Under the pieces are notes generated by a model. It worked only from the letters and a program-made list of their open reading frames with translations. It did not search any database and was not told the origin of the DNA. From contig JAJPOQ010000085.1 of NCBI GenBank assembly GCA_021232515.1, positions 1 through 64,000 of the forward strand: DNA of 64,000 bases, written 5' to 3'. Positions 1-64,000 of this stretch are shown piece by piece; position 1 is the first letter of the stretch, and every line of letters starts with the position of its first letter. The position numbers were made by a program, and so were the translations under genes. The stretch comes from Lentisphaeraceae bacterium. GTDB lineage: Bacteria > Verrucomicrobiota > Lentisphaeria > Lentisphaerales > Lentisphaeraceae.

Positions 1-1
1 A

Positions 2-55
2 GAAGCTGACCGAGGCTATTTGGCACACTATTATTATATGGATACAATATTTTAA
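2..55 (+). CDS. Possible C-terminal end of a truncated gene
   Basis: An open frame enters from the left edge and ends in TAA at 53-55, giving 17 residues ending in HYYYMDTIF. Nothing in it identifies a family. It is convergent with the following leftward genes. It may simply be a chance open frame; the only support is the absence of a stop over a very short stretch. Confidence 0.2.
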   Translation, partial: EADRGYLAHYYYMDTIF

Positions 56-128
56 GACGAGAAAGTTAAAGCGAATTGATGAGATTGGATAAGTGATTGA
101 TAAAGGTTTAAAACAATGAATAAATTAT

Positions 129-635
129 TCAGCAAGTCTTATTTACTTGACTATATACATAAGCATCTTTCCGGTCTACTAACTCTTCATAATTGGTTGG
201 CAAGCCACGAACTTCTAGAGAATTAGTCTTAACAGCTTTTATAAAATAACTAACATCAGTCAACGAAGAAACTGAATCGGCTAAAGGTGTAGACAAGTAA
301 TGAGCTAAGACCATATAATCTTGAGCAATACCTGCTTGGCCTACTCTTTTTTGCTCAATAATATTAGCAATCTTGACTGGAAGTGGGAAAAATCCTTTTG
401 AATCTAAAGTCAACTCCGAGCTACGAAGCAATCGATCTAATTGTCCCGACTTTAAAGCTGTAAGATACTCAGGGTCATTCAATTTCTTGTAAACAGTTTT
501 ATTACTTAACTTAAATGCCACGTAACCTTTTTGAAGGTTTACCAAAACATGTGGCAAGCCAGACATATCATAAAGGTATTTCTCTTTCGCTGAGAGTGAC
601 GACAAGAAACAAAAAATTATAATTAAATATTTCAT
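129..635 (-). CDS. Secreted protein of unknown function, short paralogue of its neighbour
   Basis: 168 residues with a clear Sec signal peptide (short basic start, hydrophobic IIIFCFLSSLSA, likely cleavage after SA). I do not recognise a family. Residues about 35-90 align by eye with residues about 35-95 of the protein encoded immediately upstream: both have a GY start, a regularly spaced pattern of hydrophobic and charged residues, and a P-V-K-I signature (PLPVKIAN versus PVPVKITG). It is therefore a shorter tandem paralogue, lacking the C-terminal half. The start ATG overlaps the stop of the upstream gene by four bases (ATGA, 632-635), so translation is probably coupled. Presumed periplasmic or cell-surface. 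Confidence 0.75.
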   Translation of the reverse strand: MKYLIIIFCFLSSLSAKEKYLYDMSGLPHVLVNLQKGYVAFKLSNKTVYKKLNDPEYLTALKSGQLDRLLRSSELTLDSKGFFPLPVKIANIIEQKRVGQAGIAQDYMVLAHYLSTPLADSVSSLTDVSYFIKAVKTNSLEVRGLPTNYEELVDRKDAYVYSQVNKTC

Positions 636-1951
636 TTGTAAAAATCCAAGATTACAGCCTCTAACACTCTGACTTGGTGCTTTTTCAATTCATGCCGATT
701 GGGTTCATGAACCACAGTACCTAAAATCAAATATTCTCTGACTTTCTTCAGCTCAGATTCCTCATAATAAAAATTACGATTAGCAATTGTGCTCTGGCCT
801 TTTGCTATTATCACATGACCCGTTTTCAACTTTACTTCTAAATCATCTATAACTACATCAGCAGTAAACGTATTATCAATCTTATCAATAATTAGAACTT
901 GCTTGCCATTAAAGCTCTGAGGGTTTGCAAATATCTGCTTGGCTGTCACCACAGGAACTGATGGAATCTCAACTTTCTCCTCAACCTCGCCCAACACAGG
1001 CATGGCCTCTCCACCTGCAATACTTTTCTCTAACCCAGTTACAGCTTTACCTAATTCATCTCTAGTTGGCGTTATCAGACATAGAGTATTATAAAATCTA
1101 AAATCACCAAACTTAGGCATGACACCTTTATAAACTCTCCCCCAATTCGACAGATAAACTTGCTGACCATGTGTTCCAAATATATTTACAGTTGTAGACC
1201 CTCCAGAAACTTTACATCTTGCAACTATTCCATTACCAAGAAGAAGGTTTTTCGTTAGTACCTGAACTCCTGCACTGCTAGTGAGAAACTCTGCTCCAGA
1301 GTATTGACTTCCCGAAGGGATAGTCTCTCCTGGCTCTAAAGCTACAAATGACAAACCATTTCGATAACTGCCCCACAACATCATCTCAAGCTTCATAAAC
1401 TTTTTAAGCCAAGCTTTAGTATCTGTTAAGCTTGCGTGCTTTAAATTTTCTCGATTTCTCTTCCGCTTTAACTCAATGGAACCACCGCGATCTATAGTTG
1501 CTTTAAATGGTATATCTGAAGGTTCTAAATCAAACTTGTCTTTCACGATAGCTGTATTGAAAAAATGATAACTTTTGAAAGGTAAACAGTCTGAATACAG
1601 CTGTCCTGCAAAATAAGCCGCCCATTCTCTAAAACCCGCCTCCCTAAAATTTTCCGCTGTGCCGTTTAGATTTCTAAAGCCAGTAATTTTCACTGGAACC
1701 GGAATGGTTAAACTTCTATCAACCTTTAACTCTGGAGCATTCCAAAAAATATCTAATTTACTTTCACGAACAGCCTTACGGTACTCTTCATCTATCAAAC
1801 TTTGCTTCTGAACTAAGCGACCATTTTTATAGTAAAAAGCATAGCCGATTCGACTATCTATCAAAATCTGAGTATTAAATTGACCTTCAAGTTCCTCGAT
1901 CGAAAAACCAATGGAACATAACATGTAGAAAAATATGAAAAATATACGCAC
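632..1951 (-). CDS. Secreted protein of unknown function, longer paralogue
   Basis: 439 residues starting at GTG (1949-1951) with a purine-rich AGGAAGAGG about eight bases upstream. The N-terminus is a Sec signal peptide (RIFFIFFYMLCSIGFS). Residues about 30-150 are homologous to the small downstream protein. The middle part is unrecognised. The last about 100 residues (from KQIFANPQSFNGKQVLI) are rich in alternating beta-strand pattern and look like an OB-fold or similar small beta domain, but that is a guess. No catalytic motif is visible. It forms a two-gene unit with the downstream paralogue through an ATGA overlap. Confidence 0.75.
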   Translation of the reverse strand: MRIFFIFFYMLCSIGFSIEELEGQFNTQILIDSRIGYAFYYKNGRLVQKQSLIDEEYRKAVRESKLDIFWNAPELKVDRSLTIPVPVKITGFRNLNGTAENFREAGFREWAAYFAGQLYSDCLPFKSYHFFNTAIVKDKFDLEPSDIPFKATIDRGGSIELKRKRNRENLKHASLTDTKAWLKKFMKLEMMLWGSYRNGLSFVALEPGETIPSGSQYSGAEFLTSSAGVQVLTKNLLLGNGIVARCKVSGGSTTVNIFGTHGQQVYLSNWGRVYKGVMPKFGDFRFYNTLCLITPTRDELGKAVTGLEKSIAGGEAMPVLGEVEEKVEIPSVPVVTAKQIFANPQSFNGKQVLIIDKIDNTFTADVVIDDLEVKLKTGHVIIAKGQSTIANRNFYYEESELKKVREYLILGTVVHEPNRHELKKHQVRVLEAVILDFYK

Positions 1952-2067
1952 GATGCCCTCTTCCTCTAAACCCTCTTAACATTGAAGGAATAAATTAAGA
2001 CACTCACTTGAGGATTCAAATTAACAATTTAATTTAAAACAGCTTTTAGTTAACGAGCAAAGGGTTA

Positions 2068-2138
2068 CATATTTAAATAATTAGTCCTCGTTTCATTGAC
2101 TTACGTCAGTCTTCTCGACTAAGAGCATATTTAAATAA
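2068..2138. repeat. 13-bp direct repeat in the leuS/secreted-protein intergenic region
   Basis: The sequence CATATTTAAATAA occurs at 2068-2080 and again at 2126-2138. Each copy is followed shortly by TTAGTC, and the interval also contains inverted GACTAA/TTAGTC motifs. This is the only structure besides the leuS terminator in the 300-base gap 1952-2251; no ORF or RNA gene is apparent there. It may be a regulator-binding site for the leftward secreted-protein pair, or chance in AT-rich DNA. Confidence 0.4.
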
Positions 2139-2194
2139 AGCTATTTAGTCTACTGAGACCTTTTGTTACCAACCCAGGAACATCTGTATAAATT

Positions 2195-2226
2195 AAAAAA
2201 GCCGCTGATTTGAGAATCAACGGCTT
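2195..2226 (-). terminator. Intrinsic terminator of leuS
   Basis: On the minus strand AAGCCG-TTGATT, a four-base loop and AATCAG-CGGCTT form a stem of about 12 bp with one mismatch, followed directly by a run of six T. It lies 26 bases after the leuS stop codon. Confidence 0.85.
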
Positions 2227-2251
2227 GATCAGAAAATAATATTAGATAGAA

Positions 2252-4843
2252 CTAATTAGCAACTATATTCACAAGGCGACCTGGAACAGCGATGACTTTG
2301 CGAACGGTTTTACCTTCGATTTTTGATTTTACTTTTTCGTCAGCAAGTGCTATGGCTTCGAGATCTTTTGGCCCTGCATTTGCCGCAACAACTATCTTAG
2401 TCACAGGCTTACCTAAAAGTTGAACAAGAATTTCAACTTCATCTAACTTCAAGAAGTCCTCGTTGTACTCAGGCCATGCAGCATAAGCGACAGTGTCAGT
2501 ATTACCTAACTTTTGCCAAAGTTCTTCACCTATGTGAGGAGCAAATGATGATAATAGTTTCACAAAATCTTCAACTGCAGATTTTGGGATCTCTTTAACT
2601 TTCGCAAATTCATTAAGGAAAATCATCATCTGTGAGATAGCTGTATTGAAACCAAACTCTTCTATATCGTTACCAACCTTCTTAATTGTCTGGTGAAGTA
2701 CACGACGAGATTCTTTGCTAAGTTCCACATCTGGCTTGATGCAGTCGCGAATATTTCCATCAGCATCAATCACAAAGTTCCAAGCTTTCCTTAAGAAACG
2801 GTTAACGCCTTCAACACCTTTTGTATCCCAAGGCTTTGTCGCTTCTAAAGACCCCATAAACATCTCATAAAGCCTTAAGCTGTCTGCGCCGAATTCATTG
2901 ACAATGTCATCTGGATTAACAACATTTTTTAAAGCTTTAGACATCTTCGCTGGAAGCTGTTCTAACTCTTCGCCAGTTTCTTTATGGAAGTACTTTCCAT
3001 CTTTCTCATCAACTAGGTCATTGGCGACAAGGAAACCTCTTTGGTCTTTATATGAAATGCCAAGGATCATGCCCTGATTGAAAAGCTTCTGAAATGGCTC
3101 AGGAGTCGACACTATACCCAGATCGAAAAGAACTTTATGCCAAAAACGAGAGTAAAGTAAGTGAAGTACTGCATGTTCTGCGCCACCAATATATAGATCG
3201 ACAGGCATCCAATAATTCTCTATTTCTTTACCAAAGGCTTCTTCATCATTACAAGCATCGATATAACGTAAATAGTACCAACAAGAACCTGCCCACTGAG
3301 GCATGGTATTTGTCTCACGACGACCTTTCATACCAGTTTTTGGGCAAGTGTACTCTAACCAATCTTCAGCACGCGCTAAAGCTGACTCACCAGTTTCATA
3401 TGGCTTAAAGTCCTCCATTTCTGGTAATGTTACCGGAAGTTCTTCGTCATCAAGAACTTTAATAGTTCCATCTTCCATATGAGCTATTGGGAATGGTTCT
3501 CCCCAGTAACGCTGACGAGAGAAGATCCAATCGCGTAGTTTGTAATTAACTTTTTCTTCACCGAGCGTTCTCGCGGCAAGCCACTCAGTTGCGGCTTTCT
3601 TAGAATCTTTAACTTCTAGGCCGTTAAGCTCCAAGCCATCGTCATTGGCAGAATTAATTAATTGACCATTTCCAGTCCAGCAAGCTTTACCTGCTAGCAC
3701 GGATGCAACATCTATGTCGCCTGCCTTAGCTTCAGCTGTATTTGGCTCAATGATACACTTAATGTCAATCCCAAAAGTCTCGGCGAACTCGAAGTCACGA
3801 GTGTCGTGAGCAGGAACAGCCATGATTGCTCCAGTTCCGTAAGAAACTAAAACATAGTCAGAGATCCAAACTGGAATTTTTTCGCCATTTACTGGATTGA
3901 TCGCATAAGCACCTGTGTGAACACCAGTCTTTTCTTTGCTTTCTGCACGATCTAAATCTGACTTAAACTTTGCAGCGCTGACGTACTCTTCCACTTCAGC
4001 ACGTTTTTCGTCTGTCGTAATCTTCAAAACTAGTGAATGCTCTGGAGCAAGGACCATATAAGTCGCACCAAACAACGTGTCAGGGCGAGTTGTGTAAACT
4101 CTCACTTTTTCATCATGGCCATCGACCACAAAATCAACTTCTGCACCGATTGATTTCCCAATCCAGTTACGCTGCATTTCTTTGATGCCTTCCGGCCAAT
4201 CCAGATCTTCTAAACCTTCAAGTAGCTGCTCTGCATATTCAGTGATTTTAAACATCCACTGACGCATAGGTTTTTTTTCTACTGGATGATTTCCACGCTC
4301 ACTTCGCCCATTAATAACTTCTTCATTGGCAAGTACTGTACCTAATTTTGCACACCAATTAACATTAACCTCATCAATATAGGCTAAGCCTTTATTGTAA
4401 AGCTGCTTGAAGATCCACTGCGTCCACTTGTAGTACTTTGGGTCAGTTGTGTTTATCTCGCGATCCCAATCATATGAAAAACCTAGCGACTGAATCTGAC
4501 GGCGAAAGTTATTTACATTCTCCTCAGTTTTAATAGCTGGGTGAGTATTCGTTTGTATCGCAAACTGTTCAGCAGGAAGTCCAAACGCATCCCAACCCAT
4601 CGGGTGAAGTACATTAAAACCTTTCATTCTCTTATAGCGACAAATAATATCGGATGCAGTATATCCTTCTGGGTGACCAACATGGAGGCCTGAACCTGAT
4701 GGATAAGGAAACATATCTAAGGCATAAAACTTTGGTTTTGTTTCATCTTTTTCGACTTTAAAAGTCTTATTTTCCAACCAAAACTTCTGCCACTTTGGCT
4801 CAATTTCTGCCGGGTTATATTCTCTAATATTTGAATCGCTCAT
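2252..4843 (-). CDS. leuS: Leucyl-tRNA synthetase
   Basis: Class Ia cytosolic aminoacyl-tRNA synthetase that charges tRNA-Leu. 863 residues, the normal bacterial length. The HIGH-type motif is [12 protein letters not shown] near residue 50. The CP1 editing domain includes the threonine-containing [15 protein letters not shown]. The KMSKS-type loop reads KMSKA (near residue 635), followed by [11 protein letters not shown] and [11 protein letters not shown], and the C-terminal anticodon-binding helical domain is present. Replacement of the last Ser of KMSKS by Ala is a small departure from consensus; the lysines are kept. Monocistronic, with its own terminator. No T-box leader is evident upstream. 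Confidence 0.97.
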
Positions 4844-4952
4844 ATCAATAAAAATCCTGCTAATAAATCACTCTAAAAAATTTCGTCCCCGAATATAACA
4901 GCCTTGGACAAAATTGGTAAGGGAAACCAGCATTTTATAAAGCAGAGAAAAG

Positions 4953-5752
4953 TTAACTCAAAGTACCCTTAACCATATGAGCTGGATTAACTCTTGCACC
5001 AGCCATCCACATAGAAAAACAACATGGATGATGGTCTCGACCATAATCAGACTGAGTTAACTTACCCTGACTAAAAACTGTTTGCCCCAAACAACGAGAG
5101 TGTCTTCTAAAAGTCCTCGCTGTTTAAGCTCTTTTATTAAACCTGCACTGACTTGGTCAATATCCTGAAACAGGCCCTTCATATTCTCAGACAACCTACT
5201 ATGATGGTCCCGACCACGATGAAACAGCTGCACTGTACGCACATCATTTTCAACAAGTTTTCGCGCCGTCAAACAATTGTATGCAAAGGTTCCTGGAGTA
5301 CTTACATCCTTACCACAAAGTTTCTTTAAGTGGTCAGGTTCACTAGCAACATCTGTGTCTGCTGGAATCGATTCCTGCATTCTAAAAGCCATTTATTGTT
5401 GAGCAATAGTCGTTTGTATCTCAGGGTCTCCCACTTTCTCAAAATGGTTCTGATTAATCCTAGAGCTCAAATCAATCATTTTCCTTCTTACATCTCGACT
5501 TACTCCAGTAAGATTTGATAAGTACAAAACGGGATCGCCACTAGAGCGAAAGTTGACTCCTTGATGTTTTGAGGGAAGAAATCCCGATCCCCAAAGGCGA
5601 CTTCAAAGACCTTGAACATTTACTTTTCCTGACCACTTCAAGCAATTTAAAACGACAAATTCTGATAAGTTCTTATTGAGACTACCTAGTCCATGACTCA
5701 ACCAAGAACCTAAACTTGCCATTCCCGGAAGTTGATTCCTTGTACAAGTCAT
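4953..5752 (-). pseudogene. Decayed DUF1501 (sulfatase-like) gene
   Basis: The minus strand encodes, in one frame, a recognisable C-terminal two thirds of a DUF1501 protein: [10 protein letters not shown], then [71 protein letters not shown]. It is interrupted by an in-frame TGA at 5603-5605 and a TAA at 5393-5395 immediately before MAFRMQ. A small deletion near 5083-5086 removes the conserved EFGR residues and shifts the frame. The reading then continues as [16 protein letters not shown] and [10 protein letters not shown] before a stop at 4953-4955. The N-terminal third is missing and homology ends at 5752, at the edge of the insertion sequence. Only the 111-residue piece at 5057-5392 remains open. 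Confidence 0.85.
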
Positions 5753-5755
5753 GTA

Positions 5756-5802
5756 CCTCCGGCAGAGCCGGAGGCTTGAAAGTTGAACCGCTCAAAGCGG
5801 TT
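5756..5802. repeat. Two hairpins at the 3' (right) end of the insertion sequence
   Basis: CCTCCGGC-aga-GCCGGAGG (5756-5774, 8-bp perfect stem, 3-nt loop) and AACCGCT-caa-AGCGGTT (5786-5802, 7-bp perfect stem, 3-nt loop). They lie 17-63 bases after the transposase stop. Such imperfect-end hairpins are what TnpA recognises in IS200/IS605 elements; one of them may also act as a transcription stop. Confidence 0.7.
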
Positions 5803-5818
5803 AATAAACTATCTTAAG

Positions 5819-6214
5819 TTAAACTTCACAAAATAAGTTTCCTTGGTTGTCGTCATCTTTCTTTTTATCATTTTTCTCTTGGTTTTTTATGTAACTCCTA
5901 ACCATATATTCATCATGCCCTACAGTTGTTACAAAATAAGCTCGAGCCCAAAAGCTTTCTCCTGTGAAATTTTTCTTCTTACTTCTAAAGTTACGTGCAA
6001 TATAAATTGCACTTTTACCTTTTAGATAACCAACAAGATTACTAACACTCATCTTAGGTGGAATAGAGATTAACATATGAACATGGTCACGCATGATATG
6101 ACCTTCTTCTATCTTGCAGCCCTTTTGACGAACCAACTCGTAAAATATAGAGTCTAAGTCTTTACAAAGTGCTCCAAAGAGCGCTTTTTTACGATACTTG
6201 AGAATGAATACCAC
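5819..6214 (-). CDS. tnpA: IS200/IS605 family transposase TnpA, 5' end interrupted
   Basis: Single-strand DNA transposase of the HUH/Y1 type. The HUH metal site is DHVHMLISIPP, the family block LKGSAIYIARNF follows (K-G-K-S-A), and the catalytic tyrosine lies in the C-terminal helix RSYIKNQEK. Open reading starts at a GTG, giving 131 residues, but the same frame continues upstream as SLNYTKWDCKYH, which is conserved in the family, to a TAA at 6251-6253. Beyond that stop lies MTDY from an ATG at 6263-6265. The ancestral gene was probably 5819-6265 (149 codons) with AAA to TAA at codon 5. Translation from the internal GTG would lose the first beta strand, so the gene is probably inactive or weakly expressed. 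Confidence 0.85.
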   Translation of the reverse strand: MVFILKYRKKALFGALCKDLDSIFYELVRQKGCKIEEGHIMRDHVHMLISIPPKMSVSNLVGYLKGKSAIYIARNFRSKKKNFTGESFWARAYFVTTVGHDEYMVRSYIKNQEKNDKKKDDDNQGNLFCEV

Positions 6215-6275
6215 ATGATATTTGCAATCCCATTTAGTGTAATTTAAGCTTTAATAGTCTGTCATGGACTTCTCT

Positions 6276-6305
6276 TTTACGTGATACTTTGGCGGTTCAC
6301 GTAAA
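6276..6305. repeat. Hairpin at the 5' (left) end of the insertion sequence
   Basis: TTTACGTGA (6276-6284) and TCACGTAAA (6297-6305) form a perfect 9-bp inverted repeat around a 12-nt loop, ten bases upstream of the probable original transposase ATG. This position matches the left-end recognition hairpin of IS200-group elements. Confidence 0.65.
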
Positions 6306-6667
6306 GGACTTTAACTGAATGCCGCAAAAGTAAAACTTGAGGAGTCAACCCGGAAAACCCGAGGGTTTACCTATTAGTAATTAACCATGAGAGATGGCGA
6401 CTGGAAAGTACTAGGAAAACTCAACCACAAGAAACTTTCAAAGTGATAGAGAGCTAAAACTTACTTCTTACACATAATTTCAATCATTGAAATAATATTC
6501 AACATTTATATCCATAAAAGTGTAAAGTTTGAGTTCTTGTTTGCGTATGTAGTTTAGGAAAGTAAATTACTACCCATTAAGGTGTATAAATATTGGGCAA
6601 ACAAGCATATACTTGATTAGCCGCCTTGGGCAGGATAGTTTATTATAGATAAATTTCACGGTTAAAC
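6306..6667. other. Non-coding debris between the insertion sequence and the DUF1549 gene
   Basis: 362 bases without an intact gene. It holds a small palindrome (6355-6368), a 20-codon fragment that may derive from a sulfatase (6387-6446) and AT-rich sequence that must include the promoter of the rightward DUF1549 gene. No clear -35/-10 pair or RNA structure stands out. Confidence 0.5.
6387..6446 (+). pseudogene. Possible sulfatase remnant
   Basis: A 19-residue frame reads MRDGDWKVLGKLNHKKLSK and then stops. The R-x-G-D-W-K-x-L block is typical of the region of planctomycete/Lentisphaera-type sulfatases near the C-terminus of the catalytic domain. Stops bound it closely on both sides and no second homologous block is seen, so this is a weak call based on one motif. 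Confidence 0.3.
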
Positions 6668-8347
6668 ATGACTAAAAACACACTCATTTTATTGATATTT
6701 TTTCTTTCAAATTTTTCATTTGCTGAAGTCGCCGATGATCACCAACTTATTCGTCGACTTTATCTAGATGTCATTGGCCGTTTACCAACTGTTAATGAAT
6801 TTGTTCAGGCCGACAAAAAGTTAAGAGAAAAGAACGGTTATACAAAACTGACTGATTCTCTCCTCTCCTCAAGTGAATTCAAAGAAAACTTAAGTTGGCA
6901 AATTGTTCGACACTATGGTCCTGGTATAACCATGGAAAATACCATTGGTCTAGAACGAGCCAGACAGCACATTGAAAAAAAATACCTAGGTCCAAATAAA
7001 GACTTCAAGGTACTTATAAACGATATACTCACCGCTAAAGGAATAGAAGCTTACAATCCCCTCGTAAGGTTTTACACTACTGAAGATACACCAAATACAC
7101 TTACAAATAGATTCAGTGAGAGAGTTTTAGGTGTACCAATTGGCTGCGCTCAGTGTCACGATCACAAATTTTACCCTGAGCTCCTCCAAAAAGACTACTG
7201 GGGCTTAACAGGGTTTTTCCAAGAGGCAAAAATTAGATATATACAAACTGATGTAGAACTTAAAAAAATTCGTAAAGACGCTATGAAAGCCGGCTCTACA
7301 TCACTTGGAGATAAAGTTTACTTTAATACTTGGATGTACCAAGAATCACAAAAAAAATCTCTCCTTAAAGAAAGAAAAATGGCTTATATCGGCCCAATTC
7401 CTTATGCTGACAATTACTATATGATGCAAGATGAAGATAGTATGGATGAGGAAAAAGCTAAAGAGTTAATCGATCCACAACTAGTTATATACGAACCAAA
7501 GGTTTCTGCATCCAGCATCAAGGTAAGACAACGGCTAGACGATTATAAGTACAACACTTACAAAGCCAGCTTGCCTCTTAAAGGTAAGTTCTCAAGATCC
7601 CGAAACTACCCTAGGAGTAGCGCATCTCTCTGGATGACTGGTAATAACCAAAAGTTTTTCGATAGAGAGACTTCTAACTGGATAGTTAACTGGCTTATGG
7701 GTAAAGGCGTTAAAATGCCTATTACTGATGTTTACTTTGCTACACCTGAAGAAGAAAAAGAATTTTCCATATATACCAGCATCCTCAAGAACAGTAAATA
7801 CGACCTTTATAAATTCATACGTACAATTCTTCTGTCCAAAAAATACAAAACAAGAAATAAAATGTACGATACCGACACCGCACAGTATCCTCTGAGAGAA
7901 TTACGTTATCTCACCGGCAGACAGGTGGCTGAAAGCTTTTTTGATCAAGAAGATAAAGAAGCATCACGAGGTATCGCAGACTCCTCAAGGTTTTCGGCTC
8001 GTACGCGAGTTGAGTTCATGAAAATTAAATTCCAATTTGATAACTTCCCTGATTCTTTAGAGCCACAACTTCATGGACCTGGCACTGTTATGCAGTCACA
8101 ATTAACATCATCTGCTTCTAAATGGATAAACTACATAAATACAATTGCCAACGAAGGCTATAAAAGCTCTAAAACAACGGAACGATGGTTAACCGAGACT
8201 TATGTAAAATTGTATACTAGGTACCCAACTGTTGAAGAAATAGACTATCTAAAACCTCTACTTAATCGTAAATCTTCATACGAAAGTTCAAATTTTAAAG
8301 AAGTAATTTGGGCGCTAATCAATAGCCCTGAAATGAGAATATACTAA
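6668..8347 (+). CDS. DUF1549/DUF1553 domain protein (planctomycete PSD1-type), secreted
   Basis: 559 residues with a Sec signal peptide (LILLIFFLSNFSFAE). The DUF1549 domain starts with LIRRLYLDVIGRLPT and contains GCAQCHDHKF (C160, C163, H164), a CxxCH motif common to this family; whether it binds haem is unknown. The DUF1553 domain follows, with ELRYLTGRQVAES near residue 415. Shorter than many family members, which often carry extra cytochrome c or LamG domains. The gene is 12 bases upstream of a DUF1501 gene; such pairs are typical of Planctomycetes, Verrucomicrobia and Lentisphaerae and are usually associated with polysaccharide degradation loci. Biochemical function is not established. 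Confidence 0.9.
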   Translation: MTKNTLILLIFFLSNFSFAEVADDHQLIRRLYLDVIGRLPTVNEFVQADKKLREKNGYTKLTDSLLSSSEFKENLSWQIVRHYGPGITMENTIGLERARQHIEKKYLGPNKDFKVLINDILTAKGIEAYNPLVRFYTTEDTPNTLTNRFSERVLGVPIGCAQCHDHKFYPELLQKDYWGLTGFFQEAKIRYIQTDVELKKIRKDAMKAGSTSLGDKVYFNTWMYQESQKKSLLKERKMAYIGPIPYADNYYMMQDEDSMDEEKAKELIDPQLVIYEPKVSASSIKVRQRLDDYKYNTYKASLPLKGKFSRSRNYPRSSASLWMTGNNQKFFDRETSNWIVNWLMGKGVKMPITDVYFATPEEEKEFSIYTSILKNSKYDLYKFIRTILLSKKYKTRNKMYDTDTAQYPLRELRYLTGRQVAESFFDQEDKEASRGIADSSRFSARTRVEFMKIKFQFDNFPDSLEPQLHGPGTVMQSQLTSSASKWINYINTIANEGYKSSKTTERWLTETYVKLYTRYPTVEEIDYLKPLLNRKSSYESSNFKEVIWALINSPEMRIY

Positions 8348-8359
8348 GGAGCACACATT

Positions 8360-9577
8360 ATGAAAAGAAGATCATTTTTAAAAAATAGTGCTGCTATGAC
8401 TGCCGCCCTTGCTTTAAGCCCAGATATATTTGCTAGAAGAGAAAGAAACCGCGGGAGTGCATTCAAACACTTCGTTTTCATCAATCTAAATGGTGCACCT
8501 TCACATCTTGAGATGTTTGACCCTAAGCCAAATCATAAAAATGGTGGCCCTACTGAAGCTATAGCCACCAAGACTGAGGGCCTTATGTTTGCAAGCCACT
8601 TTGAACGCTTAGCTGAACGCTCGGACAAGATGGCTGTCATGCGCATGACATCTACTGATAATAATCATGGTACAGCTCAAGACTTTTTAAACTTTGGAGC
8701 TGTAAGAGCCAATGGTGCCTCTTTAAATAGACCAACTATGTCTGCAATTGCAGCACATACTTTAGCAAAGGGTCTAGATAGTGGTTTACCTTCACATGTG
8801 AGCATGGGAGGCCGCCAAGGCACAGGTGGATTTCTAGGAAATAAATTTTCATCATTCAGTGTTAATCCCACTAGCGCCGGTAGAGACTTTGCAGTTGCTC
8901 AAGATGTCAAAAATACTATTGAGCGAGCTGACCGCATAAGAGAAAAGCTCAAAAAGATGTCACCAATAGGCGAAAGTGAACTTTACAACGAAGAAGTTAA
9001 AAACCAGAAAAGTGCACTCTACGTCATAAAGAATGGCGAAAAGATTTTTGATATCAACAATGAAACTGCAGCAACTAAAGAGAAATTTGGCGGTGACTAT
9101 GGAAGTAGTTTCCTTCTTACCAAAAGGCTCATAGAAAACGGCGTGAGCTCGCTACAAATTAATATTGGCGGTTGGGATACTCACAGTGACAATTTCAACA
9201 AGCACGAAAAACAAGTGTCTAGTTTAGATGTTGGGATAGACGCCCTTGTTGAGAGTCTAATTGAAATGGAGAAGTTTGAGCAAACTCTTATTCTTATTTG
9301 TGGTGAGTTCGGTAGAACACCGACAATAAATGGAGATGAAGGCCGAGACCACTTTTCTAAAGTCTACAATGCCGCTCTTATCAGTGGTGGGATCCGCGGT
9401 GGCCAAGTCTTCGGGGAAAGTTCTGAAGATGGCTACAAAATCAAAGGTGGAGTAACTCGAGAAGACTTATGTAATACGACCATGAGTCTCATCGGTACAC
9501 CTGCAAGATTTGAAGAAAAAAACAAAGCTCCAGAAAGACTTCTTCCTACCGGATTTGGAATACCTGGCTTTAATTAA
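8360..9577 (+). CDS. DUF1501 family protein with Tat-type signal
   Basis: 405 residues. The N-terminus RRSFLK followed by a hydrophobic stretch and SPDIFARRE is a twin-arginine export signal. DUF1501 proteins belong to the alkaline phosphatase/sulfatase superfamily. Visible family blocks: INLNGAPSHLEMFDPK, TSTDNNHGTAQDFLNFG, INIGGWDTHSDN, ICGEFGRTPTING and GRDHFSKVYNAAL, which carry the Asp/His metal-ligand candidates. A good ribosome site (AAGGAG) precedes the ATG, 12 bases after the DUF1549 gene, so the two form an operon. It is the intact counterpart of the DUF1501 pseudogene at 4953-5752. The exact substrate is unknown; a polysaccharide-linked role is inferred from the family setting. Confidence 0.9.
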   Translation: MKRRSFLKNSAAMTAALALSPDIFARRERNRGSAFKHFVFINLNGAPSHLEMFDPKPNHKNGGPTEAIATKTEGLMFASHFERLAERSDKMAVMRMTSTDNNHGTAQDFLNFGAVRANGASLNRPTMSAIAAHTLAKGLDSGLPSHVSMGGRQGTGGFLGNKFSSFSVNPTSAGRDFAVAQDVKNTIERADRIREKLKKMSPIGESELYNEEVKNQKSALYVIKNGEKIFDINNETAATKEKFGGDYGSSFLLTKRLIENGVSSLQINIGGWDTHSDNFNKHEKQVSSLDVGIDALVESLIEMEKFEQTLILICGEFGRTPTINGDEGRDHFSKVYNAALISGGIRGGQVFGESSEDGYKIKGGVTREDLCNTTMSLIGTPARFEEKNKAPERLLPTGFGIPGFN

Positions 9578-9626
9578 TCTACCAATTACCGACAGTTTCT
9601 ATTGAATAAAATCACCCTTTGTGTTC

Positions 9627-9661
9627 TTATAATCTCCTATTATCTATAGGAGATTATAATG
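9627..9661 (+). promoter_or_regulatory. 14-bp perfect hairpin covering the ribosome site and start codon of the downstream gene
   Basis: TTATAATCTCCTAT (9627-9640) pairs perfectly with ATAGGAGATTATAA (9646-9659) around a five-base loop. The right arm contains the Shine-Dalgarno sequence TAGGAG and ends on the A of the ATG at 9659-9661. In RNA this would hide the ribosome site. It could be a translational switch or thermosensor, or at DNA level a large palindromic operator. No long U run follows, so it is not a terminator. Confidence 0.7.
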
Positions 9662-11206
9662 AATAAAGTGTGTGTTCTATTTTTAAGTTCTTTCTTCCTG
9701 CTTATCAGCGCTTCTGCTGAAGTTTCTTTACCAAACATCTTTAATAATGACATGGTTCTACAACAAGAACTCGACAATAAAATTTGGGGATGGGCTCAAC
9801 CTCAAGAAGCTATCTCTGTTGAGATAGCGGGTCAAAAGCATAAGACAGTTGCTGATGCCGAAGGTAATTGGTCTCTAAAGCTCAAGCCTCAAAAATGGGG
9901 TGGTCCTTATGAACTCAAAATTACTGCTTCAAATGAAATAAAATTTGCAAATGTCATGTTCGGTGAAGTTTGGCTTTGTTCTGGTCAATCAAATATGGGC
10001 TGGACGGTAAGTAATTCTTATGACGCAGACCTCGAAAGCATGACCGCCAACTTCCCAAATATTCGTCTTATAAAGGTTCCTTTAGTTGGTACACAAGAAC
10101 CACAAAAAAACATCAATTCCAAATGGGAAGTATGTACACCTGAAACGGTCAAATCCTTTTCTGCAGTTGGTTATTTTTATGGTAGAACTCTTCACCAAAG
10201 CACAAAGATTCCTGTAGGACTCATCATGGATGCCTGGGGTGGCTCTGCGTGTGAAGCTTGGATCAACCGCGATCTTCTCAAAGCTGACAGTAAATACAAA
10301 GAAATGATTACTCGATGGAAAAAAACTGAATCTACCTGGAATGAAACTGAAGCCAAGGCAAAATATACAAAACAACTTGCAACGTGGAAAGTAAAATCAG
10401 AACAAGCCAAAAAAGAAAATAAACCTACTCCAAGAAAGCCTCGCTACAGAAATCCTCTTACTGGCCAGCACAGACCTGCAAACTTATATAACGGTATGAT
10501 CAAGCCAATTATCGGCTATGGACTGCGAGGAGCTATTTGGTACCAAGGTGAAACAAATGCTGGCCGTGCATACCAATATAGAGATCTTTTCCCACTTATG
10601 ATCAAAAGCTGGCGGGATGAATGGGGCATTGGAAACTTTCCTTTCTATTGGGTTCAATTAGCCGATTTTCAAAAGGAAGCTACTTCACCTCAGCAAAGTA
10701 GCTGGGCCGAACTAAGAGAAGCGCAAACCATGACAATGGATAAACTTCCAAACACTGGTGAAGCTGTCATTATTGATCTTGGTGAAGATAAAGATATACA
10801 TCCTCGGAACAAACAAAAAGTGGCTCAAAGATTAGTTCGCTGGCCACTAGCAAAAATTCATAAAAATAAGATTCCTTTTGCTAGTCCAAGATATAAAAGT
10901 ATGAAAACAATTGGCAATAAAGTTCAACTTACTTTTGTAAATACCGACAAAGGTTTGGACACCTTTGACACAAAAGAGTTACTTGGTTTTACTATTGCTG
11001 GAGAAAACAAAAAATTTAGTAATGCAAAAGCAAAATTCATTAACTCAACTACAATTGAAATTTGGAGCGATGACGTAGCTTCACCAATAGCCGTAAGGTA
11101 CGCATGGGCAACAAATCCCATTTGTAATATTTACACTAAAGGTGGATTACCTCTCACTCCTTTTAGAACTGATGAGTGGCCTAGTGTAACTATCAATAAT
11201 AAATAA
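9659..11206 (+). CDS. Sialate O-acetylesterase-type SGNH esterase
   Basis: 515 residues with a signal peptide (VCVLFLSSFFLLISASA). Predicted to remove O-acetyl groups from sialic acids or other acetylated sugars outside the cytoplasm. The catalytic block is WLCSGQSNMGW with Ser111; AIWYQGETNAG is the second conserved block, and DKDIHPRNKQ near residue 377 supplies the Asp and His. An N-terminal beta-sandwich (residues about 25-100) precedes the SGNH fold, and an inserted lysine-rich segment (residues about 220-265) splits it. It follows the DUF1501 gene by 81 bases, but a strong hairpin over its start suggests separate control. Substrate not determinable; plant or algal acetylated polysaccharide is as likely as sialic acid. 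Confidence 0.9.
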   Translation: MNKVCVLFLSSFFLLISASAEVSLPNIFNNDMVLQQELDNKIWGWAQPQEAISVEIAGQKHKTVADAEGNWSLKLKPQKWGGPYELKITASNEIKFANVMFGEVWLCSGQSNMGWTVSNSYDADLESMTANFPNIRLIKVPLVGTQEPQKNINSKWEVCTPETVKSFSAVGYFYGRTLHQSTKIPVGLIMDAWGGSACEAWINRDLLKADSKYKEMITRWKKTESTWNETEAKAKYTKQLATWKVKSEQAKKENKPTPRKPRYRNPLTGQHRPANLYNGMIKPIIGYGLRGAIWYQGETNAGRAYQYRDLFPLMIKSWRDEWGIGNFPFYWVQLADFQKEATSPQQSSWAELREAQTMTMDKLPNTGEAVIIDLGEDKDIHPRNKQKVAQRLVRWPLAKIHKNKIPFASPRYKSMKTIGNKVQLTFVNTDKGLDTFDTKELLGFTIAGENKKFSNAKAKFINSTTIEIWSDDVASPIAVRYAWATNPICNIYTKGGLPLTPFRTDEWPSVTINNK

Positions 11207-11213
11207 TCTTTTT

Positions 11214-11248
11214 AGGTCTTTATAGCTTAGTCATAAAGGCCTTTACAG
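11214..11248 (+). terminator. Possible terminator after the esterase gene
   Basis: AGGTCTTTAT (11214-11223) and ATAAAGGCCT (11233-11242) form a 10-bp stem with one G-U pair and a 9-nt loop, followed by a broken T-rich stretch (TTACAGTTT). The weak U tract makes it uncertain. Confidence 0.5.
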
Positions 11249-11284
11249 TTTATATTTACAAAAAAATTTTCAAAAGGTCATTTT

Positions 11285-11824
11285 ATGAAGGGCATATTCT
11301 TAATTTTCTTTATTGCATGCTTTATCTCTCAGGTTGGAATGAGCGCACATATAGTGGGGGAAAAAATAAAACCTTACCTTTTAGATCCTCAAGCAAAAAA
11401 GAAAAAAGGTAATAAAAAGGCCGAAAAGAAAAAGTATGAAAAAAAAATAGAGGACGTAAGCTACATTGCCCTCTACTTCTCTAACTACATTTTAGATAAA
11501 AAATTCAAGAAGAAATTCAATTCTGTTACTCAATATTACTCAAGTCTTAAAAGCGATGATAAGTACAAAGACCAAGACATTCCCGGTAATATAGAATTTG
11601 TCTATATTGTAACAGGTATGCCAACAAATGAAAAAGAACAAAAATATAAATTCCCTTACATTAACGAAGAAAAAAACAAAAACCTTAGTAGCGTAAATAG
11701 ATTCTCACCCAGAAACGGCCCTGGGTTAGTTGTCGTTTCAACATCTGGCCGGATAGTATACAGAGGTCAACCTGAGCAAGTAATAGAACTACTCCAAAAG
11801 CTTATCCCGGTTGATAAAAAGTAA
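11285..11824 (+). CDS. Secreted thioredoxin-fold protein lacking the CxxC motif
   Basis: 179 residues. A signal peptide (LIFFIACFISQVGMS) is followed by a very lysine-rich linker (residues about 38-60). The rest resembles the nucleoredoxin/TlpA branch of the thioredoxin fold: YIALYFSN is the strand that normally leads to the WCxxC site, EFVYIVTG is the next strand, and GPGLVVVSTSGRIVYRG resembles the cis-Pro and following strand. The position of the catalytic cysteines is occupied by YILDKKF, so no redox activity is expected. It may be a structural or binding relic. The fold assignment rests on pattern recognition only. Confidence 0.65.
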   Translation: MKGIFLIFFIACFISQVGMSAHIVGEKIKPYLLDPQAKKKKGNKKAEKKKYEKKIEDVSYIALYFSNYILDKKFKKKFNSVTQYYSSLKSDDKYKDQDIPGNIEFVYIVTGMPTNEKEQKYKFPYINEEKNKNLSSVNRFSPRNGPGLVVVSTSGRIVYRGQPEQVIELLQKLIPVDKK

Positions 11825-11834
11825 TAAAGACAAC

Positions 11835-13148
11835 TTACTTAAGAGCTTTCGGATCCAGCGGCCCTGTCTTAACTTTTGCTTTTAACAAGTGAAGGATATT
11901 ATATAAACCGTAATAGGTCCTATTTGTGTATATAAAATGTCTAGATCCACGACTATGACTATAACCAAGCTTTTTTTGCTGTTTGCTAATCTTCTCACCC
12001 GTTTCATATAAATCTATGAAGAATTTTTCATTCGCAAAATCAAATGTTTCTACATGAAATGGAGCCATAGCCAATCTCATCAACTGATTAAAAGACTTTG
12101 AGAAAAATTTACGTGTTTCTTTATCATCATCTTCTCTAAGTATTTCTAATGCGGATAAGTTTTTTCTGAAAAGCTTTTCATCATCAAATAAACTTTTATC
12201 TGCAGTTGCAAAATAATTCCTGTAAAAATCCTTAGGTATCTTTTTCATACATCCAAAGTCAATTACATTTAGGATTAAATCATCATCCACCAAAAAGTTT
12301 CCCGGATGAGGATCCGCATGTATGAACTTATTAATATGCATTTGGTGATAATAAAAATCCCAAAGTGATTGGCCTATTTTATTTCGAGTTTCTTGGTCGA
12401 TTTTATCAGTAAAGAACTCATCTATTTGCTTACCTTTAAGCCATTCCATACAAATTATACGATCATTACAGAGCTTTTGGATATACTCAGGGAAGCGAAC
12501 ACCTTTGACATCTGAGCAACTAATAGAAACGGCAACTCCTTGCTCCATCTCATTAACATAATCAGTCTCTTCAATCATCTTTTTTTCTATTTCTTGGAAG
12601 TAAGTTTTAACTTCTCCATCTTTAAGATTGAGGAGCTTCAATGCAAACGGTCTTACCATCTTTAGGTCTGAACTTATGCTTTCTGCAACTCCAGGATACT
12701 GTATTTTTACAGCTACATCCCTGCCGTTATAGGTAGCTTTGTGCACCTGACCTATGGAAGCTGCCCTGACAGCATCTTGAGTAAAACTCTCAAAAATATT
12801 CTCTGGAGCATCTCCAAGGTGTCTCTTTACCAACTTTCTTACGAGTGGAGATGAAATAGGCGGTGCTTGGTACTGAGCCATAGCGAACTTGTCTGTATAA
12901 GACTCGGGCATAACATTTCTATCCATACTCAACATTTGAGCAACTTTTAGAGCACTACCTTTAAGTTCACTCAGACAATTATATACATCTTCAGCATTGT
13001 CTCTTTCTAAGTCCTTTTCATCATATCCTTTAACAAAGGCTTTTTTACTGTAGTGCTTCAGGTAGTTTCCACCAATTTTCATACCAGTGGTCGCCAATTT
13101 ACTTGCGCGAGCAACTTTAGAAACAGGAATAGACTTAAGCTTTTTCAC
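11835..13148 (-). CDS. ABC1/UbiB/ADCK family atypical kinase
   Basis: 437 residues. The N-terminal KxGQ-like block reads LKGSALKVAQMLSMD (Gly replaced by Ala), the alanine-rich loop is RAASIGQVHKA, the ATP-site lysine lies in VAVKIQYPG, the catalytic loop is HADPHPGNF and the metal-binding block is VIDFGCMKK. Family members act on or support lipid and isoprenoid quinone metabolism, mostly through ATPase activity; substrate unknown here. The start is GTG, overlapping the stop of the upstream TetR-like gene by four bases (GTGA, 13145-13148), so the two are coupled. The same gene pair is, from memory, common in Bacteroidetes. A second, divergent paralogue lies at 29080-30600. Confidence 0.92.
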   Translation of the reverse strand: MKKLKSIPVSKVARASKLATTGMKIGGNYLKHYSKKAFVKGYDEKDLERDNAEDVYNCLSELKGSALKVAQMLSMDRNVMPESYTDKFAMAQYQAPPISSPLVRKLVKRHLGDAPENIFESFTQDAVRAASIGQVHKATYNGRDVAVKIQYPGVAESISSDLKMVRPFALKLLNLKDGEVKTYFQEIEKKMIEETDYVNEMEQGVAVSISCSDVKGVRFPEYIQKLCNDRIICMEWLKGKQIDEFFTDKIDQETRNKIGQSLWDFYYHQMHINKFIHADPHPGNFLVDDDLILNVIDFGCMKKIPKDFYRNYFATADKSLFDDEKLFRKNLSALEILREDDDKETRKFFSKSFNQLMRLAMAPFHVETFDFANEKFFIDLYETGEKISKQQKKLGYSHSRGSRHFIYTNRTYYGLYNILHLLKAKVKTGPLDPKALK

Positions 13149-13783
13149 TTCTTTGAACGTCCGTGTTTAAGCATGTCCAGAAATGTATCAAACAGATTTG
13201 GCGCAAGTGAATCAAAAAAGAAAACCATGCTCTTCTCAATCATTGCATCCATCCAATCATCACGCTTAGTATTTTTCTTGCTAGATAACTTTTTCCATTT
13301 TTTAAGATTCATATAAAAAATGCCCCAGAAAAACTCGGCCATAAATTTTGGGGGAATACCTCGATCTTTAAACTCCGAATTACCCGCACCTTTTTTCATG
13401 ATCTTCTTAATGAATTTACATAGATCTTTCCGACAGCGTTTGAAGTTTTTGGACTGCTCACAGTAATTAGAATTGAGCATTTTGCCCTTTTTGAAAAACT
13501 GTTTGTTCATATCTATGAACTCAAACCAGCCATACATAAAGGCGAGTCCTCTCTCACGGCACGTGTAGTGCGCAAATTCATTTGAAGACTCAAGAGAGGA
13601 GATAATATCTCTAAAAGAGTGTTTCCATATATCTGCTTCTACTTCATTTAAACACTTGTATTTAGCATGGAAATCTTTTTTCTTTAAACCTGCAAATGAG
13701 AGAAACTTATTGAGTGTTGCAGGTGCTTTTTTCTTCTTTGTGACAAACTTATAGTACTTGTCTCGGATAATTGATTTTTTCAT
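13145..13783 (-). CDS. TetR-like regulator or all-helical partner of the ABC1 kinase
   Basis: 212 residues, strongly basic. The first 60 residues look like a divergent TetR helix-turn-helix (KYYKFVT, then FLSFAGLKKKDFHAKYKCLNEVEADIW), with the usual spacing between recognition helix and the following long helix. The rest is helical with aromatic patches, as in TetR ligand-binding domains. A good ribosome site (GGAG, five bases before ATG) is present. It overlaps the ABC1 kinase gene by four bases and would probably control or work with it. The HTH is not canonical, so DNA binding is inference. Confidence 0.65.
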   Translation of the reverse strand: MKKSIIRDKYYKFVTKKKKAPATLNKFLSFAGLKKKDFHAKYKCLNEVEADIWKHSFRDIISSLESSNEFAHYTCRERGLAFMYGWFEFIDMNKQFFKKGKMLNSNYCEQSKNFKRCRKDLCKFIKKIMKKGAGNSEFKDRGIPPKFMAEFFWGIFYMNLKKWKKLSSKKNTKRDDWMDAMIEKSMVFFFDSLAPNLFDTFLDMLKHGRSKK

Positions 13784-13854
13784 TTTCGCTCCAAAATAAA
13801 TCCTTGTACTTTAAGATAATTTATTTTCAGAGCAAATACTCTATTTTTAGCAAA

Positions 13855-14457
13855 TTAAAAAGTATTTTCTATAAGAACCTCACTTAGAGGTAATTGACCA
13901 CCTCTTGGATTAGCCTCAGCTGTACCTTTACCAATCGCAACAAACATAGAGATAACATGATCTTCTGGTAGAGAAATAATTTCAGCCACTTTATCAAAAT
14001 CAAAACCATCCATAGGACATGAGTCATAGCCCATAGCTTTCGCAGATAGCATCAAAGTTTGGGCGACTATTCCACAAGACCTCATACACTCCTCTAACTG
14101 AACGCGATCATTCCCTTCATAATATTGACCTATTTTGGGAACTAAATAGTCTTGAACTTCTTGAGGTGCGTTGACCCAATAACGCCCTGGATTTTTACTC
14201 CATGCTTTTTTATCTGCACATAAAACGATTAACAAAGAAGCATCTGTTACTTGTGCTTGACCCCAAGCTGCTTCTTTAATTTTTTCTCGGATAGCAACAT
14301 CTTTGACTACAACAAAGCGCCAATGTTGGATATTAAAGGCAGTTGGAGCTAATAAAGCAGCATTGAAAAGCTGCTTTTCTTCCGCTTCTGAAAAATTGTG
14401 ATTCGGGTCAAAGTGTTTAACAGATCTTCTCTGTTCAATAGCATCAAAAACATCCAT
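13855..14457 (-). CDS. Nitroreductase family FMN oxidoreductase
   Basis: Start chosen at the ATG at 14457 (MDVFDAIEQRRS) because GGAGA lies eight bases upstream and homologues begin here; an upstream ATG at 14517 would add 20 residues with no homology. About 200 residues. FMN-binding signature IEQRRSVKHFDP at the N-terminus, LLAPTAFNIQHWRFVVV, MLSAKAMGYDSCPMDGFD in the middle, and VAIGKG-(x)-RGG near the C-terminus. Reduces nitro compounds, quinones or similar with NAD(P)H; true substrate unknown. Cytosolic, probably a homodimer. It lies three to sixty bases downstream of the His-rich membrane protein gene, depending on start. Confidence 0.9.
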   Translation of the reverse strand: MDVFDAIEQRRSVKHFDPNHNFSEAEEKQLFNAALLAPTAFNIQHWRFVVVKDVAIREKIKEAAWGQAQVTDASLLIVLCADKKAWSKNPGRYWVNAPQEVQDYLVPKIGQYYEGNDRVQLEECMRSCGIVAQTLMLSAKAMGYDSCPMDGFDFDKVAEIISLPEDHVISMFVAIGKGTAEANPRGGQLPLSEVLIENTF

Positions 14458-14519
14458 CGGTATCTCCAAAGTTATAGTAAATTTTATATAACCTAGAGAC
14501 TCGATTTTACTATGCAATA

Positions 14520-15449
14520 CTAATGAGGGTGATCATGGCCAGTTAGTGCATATTGTTCTCTGGCTTTCTTAGTGAAGAAAAGAGGAAATACTATATCACT
14601 TAGACAGCAGATACCACCAACAGCTAAACATGTCATCAGAAAAACAACGCCAATTTGGTTTATCCAAATTAACCGACCAGTAAAAGCGATAGTATAGAAA
14701 AGAGTTGCCATAGTAGAAGATATAACATGAACTGAATGAGACGTGATCGTAGTGTTAGTTGAGCCTGAAATAGTAGCAGCTATACCCAACAATACACCAA
14801 GTCCAGCAAACGGAATAACCTGTATAGGTGATTCAAGTAAACATAAGTGAATTGGAGCCTTGGAACCAAAGCCCATTAAGTATGTCGTTGCTGTTGGAAT
14901 GAGAGCATCCGAAACAGTACAAATAAGAATTGAGCCTACAAAACCAATTATTATTGCCTTCATTAGACTCTTATCATACTTATAGAACATAGCTGTCGTT
15001 GCTAATGCAGAAAATAAAATATGAGCTGGATGAAATAAATGAAATAGAAACAAAAAGCCTAGTGCAGACTCTCCACTTTTTCCTTCTTCTGAACCATGAT
15101 CGTGGTCAGCATGAGAACTATGGTCGTGGCCAGCGTGAGAACTATGATCGTGACCAGCGTGAGAACTATGGTCGTGGCCAGCGTGGGATTCCTCAATTAG
15201 TATTCCAGCTTTCTCAACAAGAGAGTCTGAAACCATAAAACAAATAAGTCCGGAAAAAATCAGCCCTAGAGTGACACTTAACACAGAAAAAGGTAAGTGA
15301 CTAAAAATTTCGTGGCTCATGGGACCACCTTTAAAATAACAGTGCTCATCCTCTTCTGGAGAGTGATCATGCCCGCATGATGCTTGAGGTTTGATAACCT
15401 GTACATACTTGGGAGTATTCTTAGATTTTTGCTTATTTTCTTCAGACAT
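14520..15449 (-). CDS. His-rich polytopic membrane protein, possibly metal handling
   Basis: 309 residues, about seven predicted membrane segments. An N-terminal cytosolic part has CGHDHSPEEDEHC. After the first membrane segment comes a histidine-rich loop with AGHDHSSH repeated three times and a fourth variant ADHDHGSE, encoded by a 24-bp tandem repeat. The C-terminus ends in GHDHPH. His-Asp-His clusters of this kind are typical of transporters or chaperones for Ni, Co or Zn. The membrane part resembles no family I can name with confidence; CbtA-like cobalt transport proteins are one possibility to test. Function is inferred from composition only. Confidence 0.65.
   Translation of the reverse strand: MSEENKQKSKNTPKYVQVIKPQASCGHDHSPEEDEHCYFKGGPMSHEIFSHLPFSVLSVTLGLIFSGLICFMVSDSLVEKAGILIEESHAGHDHSSHAGHDHSSHAGHDHSSHADHDHGSEEGKSGESALGFLFLFHLFHPAHILFSALATTAMFYKYDKSLMKAIIIGFVGSILICTVSDALIPTATTYLMGFGSKAPIHLCLLESPIQVIPFAGLGVLLGIAATISGSTNTTITSHSVHVISSTMATLFYTIAFTGRLIWINQIGVVFLMTCLAVGGICCLSDIVFPLFFTKKAREQYALTGHDHPH
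15096..15191. repeat. Four tandem 24-bp units encoding a His-rich loop
   Basis: Four consecutive 24-base units starting at 15096, 15120, 15144 and 15168. They share the core TCGTGGCCAGCGTGAGAACT with a few substitutions, mostly at third codon positions. Each encodes eight residues of the form AGHDHSSH. Copy number is likely to vary by slippage or recombination. Confidence 0.9.
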
Positions 15450-15648
15450 TTCTCGAGACCAAACTAATCATAGACGGCTGCCATTCTACACAATAAGAAT
15501 GAAAATGCAATATCAATAAGGAAAATTCAGCCACATAGACTAGGAATATATTTCCATAACAAAAACTAAAGCTAAGCTTAAAACAGTCGATAAATAAGTC
15601 TGCATAGAAAATGCGACCTTATAAATCAAAAAAGGATTTATAGATAAA

Positions 15649-16647
15649 ATGGATATCGGCGGAGTCAGTAGCCCAAGTTCAGTCAGATTCTCAAAACTGA
15701 GTCATAATGAGCAAGTTGATTTAAGAATTAATCAAATTTTTGCACGCGAAGACCGGAATACTCGTCGTGAAGTCCTTCAAGCAAACCTTGCTTTCAAAAA
15801 CTCTCTAAATACTCTAAAAAACCTTGTTGCAAAAGGCGCTAATCAAAGTGACAAAGAGGGAAATGCTATGACTGAGTCAAACTCCAGTCTGACTATTTCT
15901 GAAGCTGATCGTAACACATCAATAAAAGATGTAGCTGAACTGGCAGATATAAATGATGGCTATTTTCTACTAAATGGTATAAAAATTGAAGTCGACACTA
16001 CAAATGACACTTACAATGACGTGATTCAGAGGATAAATGACTCTGACGCAAACGTAGCAGCTTCATTTAATAACGGCAGGCTTGAACTTTCTTCAACTGT
16101 TGACTTTGCCATGAGCAATGGTTCTTCAAGCTTTTTTGCAGAATCAAATATGACAACCGGAACTATTTCCTCTGGTAAAGATGAAAGCCATGCAAATTTT
16201 TATAAAAACCAAAAGTTCAAAGAAGCATTGAATCAATTTGCCTTCAATTTAAACAAAGTCTTTAAAGCTGTTGACGGTATAGACGTCCCAGAATTGAAAG
16301 AGGAAAACGAAGAGTATCTAGAAAAAATAAAAGAGGCTGTTTCTAAATCTGTAACAAATACGGTTGATTCAGACTTTGAAAGCGAAAGTTTTGTACGTTT
16401 CAATTTTGGCATAGAGTTTTCATACAATGGTGAGGACTTTATGAATTTCTCAAATAGGGATTTTGAAAAAAATATAGTTGATAACTACGAGGGCATGGAA
16501 GATTTTTTAAATACTTTCTCAAACGATGGCACTTCGGGAGGTTTACTTGAGCAACTTGATAAAGTCTTTAATGAAATCAATTCGGAAATAAAACAACAAA
16601 TTGACTCGTTTTCAAAACTTGGACTCCTGGTAAATACAATAGCTTAA
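15649..16647 (+). CDS. FliD/flagellin-hook-like protein
   Basis: 332 residues, no signal peptide. Residues about 100-155 (GYFLLNGIKIEVDT, then NDVIQRINDSDANVAASF and GRLELSS) match the flagellin hook IN motif and the D2/D3 module of FliD-type filament cap proteins: a strand, a helix with INxSxAxVxA, and a closing strand. The C-terminal part (IKQQIDSFSKLGLLVN) is helical, as in the terminal coiled coils of filament proteins. It is shorter than FliD and no other flagellar gene is present in the window. It may be an orphan hook-associated protein or an exported appendage protein. No sigma-54-like promoter was found upstream. Confidence 0.6.
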   Translation: MDIGGVSSPSSVRFSKLSHNEQVDLRINQIFAREDRNTRREVLQANLAFKNSLNTLKNLVAKGANQSDKEGNAMTESNSSLTISEADRNTSIKDVAELADINDGYFLLNGIKIEVDTTNDTYNDVIQRINDSDANVAASFNNGRLELSSTVDFAMSNGSSSFFAESNMTTGTISSGKDESHANFYKNQKFKEALNQFAFNLNKVFKAVDGIDVPELKEENEEYLEKIKEAVSKSVTNTVDSDFESESFVRFNFGIEFSYNGEDFMNFSNRDFEKNIVDNYEGMEDFLNTFSNDGTSGGLLEQLDKVFNEINSEIKQQIDSFSKLGLLVNTIA

Positions 16648-16754
16648 GTTGAAAGCTTCTCTTGAATATTTATTCAAGACAGTGCAAAATAGTTGTAACT
16701 TCGAGCTTAGCGATTGCATCGTTATGCATTTCTGATATTAAGACGGATTTAATA

Positions 16755-17378
16755 ATGAATTTTAAAAACCTTTTTGCTATCTTGTTAATTGCCTTAACGA
16801 GCGGCTGCTCCGAAGAAGAAATCCCCGAAGATCCTGGCCCTATTTCACCAATTGAAAATACCACAATTGAAAGCTCTCAAGATGAGAATGAACCTCTAAA
16901 AATAAAAGTTCAGGTTCAAAATCGCAAACCTTGGAAAGTTATCTATGTCGATTCACACATGCGCTCAAACGGTTGCGGCCCAGAAAAAGCTTTAGACGAT
17001 AACCCAAAAAGTCACTGGCACACGCAATGGAAACCCAAACGTCCAAAACCTCCTCATGAGATACAAATTGATATGGGTAAGGAAATGGAACTTGTGGGCT
17101 TCTCTCAACTACCTAGACAAGATAAACTTCCAAATGGCGTTATCACCAAGTACGAATTTTATATAAGTAATGACAAAAAAAATTGGGGCCAGCCTGCATC
17201 AAAAGGAGCCTTCAAAAATACTCATAAAGACAGAAGTCTACAGATTATCTACTTTGAAGATGAAGATGGTAAGACTAAAAAGTTCAAAGGCCGCTACTTC
17301 CGCTTAATCGCAAAAGCTGGCTTAAAGAACATGCCTTTTACTTCGGTCTCTGAACTCAACGTTATAGTCGAAGAGTAA
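16755..17378 (+). CDS. Lipoprotein with F5/8 type C (discoidin) domain
   Basis: Start chosen at the ATG at 16755, which gives a clean lipoprotein signal MNFKNLFAILLIALTSGC with lipobox LTSGC; the longer frame from 16662 adds a non-signal extension. 207 residues. After an acidic and Ser/Pro-rich linker, residues about 75-205 form a discoidin-like domain: GCGPEKALDDNPKSHWHTQW, then IQIDMGKEMELVGFSQLPRQ, KYEFYISNDKKNW and GRYFRLIAKAG. Such domains bind carbohydrate and are common accessory modules of sulfatases and glycosidases in these bacteria. Membrane-anchored, probably facing outward. It ends three bases before the convergent helicase-like gene. Confidence 0.85.
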   Translation: MNFKNLFAILLIALTSGCSEEEIPEDPGPISPIENTTIESSQDENEPLKIKVQVQNRKPWKVIYVDSHMRSNGCGPEKALDDNPKSHWHTQWKPKRPKPPHEIQIDMGKEMELVGFSQLPRQDKLPNGVITKYEFYISNDKKNWGQPASKGAFKNTHKDRSLQIIYFEDEDGKTKKFKGRYFRLIAKAGLKNMPFTSVSELNVIVEE

Positions 17379-17381
17379 ACC

Positions 17382-20138
17382 TTAAACCAATAAGCGGCAG
17401 ATGCGGCACTGAGGATAAAACTCAAAAGGTAAAGCAAGTTGCATCTCCCTAACTTGCTTTTTCACTTCAGGTAATCTATGCCCAAGCATTTTGTCATTTG
17501 AAACCATCGCATGCCAATTCTTTAAAAAGAGACCAAGCTCAACTTTCTTCGTAAAGCACTCAGGAACGGCAAATGGCACCTGTAGTTTTGGGCCACCATC
17601 TGAAAAAATACGTGACAGTATATTTGCACCTGACTTCGTATCACAAGACAAAACAACTACATATGATTGGTTCTTAATCTCAGCAAACAAATTCTCGATT
17701 GCAATAAATATACGTTCGCTAAGCTCTCTATCCTTACCTGTAACCTCAAGTCTATAAACTCCTTCACTTCTTGACGTTATCTCTAGCTTAGGTATCTCTT
17801 CGGACTCTTCTACTTCTAAAACAGTCTTCATAACAGTCAATGACATATTTTTGATAAGCTCGCCGTAGCTCGCTTTCACAGTAGACTCTTTCTTATTCTT
17901 AAGTTGGTGCAGTGTAAATTTCCCCATCGTACTTTCATTCAACGGTTGTTGAATCTCAAGAACTTCTCTAAAGGCGTCTGACTCATTCACCTTATCCAAC
18001 CACATCTCTGCAGTTTCTTGTCGTTTTGAAATCAACCTCACAGCAGTTTCATTTACAGCTTCGATCAACTGTTCTGGAAACTCACTAGTGTTCTCTTCTA
18101 AACTTGAATGAAAATAAGATATACCTTGCTCAAACTCGCCATCTTCACTTATATGCCAACCATGCGATTTACGGTCCGCTACTCTTCTATAGTCACTTAA
18201 CCCGAGTTCTATTTCTGGCATAACACATGAAAAATCCCATAAATGCTTTGAAGCAACCGGGTCTTCATCTTTCATAAGAATTCTTGATAAGAAGCGAATG
18301 CCAAACAACTCTGACGAAGCAGATGACATATTGAAATAGGTATTGAAGTTAACGCCGTCCCATTTGTTATTTAGAAACTCTCGACTGAGAATCAAACAGT
18401 GGGTCATCTTGTTTACCATAAGACCTTTAAATAGAGGTCTCCAGAAGTTTTGAAAATTCTCTGGACCGCGAACTTCGATATAGCAATAACCATTTTCTTC
18501 AGCTCGAACTATATCTAGTGCAGTTGCACAATCTAGCGCAATTTTCTCGACTTCTTTAGATAACAAAGCCTTGTACTTATTATTAAAGTAGATAGTATCG
18601 CCATAAAAAACTATGGGATTCAGCTGCAAGGTTATAGGAGTGCTTTCTAGTCGTCTTAGTATAGAGATCATCCCACAAGTACTACCATCAAACTCATTTC
18701 CTGGGAAGATTTCAGACGCACTCGTATTGTCAATAAAGTCACAAACAATGACCGCTTTTAGGTCTTTTTGAAGTTCAATAAATTCTTGTGTTAGACTCTG
18801 TAGTAAACAAACTTCTTTAGATTTTGACCTATTAAGAATATTTGGGATAAGACTCGTACTCTTCTCAATGGACAACTCGTGTAACTCAAAACCCAAAGGT
18901 CTAAAAGCAATTATTAGAGATTCTCCAAGACGAACTTCCACGCTTTTTTCTGATGTCAAAAGATACCTAAATATATAATCTCGGATAACTGGTAAATTCT
19001 TTTCAAAAGTAACTTCATCTAACTTCTGAATGAAGATCTTCCAAGTTGCTGGAGCCTCCAATCGAAAAAATGACACAAAGTTTAATATCGCTTCTACATA
19101 AGGTCGTCTTTTTGACCAGTTACCCGGTATATCTTTCTCTAGTAACTCTAACTCTTCATAGACAAACTGAGACAATGGTTTAGTAACGAGCTCTGGATCT
19201 TGAACCTTATTTAAGTGTTCCTGCAAATTCTCATTTGCCTGATTCAGGAACTCGGCTTCATCTTCTGTAGGTCGAGAAAGTTTTATCAAGCCTCGGTATG
19301 CTTTGATGCAACCGTCTCTTACCATCATTGGCAGCTTAACTACAATTGGATGACTGGCAAATAAAGATGTCTGCAGTTGAAAGTTACGAGGACTTAAATC
19401 TGAATAGTTTACTTGAAGAGGGCTTATACTTATTATCTCAACATTGTCTAATTGACGAGCTAGATGGTTTAAAACTTCCGCCCAAACGCCGGTAACTTTA
19501 TAAGATTCATCACAAATAATTAAGTCTAAACCTGAGTTGGCAAACTTATCTTTAAAGCCCTGAAAATTAAGACTTAGCCAACCACTTTCCTCTAAATCCA
19601 CATGTTCCGGGACTTCTATAAATCGCAATAATCTTTCATTATATGAGGCTGTCTGACGTATAGCTTGGTCATTTAGCATGACTTCAGTTTCTTTAACTGC
19701 GTCGTAGTCGCCAATGTTATCGTTTTCTTTATCCCATGCACCAACTGAAGCTACTTCATACTCCCAGTATGTTCTAGATGAGTACTTCTCGTCTGATGTT
19801 GCATTCATAGGATTACATAGTTGGCCATACGTAGCTAAAGTAAATGGAGTCAATTCACTCTTAAGTTTTAAGTCACTTACTGCTGAAGATAATTCTTCGG
19901 GTCCGGTATACCCCTGAATTACATTCCGCCAGCTTTGAAAATTTTTAGGATTGGAAGTCAATACTAAAGCCCGTTTCTGTGAACGAACAACGTACTCAGC
20001 AACCGCTCGATTAATCGAATTTTGCTTTGGACTGAGAATCGATGCTTTATTGTTGATCGATAGATTTTGTTCTAACTTATCAACTAGAAATTGCTGTACT
20101 GGTAATAAATCTTCACCTGATTGTAGAACTGACCACAT
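17382..20138 (-). CDS. Large SF2-helicase-like protein with degenerate motifs
   Basis: 918 residues. The overall order resembles the long DEAD/DEAH helicase-like proteins of about 900 residues found next to restriction systems in some bacteria. At the normal Walker A position stands LSPKQNSINRAVAEY rather than GxGKT. The Walker B position is DLIICDESYK (near residue 205). The region normally carrying motifs V and VI reads LNNKWDGVNFNTYFN, then FLSRILMKDED, in place of the usual QLRGRS arginine motif, followed by conserved KHLWDFSCVMPE and GLSDYRRVADRK. The order of blocks supports homology, while the catalytic residues do not. It stands alone without nuclease or methylase genes. The family link is from memory of related sequences, so treat as moderate. 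Confidence 0.6.
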   Translation of the reverse strand: MWSVLQSGEDLLPVQQFLVDKLEQNLSINNKASILSPKQNSINRAVAEYVVRSQKRALVLTSNPKNFQSWRNVIQGYTGPEELSSAVSDLKLKSELTPFTLATYGQLCNPMNATSDEKYSSRTYWEYEVASVGAWDKENDNIGDYDAVKETEVMLNDQAIRQTASYNERLLRFIEVPEHVDLEESGWLSLNFQGFKDKFANSGLDLIICDESYKVTGVWAEVLNHLARQLDNVEIISISPLQVNYSDLSPRNFQLQTSLFASHPIVVKLPMMVRDGCIKAYRGLIKLSRPTEDEAEFLNQANENLQEHLNKVQDPELVTKPLSQFVYEELELLEKDIPGNWSKRRPYVEAILNFVSFFRLEAPATWKIFIQKLDEVTFEKNLPVIRDYIFRYLLTSEKSVEVRLGESLIIAFRPLGFELHELSIEKSTSLIPNILNRSKSKEVCLLQSLTQEFIELQKDLKAVIVCDFIDNTSASEIFPGNEFDGSTCGMISILRRLESTPITLQLNPIVFYGDTIYFNNKYKALLSKEVEKIALDCATALDIVRAEENGYCYIEVRGPENFQNFWRPLFKGLMVNKMTHCLILSREFLNNKWDGVNFNTYFNMSSASSELFGIRFLSRILMKDEDPVASKHLWDFSCVMPEIELGLSDYRRVADRKSHGWHISEDGEFEQGISYFHSSLEENTSEFPEQLIEAVNETAVRLISKRQETAEMWLDKVNESDAFREVLEIQQPLNESTMGKFTLHQLKNKKESTVKASYGELIKNMSLTVMKTVLEVEESEEIPKLEITSRSEGVYRLEVTGKDRELSERIFIAIENLFAEIKNQSYVVVLSCDTKSGANILSRIFSDGGPKLQVPFAVPECFTKKVELGLFLKNWHAMVSNDKMLGHRLPEVKKQVREMQLALPFEFYPQCRICRLLV

Positions 20139-20471
20139 ACATAGACCTACGATTAATCATCATTTACGAAAAATTTGTTTAGATCAATTATGTATTTTTT
20201 AAAGAGACATTTCACCTTTTATTTTTATGCGTTTCGTAAAAATAAATTGTGACAAGAGTGGTGATTATTTCCTTAGAAAAAGGAAAACTTATAAATATTG
20301 AGGATTGGCGATTATAAGTAGGACTAGAAGGCAATAATAGGAGACAAATATAGTTGTACGAATCAATGGAAAGCGGGTATTATTATATCAGCAACTAATA
20401 CTTGCTATCCTATACATACACACCATTTGAAAACTGCACATTTTACGATGTGCAGTTTTCTTTTTTTAAGC
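20139..20471. other. Gene-free interval with a rightward terminator and possible small transcript
   Basis: 333 bases between two leftward genes. It contains the promoter region of the helicase-like gene and a strong rightward hairpin terminator at 20429-20467. A purine-rich AATAGGAGAC at about 20336-20345 is followed by a possible 14-codon frame from TTG at 20353. No homologous coding sequence or known RNA family is recognised. Confidence 0.4.
20429..20467 (+). terminator. Strong hairpin terminator facing right, partly bidirectional
   Basis: GAAAACTGCACAT (20429-20441) pairs perfectly with ATGTGCAGTTTTC (20448-20460) around a 6-nt loop, and seven T follow at 20461-20467. The T run is on the plus strand. 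For the leftward aminotransferase, whose stop is five bases away, only the TTTTC inside the stem is available, so it may serve both directions with different strength. Confidence 0.75.
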
Positions 20472-21776
20472 TTAAGCCTCGAAACTACAAACAGCTTCGT
20501 AGAGCTTCTCGAAAAGGTCTTCGATTTGCGACTCTTCGATACAAGAGAAAGCTACACGGACATTTGATTCTCCAATCGCGATAACGCCGATTCCTTTAGT
20601 AGACATCAAGTGCTTACGGAATGCTTCTGCATTTCCTTTCAGAAGCTTCATAGTCATAAAGTAGCCAGAGTTATAAGGGTAAGGCTTAAAGTACTCTGCA
20701 AATTTTGCATCTTTAAGTACTTCTTTTACTTTCTTATAGCGACCACACATGATGTCATACTTCTCTTGCTTTTGAGAAGAGTATTCATCATTGCTTAGAG
20801 AGTTTAAAACCATCTGCTGAGTCAGATTCGAAATGTTTGAAACTGTTGCACGGATAGCACCGCCAACTTTCTGCTCAAGTGCTTTATAAGTTTTCTCGCC
20901 AGCACCTTTAGAAGCGAATGTAAGGAATCCACAACGAAGGCCCCAGACGTAATCTTCTTTAGTTGCACCGTCAACTTTTACAGCAAGGATACGCTCATGA
21001 GCTTCAGCGATATAGCCGAAAAGTGACTCTTTAAGAACATCATCTTCAAAGAATAAACCAAAGTATGCATCGTCACAGATAACACACAGGTTCTTGCCAC
21101 TGTCTGCAACTTCTTTCAATGACTCAACGATACCCTGAACATCTTTAGAAAGAAGAGAGTAACCAGTTGGGTTATTTGGGAAGTTCAAAATTACTGTAAG
21201 TTTATCTACATCCTGAGTTTCTTTGATAAGAGCTTCTTTGAAAGCAGCATGATTGAACTCACCTGCGTCATCAAAAAGACTAAAGAAACCAATTTGAGCA
21301 CCAAGAGTAGCGCCGAAGTATAGATTGTAGTTACCCCAGAAGTGGTCTGAAAGTAGTACTTTATCACCAGGATTCATCACTAGTGAAGCAGTCAATGATA
21401 TACCATGAGTCAATGCATTTGTAACCACTGGAAGACTCGTGTCAACCTTCTTCATCTCAGGGTTTTTCTCTAGTTGAAGCTCTTGCCACTTCTTTCTAAG
21501 TGCAGGAACACCCGGTGAAGGTGCATAAGGAAGGTAACTATGCTGATCCAAGTTCACTTGTTCAGTGATAGTCGAAAGGCCCATTGCTTGGCCGCCTTCT
21601 AGAGCTATACCGATAGTCGCATTGTAAAGACTAGCATTTTGTTTAGCATCTGCTGACTGAGCTAGGATACCCGCAGTTGGGAAAAAGATTCTTTTACCAA
21701 AGTCGGAAAGCGTTTCATAAACGTGGCTGTTCTCTGACTGAATATCGTTATTCAGTTGTTCTGCAAGAGGATTCAT
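20472..21776 (-). CDS. Class I/II PLP-dependent aminotransferase
   Basis: Start taken at the second ATG (21776, MNPLAEQLNNDI) because GGGA precedes it and homologues that I recall begin with MNPLA; the ATG at 21800 adds eight residues. 434 residues. PLP-fold blocks: YLPYAPSPGVPALRKKW, VVTNALTHGISL, ILNFPNNPTGYSL (the N-P-T-G motif binding PLP), ICDDAYFGLFF (Asp and Tyr) and KVDGATKEDYVWGLRCGF, where the lysine before EDY is the likely Schiff-base lysine and the Arg follows. It probably converts an amino acid and a 2-oxo acid; the substrate cannot be named. It lies 96 bases downstream of ptsP in the same direction. Confidence 0.9.
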   Translation of the reverse strand: MNPLAEQLNNDIQSENSHVYETLSDFGKRIFFPTAGILAQSADAKQNASLYNATIGIALEGGQAMGLSTITEQVNLDQHSYLPYAPSPGVPALRKKWQELQLEKNPEMKKVDTSLPVVTNALTHGISLTASLVMNPGDKVLLSDHFWGNYNLYFGATLGAQIGFFSLFDDAGEFNHAAFKEALIKETQDVDKLTVILNFPNNPTGYSLLSKDVQGIVESLKEVADSGKNLCVICDDAYFGLFFEDDVLKESLFGYIAEAHERILAVKVDGATKEDYVWGLRCGFLTFASKGAGEKTYKALEQKVGGAIRATVSNISNLTQQMVLNSLSNDEYSSQKQEKYDIMCGRYKKVKEVLKDAKFAEYFKPYPYNSGYFMTMKLLKGNAEAFRKHLMSTKGIGVIAIGESNVRVAFSCIEESQIEDLFEKLYEAVCSFEA

Positions 21777-21872
21777 AGTATTCCCATCATTTTGATTCAT
21801 AGGTTTGATAATGCAGGGAATTTAGCGCAAGCCAGAAAAAGTGCTAACTGCTATAAGGATTTATGTCTTTTT

Positions 21873-24161
21873 TCAGAGACCGAGAAGTTCGCGATCTTGA
21901 AGAAACTTAGTCACTGCAGAATGAACTTCTTGCTCAGTCTTCATTTTCAAAGCTTCTTTAACTAGTGAACGACACTCTTTAGTATTTAGCTTGGAAATAA
22001 TCGGCTTCACTTTTTTGATCGCTTGTGGAGGCATACTTAGTTCACGTAATCCCAAACCTAATAAAAGAGGTGTGTACAAAGGATTACCGGCTATCTCACC
22101 GCAAAGTGAAACGCCTTTTTTCAATTTTTTCGCTGTATTCGTTATGTGCTTCAAGGCACTGAGTATGATCGGGTGCATAGGTTTAAAGTAGTTACTAACT
22201 TTTCCATTACCCCGATCAACAGCAAACATATACTGAACTAGATCATTTGTACCGATACTCACATAGTCTATCTCTTGCATGATGCTTTCAATCTGCCAAA
22301 CCGTAGAAGGCATTTCGATCATGGCACCAATAGGAGGAAGTTTAAAGTTCGTTCCATACCAAGACTGTAAATCTATGAGGATTTCTTTGAGAACTTCTTT
22401 AGCAGCAATTATATCTTCATAGTGAGCTACCATTGGGAAAAGAATTTTTATATTTCCACGCTGACTTGCTCTAAGCATAGCTCTCAGATGAGGCTCAAAT
22501 ATTTCGCGATGTTGTAAAAGAATTCTTAGAGAACGAAAACCCAGCATCGGGTCCATTTCATCTGGGTGATCAAAATACTTCAGAGGTTTATCACCACCGA
22601 TATCTAGAGCACGAATAGTAACTGGATTTGGACTTGCCATCTTAGCAACAGAACGGTAAATCCTGTACTGCTCATTTTCCGATGGGAAGTTTTCGTGAAT
22701 CATATACATAAATTCTGTCCGATAAAGGCCAACACCATCATACTGGTAACGATTGAGTTGATTAAAATCACTCACCATACAAATGTTACCTAAGACCTTA
22801 ACTCGTTTATTATCTGAAGATTTTGCAACTTCTGAAAAATCTTCATCTTGGATCTCAAGTAAGCTGTTATCCAGTTTTTTCTTATGTTTCGTTAGAGTCG
22901 ATTTTGATGGGTTTAGGATAACCGTTCCTTCATCACCATCAATCAACATATGATCGCCAGTTGTGCAGGATTCTTTTAGAGCTGTGACACCCAATACTGC
23001 TGGTATTGCTAAAGAACGAGCTAGTATAGCGGCATGTGAAGTACTGCCACCAAATTCACAAGCAATACCAAGTATGTTTTTAGTTGAAACTCGCATCAAA
23101 TCAGATGGCATGATGTCGTCACCAACAAAAATCATCTTCATGTCGTCAGTTGGAAAAAGGCTCTTGTCTGTATCAATCAAAAAATGAACTATTCTTAGAC
23201 CGACATCCATCAAGTCAATAGCACGTTCCTGCAATTGAGAATCGTTACTATCGCGAAATTTATCCATGTACTTTTCAACTGTCACTCTGACCGAACTTGC
23301 GGCTTCCATGGAGTCTTCTTGTATGCCAGATTTTATGTCTGAGACAAAGTTTGGATCTTCTAGAAATAATAGCTGAGCAAAGAAAATAGATGCGTCTGCT
23401 TCGATAAACACTTGCGACGCTCTTTCTTGGATTGAAGTAGTTTCTTTCTTCGCACTTTCAATTGCGACATCTAGCTTAGCTAGTTCATCTTCAGTATTTT
23501 TTACTTGGCGGATCTCAATCGAGTTCCAAAACTCTTCACTCTGCAAATTGAAAATTTGACCATAAACAACGCCACTTGATATAGGTACACCTTTTATCTT
23601 AAGGTCACCATTGCCCAAATTGTGCTGAGTTTTTTCTTTGAGAGTTTGACTGTGATCCCGGAAAATTCGATCAATGTCTGCATTGGCAACAACTATGGCT
23701 AACTGAGAAGCAAGGTTGATGGCCATGTCGACTATATCTTCGTGAAAGCGTGTCTTGCGTGATGACTGTATGGCTAAAACTCCAACACAACTGTTACCGG
23801 CCATCATCGGTATACCAAGATAAGAATTAAAACGTTCTTCGCCAGTCTGCTTTATGTATTTGAAGGAAGGATGAGTTTCCGGATTCGCCATATTCACTTG
23901 GCGCTTAGACTGGAACACATGACCAGTTATACCTTCATCCGCTTTCAGCTTTAAGCCAACTGCCTTTGATAGGTACCCTTCAGAAGCAGTCATTTGCAAT
24001 ACATCGTTACTCTTGTCGTGAGTGTATATACAGCAGGTTTCGACCTTAAGATTTTGGCAAATAGAGCTCACAGTTTTATTGAGAATACTCCCAACGTCCT
24101 CGTGTTTGAGGATCGCGTCAGTAACTGACTTGAGTATGTCGACAACTGTATCTTTAAGCAT
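21873..24161 (-). CDS. ptsP: Phosphoenolpyruvate-protein phosphotransferase PtsP (enzyme I-Ntr, GAF domain)
   Basis: About 762 residues from the ATG at 24161 (MLKDTVVDILK); a longer frame reaches 24236 but its extra 25 residues look unrelated. GAF domain at about 5-150 (DVGSILNKTVSSICQNL, VETCCIYTHD, GVLAIQSSRKTRF). Then PEP-utiliser N-terminal, swivelling and TIM-barrel domains of enzyme I: GSTSHAAILARSLAIPAVLG with the phospho-accepting His near residue 376, DGVGLYRTEFMYM, RALDIGGDKPLKYF, EMPSTVW, SIGTNDLVQYM and SLCGEIAGNP. It transfers phosphate from PEP to an NPr/HPr-like protein in nitrogen- or carbon-responsive regulation. The partner genes are not in this window. Divergent from moaC. 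Confidence 0.93.
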   Translation of the reverse strand: MLKDTVVDILKSVTDAILKHEDVGSILNKTVSSICQNLKVETCCIYTHDKSNDVLQMTASEGYLSKAVGLKLKADEGITGHVFQSKRQVNMANPETHPSFKYIKQTGEERFNSYLGIPMMAGNSCVGVLAIQSSRKTRFHEDIVDMAINLASQLAIVVANADIDRIFRDHSQTLKEKTQHNLGNGDLKIKGVPISSGVVYGQIFNLQSEEFWNSIEIRQVKNTEDELAKLDVAIESAKKETTSIQERASQVFIEADASIFFAQLLFLEDPNFVSDIKSGIQEDSMEAASSVRVTVEKYMDKFRDSNDSQLQERAIDLMDVGLRIVHFLIDTDKSLFPTDDMKMIFVGDDIMPSDLMRVSTKNILGIACEFGGSTSHAAILARSLAIPAVLGVTALKESCTTGDHMLIDGDEGTVILNPSKSTLTKHKKKLDNSLLEIQDEDFSEVAKSSDNKRVKVLGNICMVSDFNQLNRYQYDGVGLYRTEFMYMIHENFPSENEQYRIYRSVAKMASPNPVTIRALDIGGDKPLKYFDHPDEMDPMLGFRSLRILLQHREIFEPHLRAMLRASQRGNIKILFPMVAHYEDIIAAKEVLKEILIDLQSWYGTNFKLPPIGAMIEMPSTVWQIESIMQEIDYVSIGTNDLVQYMFAVDRGNGKVSNYFKPMHPIILSALKHITNTAKKLKKGVSLCGEIAGNPLYTPLLLGLGLRELSMPPQAIKKVKPIISKLNTKECRSLVKEALKMKTEQEVHSAVTKFLQDRELLGL

Positions 24162-24290
24162 CTGCTTTATATCCTGCCCTATTTGGCTATTGTATTTGAA
24201 AAAAATTAAGGGATATATAAAATAGCGTCTTGTCATAAAAAATCAAATTCAGCAAAGAATAGACGACTCTAATACCATAAAGGCCTAAAA

Positions 24291-24758
24291 ATGAGCAAGT
24301 TAGAAAGCAAAATACTCACCCATATCGACAAAAGTGGACAGGCCAGTATGGTAGACATAAGTACAAAGGTTATCGAAAAAAGAACCGCCACAGCTACCGG
24401 CAAAATACAACTAAATAACAACACGTTAAAATTAATCAAAAACAACGACCTGAAAAAAGGTGACGTCCTCAGCACTGCTCGCATAGCAGGCATACAAGGG
24501 GCCAAACAGACCTCAAATCTTATCCCACTTTGTCATCAGCTTCTTACTGAAAAAATAAAAGTCGATTTTGAGTATCTAGATGACGGCATAAAAGTTACTA
24601 CACTTACTCGCTGCACAGGCAAAACTGGTGTCGAAATGGAAGCTTTAACGGCTGCATCTGTGGCTCTTCTAACTATCTATGACATGTGTAAAGCAGTCGA
24701 TAAGGATATGGTAATTTCTGATATAGCTTTATCTTCAAAAACTAAAGAAGCTGTTTAA
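24291..24758 (+). CDS. moaC: Cyclic pyranopterin monophosphate synthase MoaC
   Basis: 155 residues, typical length. Second step of molybdenum cofactor biosynthesis: converts the 3',8-cyclo-7,8-dihydro-GTP made by MoaA to cPMP. Family blocks: MVDISTKVIEKRTATATGKI, ARIAGIQGAKQTSNLIPLCH, VTTLTRCTGKTGVEMEAL and YDMCKAVDKDM, including the conserved His/Lys active-site residues. No other moa genes are nearby. The 3' end overlaps by four bases the convergent MFS gene. Confidence 0.96.
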   Translation: MSKLESKILTHIDKSGQASMVDISTKVIEKRTATATGKIQLNNNTLKLIKNNDLKKGDVLSTARIAGIQGAKQTSNLIPLCHQLLTEKIKVDFEYLDDGIKVTTLTRCTGKTGVEMEALTAASVALLTIYDMCKAVDKDMVISDIALSSKTKEAV

Positions 24759-26026
24759 CTCTTCCTAGTCACTTTATATTGTCTTATAAAGAGATAAGTC
24801 AATATAGGAGTCAGTATACCAGACAGTATGAGTAGCACTGAGTATACATTTATATTTACGCCTCTGTAAACATAGTTACTCTCTGCAAAAGTACTAATTA
24901 AAGTTGCTGCAGTTATAGCAGCAACCGTACTTCCAGACTCTTGGCACATCAAAAACATAGAAGTGCTCATCGATTTATTCTTTTGAGGCAACAAATCAAG
25001 CATAATTGACGTTACACTTATACCAAAAGACGCCGCACAAACACCCTCTAAAAATATAAGTCCGCTAAAATAAAGCTCTACAGGAATAAAACTAAAAACA
25101 CCATGAAAAGGCAATAAAATAATTGTAGTTGCCATAGCTATACTTGAGTATAGAAAACCTTTTTTCATACCAAGCTTCTTCAATAATAAAGCCCCAAAAG
25201 AAAATCCGACTATTGCGCCAATAAACGCAACATTCCCAATAAATACGATACTGGCATGATCATAGTTTAAATACTCTTTTAAATAGAGATGAACTAAAAT
25301 GATCGTGCAGCTCGTGATCACAGGAAAGAGAAACTTAAAAATACAAAAATTTCTATAGGGCCGATCTTCAAAAATGACCATGAACCGACTCTTAAACTCA
25401 CTTAGACCTTTTTTAGACTCCACAAGGTTTTCTGACGGCTCAAGCTCTGGAATACGCTGATAAAAAAACATGCGAATTAAGCAAAATAGGGCTACACAAA
25501 GCAATAAAGTTGAAAGAGCGTGGTGACCATTTTTCTCCAATAAATACTGAACAAAAAAAGTAAAAGTCACCCCAGCAAATTTCCAACATGTCCTCATTTT
25601 GGCAAAGAAGGATCCTCGTGTTTGTGGAAGTATAACCGGATCTAACAAAGCAAACCAAGAACCGTTAAATAGAGTGACTCCGAAAGCAAAACAAACAATT
25701 GAAAGTAAGATCAACCATGTTGGATCCGAAGCCAAAGTTAATGCAAAGCAAAGCCCCATAAAAGCAATTGATTGCAATATATTTCCTATCTGACCTAACT
25801 TTTTCTTACCATATAAGTCTGAAAAATAAGCAATAGGCAAAATGAGCATAAGACTAATGATGCTTGGAGTCTTAAGGAAAAGAACAATCGCTTGTTCCGA
25901 AACATTTTGATAATCAAGGTAACTGAGCATCAAGCCATTGGCAAAACAGAGTGGAGCGACCTGACCAAAGCACTGACTCAAAATTATTGAGTTTTGTGCC
26001 TTGCGTCTATGATCATCTGAAATCAT
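24755..26026 (-). CDS. Major facilitator superfamily permease
   Basis: Start taken at ATG 26026 (MISDDHRRKAQN), which forms an ATGA overlap with the stop of the upstream metal-exporter gene, as is frequent in this window; a longer frame starts at 26050. About 423 residues with about 12 membrane segments. The loop between segments 2 and 3 carries the MFS signature PIAYFSDLYGKKKLGQIG. A second half shows the corresponding LLKKLGMKKG loop. Substrate unknown. Co-transcribed with a CDF exporter. Confidence 0.85.
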   Translation of the reverse strand: MISDDHRRKAQNSIILSQCFGQVAPLCFANGLMLSYLDYQNVSEQAIVLFLKTPSIISLMLILPIAYFSDLYGKKKLGQIGNILQSIAFMGLCFALTLASDPTWLILLSIVCFAFGVTLFNGSWFALLDPVILPQTRGSFFAKMRTCWKFAGVTFTFFVQYLLEKNGHHALSTLLLCVALFCLIRMFFYQRIPELEPSENLVESKKGLSEFKSRFMVIFEDRPYRNFCIFKFLFPVITSCTIILVHLYLKEYLNYDHASIVFIGNVAFIGAIVGFSFGALLLKKLGMKKGFLYSSIAMATTIILLPFHGVFSFIPVELYFSGLIFLEGVCAASFGISVTSIMLDLLPQKNKSMSTSMFLMCQESGSTVAAITAATLISTFAESNYVYRGVNINVYSVLLILSGILTPILTYLFIRQYKVTRKS

Positions 26027-26958
26027 TCGTGAGAAGTATCTTTTTCCCAACTCTCATCAAAACCTTCCCGAGGCTTTCGCTTATAGAGAGACCTTGGATC
26101 AATGTGAATTATGGTTTCGGTATTTTCAAAATTCTTTAACATCAAGTCTTCAACCTCATCACTTATATCATGAGCCTCCATGATAGTTAAATCGTCATCT
26201 AACTCTAAGTGAAACTGAACGTAACTAAATATTCCCGCTTGTCTCGTACGCATGTCGTGAAGACCGTAGACAGCAGAGTGTGACAAAACAACATCGGTAA
26301 TTTTCTTCTTAAATTCATCTGATAATTCTCGGTCAAGCAACATATTCATAGACTCTCGAACTATCTCAACTGTAGAATGTAAAATATAGAGGCCAATAAC
26401 AACACCAATGATTATGTCTAAGCTAGGCCAACCTTTTGTAGCTAAATACAATGCTAATAAAGTCACTGCATTTGACAGGATGTCCGTCAAATAGTGCATG
26501 GCATCCGCCTTTATTGCCGTAGACTTTGTCCTATGAGCAACATAGCGTTGAAATAGAACAAGAGTGATAGTCAGCGCTAGAGAAACAAGCATGACATACA
26601 TACCCATATCCAGTGATACTAAAGGCTGTGGATTCAAAAAGCGGTTACCGGCATTTAATAGTAAAATAACTGCTGAACCGGCGATAAAACTTGCTTGGGC
26701 TAAGCCTGCTATAGCTTCGGCTTTACCATGTCCATAACGGTGATCATGATCAGGTGGTTCAAGTGCGTAGCGAATGGCAATAAGGTTTATTATAGAAGCT
26801 AAAGCATCCATGCCAGAATCAATAAGAGAAGCAAAAATAGAAACAGACGAAGTCTTATTCCAAGCGAAAACTTTGATGACAATTAATACAATGGCGACAA
26901 AAACAGAGGCAAAGCCGGCCTGTTTCATAAGTCTTTTATTTTTATCTAGTTCATTCAT
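26023..26958 (-). CDS. Cation diffusion facilitator (FieF-type) metal exporter
   Basis: Start taken at ATG 26958 (MNELDKNKRL); a GTG five codons upstream also opens the frame. About 311 residues, six membrane segments and a C-terminal metallochaperone-like domain. The transport-site residues are present as the pattern SLIDSGMDALAS (two Asp) and HYLTDILSNAV (His and Asp), equivalent to D45/D49/H153/D157 of FieF. A loop HDHRYGHGKAEA is typical. It exports Zn2+ or Fe2+ in exchange for protons. The C-terminal domain has FHLELDDDLTIMEAHDISDE, a ferredoxin-like fold. It probably acts with the coupled MFS gene only by location. Confidence 0.93.
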   Translation of the reverse strand: MNELDKNKRLMKQAGFASVFVAIVLIVIKVFAWNKTSSVSIFASLIDSGMDALASIINLIAIRYALEPPDHDHRYGHGKAEAIAGLAQASFIAGSAVILLLNAGNRFLNPQPLVSLDMGMYVMLVSLALTITLVLFQRYVAHRTKSTAIKADAMHYLTDILSNAVTLLALYLATKGWPSLDIIIGVVIGLYILHSTVEIVRESMNMLLDRELSDEFKKKITDVVLSHSAVYGLHDMRTRQAGIFSYVQFHLELDDDLTIMEAHDISDEVEDLMLKNFENTETIIHIDPRSLYKRKPREGFDESWEKDTSHE

Positions 26959-27066
26959 ACGTAAGTCTAACACCTAAAAAAGAAGAGTAAATTATGAAAC
27001 AAGTTAAAATACCTTAAAGTCAGTGTAAGTTGGCGCTAGGATGATTATAAAGTAAATAGAAGTGCT

Positions 27067-27390
27067 ATGACAGATTCAAAAAAACAACTTACCGAGAAAC
27101 TTACAAAAGACTTAGATGTCACCGACTGGAAAAGTCTTCACCACCACTTTGTAAGGGATAATCTGTTTTTAGTTCACGAGACTCTCGACTTTGTCGATGC
27201 ATGTGTAGATGTCGCCCAAGACAACCAAAGCTTGGTAAACAACTATATTCAGGAAGGGCAAATCAGAAGACCGGATGGACTAGAAGTCGAAAAGTGGCAT
27301 AAAGAAAAGCCTCTTTTTAAGTGCCTTGTCGTCTCTCCCTTTGTATTTATCCAACTTACAGATATAAGCCTTAAGAAAAAAGAAGACTAA
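27067..27390 (+). CDS. DUF2288 family protein
   Basis: 107 residues, no signal or membrane segment. The order LTEKLTKDLDVTDWKSLHHHF, LVHETLDFVDACVDVAQD, YIQEGQIRRP and LFKCLVVSPFVFIQ matches DUF2288 as I know it. Function is unknown. It is a short helical cytosolic protein. It ends six bases before the stop of a convergent permease gene. Confidence 0.75.
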   Translation: MTDSKKQLTEKLTKDLDVTDWKSLHHHFVRDNLFLVHETLDFVDACVDVAQDNQSLVNNYIQEGQIRRPDGLEVEKWHKEKPLFKCLVVSPFVFIQLTDISLKKKED

Positions 27391-27396
27391 GCTCTT

Positions 27397-28614
27397 TTAC
27401 TCTGAAGAAAGTCCAAAAAGAAAAACAATTAAGCATATAACACTGATGGATAAAAACTTCGCGATTTTGAAGTTTCTATTCTCAAAGCTTTTTGACTTAA
27501 AAACGACTGCGGCAGCAACCAAACACTGTAAGAAATAAAACAACGCAAAAGCTCGAGAAGCAAAACTAATTATTTGATTAACATTCGTTTCCCAGGTAAT
27601 CATTACTGTCACTAAAAAGATCAATAGATAAGCATACTTTAGTGGGATTTTATTACCGGATATTTCTCCTAGCAAGCCCCCAGCTCCTGCATTATCTGCA
27701 ACTGCAGCACTAAACTGACTCCCAATCGCAGCAAAAGATATTAGCAAAGGTAACACAACTGCTATAGGTGCGGTAAGCTGAATAATCGCCGTAACATCTG
27801 CTCCTAAGCCATCATGAAACAAAACCGTTGTTAGTGATATAAAACTTACATAAATAATACTTGATATAAGTTGAGCAAACTTCATTGTTCTGATTCTTTG
27901 TTCAGGAGAGTGTTCATCTCCAAGATAGCGCGAAGTCTCAAACCCTTGAACGACAATAAGAAGACCAAGAAGAATCCGAAAATCATCTATGCTTATTTTA
28001 GAAGGCGTCTCCGGCAAGTGCCAATTCCCTTCAGAAACTAGCATTATGTTATAAATGACTAAAGCGAGAAGGAGTGAACCAATTACAGCCAGATTTAAAC
28101 TGACTGCATACTTCTCAACCTTCTCTAAAACACTTAACCCTTTTAAGATTCCAATTGAACCAATTACAGTCAAAAGAACAGTTGTGATAATGTGTGCGGT
28201 CGTCTGATTTTCATAACCAAGAAAACTTAAACTAAAGACTGCCAAAAGTTGAAGGTAGTAACTAACTGAAATGAAGTAAGCCCCAGCCAAAACCAAACGA
28301 GACAAAAGAGCAATACTGTGTGCAGCCTCATGCGTTTTCTTCTTTTCGAGAGGTTCAAAGTACTGAATATTAAAGCGAATAACACCACCAACGGTATAAG
28401 CGATGACAAGTAAAATTGAAATACAAATGACGGCGTAACCGCCAACTAAACCTCCTAATAATGGTGCACTCACCAAAAAGCCACTTCCCATAATGGAAGC
28501 CAATGGAGTCACTGTGGCAGACCAATCTGAAGATTTCTTAAGTTTTTTTGAGAAGTTTAGATAACCAGCAAGAGCTATAGCACTAACTAGTATAATAACA
28601 TTTATCATATCCAT
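27397..28614 (-). CDS. Polytopic membrane protein, probable LeuT-fold/APC-type permease
   Basis: 405 residues with about 11-12 hydrophobic segments. Segment 1 ends with PLASIMGSGFLVSAPLLGGL, a Gly-Ser-Gly break such as unwound helix 1 of LeuT-fold transporters. VVQGFETSRYLGDEHSPEQR resembles the APC loop with QGFExxR. No binding-protein or ATPase gene is near. Family level assignment is inference; possible substrates are amino acids or small organic ions. Confidence 0.65.
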   Translation of the reverse strand: MDMINVIILVSAIALAGYLNFSKKLKKSSDWSATVTPLASIMGSGFLVSAPLLGGLVGGYAVICISILLVIAYTVGGVIRFNIQYFEPLEKKKTHEAAHSIALLSRLVLAGAYFISVSYYLQLLAVFSLSFLGYENQTTAHIITTVLLTVIGSIGILKGLSVLEKVEKYAVSLNLAVIGSLLLALVIYNIMLVSEGNWHLPETPSKISIDDFRILLGLLIVVQGFETSRYLGDEHSPEQRIRTMKFAQLISSIIYVSFISLTTVLFHDGLGADVTAIIQLTAPIAVVLPLLISFAAIGSQFSAAVADNAGAGGLLGEISGNKIPLKYAYLLIFLVTVMITWETNVNQIISFASRAFALFYFLQCLVAAAVVFKSKSFENRNFKIAKFLSISVICLIVFLFGLSSE

Positions 28615-28678
28615 TCACTGTAAAATAATCACAGATAGAGAATAGCTTATTATGTGTAAAAATGAAGAACTAAGAGCT

Positions 28679-29074
28679 TTATTTATTAAAGCTTAACCAA
28701 CGTTCTATGACTTGCCAAGAGTTTTCAACAGTTGAAGCTAAGACACCAAAATCTACTGGTTTTATGAAATAGTCGTCAAAACCTGAAGATCTACACTCAA
28801 TCAATTGGAACAGAGATTGATGGCCTGTTACCGCGATGATGAAACAAACTGGGTTCAAGTCGCGAATTTGCTTACATAACTCAACACCCGTCGTTTCTTC
28901 TAACTGCAAGTCAGTGATAACCATAAAGATCTGCTCTTTAGTAATTATCTCCAAAGCTTCTTTTGCCGTTGTGGCCTTTATAACTTCTGCCTCACAGCGT
29001 TCCTCTAACTGCAAAGCAGTTAAATCTAGCAACGCGACTTCATCTTCAACTAATAGAATTTTCTTTTTCATCAT
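28679..29074 (-). CDS. Single-domain response regulator receiver
   Basis: 131 residues consisting of one REC domain. Acidic pocket at ILLVEDE, phospho-acceptor Asp in VITDLQLEETTG, switch Thr in IAVTGH and Lys in DYFIKPVDF. No output domain. It is the last gene of the leftward unit MCP-cheW-cheR-cheB-kinase and starts five bases after the kinase gene. A CheY-type output protein or phosphate sink for the chemosensory kinases is the simplest reading. Confidence 0.9.
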   Translation of the reverse strand: MMKKKILLVEDEVALLDLTALQLEERCEAEVIKATTAKEALEIITKEQIFMVITDLQLEETTGVELCKQIRDLNPVCFIIAVTGHQSLFQLIECRSSGFDDYFIKPVDFGVLASTVENSWQVIERWLSFNK

Positions 29075-29079
29075 TCACC

Positions 29080-30600
29080 TCACACTAAATATACGTATAT
29101 TTCTTTAGAACCTTCCTCTAACTGAAATATATCTTGTGGCCTATAAGCATTTTGCCTGACCTTTTTTGATAAATCCTCTGGACTTATTTCTTGTAGAGAA
29201 AGCTTTTCTGCAACGTCTGGAGGAATAATTGTACTTAAATTATCAACAGATTTCGCAGGCAGCGTCAACTTCACTTTTTGAGAGCCAAACTCCTTGACCG
29301 ATATAATAAGGTTTTTCGAAAGTTCTTCCGTACTATCTTCAATATCTTGTGCAAAAACATCCACTGCTTTTTCTATCTCTTTACTATACTCTGTAAAAGC
29401 CTCATCTAAAAATGGACGGCAATATATAGAACCTGTTAGTTGGGTATTATAATAAAATAAACCATAGAATGAACGCATCAAAAGCATAAGATTTGCAGGA
29501 GCTGCAACCATAAAGTTCCAACGGCCATCGCCAGATATATCCGCAATTCGTTCTTTCCTATTCCATTTACTCAGGTCATACCTCTGTTCAGATATAAAAG
29601 GCTCTAGTAGAACTGTCATCATCGCTGGAAGCTTACTTTTTAAAGGCTCAAGAAGATCATAATCAAAACCGACTGCTAATAAAGCTGACAAAGGGTTCTG
29701 TCTCGTCACTGTCATTTTAAATAGAGCAAGTAGATCTAGGTGAGTGCGACGCTCAAGGCGAATAACTGAACCAAAATCGTAAACAACAAGTTTAACGCGG
29801 CCATCTTCTAAACGGAACCCAAAATTGCCTGGGTTAGGATCTGAGTGTAACAATCCATGCTTAAAAATGCTGCTCATATAAAAACGAGTAATAAGTTTTG
29901 AAGCTTCTTTCTTTTGTTCGAGTGTTGCTATCTCTAAAAATTGATTGAGAGTTTTTGACGGCTCCCAGCTCATAATTAAACATGTCGATGAAGAAAACTT
30001 TTTATATGAAAGAGGGATGATTATATCTTTATCAATTGAAAAAATTCTAAAAAATTCATGCTGCATTTCCATCTCTGCATGATAATCCAACTCTTGCTTC
30101 AGTTCATCTTTAATCATTTCTTGATATTGTTTCATATCGAAACCTTTTGAGAAAGAAGAAAAAGAAGAAGTCACTAGTTTCAACGCTTTGTCGTCTAGTT
30201 CGACATTTTTTTCTGAATCTGGATACTGGACTTTTACAGCAAACTCGTTGCCATCATTTGTTCTCAAACGATTAACTTGACCAAGTGAAGCACAGTAAGT
30301 TTCTTGTGACAGAGTTCCTTGTTCTAATAAATCTGGTGCGACTTTTCTTATAGCCTCGATTACTACAGATTCTTCTAATGGACTTATCTCTTGCTGGGCC
30401 TGAGTATAAAGTTCTGAGCGCTCATTTGTGCTCATTCCGAACATTTGAGAAACCTTTAGAGGTATCCCTTTCATGTCGACCATTTGAGCTGCAATTCTTT
30501 TTTGGATTGCTAACTGAAGTTTGCTTTCCCCTACTGCTTTTGCACTTGCCCCTAAAAAACTTATCCCCGCATACTTAAGTGTTCTTTTAAGTGTGTTCAT
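29080..30600 (-). CDS. ABC1/UbiB family atypical kinase encoded in the chemotaxis operon
   Basis: Start taken at ATG 30600 (MNTLKRTLK) with AAAGG six bases upstream; a TTG at 30606 would add two residues. 506 residues. Family motifs: KGIPLKVSQMFGM (KxGQ-like), YCASLGQVNRL (Ala-rich loop, altered), FAVKVQYPDS (ATP lysine), LLHSDPNPGNFGF (catalytic loop) and VVYDFGSVIRL (metal Asp). A C-terminal extension of about 150 residues without a recognised fold follows. It lies nine bases after cheB and five before a receiver gene. Its paralogue at 11835-13148 is shorter and has a TetR-like partner, so the two copies are specialised. Why a UbiB-type protein is cotranscribed with adaptation enzymes is unknown. 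Confidence 0.9.
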   Translation of the reverse strand: MNTLKRTLKYAGISFLGASAKAVGESKLQLAIQKRIAAQMVDMKGIPLKVSQMFGMSTNERSELYTQAQQEISPLEESVVIEAIRKVAPDLLEQGTLSQETYCASLGQVNRLRTNDGNEFAVKVQYPDSEKNVELDDKALKLVTSSFSSFSKGFDMKQYQEMIKDELKQELDYHAEMEMQHEFFRIFSIDKDIIIPLSYKKFSSSTCLIMSWEPSKTLNQFLEIATLEQKKEASKLITRFYMSSIFKHGLLHSDPNPGNFGFRLEDGRVKLVVYDFGSVIRLERRTHLDLLALFKMTVTRQNPLSALLAVGFDYDLLEPLKSKLPAMMTVLLEPFISEQRYDLSKWNRKERIADISGDGRWNFMVAAPANLMLLMRSFYGLFYYNTQLTGSIYCRPFLDEAFTEYSKEIEKAVDVFAQDIEDSTEELSKNLIISVKEFGSQKVKLTLPAKSVDNLSTIIPPDVAEKLSLQEISPEDLSKKVRQNAYRPQDIFQLEEGSKEIYVYLV

Positions 30601-30609
30601 TGCCAACCT

Positions 30610-31653
30610 TTATTTTTCAAACATTCGGACAAGCGACTGTGGAATCTTGTTGATGCCCATCTGCGCATCAACTGCGCCAATGTCGTAGGCAACTTTAGGC
30701 ATACCATAAACAACACAGGTTTTTTCGTCTTGGCCGATAGTTTTTGCCCCGGCTTCTTTCATTTTAAGTAAACCTTCTGCGCCGTCTTTACCCATACCTG
30801 TGAGGATAACTCCCACTGCATTTTTCCCGGCGTACTCTGCTACAGAATTAAACAACACATCGACTGAAGGAACGTGACCATTTACTCTAGGCCCTTCTTG
30901 GATACAGACTTTATAAAAACCACCTATCCGCTTAATCGACATATGAGATTCGCCACCTGGTGCGACTAAAACCTTACCCGGTGCAACTTGGTCGCCGTGC
31001 TCTGCTTCTTTAATCATCATAGCACACTCATTATTTAACCTATTGGCAAACATGCCTGTAAACTTTGGTGGCATATGCTGAACTATGACTATACCTGGAC
31101 TCCCGGCGGGCATTTTCACCAATAAATCTTTAAGAGCAGTAGTTCCTCCAGTTGAAGCGCCAATAGCAATAACTTTGTCAGTTGTAACATGAAGTGCTTT
31201 TGTAGCAATAGGGTGATTGTTTGTCTTGCGCAGTTTGCGTCCTTTCCAATCAGATACATCAACTTGGGCTGCAGCTTTGACCTTAAAAATAAGATTCTGG
31301 ATCATTTTTTCTAAGCTTCGTCTAACATCTGCTTCTGGTTTGGTGACTATATCTACAGCACCGAAGTCCAAAGCATCCATGGCTATTTTACTACCACGCT
31401 TACTTAGAGAACTAACAATGACTGTTGGAACAGGAAAGTTCGGCATAAGTCTTCTCAAAAACTCTAGACCGTCCATCCTTGGCATCTCAACATCGAGAGT
31501 TATAACGTCTGGTTTTTGAGCGATGATTATATCACGAGCTATGAAAGGGTCAGGTGCAACCCCTACTATTTGAATCTCCGGATCACGACTAAGCCCTTGC
31601 TGTAAAATAGTCCTTACCAAAGCTGAGTCGTCAACTATAACTACCCTTACCAT
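30610..31653 (-). CDS. cheB: Protein-glutamate methylesterase/glutamine deamidase CheB
   Basis: 347 residues. REC domain with phospho-acceptor D54 in DVITLDVEMPRMDG, then a Lys in VDIVTKPEA, linker of about 50 residues, then the methylesterase domain: IAIGASTGGTT (Ser167), IVQHMPPKFTGMFA (His) and ILTGMGKDGAEGLL (Asp). It removes methyl groups from MCPs after phosphorylation by CheA. It overlaps the cheR stop by one base (TAATG). Confidence 0.97.
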   Translation of the reverse strand: MVRVVIVDDSALVRTILQQGLSRDPEIQIVGVAPDPFIARDIIIAQKPDVITLDVEMPRMDGLEFLRRLMPNFPVPTVIVSSLSKRGSKIAMDALDFGAVDIVTKPEADVRRSLEKMIQNLIFKVKAAAQVDVSDWKGRKLRKTNNHPIATKALHVTTDKVIAIGASTGGTTALKDLLVKMPAGSPGIVIVQHMPPKFTGMFANRLNNECAMMIKEAEHGDQVAPGKVLVAPGGESHMSIKRIGGFYKVCIQEGPRVNGHVPSVDVLFNSVAEYAGKNAVGVILTGMGKDGAEGLLKMKEAGAKTIGQDEKTCVVYGMPKVAYDIGAVDAQMGINKIPQSLVRMFEK

Positions 31654-32471
31654 TAGACCTTCCTATATACCGCTGGCATAATAAACTTATATGGGCAATT
31701 ATGTCGAGGTATAGTTTCTGAATGACCGATAAACAAGTACCCCCCCGGCACTGTATAATCATACATTCTCTTAATTAGTGAATCTTTTGTAGGCTGATCA
31801 AAATATATCATAACATTTCTACAAAAAATGACATGAAAAGGCTTTTTAAACTTAAATGGTTTTACGAGGTTTAACTTTCGAAAAGCGACTTCTTTTTTAA
31901 TATCTGGCTTAACAGCAAACTCATCCCCAGACTTTGAAAAATACTTATTCTTCAAAGTTGGTGGTAGCTTATTTACCTCATCAGCTGGATAAACACCTTG
32001 AGTTGCTTTTCCTAGAGCAGTTTCAGAAATATCTGTAGCAAGTAAACCAGCTTTCCATTGATTGTACTGCATGCCAAAAAATTCTTTTTGGAGCATAGCT
32101 AAAGTGTAAGGTTCTTCGCCCGTTGAACTAGCTGCACACCACACCCTTAAGTCATTATCTGTTATATTTTTTGTAACTTCAGGAAGAGCCTCTTTAGAGT
32201 AATACTCAAAATGCCTTGACTCTCTATTAAAAAATGTATGATTTGTACTTATACTGTTCGCAAGCAACTGCAGTTCATCACCTGATTTATCACTCTGTAA
32301 CTGCTGAAAATATTGACTAAAAGTAGATAAACCTCTACTTCTTAAAAGCTTATTAAGTCGATTCACAACAAGGCTTCTTTTAGAATCATTTAAAATGATT
32401 CCAAATGATTCATAGACCAATTTGGAAATGGTTGAAAATTCCTTTTGCGTTATGTCAATTGGTTCATTCAT
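31653..32471 (-). CDS. cheR: Chemotaxis protein methyltransferase CheR
   Basis: 272 residues. An N-terminal helical domain (residues about 10-75) precedes the SAM-binding domain. Motifs: FFNRESRHFEYY, CAASSTGEEPYTLAML, LLATDISETALGKA, FHVIFCRNVMIYF and LFIGHSETIP. It adds methyl groups to glutamates of MCPs. Cytosolic. Lies between cheW and cheB in a compact unit, 12 bases after cheW. Confidence 0.97.
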   Translation of the reverse strand: MNEPIDITQKEFSTISKLVYESFGIILNDSKRSLVVNRLNKLLRSRGLSTFSQYFQQLQSDKSGDELQLLANSISTNHTFFNRESRHFEYYSKEALPEVTKNITDNDLRVWCAASSTGEEPYTLAMLQKEFFGMQYNQWKAGLLATDISETALGKATQGVYPADEVNKLPPTLKNKYFSKSGDEFAVKPDIKKEVAFRKLNLVKPFKFKKPFHVIFCRNVMIYFDQPTKDSLIKRMYDYTVPGGYLFIGHSETIPRHNCPYKFIMPAVYRKV

Positions 32472-32483
32472 TTCTCTACTCCC

Positions 32484-32984
32484 CTAATTCTCACTAGAAG
32501 CTTTGACACTCTCAAGTATTTCACTATCTCTGAATAGTAGAGAATTCACATCGATAATCATCTTTATTTGCTCTTCGACTTTACCCATACCACTCACAAA
32601 ATCATTACTTAAGTTAGAGCTAAACTGAGGTGACCCTTCTATGCTTTCTTCTGGTATATCCAAAACCTCTGAAACTGTATCCACCACCAAACCAACAACG
32701 TTTTCTTTATGATTAACTACAATTACACAGGTCCTCTCGTCATAGTCTCTAGCTGCCATCCCAAACCTTAGACGAATATCCATAACAGGAATAACTTTGC
32801 CTCTAAGGTTTATCACACCCTTTATGTAGTCAGGTGTCTGGGGAACTTCGGTAACTTTTAATATACCGATAATTTCAGTTACATAACCAATTGATATTCC
32901 ATAATCTTCATCGCCTATATGAAAAGTTAGATACTTATTTTTAAGTGTGTCTTCATCTTCTACATGCTCTGTCGCTTTTGACAT
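32484..32984 (-). CDS. cheW: Chemotaxis adaptor CheW
   Basis: 166 residues, a single CheW domain that bridges MCP tips and CheA. Typical blocks: [70 protein letters not shown] and SEVLDIPEESIE. It is close in sequence to the CheW at 39741-40247, an evident duplication. Located between an MCP and cheR. Confidence 0.95.
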   Translation of the reverse strand: MSKATEHVEDEDTLKNKYLTFHIGDEDYGISIGYVTEIIGILKVTEVPQTPDYIKGVINLRGKVIPVMDIRLRFGMAARDYDERTCVIVVNHKENVVGLVVDTVSEVLDIPEESIEGSPQFSSNLSNDFVSGMGKVEEQIKMIIDVNSLLFRDSEILESVKASSEN

Positions 32985-33031
32985 AACTATCTCCTAAAAT
33001 CTTATATGAGTATATGCTTAGGCTATCAAGC

Positions 33032-36000
33032 TTAGTATCGACCGGTATCATTCATATCAAAGTCATCTAAGGGGATTATGTCATTTGCATTCCCATTATT
33101 AACTGAAGTCACAATTGACTGTTTTTGCGGTAAAGTATCTTTCGATGAACTCGCCATAAGGCTCTTGACTTTACTCAGTACAGAAGGATCTAAATTTTCA
33201 AAAGACAAACTCTCTTCTGATTTACCACCTTCTCTCAAATTAAATTTCTTAAGTACTTCAGTTAGTTGATGAGCCTGCTCTGATAATTCCAGAGCTGCAG
33301 CAGCACTCTCTTCTGAATTCGCAGTATTTTGCTGCGTTACTTGGTCTAGTTGAACAAGACCTTGATTTACTTGACTTATTCCAAGTGCTTGCTCATTGCT
33401 CGCGGCAGCTATCTCACCAACAAGGTCAGTAACTTTACCTATACCACCAACTATTTCTTTAAGAGATTCAGATGTTGTGTTGGCAACATTTGTACCGGCA
33501 TTCACATTTTTAATCGAACCTTCGATAAGTTCTGTGGTTTCTTTAGCTGCATTTGCACTTCGAGCCGCAAGGTTTCTAACTTCTTCAGCAACTACGGCAA
33601 AGCCTTTACCGTGAACTCCTGCTCGCGCTGCTTCAACTGCCGCATTAAGAGCTAAAAGGTTAGTCTGGAAGGCTATCTCATCAATCACTTTTATGATTTT
33701 GGAGATCTTCTGGGCAGAGTCATCAATATCACTCATAGCGCTGAGCATATTATTCATCATTTTATCGCCTTTTTCTGCTCCTGTTTGAGCAACTTGGGCT
33801 AATTGGTTTGCTTGATTAGCATTCTCTGCATTTTGTTTTGTTTGACTCGACATCTCATTCATGGAAGCTGTTATTTGTTCTAGAGACGCGGCTTGCTCTG
33901 TAGCTCCCTGAGAAATTGATTGAGAAGAGTCACTTACTTGACCTGAACCTTGAGCCATCTGAATTGATGAAGATTTAACCGAGTTCATTATTTCATTTAA
34001 ATTATCAAGCGTATCGTTGAGACCTAGCTTGAGTGACTCATGGTCTCCTTTATATTCTCCTGTGACATATGCTGTCAAGTCTCCTTCTGCAACTAACTGC
34101 AAGCGGTCTTTTAGCTCATCTATCGGAGCAACTATCGCATCAATTATATCGTTAATACCCTGAAGCATTGGCTTATATACATCACTCATAGCTGCTACAT
34201 CACCTCGCTTAGATAGGTCACCTGATTTTGCAGAACTAATCACTGAAGTTACTTCATCTCTATAAGCAGCACGATCATTATTATCAATCCACTCAACTGC
34301 AATGCCAACAAAATCACCATCTGAATCGCGAAGTGCCATTGCGTTTAAACCAAACTCTAAGCCATCTAACTCTATCTCAGTTTTATATGGAAAGTTAACT
34401 GCATCTGCTAACAAGCTCGCTTGGTGAGCTGGATTTTTATGAAAATCATCTATACAAGTCCCAACCAATAATTTAGTTGAAAAATTCGGAATAATAGATC
34501 TCAATTTTGTTTCATATTTAGACATTAAATCTACTACTGATGGATTCACATAAGTTATAACTCTATCTCGGTCACAAATCATCAAGTTAGATTCAACATT
34601 TTCGACCATGGACTGTAAGCTAGCAGCCTGAATCTGAGCTACTTTTTTCTCAGTTATATTTTCCCACTCCAAAGAATTACCCACGTAACCTCCCATAGAG
34701 TCTTTCATAGCAGAAATACTTAGTTGAAAGCAAAGGTCTCCAATCTTTATTTCAGCAGTGTGTGGCAAGTTTTCTGGATTATTTAAGATCGCTCTTTGGT
34801 GAGCTGGATTCTCATGAAAGCCATCTATGGATGAACCAATCAAACCTTCTAGGCTGAAGCCAGGGAACTGAGCTTTAAACAGACTCAGATTTTCTTTCAC
34901 CATCTTAACCGTGCTCGGGTTCACATATGTAATATTGTAGTCTCGGTCACAAGTCATAAAGGCCGTGCTAGAACCTTCTAGAGCTGAATTTGCTTTAGCC
35001 GCTAAAACTTCTGCTTCTTTAGCGGCTTCATCAGCCATATGCTTAGCCGTTTCTGCTTCTTCTGCAGCAGCTTCTGCTTTTAGAGTTGCTGACTTTGCAG
35101 ATTGTTGAGCTTCTTCTGTTTGAGTCACTGCATCATTTATAGCTCTAGCTAACTCACCAACTTCATCGTTACTTTTAATTTCTGCTCTTTTAGAAAAGTC
35201 TCCAGAAGCTAAAGCAACTGCAACATTTGCACAGTCTAGTACTGGCTGACTTATTTTGTTGCCCCCCCAAAGGCTCGTAATTAAAATACCTACAGCTAGT
35301 ATTGCAAAAACTAGTAGCATAGTATTTAGAAGTTCATTAACTGGACCTAGTGCTTCAGTTTTTGAGGTCTGAGCAACCACAATCCAATTTAACTGTGGTA
35401 TATCTAGACTACGAGCAGCTGTTAACTGTGGTTCATTTCGATAATCCTTTATTTCTCCTTTGTATGATTCTCCTTTGAAGACAGGCGTAAGTTCGCTATT
35501 GTTGACTTTCTGAACTCCGATACAAGTTTTTAAGTTAGCTAAACGCTCAACATCTGTATCTGTGTCACTATTTTTAAGATCTTCCAAAAAATTGCTCAAA
35601 TTGTTTTTTTGATCTTCAAGTTTAAAACGAGTTTCATTCCTCAAGGTCTGGTCACTGGCCAACAGGTAGACCTGACCTTGTTTCCCCAAACCAAAACTCT
35701 CCCAGTTACCTTTGATGTCTTTTGAAGTTGTATCATCAACACCTGTCATCATCTCATTTATTTTTGCTACTGGCATTTGAAACGCTAAAACACCAATTTG
35801 TTTTTGCTGGTCATCATATACTGGTGCTGAAATAAAGGCTGCATAACCGCCATAGGAAGGTATATAAGTTTCAAAATCCTCAAGAAAGTAAGTACCTTTT
35901 TGTGAGTATGGAACGTTTAAAGACTTTTGTACTGCTCTTCCGAAGTTACCGTCTTTATATGGCCCAGTTTTTAGATTACTTCCAAAGTCTAACTCCTTAT

Positions 36001-36619
36001 AAACCGAGTAGACCATATCTCCGTTGTTATTGAAAAGAAAAATATCATAGTAGTCAAATTTTACTAAAAAATCCTTAATAACTGGATGGTACTTCTTATG
36101 TGCTTCATTATAGGTTGACTCAAAACCAAGGTTGCTGTTTACAAAACCCATAGCCCCATCTGCAATTGGTCTACAAGCATATTTTTGTAATATGACTGAG
36201 GATTTATTTTGGGGTCTAAGTTGATTGTAACTGTAATTCTTACCTATATTTTCTGAAACCTTTTTTGTCAGTGATTGATAATTTTGTCGAAGCTCGTTTT
36301 CAATCTCTAAGAAATCCTTCTCTGAAACAGGATGTTCTGTCGGTAGTTTTCTAAAGCCTTCTTCAAAATCTCTCAGCCCTTCAGTAATTGTGTGAGTTTT
36401 TGAAAAGGTTAACACTTGATCGGAGAGAATCTTAAAGTACTTCTCTATTTGATCGCCTTTATTTTCTCTTGTCGACTCTAAACGCATGTATGATTCGTTA
36501 GTCAAAGAGCTCGCACCACTTTGATAAGCAATGACTCCAATAATGGAAGATGATATAATGCCTGTCAAAATGAAGGCTATAACTAACTTGACTTTCAATT
36601 TAAGTTTTCCCAAACCCAT
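33032..36619 (-). CDS. Membrane methyl-accepting chemotaxis protein with periplasmic sensor and two PAS domains
   Basis: 1195 residues. TM1 at about 12-32; a periplasmic region of about 390 residues, of dCache-like size and pattern ([27 protein letters not shown]); TM2 at about 427-446; HAMP at about 447-500; an alanine/glutamate coiled coil; two PAS-like domains (about 545-660 and 665-790) with the repeated pattern [15 protein letters not shown] and [14 protein letters not shown] and the shared block FHxNPAHQ; a second HAMP-like segment; the MCP signalling hairpin, including [22 protein letters not shown]; and the tail [12 protein letters not shown] large sensory protein that probably senses both external and internal cues. 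It is preceded by a sigma-54-type promoter. Confidence 0.93.
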
Positions 36620-36654
36620 AATCCTCTACCTTTTATAAATTTGTAAAGTCAAAC

Positions 36655-36669
36655 GCAACAGCTAAGCCA
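36655..36669 (-). promoter_or_regulatory. Sigma-54-type promoter for the membrane MCP unit
   Basis: On the minus strand TGGCTTAGCTGTTGC has GG-N10-GC spacing and matches the -24/-12 consensus TGGC and TTGC. The -12 GC lies 36 bases from the ATG at 36619, the same distance as in front of the second cheA. No rival sigma-70 pair is obvious in this gap. Confidence 0.65.
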
Positions 36670-36797
36670 ACTATAAAGCTTCATGAAACAAACAAGTCAT
36701 ATCAGCATAAATATTTGTAAAAAGCTAAAACAACATTTAATCAAAAACTCACAAGTGACGCTATCTACAACTTATAAGATTTATTTTACTACAAACT

Positions 36798-36834
36798 AAA
36801 AAAGCTCATTCAGATTCTGAATGAGCTTTTTTAG
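36798..36834 (-). terminator. Terminator after the globin-coupled MCP
   Basis: AAAAAAGCTCATTCAGA and TCTGAATGAGCTTTTTT form a nearly perfect palindrome with A and T runs on the two sides, so it can stop transcription in both directions. It separates the cheA-cheW-MCP unit from the MCP-cheW-cheR-cheB unit. It lies 20 bases after the stop of the globin MCP gene. Confidence 0.88.
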
Positions 36835-36853
36835 TTTAACGGTTAGTTAATAC

Positions 36854-39739
36854 TTAGTAGCGACCTGTATCCATACCAAAATCATCTAGTGGGATAATGT
36901 CATCTGGATTACCTCTACTAACATTTCCTACTGATTTTGGTGATGATGAACTAGTTGTACTTGATGTTGGTACGCTCTGAGCTCCTATCAGGTTTCGAAT
37001 CGCGTCTAAGACATCTGGAGGTAAGTTTTCTATACCTGTGAGACCACCTGCGGTGCTAATCTGCTTTAATTTAAACTGTCCAAGTATTTCAGTAAGTTGA
37101 TTGGCTTGTTCTGAGAGTTCTAATGCAGCCGCGGCACTCTCTTCAGCATTTGCTGTATTTTGCTGAGTCACTTGGTCAAGTTGAACAAGTCCTTGATTTA
37201 CTTGACTTATTCCAAGTGCTTGCTCATTGCTTGCGGCAGCTATTTCACCAATCAAGTCAGTTACTTTTCCTATACCATCGACGATCTCTTTGAGAGACTC
37301 CGAAGTGCTGTTGGCAACATTTGTACCTGCATCAACTTTCTTAATAGAACCTTCTATAAGCTCCGTTGTCTCTTTAGCTGCTTTTGCACTTCGAGCTGCG
37401 AGATTTCGAACCTCTTCCGCAACGACCGCAAAACCCTTACCGTGAACTCCTGCTCGTGCTGCTTCAACCGCAGCATTTAGAGCTAGTAAGTTTGTTTGGA
37501 AGGCTATCTCATCGATTACTTTAATGATCTTAGAGATCTTTTGCGCCGAATCGTCTATTTCACTCATCGCACCGAGCATGTTATTCATCATCTCATTGCC
37601 TTTCTCTGCACCTGACTGAGCTGACTGAGCTAATTGATTTGCTTGATTTGCGTTATCTGCATTTTGCTTTGTTTGACTCGACATCTCGTTCATCGAAGCG
37701 GTTATTTGCTCTAAGGAAGCGGCTTGCTCTGTCGCACCTTGAGAGATAGACTGAGAAGAGTCACTTACTTGACCCGAACCTTGTGCCATCTGCTCTGAAG
37801 ATGTTTTCACTGAGTGCATTATCTCATTTAGATTATTCAATGTATCATTTAGCGCCATCTTCAAGGCTTCATGATCACCTTCATACTCTCCTGTGACATA
37901 GGCAGTTAAATCGCCATCCGCAACACTAATTAGACGTTCTTTCAACTCTGCCACAGGTGCTACAATTGCATCAACTATGTCGTTTATACCTTGTAGCATT
38001 GGCTTATAAATATCACTCATGGAAGTAACATCACCACGCTTTGATAAATCACCCGTTTTAGCGGCCCTAATAACACTTATAACCTCATCTCTGTAGCTAG
38101 CACGGTCATTATTATCTAACCATTCTACGGCAACTCCAACAAAGTCTCCTGAATCATCTCTGAGCGCCATCGCATTTAGACCAAACTCTAATCCAGCTAG
38201 ACTTATTTCTGTCTTGTAAGGAAAATTGTTTGGATCACTAAGCAATGAAGCTTGATGTGCAGGGTTCTTATGGAATCCATCAATACAAGTTCCAATTAAA
38301 GTCTTAATGTTAAAGCTTGGGATCAACGTTTGCAGTTTTCGTTCGTAACCTGAAAGCATTTCAACCACAGCAGGGTTGGCATACGTAATAACCCTATCTT
38401 TGTCACAAATCATAAGGTTTGTTTCAACGCTTTCCACCATTGATTCAAGACTTGCAGATTTCGCTGCTGAAGCTCGAGATGCAGTCACATTTGCCCATTC
38501 TAAAGCACAACCTGTATAGTTGCCTTCAATATCTTTTAATGCCGATATATTTAACTCAAAAGTCAATGGACCTACTTTTATATCCGCCTTATGAGGAAGG
38601 TTATTTGGATCACTTAAGATTTGACGTTGATGAGCAGGGTTTACATGAAATTGATCAATATTGGACCCGATCAAATTTTCTAAATTAAAACCAGCAAACT
38701 GTTGCTGAAAACTTGCTAAGTTTTCTTTAATCATCCTAACTGTCGCAGGGTTTGCACTCGTGATATTCAGATCCCTGTCACAAGTCATCATCGCTGTTGC
38801 AGAACCTATAACTACTGAACTAAGTGTTGCAGCTTTTCGAGTTTCAGTTATCTCCGTTGCAAACTTTACAATTTTCGTTGGCTTACCATTTTCATCCAAG
38901 ATTGGATTATAAGATGCTTGAATCCAAATCTCCTTACCACCTTTCCCAAAACGCTTATATTGTCCGGAGTCATACTCTCCTCGATTTAGTTTTTCCCAAA
39001 ACTGTCGGTACTCAATGCTGTTTGCATACTGTGGCTCAGCAAACATGCTGTGGTGACGCCCCTGTACTTCAGGAAGTGTGTAACCCAAAGTTACCAAAAA
39101 GTTGTCATTGGCGGTTATAATTGTTCCATCAAGATTAAACTCGATGATAGCTTGCGAGCGGCCAATTGCGTCTACCACTCCATTTAGGTATTGTATCTCA
39201 TTCGACATGTCACATTCTCCTTCCTCAAGATCTTTTAAATTCTCTATTTCGCTCTTCTGCTCTTTTACTTCTGCTAATAAGTCCCCTTCACTGAAATCGT
39301 CCGCTATATCTCTCCCAATCTCAACTTCATAAGCTGACAACATGACCTCCGCTATAACATCTAAAGCTGTATCCCAAGCTTGGCTCATGTCATTTGTCCA
39401 AGATTCGCCAGCTGTGACTCTCATCACATCCAGCAAAGTCTCCTTAACGGCAGGGTAGTGACCTTCTTGGGCGCCATAATCTTGGTGTCTCTTGCCCATT
39501 TCTTTAAGAGCTCCAACAAGAGCATCTGGTTTATCTAAAGAATTCATCACTAAGTTTAAGGAAGCTGCAAGTTTCTTCTTCTGCTCATTCACTTCAACGT
39601 TTTCAAACAGAGGAACTACCTCTGGGCATCGTTCAAAAAGTTCTCGGTAAAACTCTGTCGTCAGATCATCTAGCTTACCTGAAACTAAGCCAAAGCCTGA
39701 CCTTAAATCTACTAGGTTTATATCTTCTAAAGACGCCAT
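36854..39739 (-). CDS. Globin-coupled, PAS-containing methyl-accepting chemotaxis protein
   Basis: 961 residues, no membrane segment, so cytosolic. Residues 1-145 look like a bacterial globin of the Vgb/Hmp type: helices around VPLFENV, then [18 protein letters not shown], in which His85 is at the F8 haem-ligand position and His94 follows. A PAS domain follows at about 185-305 ([27 protein letters not shown]). Two further PAS-like domains share the block FHxNPAHQ with the neighbouring MCP, and a HAMP-like segment and signalling hairpin follow, with tail [10 protein letters not shown]. It probably senses oxygen or another gas. It starts one base after the cheW gene. Confidence 0.9.
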
Positions 39740-39740
39740 G

Positions 39741-40247
39741 TTATTCCTCCTGAGCCGTCATGGCTTCTATTTGTTCGCGGTCTCGGAATAAGAGGGCGTC
39801 AACATCTACAACCATCTTAATTCTATCTTCAACTTTACCCATACCACTGATAAAATTGTTATCTGTTGAATTCGATAGTTGCCCTGAAGCTTCAATGCTT
39901 GAATGAGGTATATCTAAAACCTCAGAAACTGTATCAACGACCAAGCCGACAGTATTTTCATTTATATGAACGACAATCACACACGTTCGTTCATCATATT
40001 CTCTTGATTCCATCCCAAATCGTAAGCGAATATCCATAACTGGTATAACCTTACCCCGAAGATTTATAACCCCTTTTATATAGACTGGCGTTTGAGGTAC
40101 CTCGGTAACTTTCAACATGCCTATTATCTCAGTTACATACTTGATCTCGATCGCATACTCTTCAGACCCTATGTGAAAAGTTAGATACTTATCCTTTTGT
40201 GTATCTTGGTCCTCTTCCATTGCTAGCTCACTCTCAGAACTCATCAT
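39741..40247 (-). CDS. cheW: Chemotaxis adaptor CheW
   Basis: 168 residues, one CheW domain. Same blocks as the copy at 32484-32984 ([51 protein letters not shown]), with an acidic N-terminus that differs. It sits between cheA and the globin-coupled MCP, nine bases after cheA, and probably links these two. One base separates it from the MCP. Confidence 0.95.
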
Positions 40248-40256
40248 ATTCTCCTC

Positions 40257-42848
40257 TTATCCTGCTTCAACCAGCTTCAAGTCTGAAGGCAGGCATTTTA
40301 ATATCGATTCCGGATCAAGAATGAGCGCGACCTCGCCATTCCCTAAAATGTTGCATCCGGAGATCCCTTTAACACTTCCCATATAGCCTGATAGGCTCTT
40401 TATAACCGTTTGCACCTGATGAAGTATGGAGTCTACAAACAGGCATATCGGTCCATCTAACAAATCAAGGACTATGAGAATTCCTTGAGTTAAGTCGTAA
40501 TTGTCTGGCACTAAATCGTGTAGTGTGTGTAATCTAAAAACTGGAAGCATGGATTCGCGGATTTTAACAAACTCTTGACCATCTGGGCGCACTGTAATCA
40601 TACTTTGGGCAGGTCTTAGAGATTCACGAATTGATGTAATCGGAATAGTGTATTTTGTCGTCCCAACCTTCACCAACATACCTTCGATAGTTGCTAGAGT
40701 TAATGGAATATGAATAATGAATTTACAGCCTTTACCTGGGTTATTTTGTATCTCAATTCGACCTTTAACTTGTTCAATATTCTTCTTAACAACGTCCATA
40801 CCAACACCACGACCTGAAAGGTCCGTAACTTCAGCGGCAGTTGAAAAACCAGGTTCGAAAATCAACTGACATATCTCTTGGTCAGTTAAAGACTCATCAT
40901 TATCTCCTATGAGACCATTGGCTCTAGACTTCTCTAAGATCTTTTCTTTATTTAAGCCTCTTCCATCATCTTGTATGATAATTAAAACTTCACTTGCTCT
41001 TTGCTCTGCGGCCAAGAGAATCGTTCCCTGTTCTGGTTTACCAACTTCAAGGCGTTCTTCTGGTGTTTCTATACCATGATCCGCTGAGTTACGAATCATG
41101 TGTACAAGTGGGTCGGCAATCATGTCGACTACAACTTTATCAACCTCTGTATCTTCACCTTCAAGATGAAGCTTTATCGGTTTAGCTATTTTTAAAGAAA
41201 CATCATGAACTAGGCGCAACATCTTCTTAAACACTCCAGAAACCGGAATCATACGGACTGCCATGGCTATATCTTGCAATTCATTTGTGATCAGGTGTAG
41301 ACGGTGTGCTGCTCGCTCAAAGCCATTCAGCTCTAAACCTTCTAAGTCTGGATGTTTTGTAACCATAGACTCTGCTATAATTAACTCGCCGACAAGATCG
41401 ATAAGCATGTCGAGTTTAGATAAATCTACGCGAATATCCCTCTTAACTTTTGAGGCTTTACTTGTCGTGGATGGTGCAGCGGAAGTACTTGTGTTACTCT
41501 GTATTTTTTTACGCATGCCATGAGTGATAGCATTTTGAAGTAACTGCAGTAGTTCATCTTTTTGTACTGGCTTGTCAGCAAAACCATAAACTTCCAACTT
41601 CATAAGGTCTTTTAGCAAATCGCGATCTTTGTCTCCAGACAAAGTTATAACTGGCATAGAATTATATTTTGAAGTCACTTCCGAAATAAACTCTTTACCC
41701 GACATACCCGGCAAGTTTATATCTGTTAAGATAACATCTACATCAGCGCTCAAGTTTTTAAGGACATCAAGAGCACTTTCAGCTGTCTCGCAAGCGATAC
41801 AGTGGAATCCATTTTTCTCTAAAATCTTGGTTACCAACATTCTCGATGTTGGGTCATCCTCGACATATAGAACTGACTTATCTCCAGCGGCGAGTTTTTT
41901 TTCTGTTTTAGTTACCGGTTCACTTTCAACTACATCAAAAGCTTTAGCTTGTGACCGTGGTTTTAAGCTAGTTAGTACATCTATCAAAGACTGACTATCT
42001 TCCAACTCGCCTTTACCGCCTTTCAACAAATCAAACAGACCCATTTTAAGTTGGTCGGCAGTATTCAACATTGTGTTGATTATATTCTCGTTTATCGGAA
42101 CATCGCCATCTTTAACACCCTCAATTATGCTTTCTAAGCAATGCGTAAGTTCCTGCATTTCCGAAAAGGACATAAAACCACAATTGCCTTTGAAAGTATG
42201 AAAGTTACGAAAGATTAATTCTAAAGATTCCTCTGAAGATTCTCCTCTAGAAATAGACAAAAGCTCCCCTTCTGCTTCATCTAAAAGGTCCAACCCTTCT
42301 TGAACAAACTTTTCAATTATCTCTGGTGAAAGCATATCAAAATCGAGAGAGAATTCATCTCCTGTTAACTCTTCAGTTGGTGTAGGAGTTGTAGTTGGTG
42401 TAGGAGTTGTAGTTGAAGTTGAAGAAGGATCGTTTATCTGAGCAATCGTGTCTTTAAGTATCTTGAGTATGCCTGAAGTATCTAGGATGTTTTTATCTGT
42501 ACCTTGGCTCTCTATGCCACACAACAAGTTTGAAATAACATCACATGCTGCCAGTAAAGTCTCAAAGAACCCTTTCTTGAGTTCTGCTTTTCCATTTCTG
42601 CAGAGATCTAGTAAAGTTTCAGCTTCATGATTTACAGAAACAATAACATTTAAGTTTAAGAAACCTGCGCTGCCCTTCATAGTGTGAAATAAGCGAAATA
42701 TCCCGTTCAGTGTTTCAGAGTTTACTTCTGTACCTTCATCTAGACACTCAATGACCTCAATAAATAATGGATCAATCATATCGAGTGCATCTCGCGACTC
42801 AACTACAAAACCCTCTAACAATTCTGAGTTATCATCATCCCAACTCAT
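40257..42848 (-). CDS. cheA: Chemotaxis histidine kinase CheA with two Hpt domains and an internal receiver
   Basis: 863 residues. Hpt1 has the phospho-acceptor His55 (RLFHTMKGSAGFL). A Pro/Thr linker of repeated PTPTTT follows, then Hpt2 with His217 (NFHTFKGNCGFM). A receiver domain spans about 325-440 (LYVEDD, phospho-acceptor D376 in ILTDINLPG, K426 in FADKPV). The dimerisation helices begin at about 470, then HATPase (HMIRNSADHGIE, DDGRGLN, DLSGRGVGMDVVKK) and the CheW-like regulatory domain. The receiver between Hpt and kinase core is unusual. The P2 domain is replaced. It is the first gene of a unit cheA-cheW-MCP. Confidence 0.96.
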   Translation of the reverse strand: MSWDDDNSELLEGFVVESRDALDMIDPLFIEVIECLDEGTEVNSETLNGIFRLFHTMKGSAGFLNLNVIVSVNHEAETLLDLCRNGKAELKKGFFETLLAACDVISNLLCGIESQGTDKNILDTSGILKILKDTIAQINDPSSTSTTTPTPTTTPTPTEELTGDEFSLDFDMLSPEIIEKFVQEGLDLLDEAEGELLSISRGESSEESLELIFRNFHTFKGNCGFMSFSEMQELTHCLESIIEGVKDGDVPINENIINTMLNTADQLKMGLFDLLKGGKGELEDSQSLIDVLTSLKPRSQAKAFDVVESEPVTKTEKKLAAGDKSVLYVEDDPTSRMLVTKILEKNGFHCIACETAESALDVLKNLSADVDVILTDINLPGMSGKEFISEVTSKYNSMPVITLSGDKDRDLLKDLMKLEVYGFADKPVQKDELLQLLQNAITHGMRKKIQSNTSTSAAPSTTSKASKVKRDIRVDLSKLDMLIDLVGELIIAESMVTKHPDLEGLELNGFERAAHRLHLITNELQDIAMAVRMIPVSGVFKKMLRLVHDVSLKIAKPIKLHLEGEDTEVDKVVVDMIADPLVHMIRNSADHGIETPEERLEVGKPEQGTILLAAEQRASEVLIIIQDDGRGLNKEKILEKSRANGLIGDNDESLTDQEICQLIFEPGFSTAAEVTDLSGRGVGMDVVKKNIEQVKGRIEIQNNPGKGCKFIIHIPLTLATIEGMLVKVGTTKYTIPITSIRESLRPAQSMITVRPDGQEFVKIRESMLPVFRLHTLHDLVPDNYDLTQGILIVLDLLDGPICLFVDSILHQVQTVIKSLSGYMGSVKGISGCNILGNGEVALILDPESILKCLPSDLKLVEAG
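42376..42411. repeat. Two 18-bp direct repeats coding the Pro/Thr linker of CheA
   Basis: GTTGGTGTAGGAGTTGTA occurs twice back to back (42376-42393 and 42394-42411). On the minus strand it encodes the linker repeat of alternating Thr and Pro between the two Hpt domains. A flexible, slippage-prone linker. Confidence 0.85.
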
Positions 42849-42905
42849 AAAACCAACTCAATTTATATTTTTAAAAACGCTCTTTTATCGTGGATAATGG
42901 ATTTC

Positions 42906-42920
42906 GCAGCAAGTATGCCA
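42906..42920 (-). promoter_or_regulatory. Sigma-54-type promoter for the cheA-cheW-MCP unit
   Basis: On the minus strand TGGCATACTTGCTGC has GG-N10-GC spacing, with TGGCA at -24 and CTGC at -12. The -12 GC is 58 bases from the cheA ATG at 42848. It lies in the divergent gap between the two cheA genes, 113 bases from the rightward promoter. Confidence 0.6.
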
Positions 42921-43032
42921 ACACTTTATACAATCCACATCACAGCTACACCCTAGTACTCAGTTGTTAAAAAGAAGTTAAAGGTTGTCGAATAAAGCAT
43001 CACATCAACAGCACATTACATAAAACAACAAG

Positions 43033-43047
43033 TGGCACTAGAACTGC
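43033..43047 (+). promoter_or_regulatory. Sigma-54-type promoter for the second cheA unit
   Basis: TGGCACTAGAACTGC is a close match to the sigma-54 consensus TGGCAC-N5-TTGC with exact GG-N10-GC spacing. The -12 GC is 36 bases before the GTG start of cheA2, leaving a leader of about 24 bases that includes a strong AAGGAGG ribosome site at about 43071-43077. Confidence 0.72.
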
Positions 43048-43082
43048 GTCAGTCTTTTACACGAATATTTAAGGAGGGTTGA

Positions 43083-45143
43083 GTGAATTTAGAAGAAAGC
43101 GGCGCAGAGTTTGGCGATGACTTTATGCAAAGTCTACTTAGTGAATTTATTGATAGTTCACTGGATAGTCTTGCATCCATCCAAGAACTTTCCCACCAAC
43201 TCAAAACGGGTGATTTTCATGCTGAAACAATCAAAGAAATATTTAGGATTTTCCATTCACTAAAAGGGAGCTCTGCAATCGTTGGTTGTTTGCCTGTTCG
43301 AAATCTCTCACACTATGCTGAGTCACTCTTAGTAAAGATAACTGAGGGCAGCATTCAAATCGAATCTCATGTAGCCGATATAATTATCGAAACTGTAGAT
43401 TTATTAAACTCTATGGTCGAAGAATTCGGCAACTCAAAAGAAATAAACTCGGGCACTATTTCTCGTTCTGATGAATTAATAGAAAAAATAAATGCGATCC
43501 TCGAAGAGGACCCCTCAAAAAGATTACACGAGATGCTTTTTGACAAAGGTCTTATCCAAGATCTTAAAGAAAGTATATCTAATGATAGGCGAGAAGACTC
43601 TATCAAAAAGCTAGATAGAATTTCTACAATCATCAAAAACTCTACAACCAAAAGTGAAGCTCCTGCTCTAGCTGAGAACGCCGATATATACGATGAGCTT
43701 TCTGAAATAGAAGACGATACCGAATTTGCAGAATCAATGTATGAAGAAGTTCTTAAATCACTCAAAGAAGAACTTGAGAAAGAAAGCAATGCGAAGGTCC
43801 AGCAAGCCTTAACTAAGCTTATCGAAAAAATCGATAACGTCTATGATTGGTCTGGTCCGTCACAGTTTTTAGCCGAAGTTATAGTCACTGGTCATCAAAA
43901 TATAATTGAACTAAAAAAAGAAGTCGCGACTCAAAACAACTCTGCTCCGAAAGAGAATGTATCTGCTAAGACTATGCGAGTTCCAGAAGCATCGCTAGAC
44001 GACTTCATTCGCTATATCGGCGACTTAATCATCGTTAGAGAAATGATCGACGACTCTCGAAAGCAGATCGAGGATCATTTAAATGAGATCCAATTAAGTA
44101 CTCAATTAAAGAGACATGTAGATAGCTTTTCGATCACTTTATCCAAACTTGAAAATAGTGCGATGACTATACGAAAACAGTCTGTAAAAATGCTCTTAAA
44201 CAAGCTTTCCAGACTTGCCCGTGAAATAGCTAGTAAAGTTGATAAATCTATAAATATAAATCTCATCGGCGCTGAAACTCTAATTGACAAGAGCCTTATC
44301 GAACTCCTAGAAGCTCCGCTTATTCACATCGTTAACAATGCCGTTGACCATGGTCTAGAAGATAACGACGAAAGAGAGACGTTAGGTAAAAGTGCTGAAG
44401 GGAATATCACCGTAAAAGTTATAGAAGATGATGAGTATATCTTCATCGAAATCATTGACGACGGTCGTGGTATGAACTTTGCAAAACTTCGCGAAAAAGG
44501 TATAAAAATGGGTGTCGCCACTGAAAATAGTAGTCATGACGATTTACTCAAAATTATCTTCCTGCCTGGCTTTTCTACAGCTTCCCAAGTTACTGATATT
44601 TCAGGTCGAGGTGTGGGTATGGACGTCGTCAAAAAAGAACTCGAAAAGGCTGGCGGATCTATAGATATAGAAAGTGAAGAAGGAACAGGTAGTACCTTCA
44701 TTCTTAAGTTACCAAAAAGTATCACCACCCAGATCATCCAAGGCTACATCATGGAAGTTGCAGGCGAACCCTTCATCGTTCCTGTCAAAGCCGTCAGAGA
44801 ATCATTTCACCCTGCTAAGGCAAATATTGTCCGCATGTATGACAAGTTTGATTGTCTCGAAACTCGTGGAGAAATAATGCCAATTGTAAAAATCTCAGAT
44901 CATCTTTATGGAGACACCAAAAAAAGTAGTGAGGAGATATTTGTCATCGTTGAAGAAGGCGGCCGAAACTATGCCCTTCTTGCAGATAAAGTTGTTGGTA
45001 TACAACAAGTGGTACTCAAAGAACTAAAAGGGCTAACTATGCTAAAACAGTTCTTTTCAGGTGCCGCCCTTATGGGAAATGGCGATGTCGCTTTGGTTCT
45101 CGATTTAGCAAATTTTTTAGAAACTTCAGTTGAAACAGTTTGA
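43083..45143 (+). CDS. cheA: Second chemotaxis histidine kinase CheA, no P2 domain
   Basis: 686 residues from GTG (43083), chosen for the perfect AAGGAGG five bases upstream. Hpt with His58 (RIFHSLKGSSAIVG), a long acidic, mostly helical linker (residues about 130-300) without a recognised P2 or receiver, dimerisation helices, HATPase (HIVNNAVDHGLEDN near 415, IDDGRGM near 459, DISGRGVGMDVVKK near 505) and CheW-like domain (from about 545). Divergent from the other cheA and clearly a different subtype, with one Hpt instead of two. It is followed ten bases later by the CheD-receiver fusion, so it probably answers to a distinct adaptation route. Confidence 0.95.
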   Translation: MNLEESGAEFGDDFMQSLLSEFIDSSLDSLASIQELSHQLKTGDFHAETIKEIFRIFHSLKGSSAIVGCLPVRNLSHYAESLLVKITEGSIQIESHVADIIIETVDLLNSMVEEFGNSKEINSGTISRSDELIEKINAILEEDPSKRLHEMLFDKGLIQDLKESISNDRREDSIKKLDRISTIIKNSTTKSEAPALAENADIYDELSEIEDDTEFAESMYEEVLKSLKEELEKESNAKVQQALTKLIEKIDNVYDWSGPSQFLAEVIVTGHQNIIELKKEVATQNNSAPKENVSAKTMRVPEASLDDFIRYIGDLIIVREMIDDSRKQIEDHLNEIQLSTQLKRHVDSFSITLSKLENSAMTIRKQSVKMLLNKLSRLAREIASKVDKSININLIGAETLIDKSLIELLEAPLIHIVNNAVDHGLEDNDERETLGKSAEGNITVKVIEDDEYIFIEIIDDGRGMNFAKLREKGIKMGVATENSSHDDLLKIIFLPGFSTASQVTDISGRGVGMDVVKKELEKAGGSIDIESEEGTGSTFILKLPKSITTQIIQGYIMEVAGEPFIVPVKAVRESFHPAKANIVRMYDKFDCLETRGEIMPIVKISDHLYGDTKKSSEEIFVIVEEGGRNYALLADKVVGIQQVVLKELKGLTMLKQFFSGAALMGNGDVALVLDLANFLETSVETV

Positions 45144-45153
45144 GGAGATAACA

Positions 45154-46074
45154 ATGGAAAAGAAATTTTTATTACCAGGTGAGTTTCACGTCACCAAAAA
45201 GCCCATGAACCTAGTCACCGTCTTAGGTTCTTGCGTTTCTATATGCCTCCATAATAAGATCAGTGGCTTAGCTGGTATGAACCACTATGTCTTCCCTAGT
45301 GGAGAAAATATCGATAAATTAAGTCGAGGTCGCTACGGCAACACAGCAAATAATCTTATAGCACAGTCACTGTTCGCCGTCGATGCTGAGCGATCACACT
45401 ATGTCGCAAAAGTGTACGGTGGAGCAAACCCTTTACAATCGGATGTCGGAACAGATACTCAAATTGGCGCTAGAAACATACAAGCTGCAGAAGAGTTTTT
45501 AGCTGGAGTCGGTATACCTATCAAAGAAAAGATTGTCGGTAGCAAAAAAGGTTACAGAATTTACTTCAATACAGATAGTGGAAATGTTAAAGTCGAAGAA
45601 ATTGCTCGAGCTGGAGAGGCAGAAGCAAAACTTAAAAAAGACATTTCCTCAGGAAAAGTAAAGAACAAAAGAGTCCTTGTGGTTGATGACTCTGCACTAG
45701 TTAGAAAAGTACTAACAAGTACAATTGACAGTATCGTTGGTTACGAAGTTTGTGGACAGGCAGCAAATGCTTTTGAAGCACGTGACATGTTGGTAAATCT
45801 CAAACCAGACGTCATGACTTTAGACATAATCATGCCTAAACTAGACGGTATATCTTTCCTCAAAAAAGTAACACAACATTTCCCTATGCCGGTTATTATC
45901 TGTTCAACTATTGCTAAAGAAGGCACAGCCATACAGAAAGAAGCTTATGACTCTGGTGCTGTTGAAGTTATAGACAAAGATACACTCGAACTTTACAAAG
46001 GTGTCGACATCGTACAAAAGACAATTTCGGCAAAATTAGACTCAGCTCTAAGAAAGTTTAAAGTTAGGACTTAA
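45154..46074 (+). CDS. CheD glutamine deamidase fused to a CheB-like receiver domain
   Basis: 306 residues from ATG 45154 (MEKKFLLPGEF), preceded by GAGGAG; the frame also opens at 45130 inside cheA2, without a site. Residues 1-150 are CheD: VLGSCVSICL with catalytic Cys27 and AGMNHYVFPSG with His44. Residues about 169-290 are a receiver domain close to that of CheB: VLVVDDSALVRKVL, phospho-acceptor D224 in MTLDIIMPKLDG and Lys in EVIDKDT. The methylesterase domain of CheB is absent. The fusion could make receptor deamidation depend on CheA phosphorylation. Second gene of the cheA2 unit. Confidence 0.92.
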   Translation: MEKKFLLPGEFHVTKKPMNLVTVLGSCVSICLHNKISGLAGMNHYVFPSGENIDKLSRGRYGNTANNLIAQSLFAVDAERSHYVAKVYGGANPLQSDVGTDTQIGARNIQAAEEFLAGVGIPIKEKIVGSKKGYRIYFNTDSGNVKVEEIARAGEAEAKLKKDISSGKVKNKRVLVVDDSALVRKVLTSTIDSIVGYEVCGQAANAFEARDMLVNLKPDVMTLDIIMPKLDGISFLKKVTQHFPMPVIICSTIAKEGTAIQKEAYDSGAVEVIDKDTLELYKGVDIVQKTISAKLDSALRKFKVRT

Positions 46075-46213
46075 TCTAGCAGTTTGTAGATTGACAAGAC
46101 CTCTCTAGATGATAGCTTCAGACTTATCGTCAATCGCGGAAATTCTGGAAATATTCAATGAGAAACCTATACAGATCTGTAAGGTCTAGTATCTATTTTG
46201 CCTGGGGTACAGT

Positions 46214-46636
46214 TTGAAAACTGCTATTCTTGTCTTCATTGTCTTTTCCATCTCCATCGCCGCGACCCTTTTTCAAGAAGACCTCAAGCACCACCTCCGC
46301 AATAAAAATGCTGAACAAGTAGCCCAAATGTTATCTCACATGACTGACGCACCTGGCGACTATAGTTCTGTAAAAAATTATCTTGATTTGCTCGACAACT
46401 CACAACCCATGAATGGCGTTGGTAGCAATGTAAAAATTCAAGATTTTGCAGTCTGTGCGTTAGAACAACACACAGGTATAAAAGCGGGTAAAAACGAGTA
46501 TTCGATCAAGGCGATCTTATCTTGTTTAAATAACGAAAAAGTATACAGGTACCATATACTAGAACTCAAGCAGACAGAGATTCAAAAATACAAACACCGA
46601 GTCTCAAAGTGGCTCACGAATCAACTAGCAAACTAG
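46214..46636 (+). CDS. Small exported protein of unknown function
   Basis: 140 residues from TTG with GGGG about nine bases upstream. An N-terminal hydrophobic segment (AILVFIVFSISIAATLF) is a signal or membrane anchor. The remainder is mostly helical and basic and has two cysteines (VCALEQ and LSCLNN). No family recognised. Its 3' end overlaps the convergent receiver gene by four bases. The start codon is a guess; a real TTG start is plausible because this genome uses non-ATG starts. Confidence 0.55.
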   Translation: MKTAILVFIVFSISIAATLFQEDLKHHLRNKNAEQVAQMLSHMTDAPGDYSSVKNYLDLLDNSQPMNGVGSNVKIQDFAVCALEQHTGIKAGKNEYSIKAILSCLNNEKVYRYHILELKQTEIQKYKHRVSKWLTNQLAN

Positions 46637-47040
46637 TCTAGGTTAAACTTCTTCCGACTTTTCGTCATGGAAACTTCAGTCAACTTTTCGAGTTTCGGTA
46701 TGAAATCATTTTTAGAAAGCGGCTTCCTGACTACCTCTAGATCATTGCGATCGCTAATTTTCTCTTCAAAGTCAGACAGTTTATCTGTAGTATCGCCAGT
46801 CAATAAAAGAACTGCTGTTCTTGGTGCTTCTTCTTCTATATAATCCAAAACTTTCCAACCATTTATACCTGGTAAGTTTATGTCTAGTATAACAACTCTA
46901 AACTCTAGCGTTTGCATCATTTCTAAAGCTAGCTCACCATTTGAACAAGTAATTGGAGAGTAACCTTCAAGATCTAGCACTCCCTTCAGAAGCATAAGTG
47001 TTGTTGGATCGTCATCGACGATTAAAACTAGAGGTGACAT
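46633..47040 (-). CDS. Single-domain response regulator receiver
   Basis: About 135 residues from ATG 47040 (MSPLVLIVDDD); a longer frame reaches 47103 but its extension is not receiver sequence. Acidic pocket IVDDD, phospho-acceptor Asp in VILDINLPGING, Thr in LLLTGDT, Lys in VVRKPLSK, where an extra basic residue precedes the Lys. No output domain. Related most closely to receivers of the PilZ/CheY sort. It sits next to the chemosensory genes but is transcribed toward them. Confidence 0.88.
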   Translation of the reverse strand: MSPLVLIVDDDPTTLMLLKGVLDLEGYSPITCSNGELALEMMQTLEFRVVILDINLPGINGWKVLDYIEEEAPRTAVLLLTGDTTDKLSDFEEKISDRNDLEVVRKPLSKNDFIPKLEKLTEVSMTKSRKKFNLD

Positions 47041-47189
47041 AACAGCCCGTATTTTCTTTATGATTATCATATTATATAAATTTTGATTGGTCAGAACAAG
47101 CATTCAAAAAAATAAGCCAAGCAAGAAATGCCCTTACTTGCTTTAGTGTTCCTCAAGAGTATTTTAGGGAATCATATAAGGGCAAATGT

Positions 47190-47897
47190 ATGGGCTATTT
47201 TTTAATTAATGATCTACCAGAAGACGAACGTCCTCGTGAAAGAATGTCACTCCACGGAGAAGACGCTCTCTCAAACACTGAACTACTCGCAATCATAACT
47301 GGAACTGGCAGTCGCGGTGTCTCGGCGGTAGACTTGTCGCGAACGATTTTAAGCCACTTCAACAACTCGTTACTCGAACTAAGTAGAGCAAGTCTTGAAG
47401 ATTTAACAAAAATACATGGCGTCGGCAGTGCAAAAGCGACTTCCATCAAAGCCGTATTTACTCTCGCAAGACGACTACAAGGACAACTCGCTCAAGAGAA
47501 GTTTCAGATACAAGCTCCCGAATCAGCCGCAGACTATCTTAGGCCTATACTGGCGGCGAAACAGCAAGAAGAGTTCCATGTTTTACTTTTAGATACCCGC
47601 AACTACATCCTCAAAGATGTCATGGTCACAAAGGGACTCTTGGACCGCTCTCATGTACACCCAAGAGAAGTTTTTAGAGAAGCCATTCGTCACAACACGT
47701 CAAAGGTAATACTCGCCCACAATCACCCTTCAGGAGACCCCACGCCGTCTAAACAAGACATAGAAAGTACAAAAAACATGATCGAAGCTGGTGAGATACT
47801 TGGCATTAAAGTTTTAGACCACATCATCATTGGTCACAATAAAGACCTGACATCTAAAGACTTCTGTAGTTTAAAAGTTTCGGGTTTTATAGACTGA
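47190..47897 (+). CDS. radC: RadC-type JAB/MPN domain protein
   Basis: 235 residues. N-terminal helix-hairpin-helix (LTKIHGVGSAKATSIKAVF) and the JAB metalloprotease-like domain with VILAHNHPSGDPTPSKQD (His-x-His, Ser and Asp metal and catalytic pattern). RadC is named for an old link to recombination repair that is not supported; its substrate is not known. It is widely distributed and often near mobile or repair genes. Stand-alone here. Confidence 0.95.
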   Translation: MGYFLINDLPEDERPRERMSLHGEDALSNTELLAIITGTGSRGVSAVDLSRTILSHFNNSLLELSRASLEDLTKIHGVGSAKATSIKAVFTLARRLQGQLAQEKFQIQAPESAADYLRPILAAKQQEEFHVLLLDTRNYILKDVMVTKGLLDRSHVHPREVFREAIRHNTSKVILAHNHPSGDPTPSKQDIESTKNMIEAGEILGIKVLDHIIIGHNKDLTSKDFCSLKVSGFID

Positions 47898-48027
47898 CAG
47901 GAAATCATTTTTATAAAGATCTCCATAAATAGTTGTATTTGTTTATAAGATCCTTAATTTTTAATATATCGCATGAGAAAAACCTTAATGCTTTGATATT
48001 AATTCAAAGTTTTAAAGACACTAGGTT

Positions 48028-48708
48028 ATGATAAAAAAACTAACATATTTCGCATTTATCACTCTCTTTAGTTTAGCTAATTTAGCTATATCTGAGGAGA
48101 GCTCTGCCAATGATCCCGTAGATAAAAACACCATCGTCGTTGATTATAAAGATATTGATGATGCAAAGATCTGGGAGCCTAAAATAAAGAGAGGCAAGGC
48201 CAGAACAAAAGTTTATCTCGATGACAAACTCAAAACTAAAGTTCTACGTGTTCAGAGTAATCAAGACTCCTACTATTTCCAAAAGAGCCTTAGCCTTGAT
48301 CTTAGTAAAATAGAAAAAGTTCAATGGCAATGGAAAGTCACTCGACACCCTGCTGGAGGAGATGTCCGTCGAGGCTCTAAAGACGACCAAGCCGCCCAAA
48401 TTTTGTTTGCATTTGAAGGCCGCAACCTCATCAGTTATATCTGGGATCCAACAGCCCCAAAAGACTATGTTAAAGACGCATCTATTCCGTTTATCGTCTC
48501 CCAAAAAGTATTCGTCATACAATCTGGCAGCGACAAAAAAGACTTAAACAAGTGGTTCTCCATTACACGAGATGTTAGAGCTGACTATAAAAAGCTTTAT
48601 GGCAAAGAAGCGCCAAAGCTTGCTGGTGTTGCCATTCAAATAAACTCTCAACACACTGAAAGCTTTTGTGAAGCTCACATCAGCCCCATAACATTTATAA
48701 AAAAGTAG
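48028..48708 (+). CDS. DUF3047 family secreted protein
   Basis: 226 residues with a Sec signal peptide (FAFITLFSLANLAISEE). DUF3047 pattern: VQWQWKVTRHPAGGDVRRG, DDQAAQILFAFEG, ISYIWDP, FVIQSGS, WFSITRDVRADYKKLYG and PKLAGVAIQINSQHTES. A beta-rich fold without known activity. It is followed 25 bases later by a permease gene, so it may be the first gene of the permease-ferredoxin cassette. Confidence 0.85.
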   Translation: MIKKLTYFAFITLFSLANLAISEESSANDPVDKNTIVVDYKDIDDAKIWEPKIKRGKARTKVYLDDKLKTKVLRVQSNQDSYYFQKSLSLDLSKIEKVQWQWKVTRHPAGGDVRRGSKDDQAAQILFAFEGRNLISYIWDPTAPKDYVKDASIPFIVSQKVFVIQSGSDKKDLNKWFSITRDVRADYKKLYGKEAPKLAGVAIQINSQHTESFCEAHISPITFIKK

Positions 48709-48733
48709 CTTTCACCAAGGGACTAGGGCGGCA

Positions 48734-50239
48734 TTGACAATTTTTTCTAAAAGAGACTTCATCTTTACTGGAAGACTGCTACTCACATCGGCTCGATCCC
48801 CTATCACCTACCTTCACAGAGGTGGACTTGCTTTGGCTTTATTGCTCTTCACTGCAGGAGTAAACTCTGGTGCAAATACTTCAGGTTCACAGTTATTTTC
48901 TATTCTCGTCTACCTGAACCTTTTTTATATTTCCATATTCACTATTCAACAATTTAGCGCCATCATTGCCGGTGAAAAAGAACAAGGTACACTTGGACTC
49001 TTAATGATCACACCAAGGCACCCTATTTCAATTATAGCGGCAAAGTCGGTTCCACTTTTATTCGAAATACTTGCAGGCTTCCTCATTGAAGTGCCTATAC
49101 TGCTCATCTGCATAACTATGGGTGGAGTCGACCTTACTCAAGTACTACTCGTAATGCTTTTTATCCCCTTCCACGCTCTTTTCTTAGCCACTATCTGTAT
49201 TCACTTCTCTACCATTACGAATGATACCAAATCGGCCATTGCCTTAAGTTTTATAAGCGCTGGAGCATTTTACTCTCTACCTAGTATCATTGATAGCGTT
49301 TTAAACATCTTTTACCCAAAGCTCTTAAACTTTCAATTCACCGAAGTCATGGCGCCATTTAACTCGTTTAAGATACTGAACAACATCATGGATTTCCAAG
49401 GTAAACTTGCTGAGGTCGCCATATATGCTGGCGCTGTTTCCATCTTTGGCGTCCTAGTCCTTTTAAGATGCTTAAGAAGCCTCAATAAAATGGACTCAAC
49501 TACAACTGTTAAAGAAGATGGAAGCCGTAAAGGAAAGAACTCTGTTAAAAGAAAGAGACGTGCTTGGAAAGATGCTTTAGTTGGCAAAGACATTCATCTT
49601 GGCGGAGGCAAAAAAGCCATTATTCTAAAAGTTATTGCTTATCCCTCCGTTATTTTCATATTTGCTTATATAGGTGACATACTCGATAAACCTGCGATGA
49701 TCCCACCTATGGCAGCACCAACTCTCATATTCTTTTTCTTTATAGAGTTCCTAGTGTATACAGGACAAAACTTTTCCGTAGAGTACAAAGAGAAACAACT
49801 CTCCGCTCTACTAAGCCTACCATATACAAACATGCAGTTGATATTCAAAAAAATAAAAGGCGCATTTATCTTTTCACTTGTGCCTCTCATTTACTTTTGT
49901 ATCTTTTGTTTTTCTTCTAAGGCCGTAACAAAAAATGCTCTTGAATTAATTTTCAACATCCACATGCTAACCGCTATCGGCTTCTTTTCATGTCTTCTAG
50001 TAACCGTTATATTCTCTGGATTAACCGGTAAAATCAAACGAAGTTTCTTGCAACAGCTAAGTATGGCACTTCTTGGTATATTCGTCATAGTTCTTGTTAT
50101 TTACCCAATCATCTCTTTATATGATCAAAGCATTTACTTAGGTACTATTACTTGCTTAGTTGCTTGTTTTGCTTACTGTAAATTAATACTTTATTTAACG
50201 AGTAGCTGGATGACTCGATTGGCACAACAGGAAAACTAA
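48734..50239 (+). CDS. ABC-2-like permease with two internal modules
   Basis: 501 residues from TTG 48734, preceded by a purine-rich AGGGCGG. About 12 membrane segments. Two module signatures are visible: GEKEQGTLGLLMITPRHP in the first half and EYKEKQLSALLSLPYTN in the second, each followed by membrane segments, so it appears to be an internally duplicated ABC-2 type permease. A charged loop (RKGKNSVKRKRRAWKD) separates them. No ATPase gene lies next to it. Its stop is followed directly by the ferredoxin gene with no spacer. Confidence 0.75.
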   Translation: MTIFSKRDFIFTGRLLLTSARSPITYLHRGGLALALLLFTAGVNSGANTSGSQLFSILVYLNLFYISIFTIQQFSAIIAGEKEQGTLGLLMITPRHPISIIAAKSVPLLFEILAGFLIEVPILLICITMGGVDLTQVLLVMLFIPFHALFLATICIHFSTITNDTKSAIALSFISAGAFYSLPSIIDSVLNIFYPKLLNFQFTEVMAPFNSFKILNNIMDFQGKLAEVAIYAGAVSIFGVLVLLRCLRSLNKMDSTTTVKEDGSRKGKNSVKRKRRAWKDALVGKDIHLGGGKKAIILKVIAYPSVIFIFAYIGDILDKPAMIPPMAAPTLIFFFFIEFLVYTGQNFSVEYKEKQLSALLSLPYTNMQLIFKKIKGAFIFSLVPLIYFCIFCFSSKAVTKNALELIFNIHMLTAIGFFSCLLVTVIFSGLTGKIKRSFLQQLSMALLGIFVIVLVIYPIISLYDQSIYLGTITCLVACFAYCKLILYLTSSWMTRLAQQEN

Positions 50240-50509
50240 ATGACCTATAAGATCACTTATAAAAAGTCGAACATAGAACTTGAGTACTGCAGCGAAAAGC
50301 ACAAGAACTTAAGTATTCTCGACATTGCCTTTGATCACGACCTCTTCCTCAAAGCAGGCTGTCGTTCTGGGTATTGCGGGACCTGCCAATACATACTAAT
50401 AAGCGGCGACGTTAAGTACTTTTACGACCCTCCTCCAACTGCAGCTGACAAAGGGTCAATTCTTATTTGTAGTTGCTACCCTACAAGTGACATCGTCATC
50501 GATGCATAA
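50240..50509 (+). CDS. Plant-type [2Fe-2S] ferredoxin
   Basis: 89 residues. CRSGYCGTC supplies three ligand cysteines (C-x4-C-x2-C) and LICSC the fourth, about 29 residues later, the plant/xylene-monooxygenase type spacing. Soluble, one cluster. It is placed without a spacer between two permease genes (stop at 50239, next start at 50510), so it must be cotranscribed and probably translated with them. Electron donor and acceptor unknown. Confidence 0.93.
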   Translation: MTYKITYKKSNIELEYCSEKHKNLSILDIAFDHDLFLKAGCRSGYCGTCQYILISGDVKYFYDPPPTAADKGSILICSCYPTSDIVIDA

Positions 50510-51976
50510 ATGATTTTACCAAGGGCATTTATTCGCAAAACTGCGCTTATACAAAGGGGGATGTCTAAGATTTTCAAATCCCCTTCAAACATAGCCTTCT
50601 TCTCCGTCGTCATTTTAGCAAGTTTCTTTGCCATTTACTCTATTTCAAATACCAGAGTGGATGCAAAAGGAAAGCTTTTATTCTCTGCCATGTCTTTGAT
50701 AAATATAGGTGCGATCACTCTCTATGGAATTGGCGTTTTCTCGAAAGTTATCTCTGAAGAAACTCAAGATAAGACTATGCAGCTTTTGAGGTTAACACCT
50801 CTTTCTCATCGAAGTATACTTTTAGGCAAAGTTCTTCCACCACTCATAAACATCTTTCTATTAATAGTACTACAACTTCCTCTTCTCACTCTTTGTGTCA
50901 CTCTAGGTGGTGTCGAATTAGCCCAAATCATCAAAGTCTACTATACCATTATCCTGTATACCTTGTGTCTTTCGTCTATTGGCCTATATGCCTCAATTAT
51001 TAGTGATGAAAACTGGTTGGCTGGCTTCAATTTTATCTTTATGCTCTTTTTCATTTATTTGATCTCTGGAGTGATATCAATGTTTGAAAAGTTAGATTCA
51101 ATCTATGAAAAATTAAATCACCTACGCGAAAGCAACCACTTCTCACAAATAAAAGCTATAATCCAAGGTGATCCCACCTCACTTATATGGACAACTCTAT
51201 TATCTATTTCTATATGCTTTATTTTCTGCAAGCTTTCACTAAAGTCCTTCAAGCAATATGACGATGAAACACTTATCCATCAAAAGAAACCCAAGGAAGT
51301 GAAAAGAACATTTCGGTTTAAAGATAATCCATTGAGTCAAAAAGAGTCTCGGTTTCACTTTGGTGGGAAGATCTCTCAGGCTATTTACATAGGTGCACTA
51401 TCATTTATTTTTATTCTAGGATATGCTGCAGTTCTAAATTTAAGATATGATCGGCACGAAATAGCATTCTCAAATATCTTCCCACTCTCTTTAGCTCTCT
51501 GTTGTCTTAGTAACTACTACCTACTAGGCAACACCATTCGCAATGAAATAAATAGTCAAAACTGGTCAACATTAAAATTGACACCATTTACGGAAGAAAA
51601 GATAGTTTTAAACAAAATTCTTGCGACTATTAAACACTTATTTCCCTTGTACCTCATTCTCATTGCCTACTACTCTCTAAACCTACCTGACTCACACTAT
51701 CAGGTCTCTGATTGGCTCAGAAGCTACTCTCTTTTCTATCTCTCTCCGGGTATACTCACCCTCTTTTTCTCAACTACTTTATTAACACAACTTATAAGCA
51801 CCAAGTATATTGGGCATACCATAAATATCGGTTATATATTTTTACTAATCTTTCCTTTCACCAATAAAACCTTACGCTTCAGCAACTGGTTTATCATCTT
51901 AGCTAACTGTCTACTATTTCTCATTGCTTATATTATCTACAAAATTACGATTAGGAAGTTAAAGAAAGCTTCCTAA
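50510..51976 (+). CDS. Second ABC-2-like permease of the cassette
   Basis: 488 residues, about 12 membrane segments. Module signatures SEETQDKTMQLLRLTPLSH in the first half and NEINSQNWSTLKLTPFTEE in the second parallel those of the permease before the ferredoxin, as does a central H-x-G-G-K pattern (FHFGGKISQ versus HLGGGKKAI). The two are therefore paralogues. It starts immediately after the ferredoxin stop. Probably the two permeases form a membrane complex; the energy source is not seen. Confidence 0.75.
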   Translation: MILPRAFIRKTALIQRGMSKIFKSPSNIAFFSVVILASFFAIYSISNTRVDAKGKLLFSAMSLINIGAITLYGIGVFSKVISEETQDKTMQLLRLTPLSHRSILLGKVLPPLINIFLLIVLQLPLLTLCVTLGGVELAQIIKVYYTIILYTLCLSSIGLYASIISDENWLAGFNFIFMLFFIYLISGVISMFEKLDSIYEKLNHLRESNHFSQIKAIIQGDPTSLIWTTLLSISICFIFCKLSLKSFKQYDDETLIHQKKPKEVKRTFRFKDNPLSQKESRFHFGGKISQAIYIGALSFIFILGYAAVLNLRYDRHEIAFSNIFPLSLALCCLSNYYLLGNTIRNEINSQNWSTLKLTPFTEEKIVLNKILATIKHLFPLYLILIAYYSLNLPDSHYQVSDWLRSYSLFYLSPGILTLFFSTTLLTQLISTKYIGHTINIGYIFLLIFPFTNKTLRFSNWFIILANCLLFLIAYIIYKITIRKLKKAS

Positions 51977-52022
51977 CTCTGGCATTCTCCCTGCGTCTGA
52001 ATGACTTAAGGAGATTTAAACA

Positions 52023-53024
52023 ATGGATCAAGTAACACTCATAGGCCCGGAAGATTTCAATGCGTTGGACTGGCATATCAAAGCGAATGACAAGTATAAC
52101 TCTTTATCATCGCGCACGTTCTATATCTATGCAGAAACAACTGCTGGGAAGGAATACATAGAAAGGTTTTCAGATAGAGAAGATCTTATTTTTATCCCCG
52201 AAAGCTCTCTTGTTGATCCAGAGATATTTCCAAACAAATGGATCTACCAGCAGTTACTTAAACTGTCCGTTGACACACTCAGAGAAAAGTATGGTTTAAC
52301 CGAGTTATTTTTATTTACAGATGTGGATACCATACCAACAAAAGAGATAACTAAGGACTTGTTTATCCGCCACGATAAACCCCTCTATTATCTCTCAACC
52401 AACCATAGTAAGTGTATATTGTCGGACACTTTTGTTTTACCAGAAGATCCAATCATCCTCGATAAAGGCTATCAATCCTGGCACTATGCAATGACCAAGA
52501 CTACGGAAAATATACTTGGGATCAAAGCTCCATCGACTATTTCGGCAATAGATGCCTGTACCTTATGGAGTCAGAAAACTTTAAAGAGACTTAAAAGGCA
52601 CATCGAAAAAGTTCACGATCTACCATGGCCACAAGCCATACTCAAGTGCTTTATCCACTTTGCCATAGATCATCAAAAACTATTTCAGAAAAAGGGTGGA
52701 TTTCGCTCAATCGAGTTCTGTCCGAATCAACCTACTGAAAGATCTGAAACCGTTGGTCTGAATGACCTACTCCACAATCTCAGACTTGGATTTTCTGAGT
52801 GGCAACTTTATGCTCATTACCATACTTTTGTCGATCCAAAACCAAACAGATGGCTCGGAATATTAGGTAAAACGCCTGCACCACATGTGACTGAGTTTAA
52901 TACTGAGACTCTTGAGACAGACATCTTAGATAATCTCCTTCAAGAAGAGCATCGACCTTCATTTGTTTACTTCTATCCAAACGTTAAAGGGGCTGAAGAA
53001 ACTCTTAAAAAGTACTTCAATTAA
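52023..53024 (+). CDS. GT-A fold glycosyltransferase-like protein (DUF6492-like)
   Basis: 333 residues, no signal peptide, with AAGGAG about nine bases before the ATG. GPEDFNALDWHIKANDKYN, WIYQQLLKLSV and FLFTDVDTIPT (D-x-D) resemble the N-terminal half of GT-A glycosyltransferases that use nucleotide sugars and Mn2+, in particular the DUF6492 type as far as I recall. The C-terminal half contains GGFRSIEFCPNQP. The enzyme would transfer sugar in envelope polysaccharide. The family link is an inference. The last four bases overlap the convergent propeller gene. Confidence 0.6.
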   Translation: MDQVTLIGPEDFNALDWHIKANDKYNSLSSRTFYIYAETTAGKEYIERFSDREDLIFIPESSLVDPEIFPNKWIYQQLLKLSVDTLREKYGLTELFLFTDVDTIPTKEITKDLFIRHDKPLYYLSTNHSKCILSDTFVLPEDPIILDKGYQSWHYAMTKTTENILGIKAPSTISAIDACTLWSQKTLKRLKRHIEKVHDLPWPQAILKCFIHFAIDHQKLFQKKGGFRSIEFCPNQPTERSETVGLNDLLHNLRLGFSEWQLYAHYHTFVDPKPNRWLGILGKTPAPHVTEFNTETLETDILDNLLQEEHRPSFVYFYPNVKGAEETLKKYFN

Positions 53025-54922
53025 TCTTCTTGAATACAGATAACTTCTTTAAGGGTTCTGTGAAAGATTTTACCTTGGCCATAACTCATGGAATTTACTG
53101 TAAAGGTCTCTCCAGCTTTCCCCAAGTCATTTACTGCAAGCACTGATTTTGGGCTAAAACCCTTAGTTTCAGTATCAATCACATAAACAAGACCTATAGC
53201 ATTTGTGAAGTATATCTTGCCATTTATCGCGGTCGGAGAGCCTAAGAAACATTTTTGAAATCCATCCCCACGAGTTCTATTATCTGCGCCGTGCATCTGA
53301 CCTTTTGCATTTAAAGTGTCATTCACTTCTTTGGTTTGATAAAGGTACTCTCCAACGTCTGTTAGCTGTGTAGGAACTTCTACTAAAACAGTCTCTCCAC
53401 TCTTAATGTTATGTCTGACAATAAACGGCTCGTATCTCGCCATAAAATAGACATGATCACCAATCAAGATGTTACAGTGACGCTGCCCTTCTAGCTTCGC
53501 AAGTTTACCGTTCTTTTCAACAAATGACTTTGAAGCTTTGTCGTATGAAAATCTTTGCGCATTCATCAAACTTAATTCAGAAATAGTAGTGCCTGTTTTA
53601 GAGTCTACCGTTAAATGATTTACTGCACCTTTGCCAAAGAACCAAGAAACGTGGTTCTTATCCCAATGCTGAGTCGTTAGTGCACCCCAACCATAAGAAC
53701 TGTTGTCATCTTTTGCTGGCTGCCACTGCCATAGTGCTTTACCAGCATCACCTCCCTCAAGGCTAATCATACTCAAACCAACAGGACGTTCTGGAACTCC
53801 GTGAGGCCCTCCTCTAGCAATCATGACGGCGACTTTACCATCTGAATTTTTGCCAATTACAGGTGCGTTATAGTGGGTCAAGGCATCTTTTGTCACCCAC
53901 GCTCTTTCACCAGTTCGTTTATGATAAGCATGTAGATAGTTCCATTCTTTGTTTCTTGCAGAGTCGCCTTCTACTGGTGGCTCAACATTTAAGATAAAAT
54001 CTCCATAGAGGATAGAGTCAAACTGCTTATTAAATGGACGGCCGCCAGTTGGCATCCAAGTCTTTTCCCAAACGAACTCTCCATTCATCTTAAAACAAGC
54101 AATGCCACCGCTAGAGTTTATCGCCCAAACAAATTCACCATCTGTCGCTGGACACGATGTGGTTGAGTCACTAAATCCATAATTATAACCACTCGGCATC
54201 TTGCCTTTGATCGGACGTTGCCAAAGAATCTTGCCTGAGTCAGTATCTAAACAAATCAGCACTATATCTGCACTTGAACCTCGAGCATCCATATCTCGTT
54301 GAGCTGTATTCATGCTTTTGAAAGTGCTCACTAACTCGTCTGACTGATTTTGGATAAAATTCTCATAAGCCAGTTTTGTTTTAGCCTGATTTTTACCTGT
54401 TACAGATTTTTTTAGAGTCTGTAAAAGTTTACGTTTATGACCACCACGGGCTTTGAGGTAAGCTTTATCTGACTTCAAAAGTTGCTGCCACTCATTTTCT
54501 GCAGTGTTGCTAGCTGATTTTAAAGTAATTAAGGTTTCATTGGCTACCAAAGATTTTTCCATCTTCGCAAATAAGCGTTTATACTTCTCTGAAAAGTTAA
54601 GGTAGGCTTCTTTACTGACTTTGTATGGCTTTGTATTTAAAGGAGGATTGATAGTAAGAAAGGCTTTATTTCCCCAAACGGCAATACCACTTTGACCTCC
54701 TGCTGGAAGCGTTGTTTTCCAAAGAATATTTTTATTGGATCGCACAGACCATTTCAGCGGCACTTGTTTGTCTGTTTTTACTTGCCAATTGCCATAAGGG
54801 CCACCTGACATCGGCCAATTTTCTTGACTGTCTTTGATTAAGGCAGCAGGCTCTTCTGCTAAAGAAAACCCTATAAAAAATAGAGTCAGTAGAGCAGTTT
54901 TTGTCGTAAGTTTAAGCTTCAT
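53021..54922 (-). CDS. Secreted PQQ-type beta-propeller protein
   Basis: About 633 residues from ATG 54922 (MKLKLTTKTALL), giving a standard signal peptide ALLTLFFIGFSLAEE. An N-terminal repeat ENWPMSGGPYGNWQVK and ILWKTTLPAGGQSGIAVWG start a PQQ-like quinoprotein propeller; blades recur as ICLDTDSGKILWQRPIKG, VWAINSSGGIACFKMNG, AYHKRTGERAW and VYVIDTETKG. A long helical insertion (residues about 105-210) interrupts the first blades. Such proteins are usually part of sulfatase and polysaccharide loci in these bacteria; cofactor binding is not shown. It lies between a glycosyltransferase and sulfatases. Confidence 0.88.
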   Translation of the reverse strand: MKLKLTTKTALLTLFFIGFSLAEEPAALIKDSQENWPMSGGPYGNWQVKTDKQVPLKWSVRSNKNILWKTTLPAGGQSGIAVWGNKAFLTINPPLNTKPYKVSKEAYLNFSEKYKRLFAKMEKSLVANETLITLKSASNTAENEWQQLLKSDKAYLKARGGHKRKLLQTLKKSVTGKNQAKTKLAYENFIQNQSDELVSTFKSMNTAQRDMDARGSSADIVLICLDTDSGKILWQRPIKGKMPSGYNYGFSDSTTSCPATDGEFVWAINSSGGIACFKMNGEFVWEKTWMPTGGRPFNKQFDSILYGDFILNVEPPVEGDSARNKEWNYLHAYHKRTGERAWVTKDALTHYNAPVIGKNSDGKVAVMIARGGPHGVPERPVGLSMISLEGGDAGKALWQWQPAKDDNSSYGWGALTTQHWDKNHVSWFFGKGAVNHLTVDSKTGTTISELSLMNAQRFSYDKASKSFVEKNGKLAKLEGQRHCNILIGDHVYFMARYEPFIVRHNIKSGETVLVEVPTQLTDVGEYLYQTKEVNDTLNAKGQMHGADNRTRGDGFQKCFLGSPTAINGKIYFTNAIGLVYVIDTETKGFSPKSVLAVNDLGKAGETFTVNSMSYGQGKIFHRTLKEVICIQED

Positions 54923-55100
54923 AAATAGTTCAATCCTCATTGCATCTGCTAAGACTACACGGCGAAAAGCAGGTAGAGTGACAATAGCTAAAGCTTTATT
55001 CTAGCATTTCAGCATTGATGAATATTTTAATCAGCGTTTTTTACAAATGTATAACAAAGTGCAAACTCCCAAAAGGTCGATTGCACCTTGTTTAGTTTGA

Positions 55101-56936
55101 TTACTTTCCTTCCAGTAAGTATTCAACGCGGTGCTTAACTAAGCCACCAAGTTTAGACCATGCTGAATTCTTGATTGTTTCGGCATCAATCGTCATACCA
55201 GCACTATCTTTTAACAGAACAACGCTATTTAAGATAAGGTTTGCTTCAATAGGGTCAGTAGTCTTGTTCAAGATGTCGATCATATGTGGCAGTGGATCTG
55301 AGGCTCCCGTCAAACCGAGGAACTCAGCAGCTCTAGTTCTAACAAGAAGATTTTCATCATTTTTAGCAAGAGTTTCAGCTTTTTTATAAAAAGAACTAGC
55401 CGTTTTTCCAAAAGTGCTACAAACGATCAAACCCCAGTAGCGCTCCATAGGATCTTTTGAATTTAACGCTTTACCTATCTCTGCTTTTGCTTCAGGATAA
55501 GGAGACAACTGCAAATCTGCTATCGAGGCTAATTTGGCGATCTGACCTTTATTGGTTTTTAATAATTCTACGACATTTCCGTTGCATGGAGTCAATGCGG
55601 TTTCTGGTAAGAAGCTCACATCTGGCAAAGACCTTACACGACCTTTCATTTCGCGACGCATCTCTGCTAATATCTCAGAATATTGAGGATCAGTTGCAAG
55701 GTTATTTATCTCGTGTGGATCCTTTTCCAAATCGAATAATTGCTCAGCTGGTCGAGCTTTATAAAAAGCCGATTGTACTTCATTTAGTTTTCCTGCTTGA
55801 GCTAAGTCTCTCCACTCGCGAAAAGCTGCTTGCTTATAACGATAAAAATTATGCAAGCCATCAAAATTAAATGGCTGGTAGTTACGCCAGTAAGTATATT
55901 TACCCTTCCTTAAAAAACGGACTTGGTCATACTTTTCGTCAAAACGATCTGCATAACCAATTGTCGTTTGGCGAGTATTTAGTTCATCAAGAGTTACACC
56001 CTTTCCAAGAAAAGGTTTTCCATCTATTTGCTTAGGTATTTCTAAACCAGCCAAGTTCAAAACTGTTGCTGAAAGATCCACAAACTGAACAAAGCCATCA
56101 ATTCTAGAACCTCGCTTAGCTGGAACTAAATGCTGCCAGTTCTTAGGAACATAAACAATCATTGGCACCTGAAGACCGTCATTGTGAGCGTAACCTTTTC
56201 CCCCTGGAAGAACTCCGCCATGATCACCATATTGAAAGATAAATGTATCATCCATCAAGCCATCTTCTTCAAGCTGCTGAATTAATTTACCCATGTGAGT
56301 ATCCGCCATATTATTTCGAGTGATATACTCTGCATATTTTTGGCGCATAAGTGGTGTGTCAGGATGATAAGGAAAAAGGTTTACATCCTTAGGATCAACT
56401 ATCAGCTTTTGACCTTTTGGTAAGCCTCGAAACAACTGGCCTTCATGAGTGATATTGTTACTCTGAACGTGAAAAAAAGGTTGACCTGGCTTACGTTTTC
56501 TATAAGTAGCTTTTCTAGAGCTCTCATCCCAAACGCCTTTTTCGCTAGCCTTCTCATAGTTATAGTCCTGCTTACTATTGTTTGACGTATAGTAACCTGC
56601 TTCCCGAAGATAAGCTGGAAATAACTTGAGGCCTTCTGGAAGCTTCACTTTTACTTGAGGTCTATGAAAATGAGCTCCGGTTCTAGGCCCGTAAACTCCA
56701 GAGATAATTGTACTTCTTGCTGCTGAACAAACTGGTGCATTTGAGTAAGCATTATTAAAAACTAAACCGTTCTTAGCTAACTTTTCTATGTTCGGCATAG
56801 GAGCGCCGTGCTCCGGATTATAAAGCCTGTACCATAGAGCAGAATTGTCCTCTGTGGTCATCCACACTATATTCGGTCGATCAGCCGCAAAAGAGGCCAC
56901 AGTAAAAAGCATAAGTAAAGTTAATAGTATCTTCAT
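55101..56936 (-). CDS. Secreted sulfatase with C-terminal HEAT-like repeats
   Basis: 611 residues with signal peptide. The formylglycine site is APVCSAARSTIISG with Cys70 (C-x-A-x-R), and metal and sulfate residues appear in IVWMTTEDNSALW, QYGDHGGVLPGGKG. After the catalytic domain (to about residue 480) the tail of about 130 residues is helical and repeated (NLLVRTRAAEFLGLTGASD), resembling HEAT repeats. It removes sulfate from polysaccharide or other sulfated substrates, and an anaerobic or aerobic formylglycine generator must be encoded elsewhere. It is followed by a convergent-independent gap and then the PQQ-like gene. Confidence 0.95.
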   Translation of the reverse strand: MKILLTLLMLFTVASFAADRPNIVWMTTEDNSALWYRLYNPEHGAPMPNIEKLAKNGLVFNNAYSNAPVCSAARSTIISGVYGPRTGAHFHRPQVKVKLPEGLKLFPAYLREAGYYTSNNSKQDYNYEKASEKGVWDESSRKATYRKRKPGQPFFHVQSNNITHEGQLFRGLPKGQKLIVDPKDVNLFPYHPDTPLMRQKYAEYITRNNMADTHMGKLIQQLEEDGLMDDTFIFQYGDHGGVLPGGKGYAHNDGLQVPMIVYVPKNWQHLVPAKRGSRIDGFVQFVDLSATVLNLAGLEIPKQIDGKPFLGKGVTLDELNTRQTTIGYADRFDEKYDQVRFLRKGKYTYWRNYQPFNFDGLHNFYRYKQAAFREWRDLAQAGKLNEVQSAFYKARPAEQLFDLEKDPHEINNLATDPQYSEILAEMRREMKGRVRSLPDVSFLPETALTPCNGNVVELLKTNKGQIAKLASIADLQLSPYPEAKAEIGKALNSKDPMERYWGLIVCSTFGKTASSFYKKAETLAKNDENLLVRTRAAEFLGLTGASDPLPHMIDILNKTTDPIEANLILNSVVLLKDSAGMTIDAETIKNSAWSKLGGLVKHRVEYLLEGK

Positions 56937-57030
56937 GAAATAATTCTCCGTAAGTATTTGCCTCTAACAGATACAACCAACTAAGGAAATGACCTTTACA
57001 CTGCTGGTAACAAATTTGTTATATTTGGTA

Positions 57031-57729
57031 TTATTCTTTATAATACTTCTCTAAAGCCTTTGGTGGAAAGTTTAAAATCTTCTTGTGTGCCTCTAACAGC
57101 TCAGTCGAGAAAGACTTAAGCTTCTTACCTGTTTTACGAAATCTTAGCTCCTTTTCAACTACATCTTTATTCATTTGCCCTTTTGTGCCATCTTCACCAC
57201 CACCTATAAACCTCAAGTTTAAACCAAGACCGCCATACACAACCGGATCTGAAATGGCATGTGCCAAGCCACCAAAATTAAATCCTTTACCCTCAAACTG
57301 ACCTTTTTTAATTACCACTTCAAACAAACCTGACGTCGAGTTTATCGTCTTCACTTCATAACCCTTTGACTTGTTGTCTAAAATCGCCTTAAGTCTCTCA
57401 CCGATTATGCTCCCTTGGACTTTTTGATAATCTGGAATATGCAGCTTGGTATACACCTTAACTTCTTTGGTTTTTAAGATCTCAAGAGCGATTTTCTGAA
57501 ACGTGATGTTGTGATGATCATGACGAATCAAAACATAACCACTAGTCGCAGTTAAACCTTTCGCCCACTTAATCATCTTTGGATCAGTATCCGTAATAAT
57601 CTTGGATACTTCTTTAGCCTCTTTCTCTGAATGAATACCGTCTATGTGTAAGGCAAAAGTCTTCCATGAAGGTTTAGCCGCAAAAACATTTATCGTGGCC
57701 ACTAGTAATATTAATAAAACTTTGTGCAT
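57031..57729 (-). CDS. Secreted protein of unknown function
   Basis: About 232 residues from ATG 57729 (MHKVLLILLVATINVFAA), with AAGGAG eight bases before it; a longer frame from 57792 has no ribosome site. A signal peptide is followed by a beta-alpha pattern (WKTFALHIDGIHSEKEAKEVSKI, SGYVLIRHDHHNITF), and a middle that could be a heavy-metal-associated ferredoxin-like fold, but lacks CxxC. A glycine-rich centre (GLGLNLRFIGGGEDGTKG) is present. No family recognised. It lies between two sulfatase genes, in the orientation of the first. Confidence 0.6.
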   Translation of the reverse strand: MHKVLLILLVATINVFAAKPSWKTFALHIDGIHSEKEAKEVSKIITDTDPKMIKWAKGLTATSGYVLIRHDHHNITFQKIALEILKTKEVKVYTKLHIPDYQKVQGSIIGERLKAILDNKSKGYEVKTINSTSGLFEVVIKKGQFEGKGFNFGGLAHAISDPVVYGGLGLNLRFIGGGEDGTKGQMNKDVVEKELRFRKTGKKLKSFSTELLEAHKKILNFPPKALEKYYKE

Positions 57730-57965
57730 CGCATTCTCCTTAGCTGCATTGAAACTTATTACGATCTCCAAAGAATATTCAGGACGTGCCACACATATTT
57801 ATCATATCTGGTAATCATTAAGTAGACATCGACATGAGTCTTGATGAACTAAGCCTCATTAATTACTAGAATATAAATATCGCAAAAATTTAAAAAATTA
57901 TCTTTTCAACGTCCAATCAGATTTGTGAGGGAAGTACCTACTCATAAATAAAAGGAGTCAATCGA

Positions 57966-59738
57966 GTGTTAAAGCACATTCTCATATACCTATTTACCGC
58001 CCTATACCTGCTTACTGCAGCTGAAAAACCCAACGTCGTTTTGGTCATATCGGATGATCAAGGCTATGGCGATCTTTCTTGTCATGGAAACCCTATCCTT
58101 AAAACACCGCATATAGACAAGCTATACAATCAAAGTATCCGCCTTACGGACTACCATGTAAGTCCAACTTGTGCTCCAACTCGCGGTGCTCTTATGAGCG
58201 GACACTACACCAACCGTTGTGGGCCATGGCATACAATCATGGGTCGTTCGATGCTTTTTGAAGGCGAAAAAACTCTCGGTGAAGTTTTCAAAGACAGTGG
58301 TTATGCAACCGGCATGTTTGGTAAGTGGCACTTGGGAGACAACTACCCATACCGTCCTGAAGATAGAGGCTTTACTGAAGTTGTTCGTCATGGTGGTGGC
58401 GGTGCAGGTCAAACTCCAGACCTTTGGGACAATGCTTACTTCGGTGGTATGTACTTTCACAACGGCAAGCCAAAACCTTATAAAGGCTACTGTTCTGACG
58501 TTTTCTTCGATGAAGCTAAAAGATTTATTGGAGAGAGCATCTCTGCTCAAAAACCATTTTTTGCCTATATCTCAACAAATGCGCCACACTCTCCTTTTCA
58601 CTGTGAAGAAAAATACTGGAAGCCTTACTCTGAGGCTTTAAAGAAAAAAGGTGGTGATAAAGTCGCTATTTTTTATGGAATGATTGCTAACATTGACGAA
58701 AACGTCGGCGAAATCCGTCAATTCTTAACTGACAAAGGTGTGGCTGACAACACTATCTTTATCTTCACTACTGACAATGGCTCTGCTTCTGGTTCGAAAA
58801 TCTTCAATGCTGGTATGAGCGGCAAAAAAGGCTCGGCTCAAGATGGCGGACACCGCGTGCCATTTTTCTTACACTGGAAAGATGGTGGATTCACAACTGG
58901 TACAGACTTAAATCAACTCAGTGCTCATATCGACGTTCTACCGACTCTCATTGATCTTTGTGGTCTGAAACCTCTAGACCTAAACTACAAAGTTGACGGC
59001 AAGTCACTTGTACCGATCATGAAAAACCCAGAAGCCAAATGGGCCGACCGCACAATCATCACTGACTCCCAAAGAGTTCGTGACCCGATTATGTGGCGTA
59101 ACAGTTCAACCATGACTCAAAAGTGGCGTTTAATTAACGGTAAAAGTCTCTACGACATAACGAAAGATCCAGCACAAGCAAAAGATGTAAGTAAAGAATT
59201 CCCTGAAGTTGTCAGCAAACTAAGAGCTGATTACGAAACTTGGTGGGCCGATATATCGCCAGCCTTTAAAAAATACTCAAGAATCATCGTTGGTAACCCA
59301 GCAGAAAACCCTTGTACACTTACATCTCATGACTGGCTCACAACTGGAACACCAACTCCATGGAATCAAAACCATATTCGTCGAGGCATTCCAAGTAACG
59401 GTACTTGGGCGGTAAAAGTAGAATCTGCTGGAAAATACAAGATCTCAATCCGTCGCTGGCCTAGAGAAATAAGCGCTAGTTCAGATGCTGCGATTCCTGC
59501 TGGAGAACCAGTGCCTGGATTAACAGCTTTTAGAGAGACCCCTGGTAAAGCAATCAGCATCAAGTCTGCTGGAATCATTTACTCAGGAACAAAAAAAGAA
59601 GTCGCTTACAAAACCGGTTCCCAAGAAGTTACATTTGAAGTCGAACTTGAGGCTGGCCCATTAGAATTAGAGGGCTACTTCATCCAACCAAACGGCAAAA
59701 AAATTGGTTCTTACTACGCTTACGTAGAAAAACTATAA
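57966..59738 (+). CDS. Secreted arylsulfatase A-type sulfatase with C-terminal beta-sandwich
   Basis: 590 residues from GTG 57966, preceded by AAAGGAG nine bases upstream. Signal peptide LIYLFTALYLLTAAE. Catalytic blocks: VVLVISDDQGYGDLSCHG, VSPTCAPTRGALMSGHY with formylglycine Cys69 (C-x-P-x-R), GMFGKWHLGDN, FFAYISTNAPHSPF, TDNGSASG and GHRVPFFLHW. The last about 140 residues form a beta-rich domain (GTWAVKVESAGKYKISIRRW) like a carbohydrate-binding sandwich. It hydrolyses sulfate esters outside the cytoplasm. Subtype differs from the sulfatase at 55101-56936. Confidence 0.96.
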   Translation: MLKHILIYLFTALYLLTAAEKPNVVLVISDDQGYGDLSCHGNPILKTPHIDKLYNQSIRLTDYHVSPTCAPTRGALMSGHYTNRCGPWHTIMGRSMLFEGEKTLGEVFKDSGYATGMFGKWHLGDNYPYRPEDRGFTEVVRHGGGGAGQTPDLWDNAYFGGMYFHNGKPKPYKGYCSDVFFDEAKRFIGESISAQKPFFAYISTNAPHSPFHCEEKYWKPYSEALKKKGGDKVAIFYGMIANIDENVGEIRQFLTDKGVADNTIFIFTTDNGSASGSKIFNAGMSGKKGSAQDGGHRVPFFLHWKDGGFTTGTDLNQLSAHIDVLPTLIDLCGLKPLDLNYKVDGKSLVPIMKNPEAKWADRTIITDSQRVRDPIMWRNSSTMTQKWRLINGKSLYDITKDPAQAKDVSKEFPEVVSKLRADYETWWADISPAFKKYSRIIVGNPAENPCTLTSHDWLTTGTPTPWNQNHIRRGIPSNGTWAVKVESAGKYKISIRRWPREISASSDAAIPAGEPVPGLTAFRETPGKAISIKSAGIIYSGTKKEVAYKTGSQEVTFEVELEAGPLELEGYFIQPNGKKIGSYYAYVEKL

Positions 59739-59748
59739 GACTCCTCAA

Positions 59749-59772
59749 GAGCTCACTCTTCGCAGTGAGCTC
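59749..59772 (+). terminator. Hairpin after the arylsulfatase gene
   Basis: GAGCTCACT (59749-59757) and AGTGAGCTC (59764-59772) pair perfectly over 9 bp with loop CTTCGC, a stable tetraloop-like closing. No real U tract follows, so it may end transcription weakly or stabilise the 3' end. It lies 11 bases after the stop codon. Confidence 0.55.
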
Positions 59773-59885
59773 AGATTCTTAGCTAAGTCGTACCATAAAG
59801 CTTAGAGAAGAAAACCAGCTGGCTCGATTGCAACGAACTTAAAAACAGTTAAATTGGCTGAAAATAGTTATTCGGGACAGATACC

Positions 59886-60323
59886 ATGGAAGACATAGAA
59901 CTAAAGAAACTTATTAAGTCTCACCTCGATGAAGATCTCACTTTAAATGAGATCCATAAAATTCTTTCAACTGAACACAATGTAAAAATAACTTTTATGG
60001 AGCTAAGACTTTTAAGCTCAGAAATAGAAGATATGGATTGGGGAAAGTTTGATCCTAAAGCTGAAGAGGATGAGGAAGAAGAAAACGAAGTTCGCGAAGC
60101 TCCAGTGCCGGTTGAGGCAACTCAAATCGAGATAAGTAACATCCAGCGACCGGGCACTATGGCCAGTGGTACAGTTACTTTCCTTTCAGGCTTAAAAGGC
60201 GAATGGTACGTTGATACTATGGGTCAACTTGGACTCAACATGGCCAATGAAGATGACAAACCTTCTGAAGAAGATATGCAAGACTTTCAAATGCAACTTC
60301 AACGCCAAATCCAAGGCGGATGA
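59886..60323 (+). CDS. Conserved acidic protein coupled to priA
   Basis: 145 residues, no signal. Helical N-terminus (LKSHLDEDLTLNEIHKILSTEHNVK style HTH-like helices), a strongly acidic centre (KAEEDEEEENEVRE) and a region with a beta pattern GTVTFLSGLKGEWYVDTMGQLGL. Function unknown. The stop overlaps the priA start by four bases (ATGA), so the two are translationally coupled. I infer a link to replication restart or DNA metabolism only from that coupling. The N-terminal pattern resembles DNA-binding winged helices without proof. Confidence 0.65.
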   Translation: MEDIELKKLIKSHLDEDLTLNEIHKILSTEHNVKITFMELRLLSSEIEDMDWGKFDPKAEEDEEEENEVREAPVPVEATQIEISNIQRPGTMASGTVTFLSGLKGEWYVDTMGQLGLNMANEDDKPSEEDMQDFQMQLQRQIQGG

Positions 60324-62578
60324 GCACCGAAAAACCGCAAGCTTACAAGCCAACCGGTAGGGAGAAAATAGCTAAGATCCTACCGGATATATCGCAAGAT
60401 AAAGAGTACGATTACCTCATACCTCACCACATGGAAGCCGAGCTTAAACCTGGCTGTCGTGTGTCTATGCCTTTTGGTCCCCGAAAAATCAAAGGTTATG
60501 TTGTTAAAGTCGTCGATCAAACCGACTATGACCGAACCAAGGTTAAAGCTATTTTAGAAAATGAAGGTCACTTCATCCCTGAAAAGTTGATGAAACTTGG
60601 GGAATGGATTTCTGACTACTACTGCGCCAGTCGCATCCACACCATTCGTTCAATGTTACCGGCTCCAGTTCGCAAAAGTAAAGTTAAGAGCAAGAAAGTC
60701 ACCATCTATAAAGTCGCTGAAGACGTCGACTTAGAAGCTCTCATAAAAGAGTATGATGAAACCACAAAGCTCAAACCGCGAGCTGCTGTTCTTCGCGTGC
60801 TTCAGGCATATGGCGAAGGTTCATCTCCTTTTATTCGTAAAACTGCCGGTGTCTCTGCTTCCCCTCTTCAAAGTTTATTAGCAGATGGCACACTGACTAG
60901 CGAAGAAGTCGTAGTTGAACGCGACCCTTTTGGCAATGAAAAGTTAGTCCCAACAAAAGCTCTCACTCTTACAGATGAACAAGAAGAGTGCATGAAGACC
61001 ATTCACGAGTGCATCGATTCTGGCGAGAAGAATGTTGTGCTGATTCAAGGTGTCACTGGCTGTGGAAAAACTGAAGTTTATCTACAAGCTATCCAACACT
61101 GTTTAGACAAAGGGCAACAGGCAATAGTCCTTGTTCCCGAGATCTCATTAACGCCACAAACGAATCAACGTTTCCGAGCTCGTTTTGGCGATAGAGTCAG
61201 TGTTCTTCACAGTAGATTAAGTGATGGCGAACGCTACGACCAATGGATGCAAATTCACGAAGGTCGAACCACTATTGTTGTCGGTGCTCGTTCAGCCTTA
61301 TTTGCGCCATTTCGAAACCTTGGTCTTATCGTTGTCGACGAAGAACACGAGTCATCTTATAAACAAGATAAAGCCCCTCGTTACCATGCAAGGGACGTCT
61401 CTGTTGTCCGTGCTGCCATGGAAAAGTGTACTGTTCTTTTAGGTTCCGCGACGCCATCTTTTGAGTCACTTAACAATGCTAAAAAAGGTAAATATAAGCT
61501 CAGTATCATTAAGAAAAGAGCCGACAACGCCGTCATGCCGAAGATGCGGTTGATCGACATGAGAAATGAAGCGTCGAGTATGGGTTCTCCACAGATATTT
61601 TCCCAAGATTTAATCAAAGCTATTCGTCAACGACTCGATGAAAATATGCAGACTATCCTCTTTCTCAACCGCCGTGGGTACGCCACTCAGATGCAGTGCC
61701 TGAAGTGTGGCCATGTTGCTAGTTGTGACGATTGTAGTTGCACCTTTACTTATCACCGCAAAGTCGACAACCTTTCTTGTCACTTTTGTGGGACAGTCAA
61801 AAGAGCTCCTGAGCGTTGTCCAGAGTGTAAAGATCCCGAAATAAAATACACTGGTCTTGGTACCGAAAAGATTGAGAGTTTATGCAATGGATTATTCCCT
61901 CAAGCAAAAGTAGCTCGTATGGATTCTGACACCATGACTCGTAAAGACGACCACAAAAATACTCTCGATGCGTTTCAAGCTGGTGAGTTCAACATACTGA
62001 TTGGCACCCAGATGATTGCCAAAGGGCTACATTTTCCAAAAGTAACTTTAGTCGGTGTTATATTTGCTGACTTAGGTTTACATGTCCCGGACTTCAGAGC
62101 TGCCGAAAGAACCTTTCAGCTGTTAACTCAGGTTTCTGGACGCGCTGGTAGAGGAGCTGTTGCTGGAGAAGTGTTGGTCCAGTCTTATACTCCTTTTCAC
62201 CCTGCACTTCAGTACTCGATGACTTGTGACACAGACCAGTTTTACGAAGAAGAGATAATTGGCCGACAGTTAATGAACTTTCCTCCTTATCGTCAAATGG
62301 CAGTTATCTACTTCCGTGGCTTCAGAGAAAATGAAGTTTGTAAGACATCTGGCAACTTTCACAAGATTCTCCAAGAGTACATGGAAGAAGGCGACCAACT
62401 TATGCCGGCCATACCATGTTCCATCGCTCGGATCAAAACTATGTATCGCTTTCAGATCACTATTTTGTCTGATCGAATTGTCCGTCTAACGAAACTTTTA
62501 AAGCATGTTTTAGTTCATGCCAAAAAACCAAAATCTGTCGAAGTTTATGTCGATATAGATCCGCAAAGTGTGATGTAA
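60320..62578 (+). CDS. priA: Primosomal protein N' (replication restart helicase PriA)
   Basis: 752 residues. N-terminal 3' DNA-binding domain and winged-helix region, Walker A GVTGCGKT near residue 245, DEEH box VVDEEHESSYKQD near 340, motif GSATPSFES, FLNRRGYATQMQC, then the paired zinc sites with eight cysteines between about 455 and 505, motif V/VI GTQMIAKGLHFP and QVSGRAGRG. SF2 3'-5' helicase that loads DnaB at stalled forks. Its start overlaps the preceding gene. About 217 non-coding bases separate it from the next gene; no RNA or clear terminator seen there. Confidence 0.97.
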   Translation: MSTEKPQAYKPTGREKIAKILPDISQDKEYDYLIPHHMEAELKPGCRVSMPFGPRKIKGYVVKVVDQTDYDRTKVKAILENEGHFIPEKLMKLGEWISDYYCASRIHTIRSMLPAPVRKSKVKSKKVTIYKVAEDVDLEALIKEYDETTKLKPRAAVLRVLQAYGEGSSPFIRKTAGVSASPLQSLLADGTLTSEEVVVERDPFGNEKLVPTKALTLTDEQEECMKTIHECIDSGEKNVVLIQGVTGCGKTEVYLQAIQHCLDKGQQAIVLVPEISLTPQTNQRFRARFGDRVSVLHSRLSDGERYDQWMQIHEGRTTIVVGARSALFAPFRNLGLIVVDEEHESSYKQDKAPRYHARDVSVVRAAMEKCTVLLGSATPSFESLNNAKKGKYKLSIIKKRADNAVMPKMRLIDMRNEASSMGSPQIFSQDLIKAIRQRLDENMQTILFLNRRGYATQMQCLKCGHVASCDDCSCTFTYHRKVDNLSCHFCGTVKRAPERCPECKDPEIKYTGLGTEKIESLCNGLFPQAKVARMDSDTMTRKDDHKNTLDAFQAGEFNILIGTQMIAKGLHFPKVTLVGVIFADLGLHVPDFRAAERTFQLLTQVSGRAGRGAVAGEVLVQSYTPFHPALQYSMTCDTDQFYEEEIIGRQLMNFPPYRQMAVIYFRGFRENEVCKTSGNFHKILQEYMEEGDQLMPAIPCSIARIKTMYRFQITILSDRIVRLTKLLKHVLVHAKKPKSVEVYVDIDPQSVM

Positions 62579-62795
62579 AATAAGCTTAGCTTGAGTCAGC
62601 TCGAGATGAAAAGTCCGATCATATTGTATCTAGCTAAATTAGGTCGATGTTAATTTTTAAAGATTTTTTCTAAAAGAATGCGTAAAAATAGCGAAAGTTT
62701 ACGTCTCGAGTTCGAATTTACTGTCAATTAATTGCGGTTTTAGCAGTAGACATAACTAAATAATTAACTTTAAATTTTTTATCTAGGGAGCTTTT

Positions 62796-63530
62796 ATGGC
62801 TGAACTTATGATAGAAGCCAAAGAACTCTGTAAATACTACGGTTCTTTTAAGGCGGTTGAAAACATGTCCTTTTCTATACCAAAGGGACAAGTCGTGGCC
62901 TTTCTCGGCCCAAATGGTGCCGGCAAGTCGACTACTATGAAACTTCTAACGGGATTTATCTCAGCAAGTAACGGTGAAGCACATATAGCTGGCTACGACA
63001 TGGCTGCAGACAGACTAAAAGCTGCAGAAGTCTTAGGTTACCTTCCAGAAAACGGTCCGCTTTACCCAGACATGACTCCACGTGAGTCTCTGACATTTAC
63101 CGGCGAAATCCGAGGCCTTAAAGGCGAAAGGCTCGCCTCGGCAATCGATCGCGTTGTGAAAATCTGTGACCTAAAAGAAGTTTATGATAAAGCCATCGGC
63201 AAACTCTCAAAGGGTTACCGTCAAAGAGTTGGTATGGCCCAAGCACTTATCCACGATCCTGAAGTTCTCATCATGGATGAACCGACTTCCGGTTTGGACC
63301 CTAACCAGATAAGAACTGTCCGTGACACCATAAAAGAACTTGGTAAAAATAAGACAATTCTTTTAAGTACTCACATACTCCAAGAAGTAGAAGCCATGTG
63401 CGACAGAGTTCTTTTTATCAGTGAAGGTCGATTAATTTTCGACGGCACTGTTGAAGAATTTAAAAAGAAAAATGAAAACCTAGATGATGTATTTTATGCT
63501 CTCACTCACGATAAGGAGGTCGTTTCATAA
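62796..63530 (+). CDS. ABC transporter ATP-binding protein (GldA/NatA type)
   Basis: 244 residues. Walker A GPNGAGKSTTMKL near residue 38, Q-loop region LGYLPENGPLY, signature LSKGYRQRVGMAQAL, Walker B VLIMDEPTSGLDP and H-loop STHILQEVE. Good GGGAG site upstream. It pairs with the permease that starts at 63530, overlapping by one base (TAATG). Similar proteins act in gliding motility or in ABC-2 exporters; substrate unknown. Confidence 0.95.
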   Translation: MAELMIEAKELCKYYGSFKAVENMSFSIPKGQVVAFLGPNGAGKSTTMKLLTGFISASNGEAHIAGYDMAADRLKAAEVLGYLPENGPLYPDMTPRESLTFTGEIRGLKGERLASAIDRVVKICDLKEVYDKAIGKLSKGYRQRVGMAQALIHDPEVLIMDEPTSGLDPNQIRTVRDTIKELGKNKTILLSTHILQEVEAMCDRVLFISEGRLIFDGTVEEFKKKNENLDDVFYALTHDKEVVS

Positions 63531-64000
63531 TGCGTACTCATGTGACTGGCGCTGTATTTCGCAAAAACTTCAGAGCCTCTTTTAGTAACCCAACGGCTTA
63601 TGTATTTATCACTATTTTCATCGTTACATGTAGTGTATTTCAGTTTAGCTGGGGTGATTTATTTTTTAGAGAAAATCTAGCTGAGCTAGGTCCTCTTAAC
63701 AACAGCTTCCCATTTCTACTTCTTTTCTTTATTCCTGTTTTAACTATGAACAGTTGGGCTGAAGAAAGAAAGTTAGGTACTGAAGAGTTCATGCTCACCT
63801 TACCGGCGACCGATTTCGAAGTTATACTTGGTAAGTACTTCGCTCTGCTGGCAACTTATGCGGCCTCTCTAGGCTTCTCTTTGACACTTGTTTTTGTGCT
63901 CAGCAGCTTAGGAAATCCAGACCTTGGACTTATTTTTGCCAACTACCTAGCCTACCTTCTGACCGGCGCTGCCATGCTTAGTATCGGCGTTGTCGCTTCT
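63530..64000 (+). CDS. ABC-2 permease (GldF-like), cut by window end
   Basis: ATG at 63530 with AAGGAGG nine bases before it. The 157 residues visible start with RTHVTGAVFRKNFRASF, then a membrane segment, FPFLLLFFIPVLTMN and SWAEERKLGTEEFMLTLPAT, the signature of the ABC-2/GldF permease, then two more membrane segments. The reading frame stays open to the last base of the window, so the gene is truncated by the window, not by mutation. Forms a transporter with the ATPase gene it overlaps. Confidence 0.9.
   Translation, partial: MRTHVTGAVFRKNFRASFSNPTAYVFITIFIVTCSVFQFSWGDLFFRENLAELGPLNNSFPFLLLFFIPVLTMNSWAEERKLGTEEFMLTLPATDFEVILGKYFALLATYAASLGFSLTLVFVLSSLGNPDLGLIFANYLAYLLTGAAMLSIGVVAS

Follow-up and report, generated by a model that had tools for sequence, protein, structure and literature searches.

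Double-length ABC-2-type permeases without adjacent ATPase genes, and a ferredoxin gene joined to one of them, in a Lentisphaeraceae genus

Among known systems, the two permeases considered here come close to the membrane subunits of ABC-2 exporters (Pfam ABC2_membrane; GldF-like), which they resemble in matches to ABC2_membrane_2 and ABC2_membrane_4 over the cut-offs and in an E-rich motif placed before TLxLL...P. GldF is the best NCBIfam match of permease 2, yet the score, 41 of 288.5 bits, is far under the GldF cut-off. GldF has 240 residues, whereas the permeases have 488-501, about twice as many, and are encoded without an adjacent ATPase gene. A further close system occurs elsewhere in the same genus. 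It is a three-gene ABC exporter unit (C59, L034:6863-10858, in the genome studied, G000; C17, L041:3739-7738, in its congener, G001) encoding a 535-aa protein without a Pfam match, a GldA/DrrA-like ATPase and a double ABC-2 permease. This last permease belongs to the same family as those of the locus, is of similar length and has the same invariant positions; however, the unit includes an ATPase gene, which overlaps that of the permease, and lacks a ferredoxin. For the ferredoxin of the locus, plant-type [2Fe-2S] ferredoxins (e.g. solved structure 1rfk) are matched over the whole length with the four cysteines present, although it is about 10 residues shorter and reaches 38.5 of 81.15 bits with fdx_plant, missing the cut-off. 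It has its length, cysteine motif and best NCBIfam match in common with YfaE, but scores below the cut-off of that family and is not encoded next to nrdB.

The window, that is the whole 64-kb stretch of DNA analysed, belongs to a South Atlantic Lentisphaeraceae MAG, one of a set of four (PMC9476954), with an assembly of 5,264,327 bases in 177 contigs. Three genes follow each other on its + strand: permease 1, double-length and ABC-2-type (48734-50239; 501 aa, TTG start), a [2Fe-2S] ferredoxin of the plant/YfaE type (50240-50509; 89 aa, ATG start) and permease 2, again double-length and ABC-2-type (50510-51976; 488 aa, ATG start). The initial annotation had described these genes as directly adjacent, and both the coordinates and the 0-bp junctions were confirmed, the ferredoxin and permease 2 ORFs each beginning one base past the preceding stop codon. 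Zero spacing of this kind is a common arrangement in the window, with 9 of the 36 same-strand neighbour pairs lying 0 bp apart or overlapping. Upstream, at 48028..48708 (+), a DUF3047 protein is encoded (Pfam PF11249, E=1.2e-28) by the first gene of a block conserved in the congener; its N-terminus, judged by eye, is hydrophobic, and the protein is probably secreted. Promoter and terminator scans gave site numbers not above those in shuffles, and a search against the PADLOC defence systems gave no match. At 5057-6214 of the window, a DUF1501-like gene fragment adjoins an ORF that resembles, by eye, an IS200-type transposase.

Both permeases passed Pfam cut-offs, permease 1 with ABC2_membrane_2 and ABC2_membrane_4 and permease 2 with ABC2_membrane_2. 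They are paralogous, as had been proposed, but distantly so, with 25% identity and a local-alignment score 25.7 standard deviations above shuffles. A recent tandem duplication was rejected as their origin, the tree not placing permease 2 as the sister of permease 1. The internal duplication ascribed initially to both of them is supported for permease 2 (N half versus C half, z = 6.1) and is at most suggested for permease 1 (z = 2.0). The ABC-2 Pfam matches of permease 1 lie in both halves and one E-rich motif is in register between them, and a half-versus-half comparison by hhalign gave one 34-column match in register at a probability of 6.8%. In each permease two ABC-2 domains have probably been fused; of the two proteins, permease 2 is the more secure case. 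Profiles of either permease half found no match among solved structures, and the structure predicted for permease 1, from an alignment of two rows, had a pLDDT of 39, too low for a usable model.

The second genome of the genus compared was G001, the Lentisphaerales MAG ALOHA_ZT_19 from Station ALOHA. Because the genus is represented by these two genomes, both of them MAGs, fragmented and to a degree incomplete or contaminated, conservation here means a single comparison. The order in the congener is RadC, DUF3047, the permease 1 orthologue and the ferredoxin; after an intergenic gap come DUF5684 and other, unrelated genes. The locus contains neither a second permease nor an ATPase. The identities between the two genomes are 75% for RadC, 60% for DUF3047, 34% for permease 1 and 62% for the ferredoxin. 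A search for a permease 2 orthologue in the congener retrieved just other family members, at 24% identity; the shared block therefore stops after the ferredoxin, and permease 2 stands at the synteny break. The pair of permease 1 and ferredoxin is conserved in both genomes of this one genus (2/2), but the permease-ferredoxin-permease cassette that had been put forward is not a conserved unit, because permease 2 is absent from the congener. The ferredoxin is thus not kept between two permeases in this relative; an ATPase gene preceding the unit, as in an ordinary exporter, was not found there either. Elsewhere in the two genomes, identity is 80% for the ATPase of the C59 unit, 40% for the permease of that unit and 33.5% for a further orphan permease, so that permease 1 diverges at the usual pace of its family. 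A contig scan across genomes found only the congener; viral contigs contained no relative, and no DUF3047 match was obtained in the sister genus.

The junction between permease 1 and the ferredoxin (50220..50252, +) was aligned with that of the congener. The ribosome-binding stretch CAACAGGAAAACTA sits within the last permease 1 codons and is followed by the ferredoxin ATG. In both genomes the DNA reads CAACAGGAAAACTA[A/G]ATGA..TATAAGAT, near-identical despite the 34% identity of the permeases; the junction is the same in the congener except for the stop codon, and the conserved TATAAGAT then follows. Permease 1 carries a conserved AQQEN at its C-terminus, whose codons contain the AGGAAA ribosome-binding stretch of the ferredoxin; because of this overlap, the motif may have been kept for the sake of ferredoxin translation and not for the function of the permease. 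Inspection of the sequence ahead of permease 2 showed no AGGA stretch like that of the ferredoxin. The conserved junction speaks for a degree of selection keeping permease 1 and the ferredoxin together.

The lack of an adjacent ATPase gene was found as annotated initially: none lies within 10 kb of the locus and none near the congener copy. The closest ABC ATPase, about 11 kb downstream (62796-63530), is accompanied by a permease of its own. A family profile identified six members in G000 and four, one of them decayed, in G001, and nothing above 116 bits in the other genomes of the 60 searched. Five of the six G000 members (permeases 1 and 2, C57, C81 and C25) are without an adjacent ATPase and only C59 has one; in G001 an ATPase accompanies C17 but not C13 or C216. 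C57 and C216 are counterparts, both without an ATPase beside them. The lack is shared by most members, and on the simplest reading it characterises the family as a whole, the cassette being no exception. Double permeases of the class that are less closely related do usually have an ATPase beside them. The orphans have the invariant positions of the ATPase-linked members, among them L89, E350, P363 and K373 in the two E...P motif regions, which is compatible with a permease energised by a bound ATPase. The initial annotation had offered two alternatives, a redox-linked membrane complex or an export system with its ATPase elsewhere, and with five of six family members lacking an ATPase and C59 possessing one, the second is the better fit. 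On the same simplest reading, the orphan permeases would use an ATPase in trans. The decayed G001 member (C217, L154:5443-6667) has a frame interrupted by TAG, and this broken frame suggests that orphan permeases of the family undergo turnover.

The explanation we favour, with a probability of about 0.6, is that permeases 1 and 2 are ABC-2 exporter membrane subunits relying on an ATPase encoded elsewhere, and that the ferredoxin is a co-translated, stand-alone protein. The permeases would belong to a family expanded in this Lentisphaeraceae genus. Like most of their paralogues, they lack an accompanying ATPase gene and probably depend on one from another locus. The C59 ATPase (C59:8269-9246) is the best candidate for the motor in trans serving permeases 1 and 2, because it is the sole ATPase adjoining a member of the same family; G000 has 54 ABC_tran matches, and no lone ATPase of the C59 kind was present on ten further contigs bearing ABC ATPases. 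With a fused ABC-2 pair, one polypeptide could by itself build the membrane pore and bind two copies of the ATPase. The ferredoxin would be translated from the permease 1 message, with its ribosome-binding stretch within the 3' end of the permease 1 coding sequence, and would act as a soluble one-electron carrier for a partner enzyme encoded elsewhere while being co-expressed with the DUF3047 protein and permease 1. As to permease 2, either this species gained it behind the ferredoxin or the congener lost it.

The assignment of the small protein as a [2Fe-2S] ferredoxin was correct, given a Pfam Fer2 score of 36.8 bits (cut-off 21) and the four cluster cysteines C41, C46, C49 and C77. Its cluster motif is C-R-S-G-Y-C-x2-C ... 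C, with C-x4-C-x2-C...C ligands; the predicted structure, with a pLDDT of 38, was likewise not usable. The protein represents a genus-specific ferredoxin lineage. Its nearest homologues, 34-37% identical, were found in three genomes of the sister genus, where the gene lies directly 5' of that for a 202-aa 4Fe-4S protein (L064:7162-8033, L066:7237-8111 and L063:6077-6951). This 4Fe-4S protein is also present in G000 (C38) and G001 (C202), with no ferredoxin adjoining. The ferredoxin of the locus might accordingly be a partner of the 4Fe-4S protein, encoded here at a distance, so that its adjacency to a permease would reflect operon rearrangement only. We regard this as unlikely, since the tree leaves an open fork, giving no support for orthology of the two ferredoxin lineages, and the conserved permease 1 junction points to some selection on the pairing. 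Across 289 genomes of the phylum, no ABC-2-like neighbour was found within 1.5 kb of any of the 14 small-ferredoxin loci inspected; other genera, as covered by the sister genus and these 14 loci, thus showed no pairing of a ferredoxin with a permease, and a literature search found no ferredoxin-ABC-2 pairing.

In a redox-linked complex, the ferredoxin would bind to permease 1 or to both permeases and either give electrons or sense redox state, thereby gating or driving transport without ATP. Such a complex would agree with the placement of the ferredoxin gene right after permease 1 in the two genomes, where its translation start is conserved, and with the lack of an ATPase beside either copy of the permease 1-ferredoxin unit. 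On the other hand, the congener has no permease 2, permease 1 retains the motif positions common to its ATPase-linked paralogues, and paralogues without a ferredoxin are equally often orphans. Permease 1 also diverges as fast as the other paralogues while the ferredoxin does not, and no electron acceptor was identified in the permeases. The complex found no positive support in the analysis and appears improbable, an exporter with an ATPase in trans being the better fit. It is very improbable that the ferredoxin serves as an additional YfaE, the maintenance protein of class I ribonucleotide reductase, placed in the operon by chance. YfaE (PRK10713) does top its NCBIfam matches, with 55.7 bits for the window protein and 53.4 for that of the congener, but both are under the cut-off of 75, and the nrdB-adjacent ferredoxins of the same two genomes score 70.7 and 71.8 bits. 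The nrdAB genes of G000 lie on C124, accompanied by another ferredoxin, and in the tree all six nrdB-linked ferredoxins form a group (99/99) that leaves out the window and congener proteins; an identity as the reductase-maintenance YfaE was rejected on these grounds. The least probable proposal of all is that export comes under redox control through the binding of a genus-specific ferredoxin to an ABC-2 permease, or that the permease anchors a ferredoxin-dependent reaction, with one ATPase shared by the fused-permease family.

As an unusual unit the three-gene cassette does not survive, since the triplet is not conserved and the absence of an ATPase is usual in the genus; the pairing of permease 1 with the ferredoxin is its one odd conserved part. 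Two smaller points stand, namely the lineage-specific expansion of double ABC-2 permeases that have no ATPase gene and the ferredoxin start conserved inside the end of a permease gene. A single ATPase may serve several permeases, so that the sharing of ATPases by ABC-2 exporters could be tested on this family; the ferredoxin-permease pairing, for its part, would count as new only once the two proteins had been linked physically or functionally. In other families of the phylum (L101, L105 and L112), several genomes encode small ferredoxins with a C-R-M-G-N-C-T-S-C motif close to genes that resemble rpsP and trmD.
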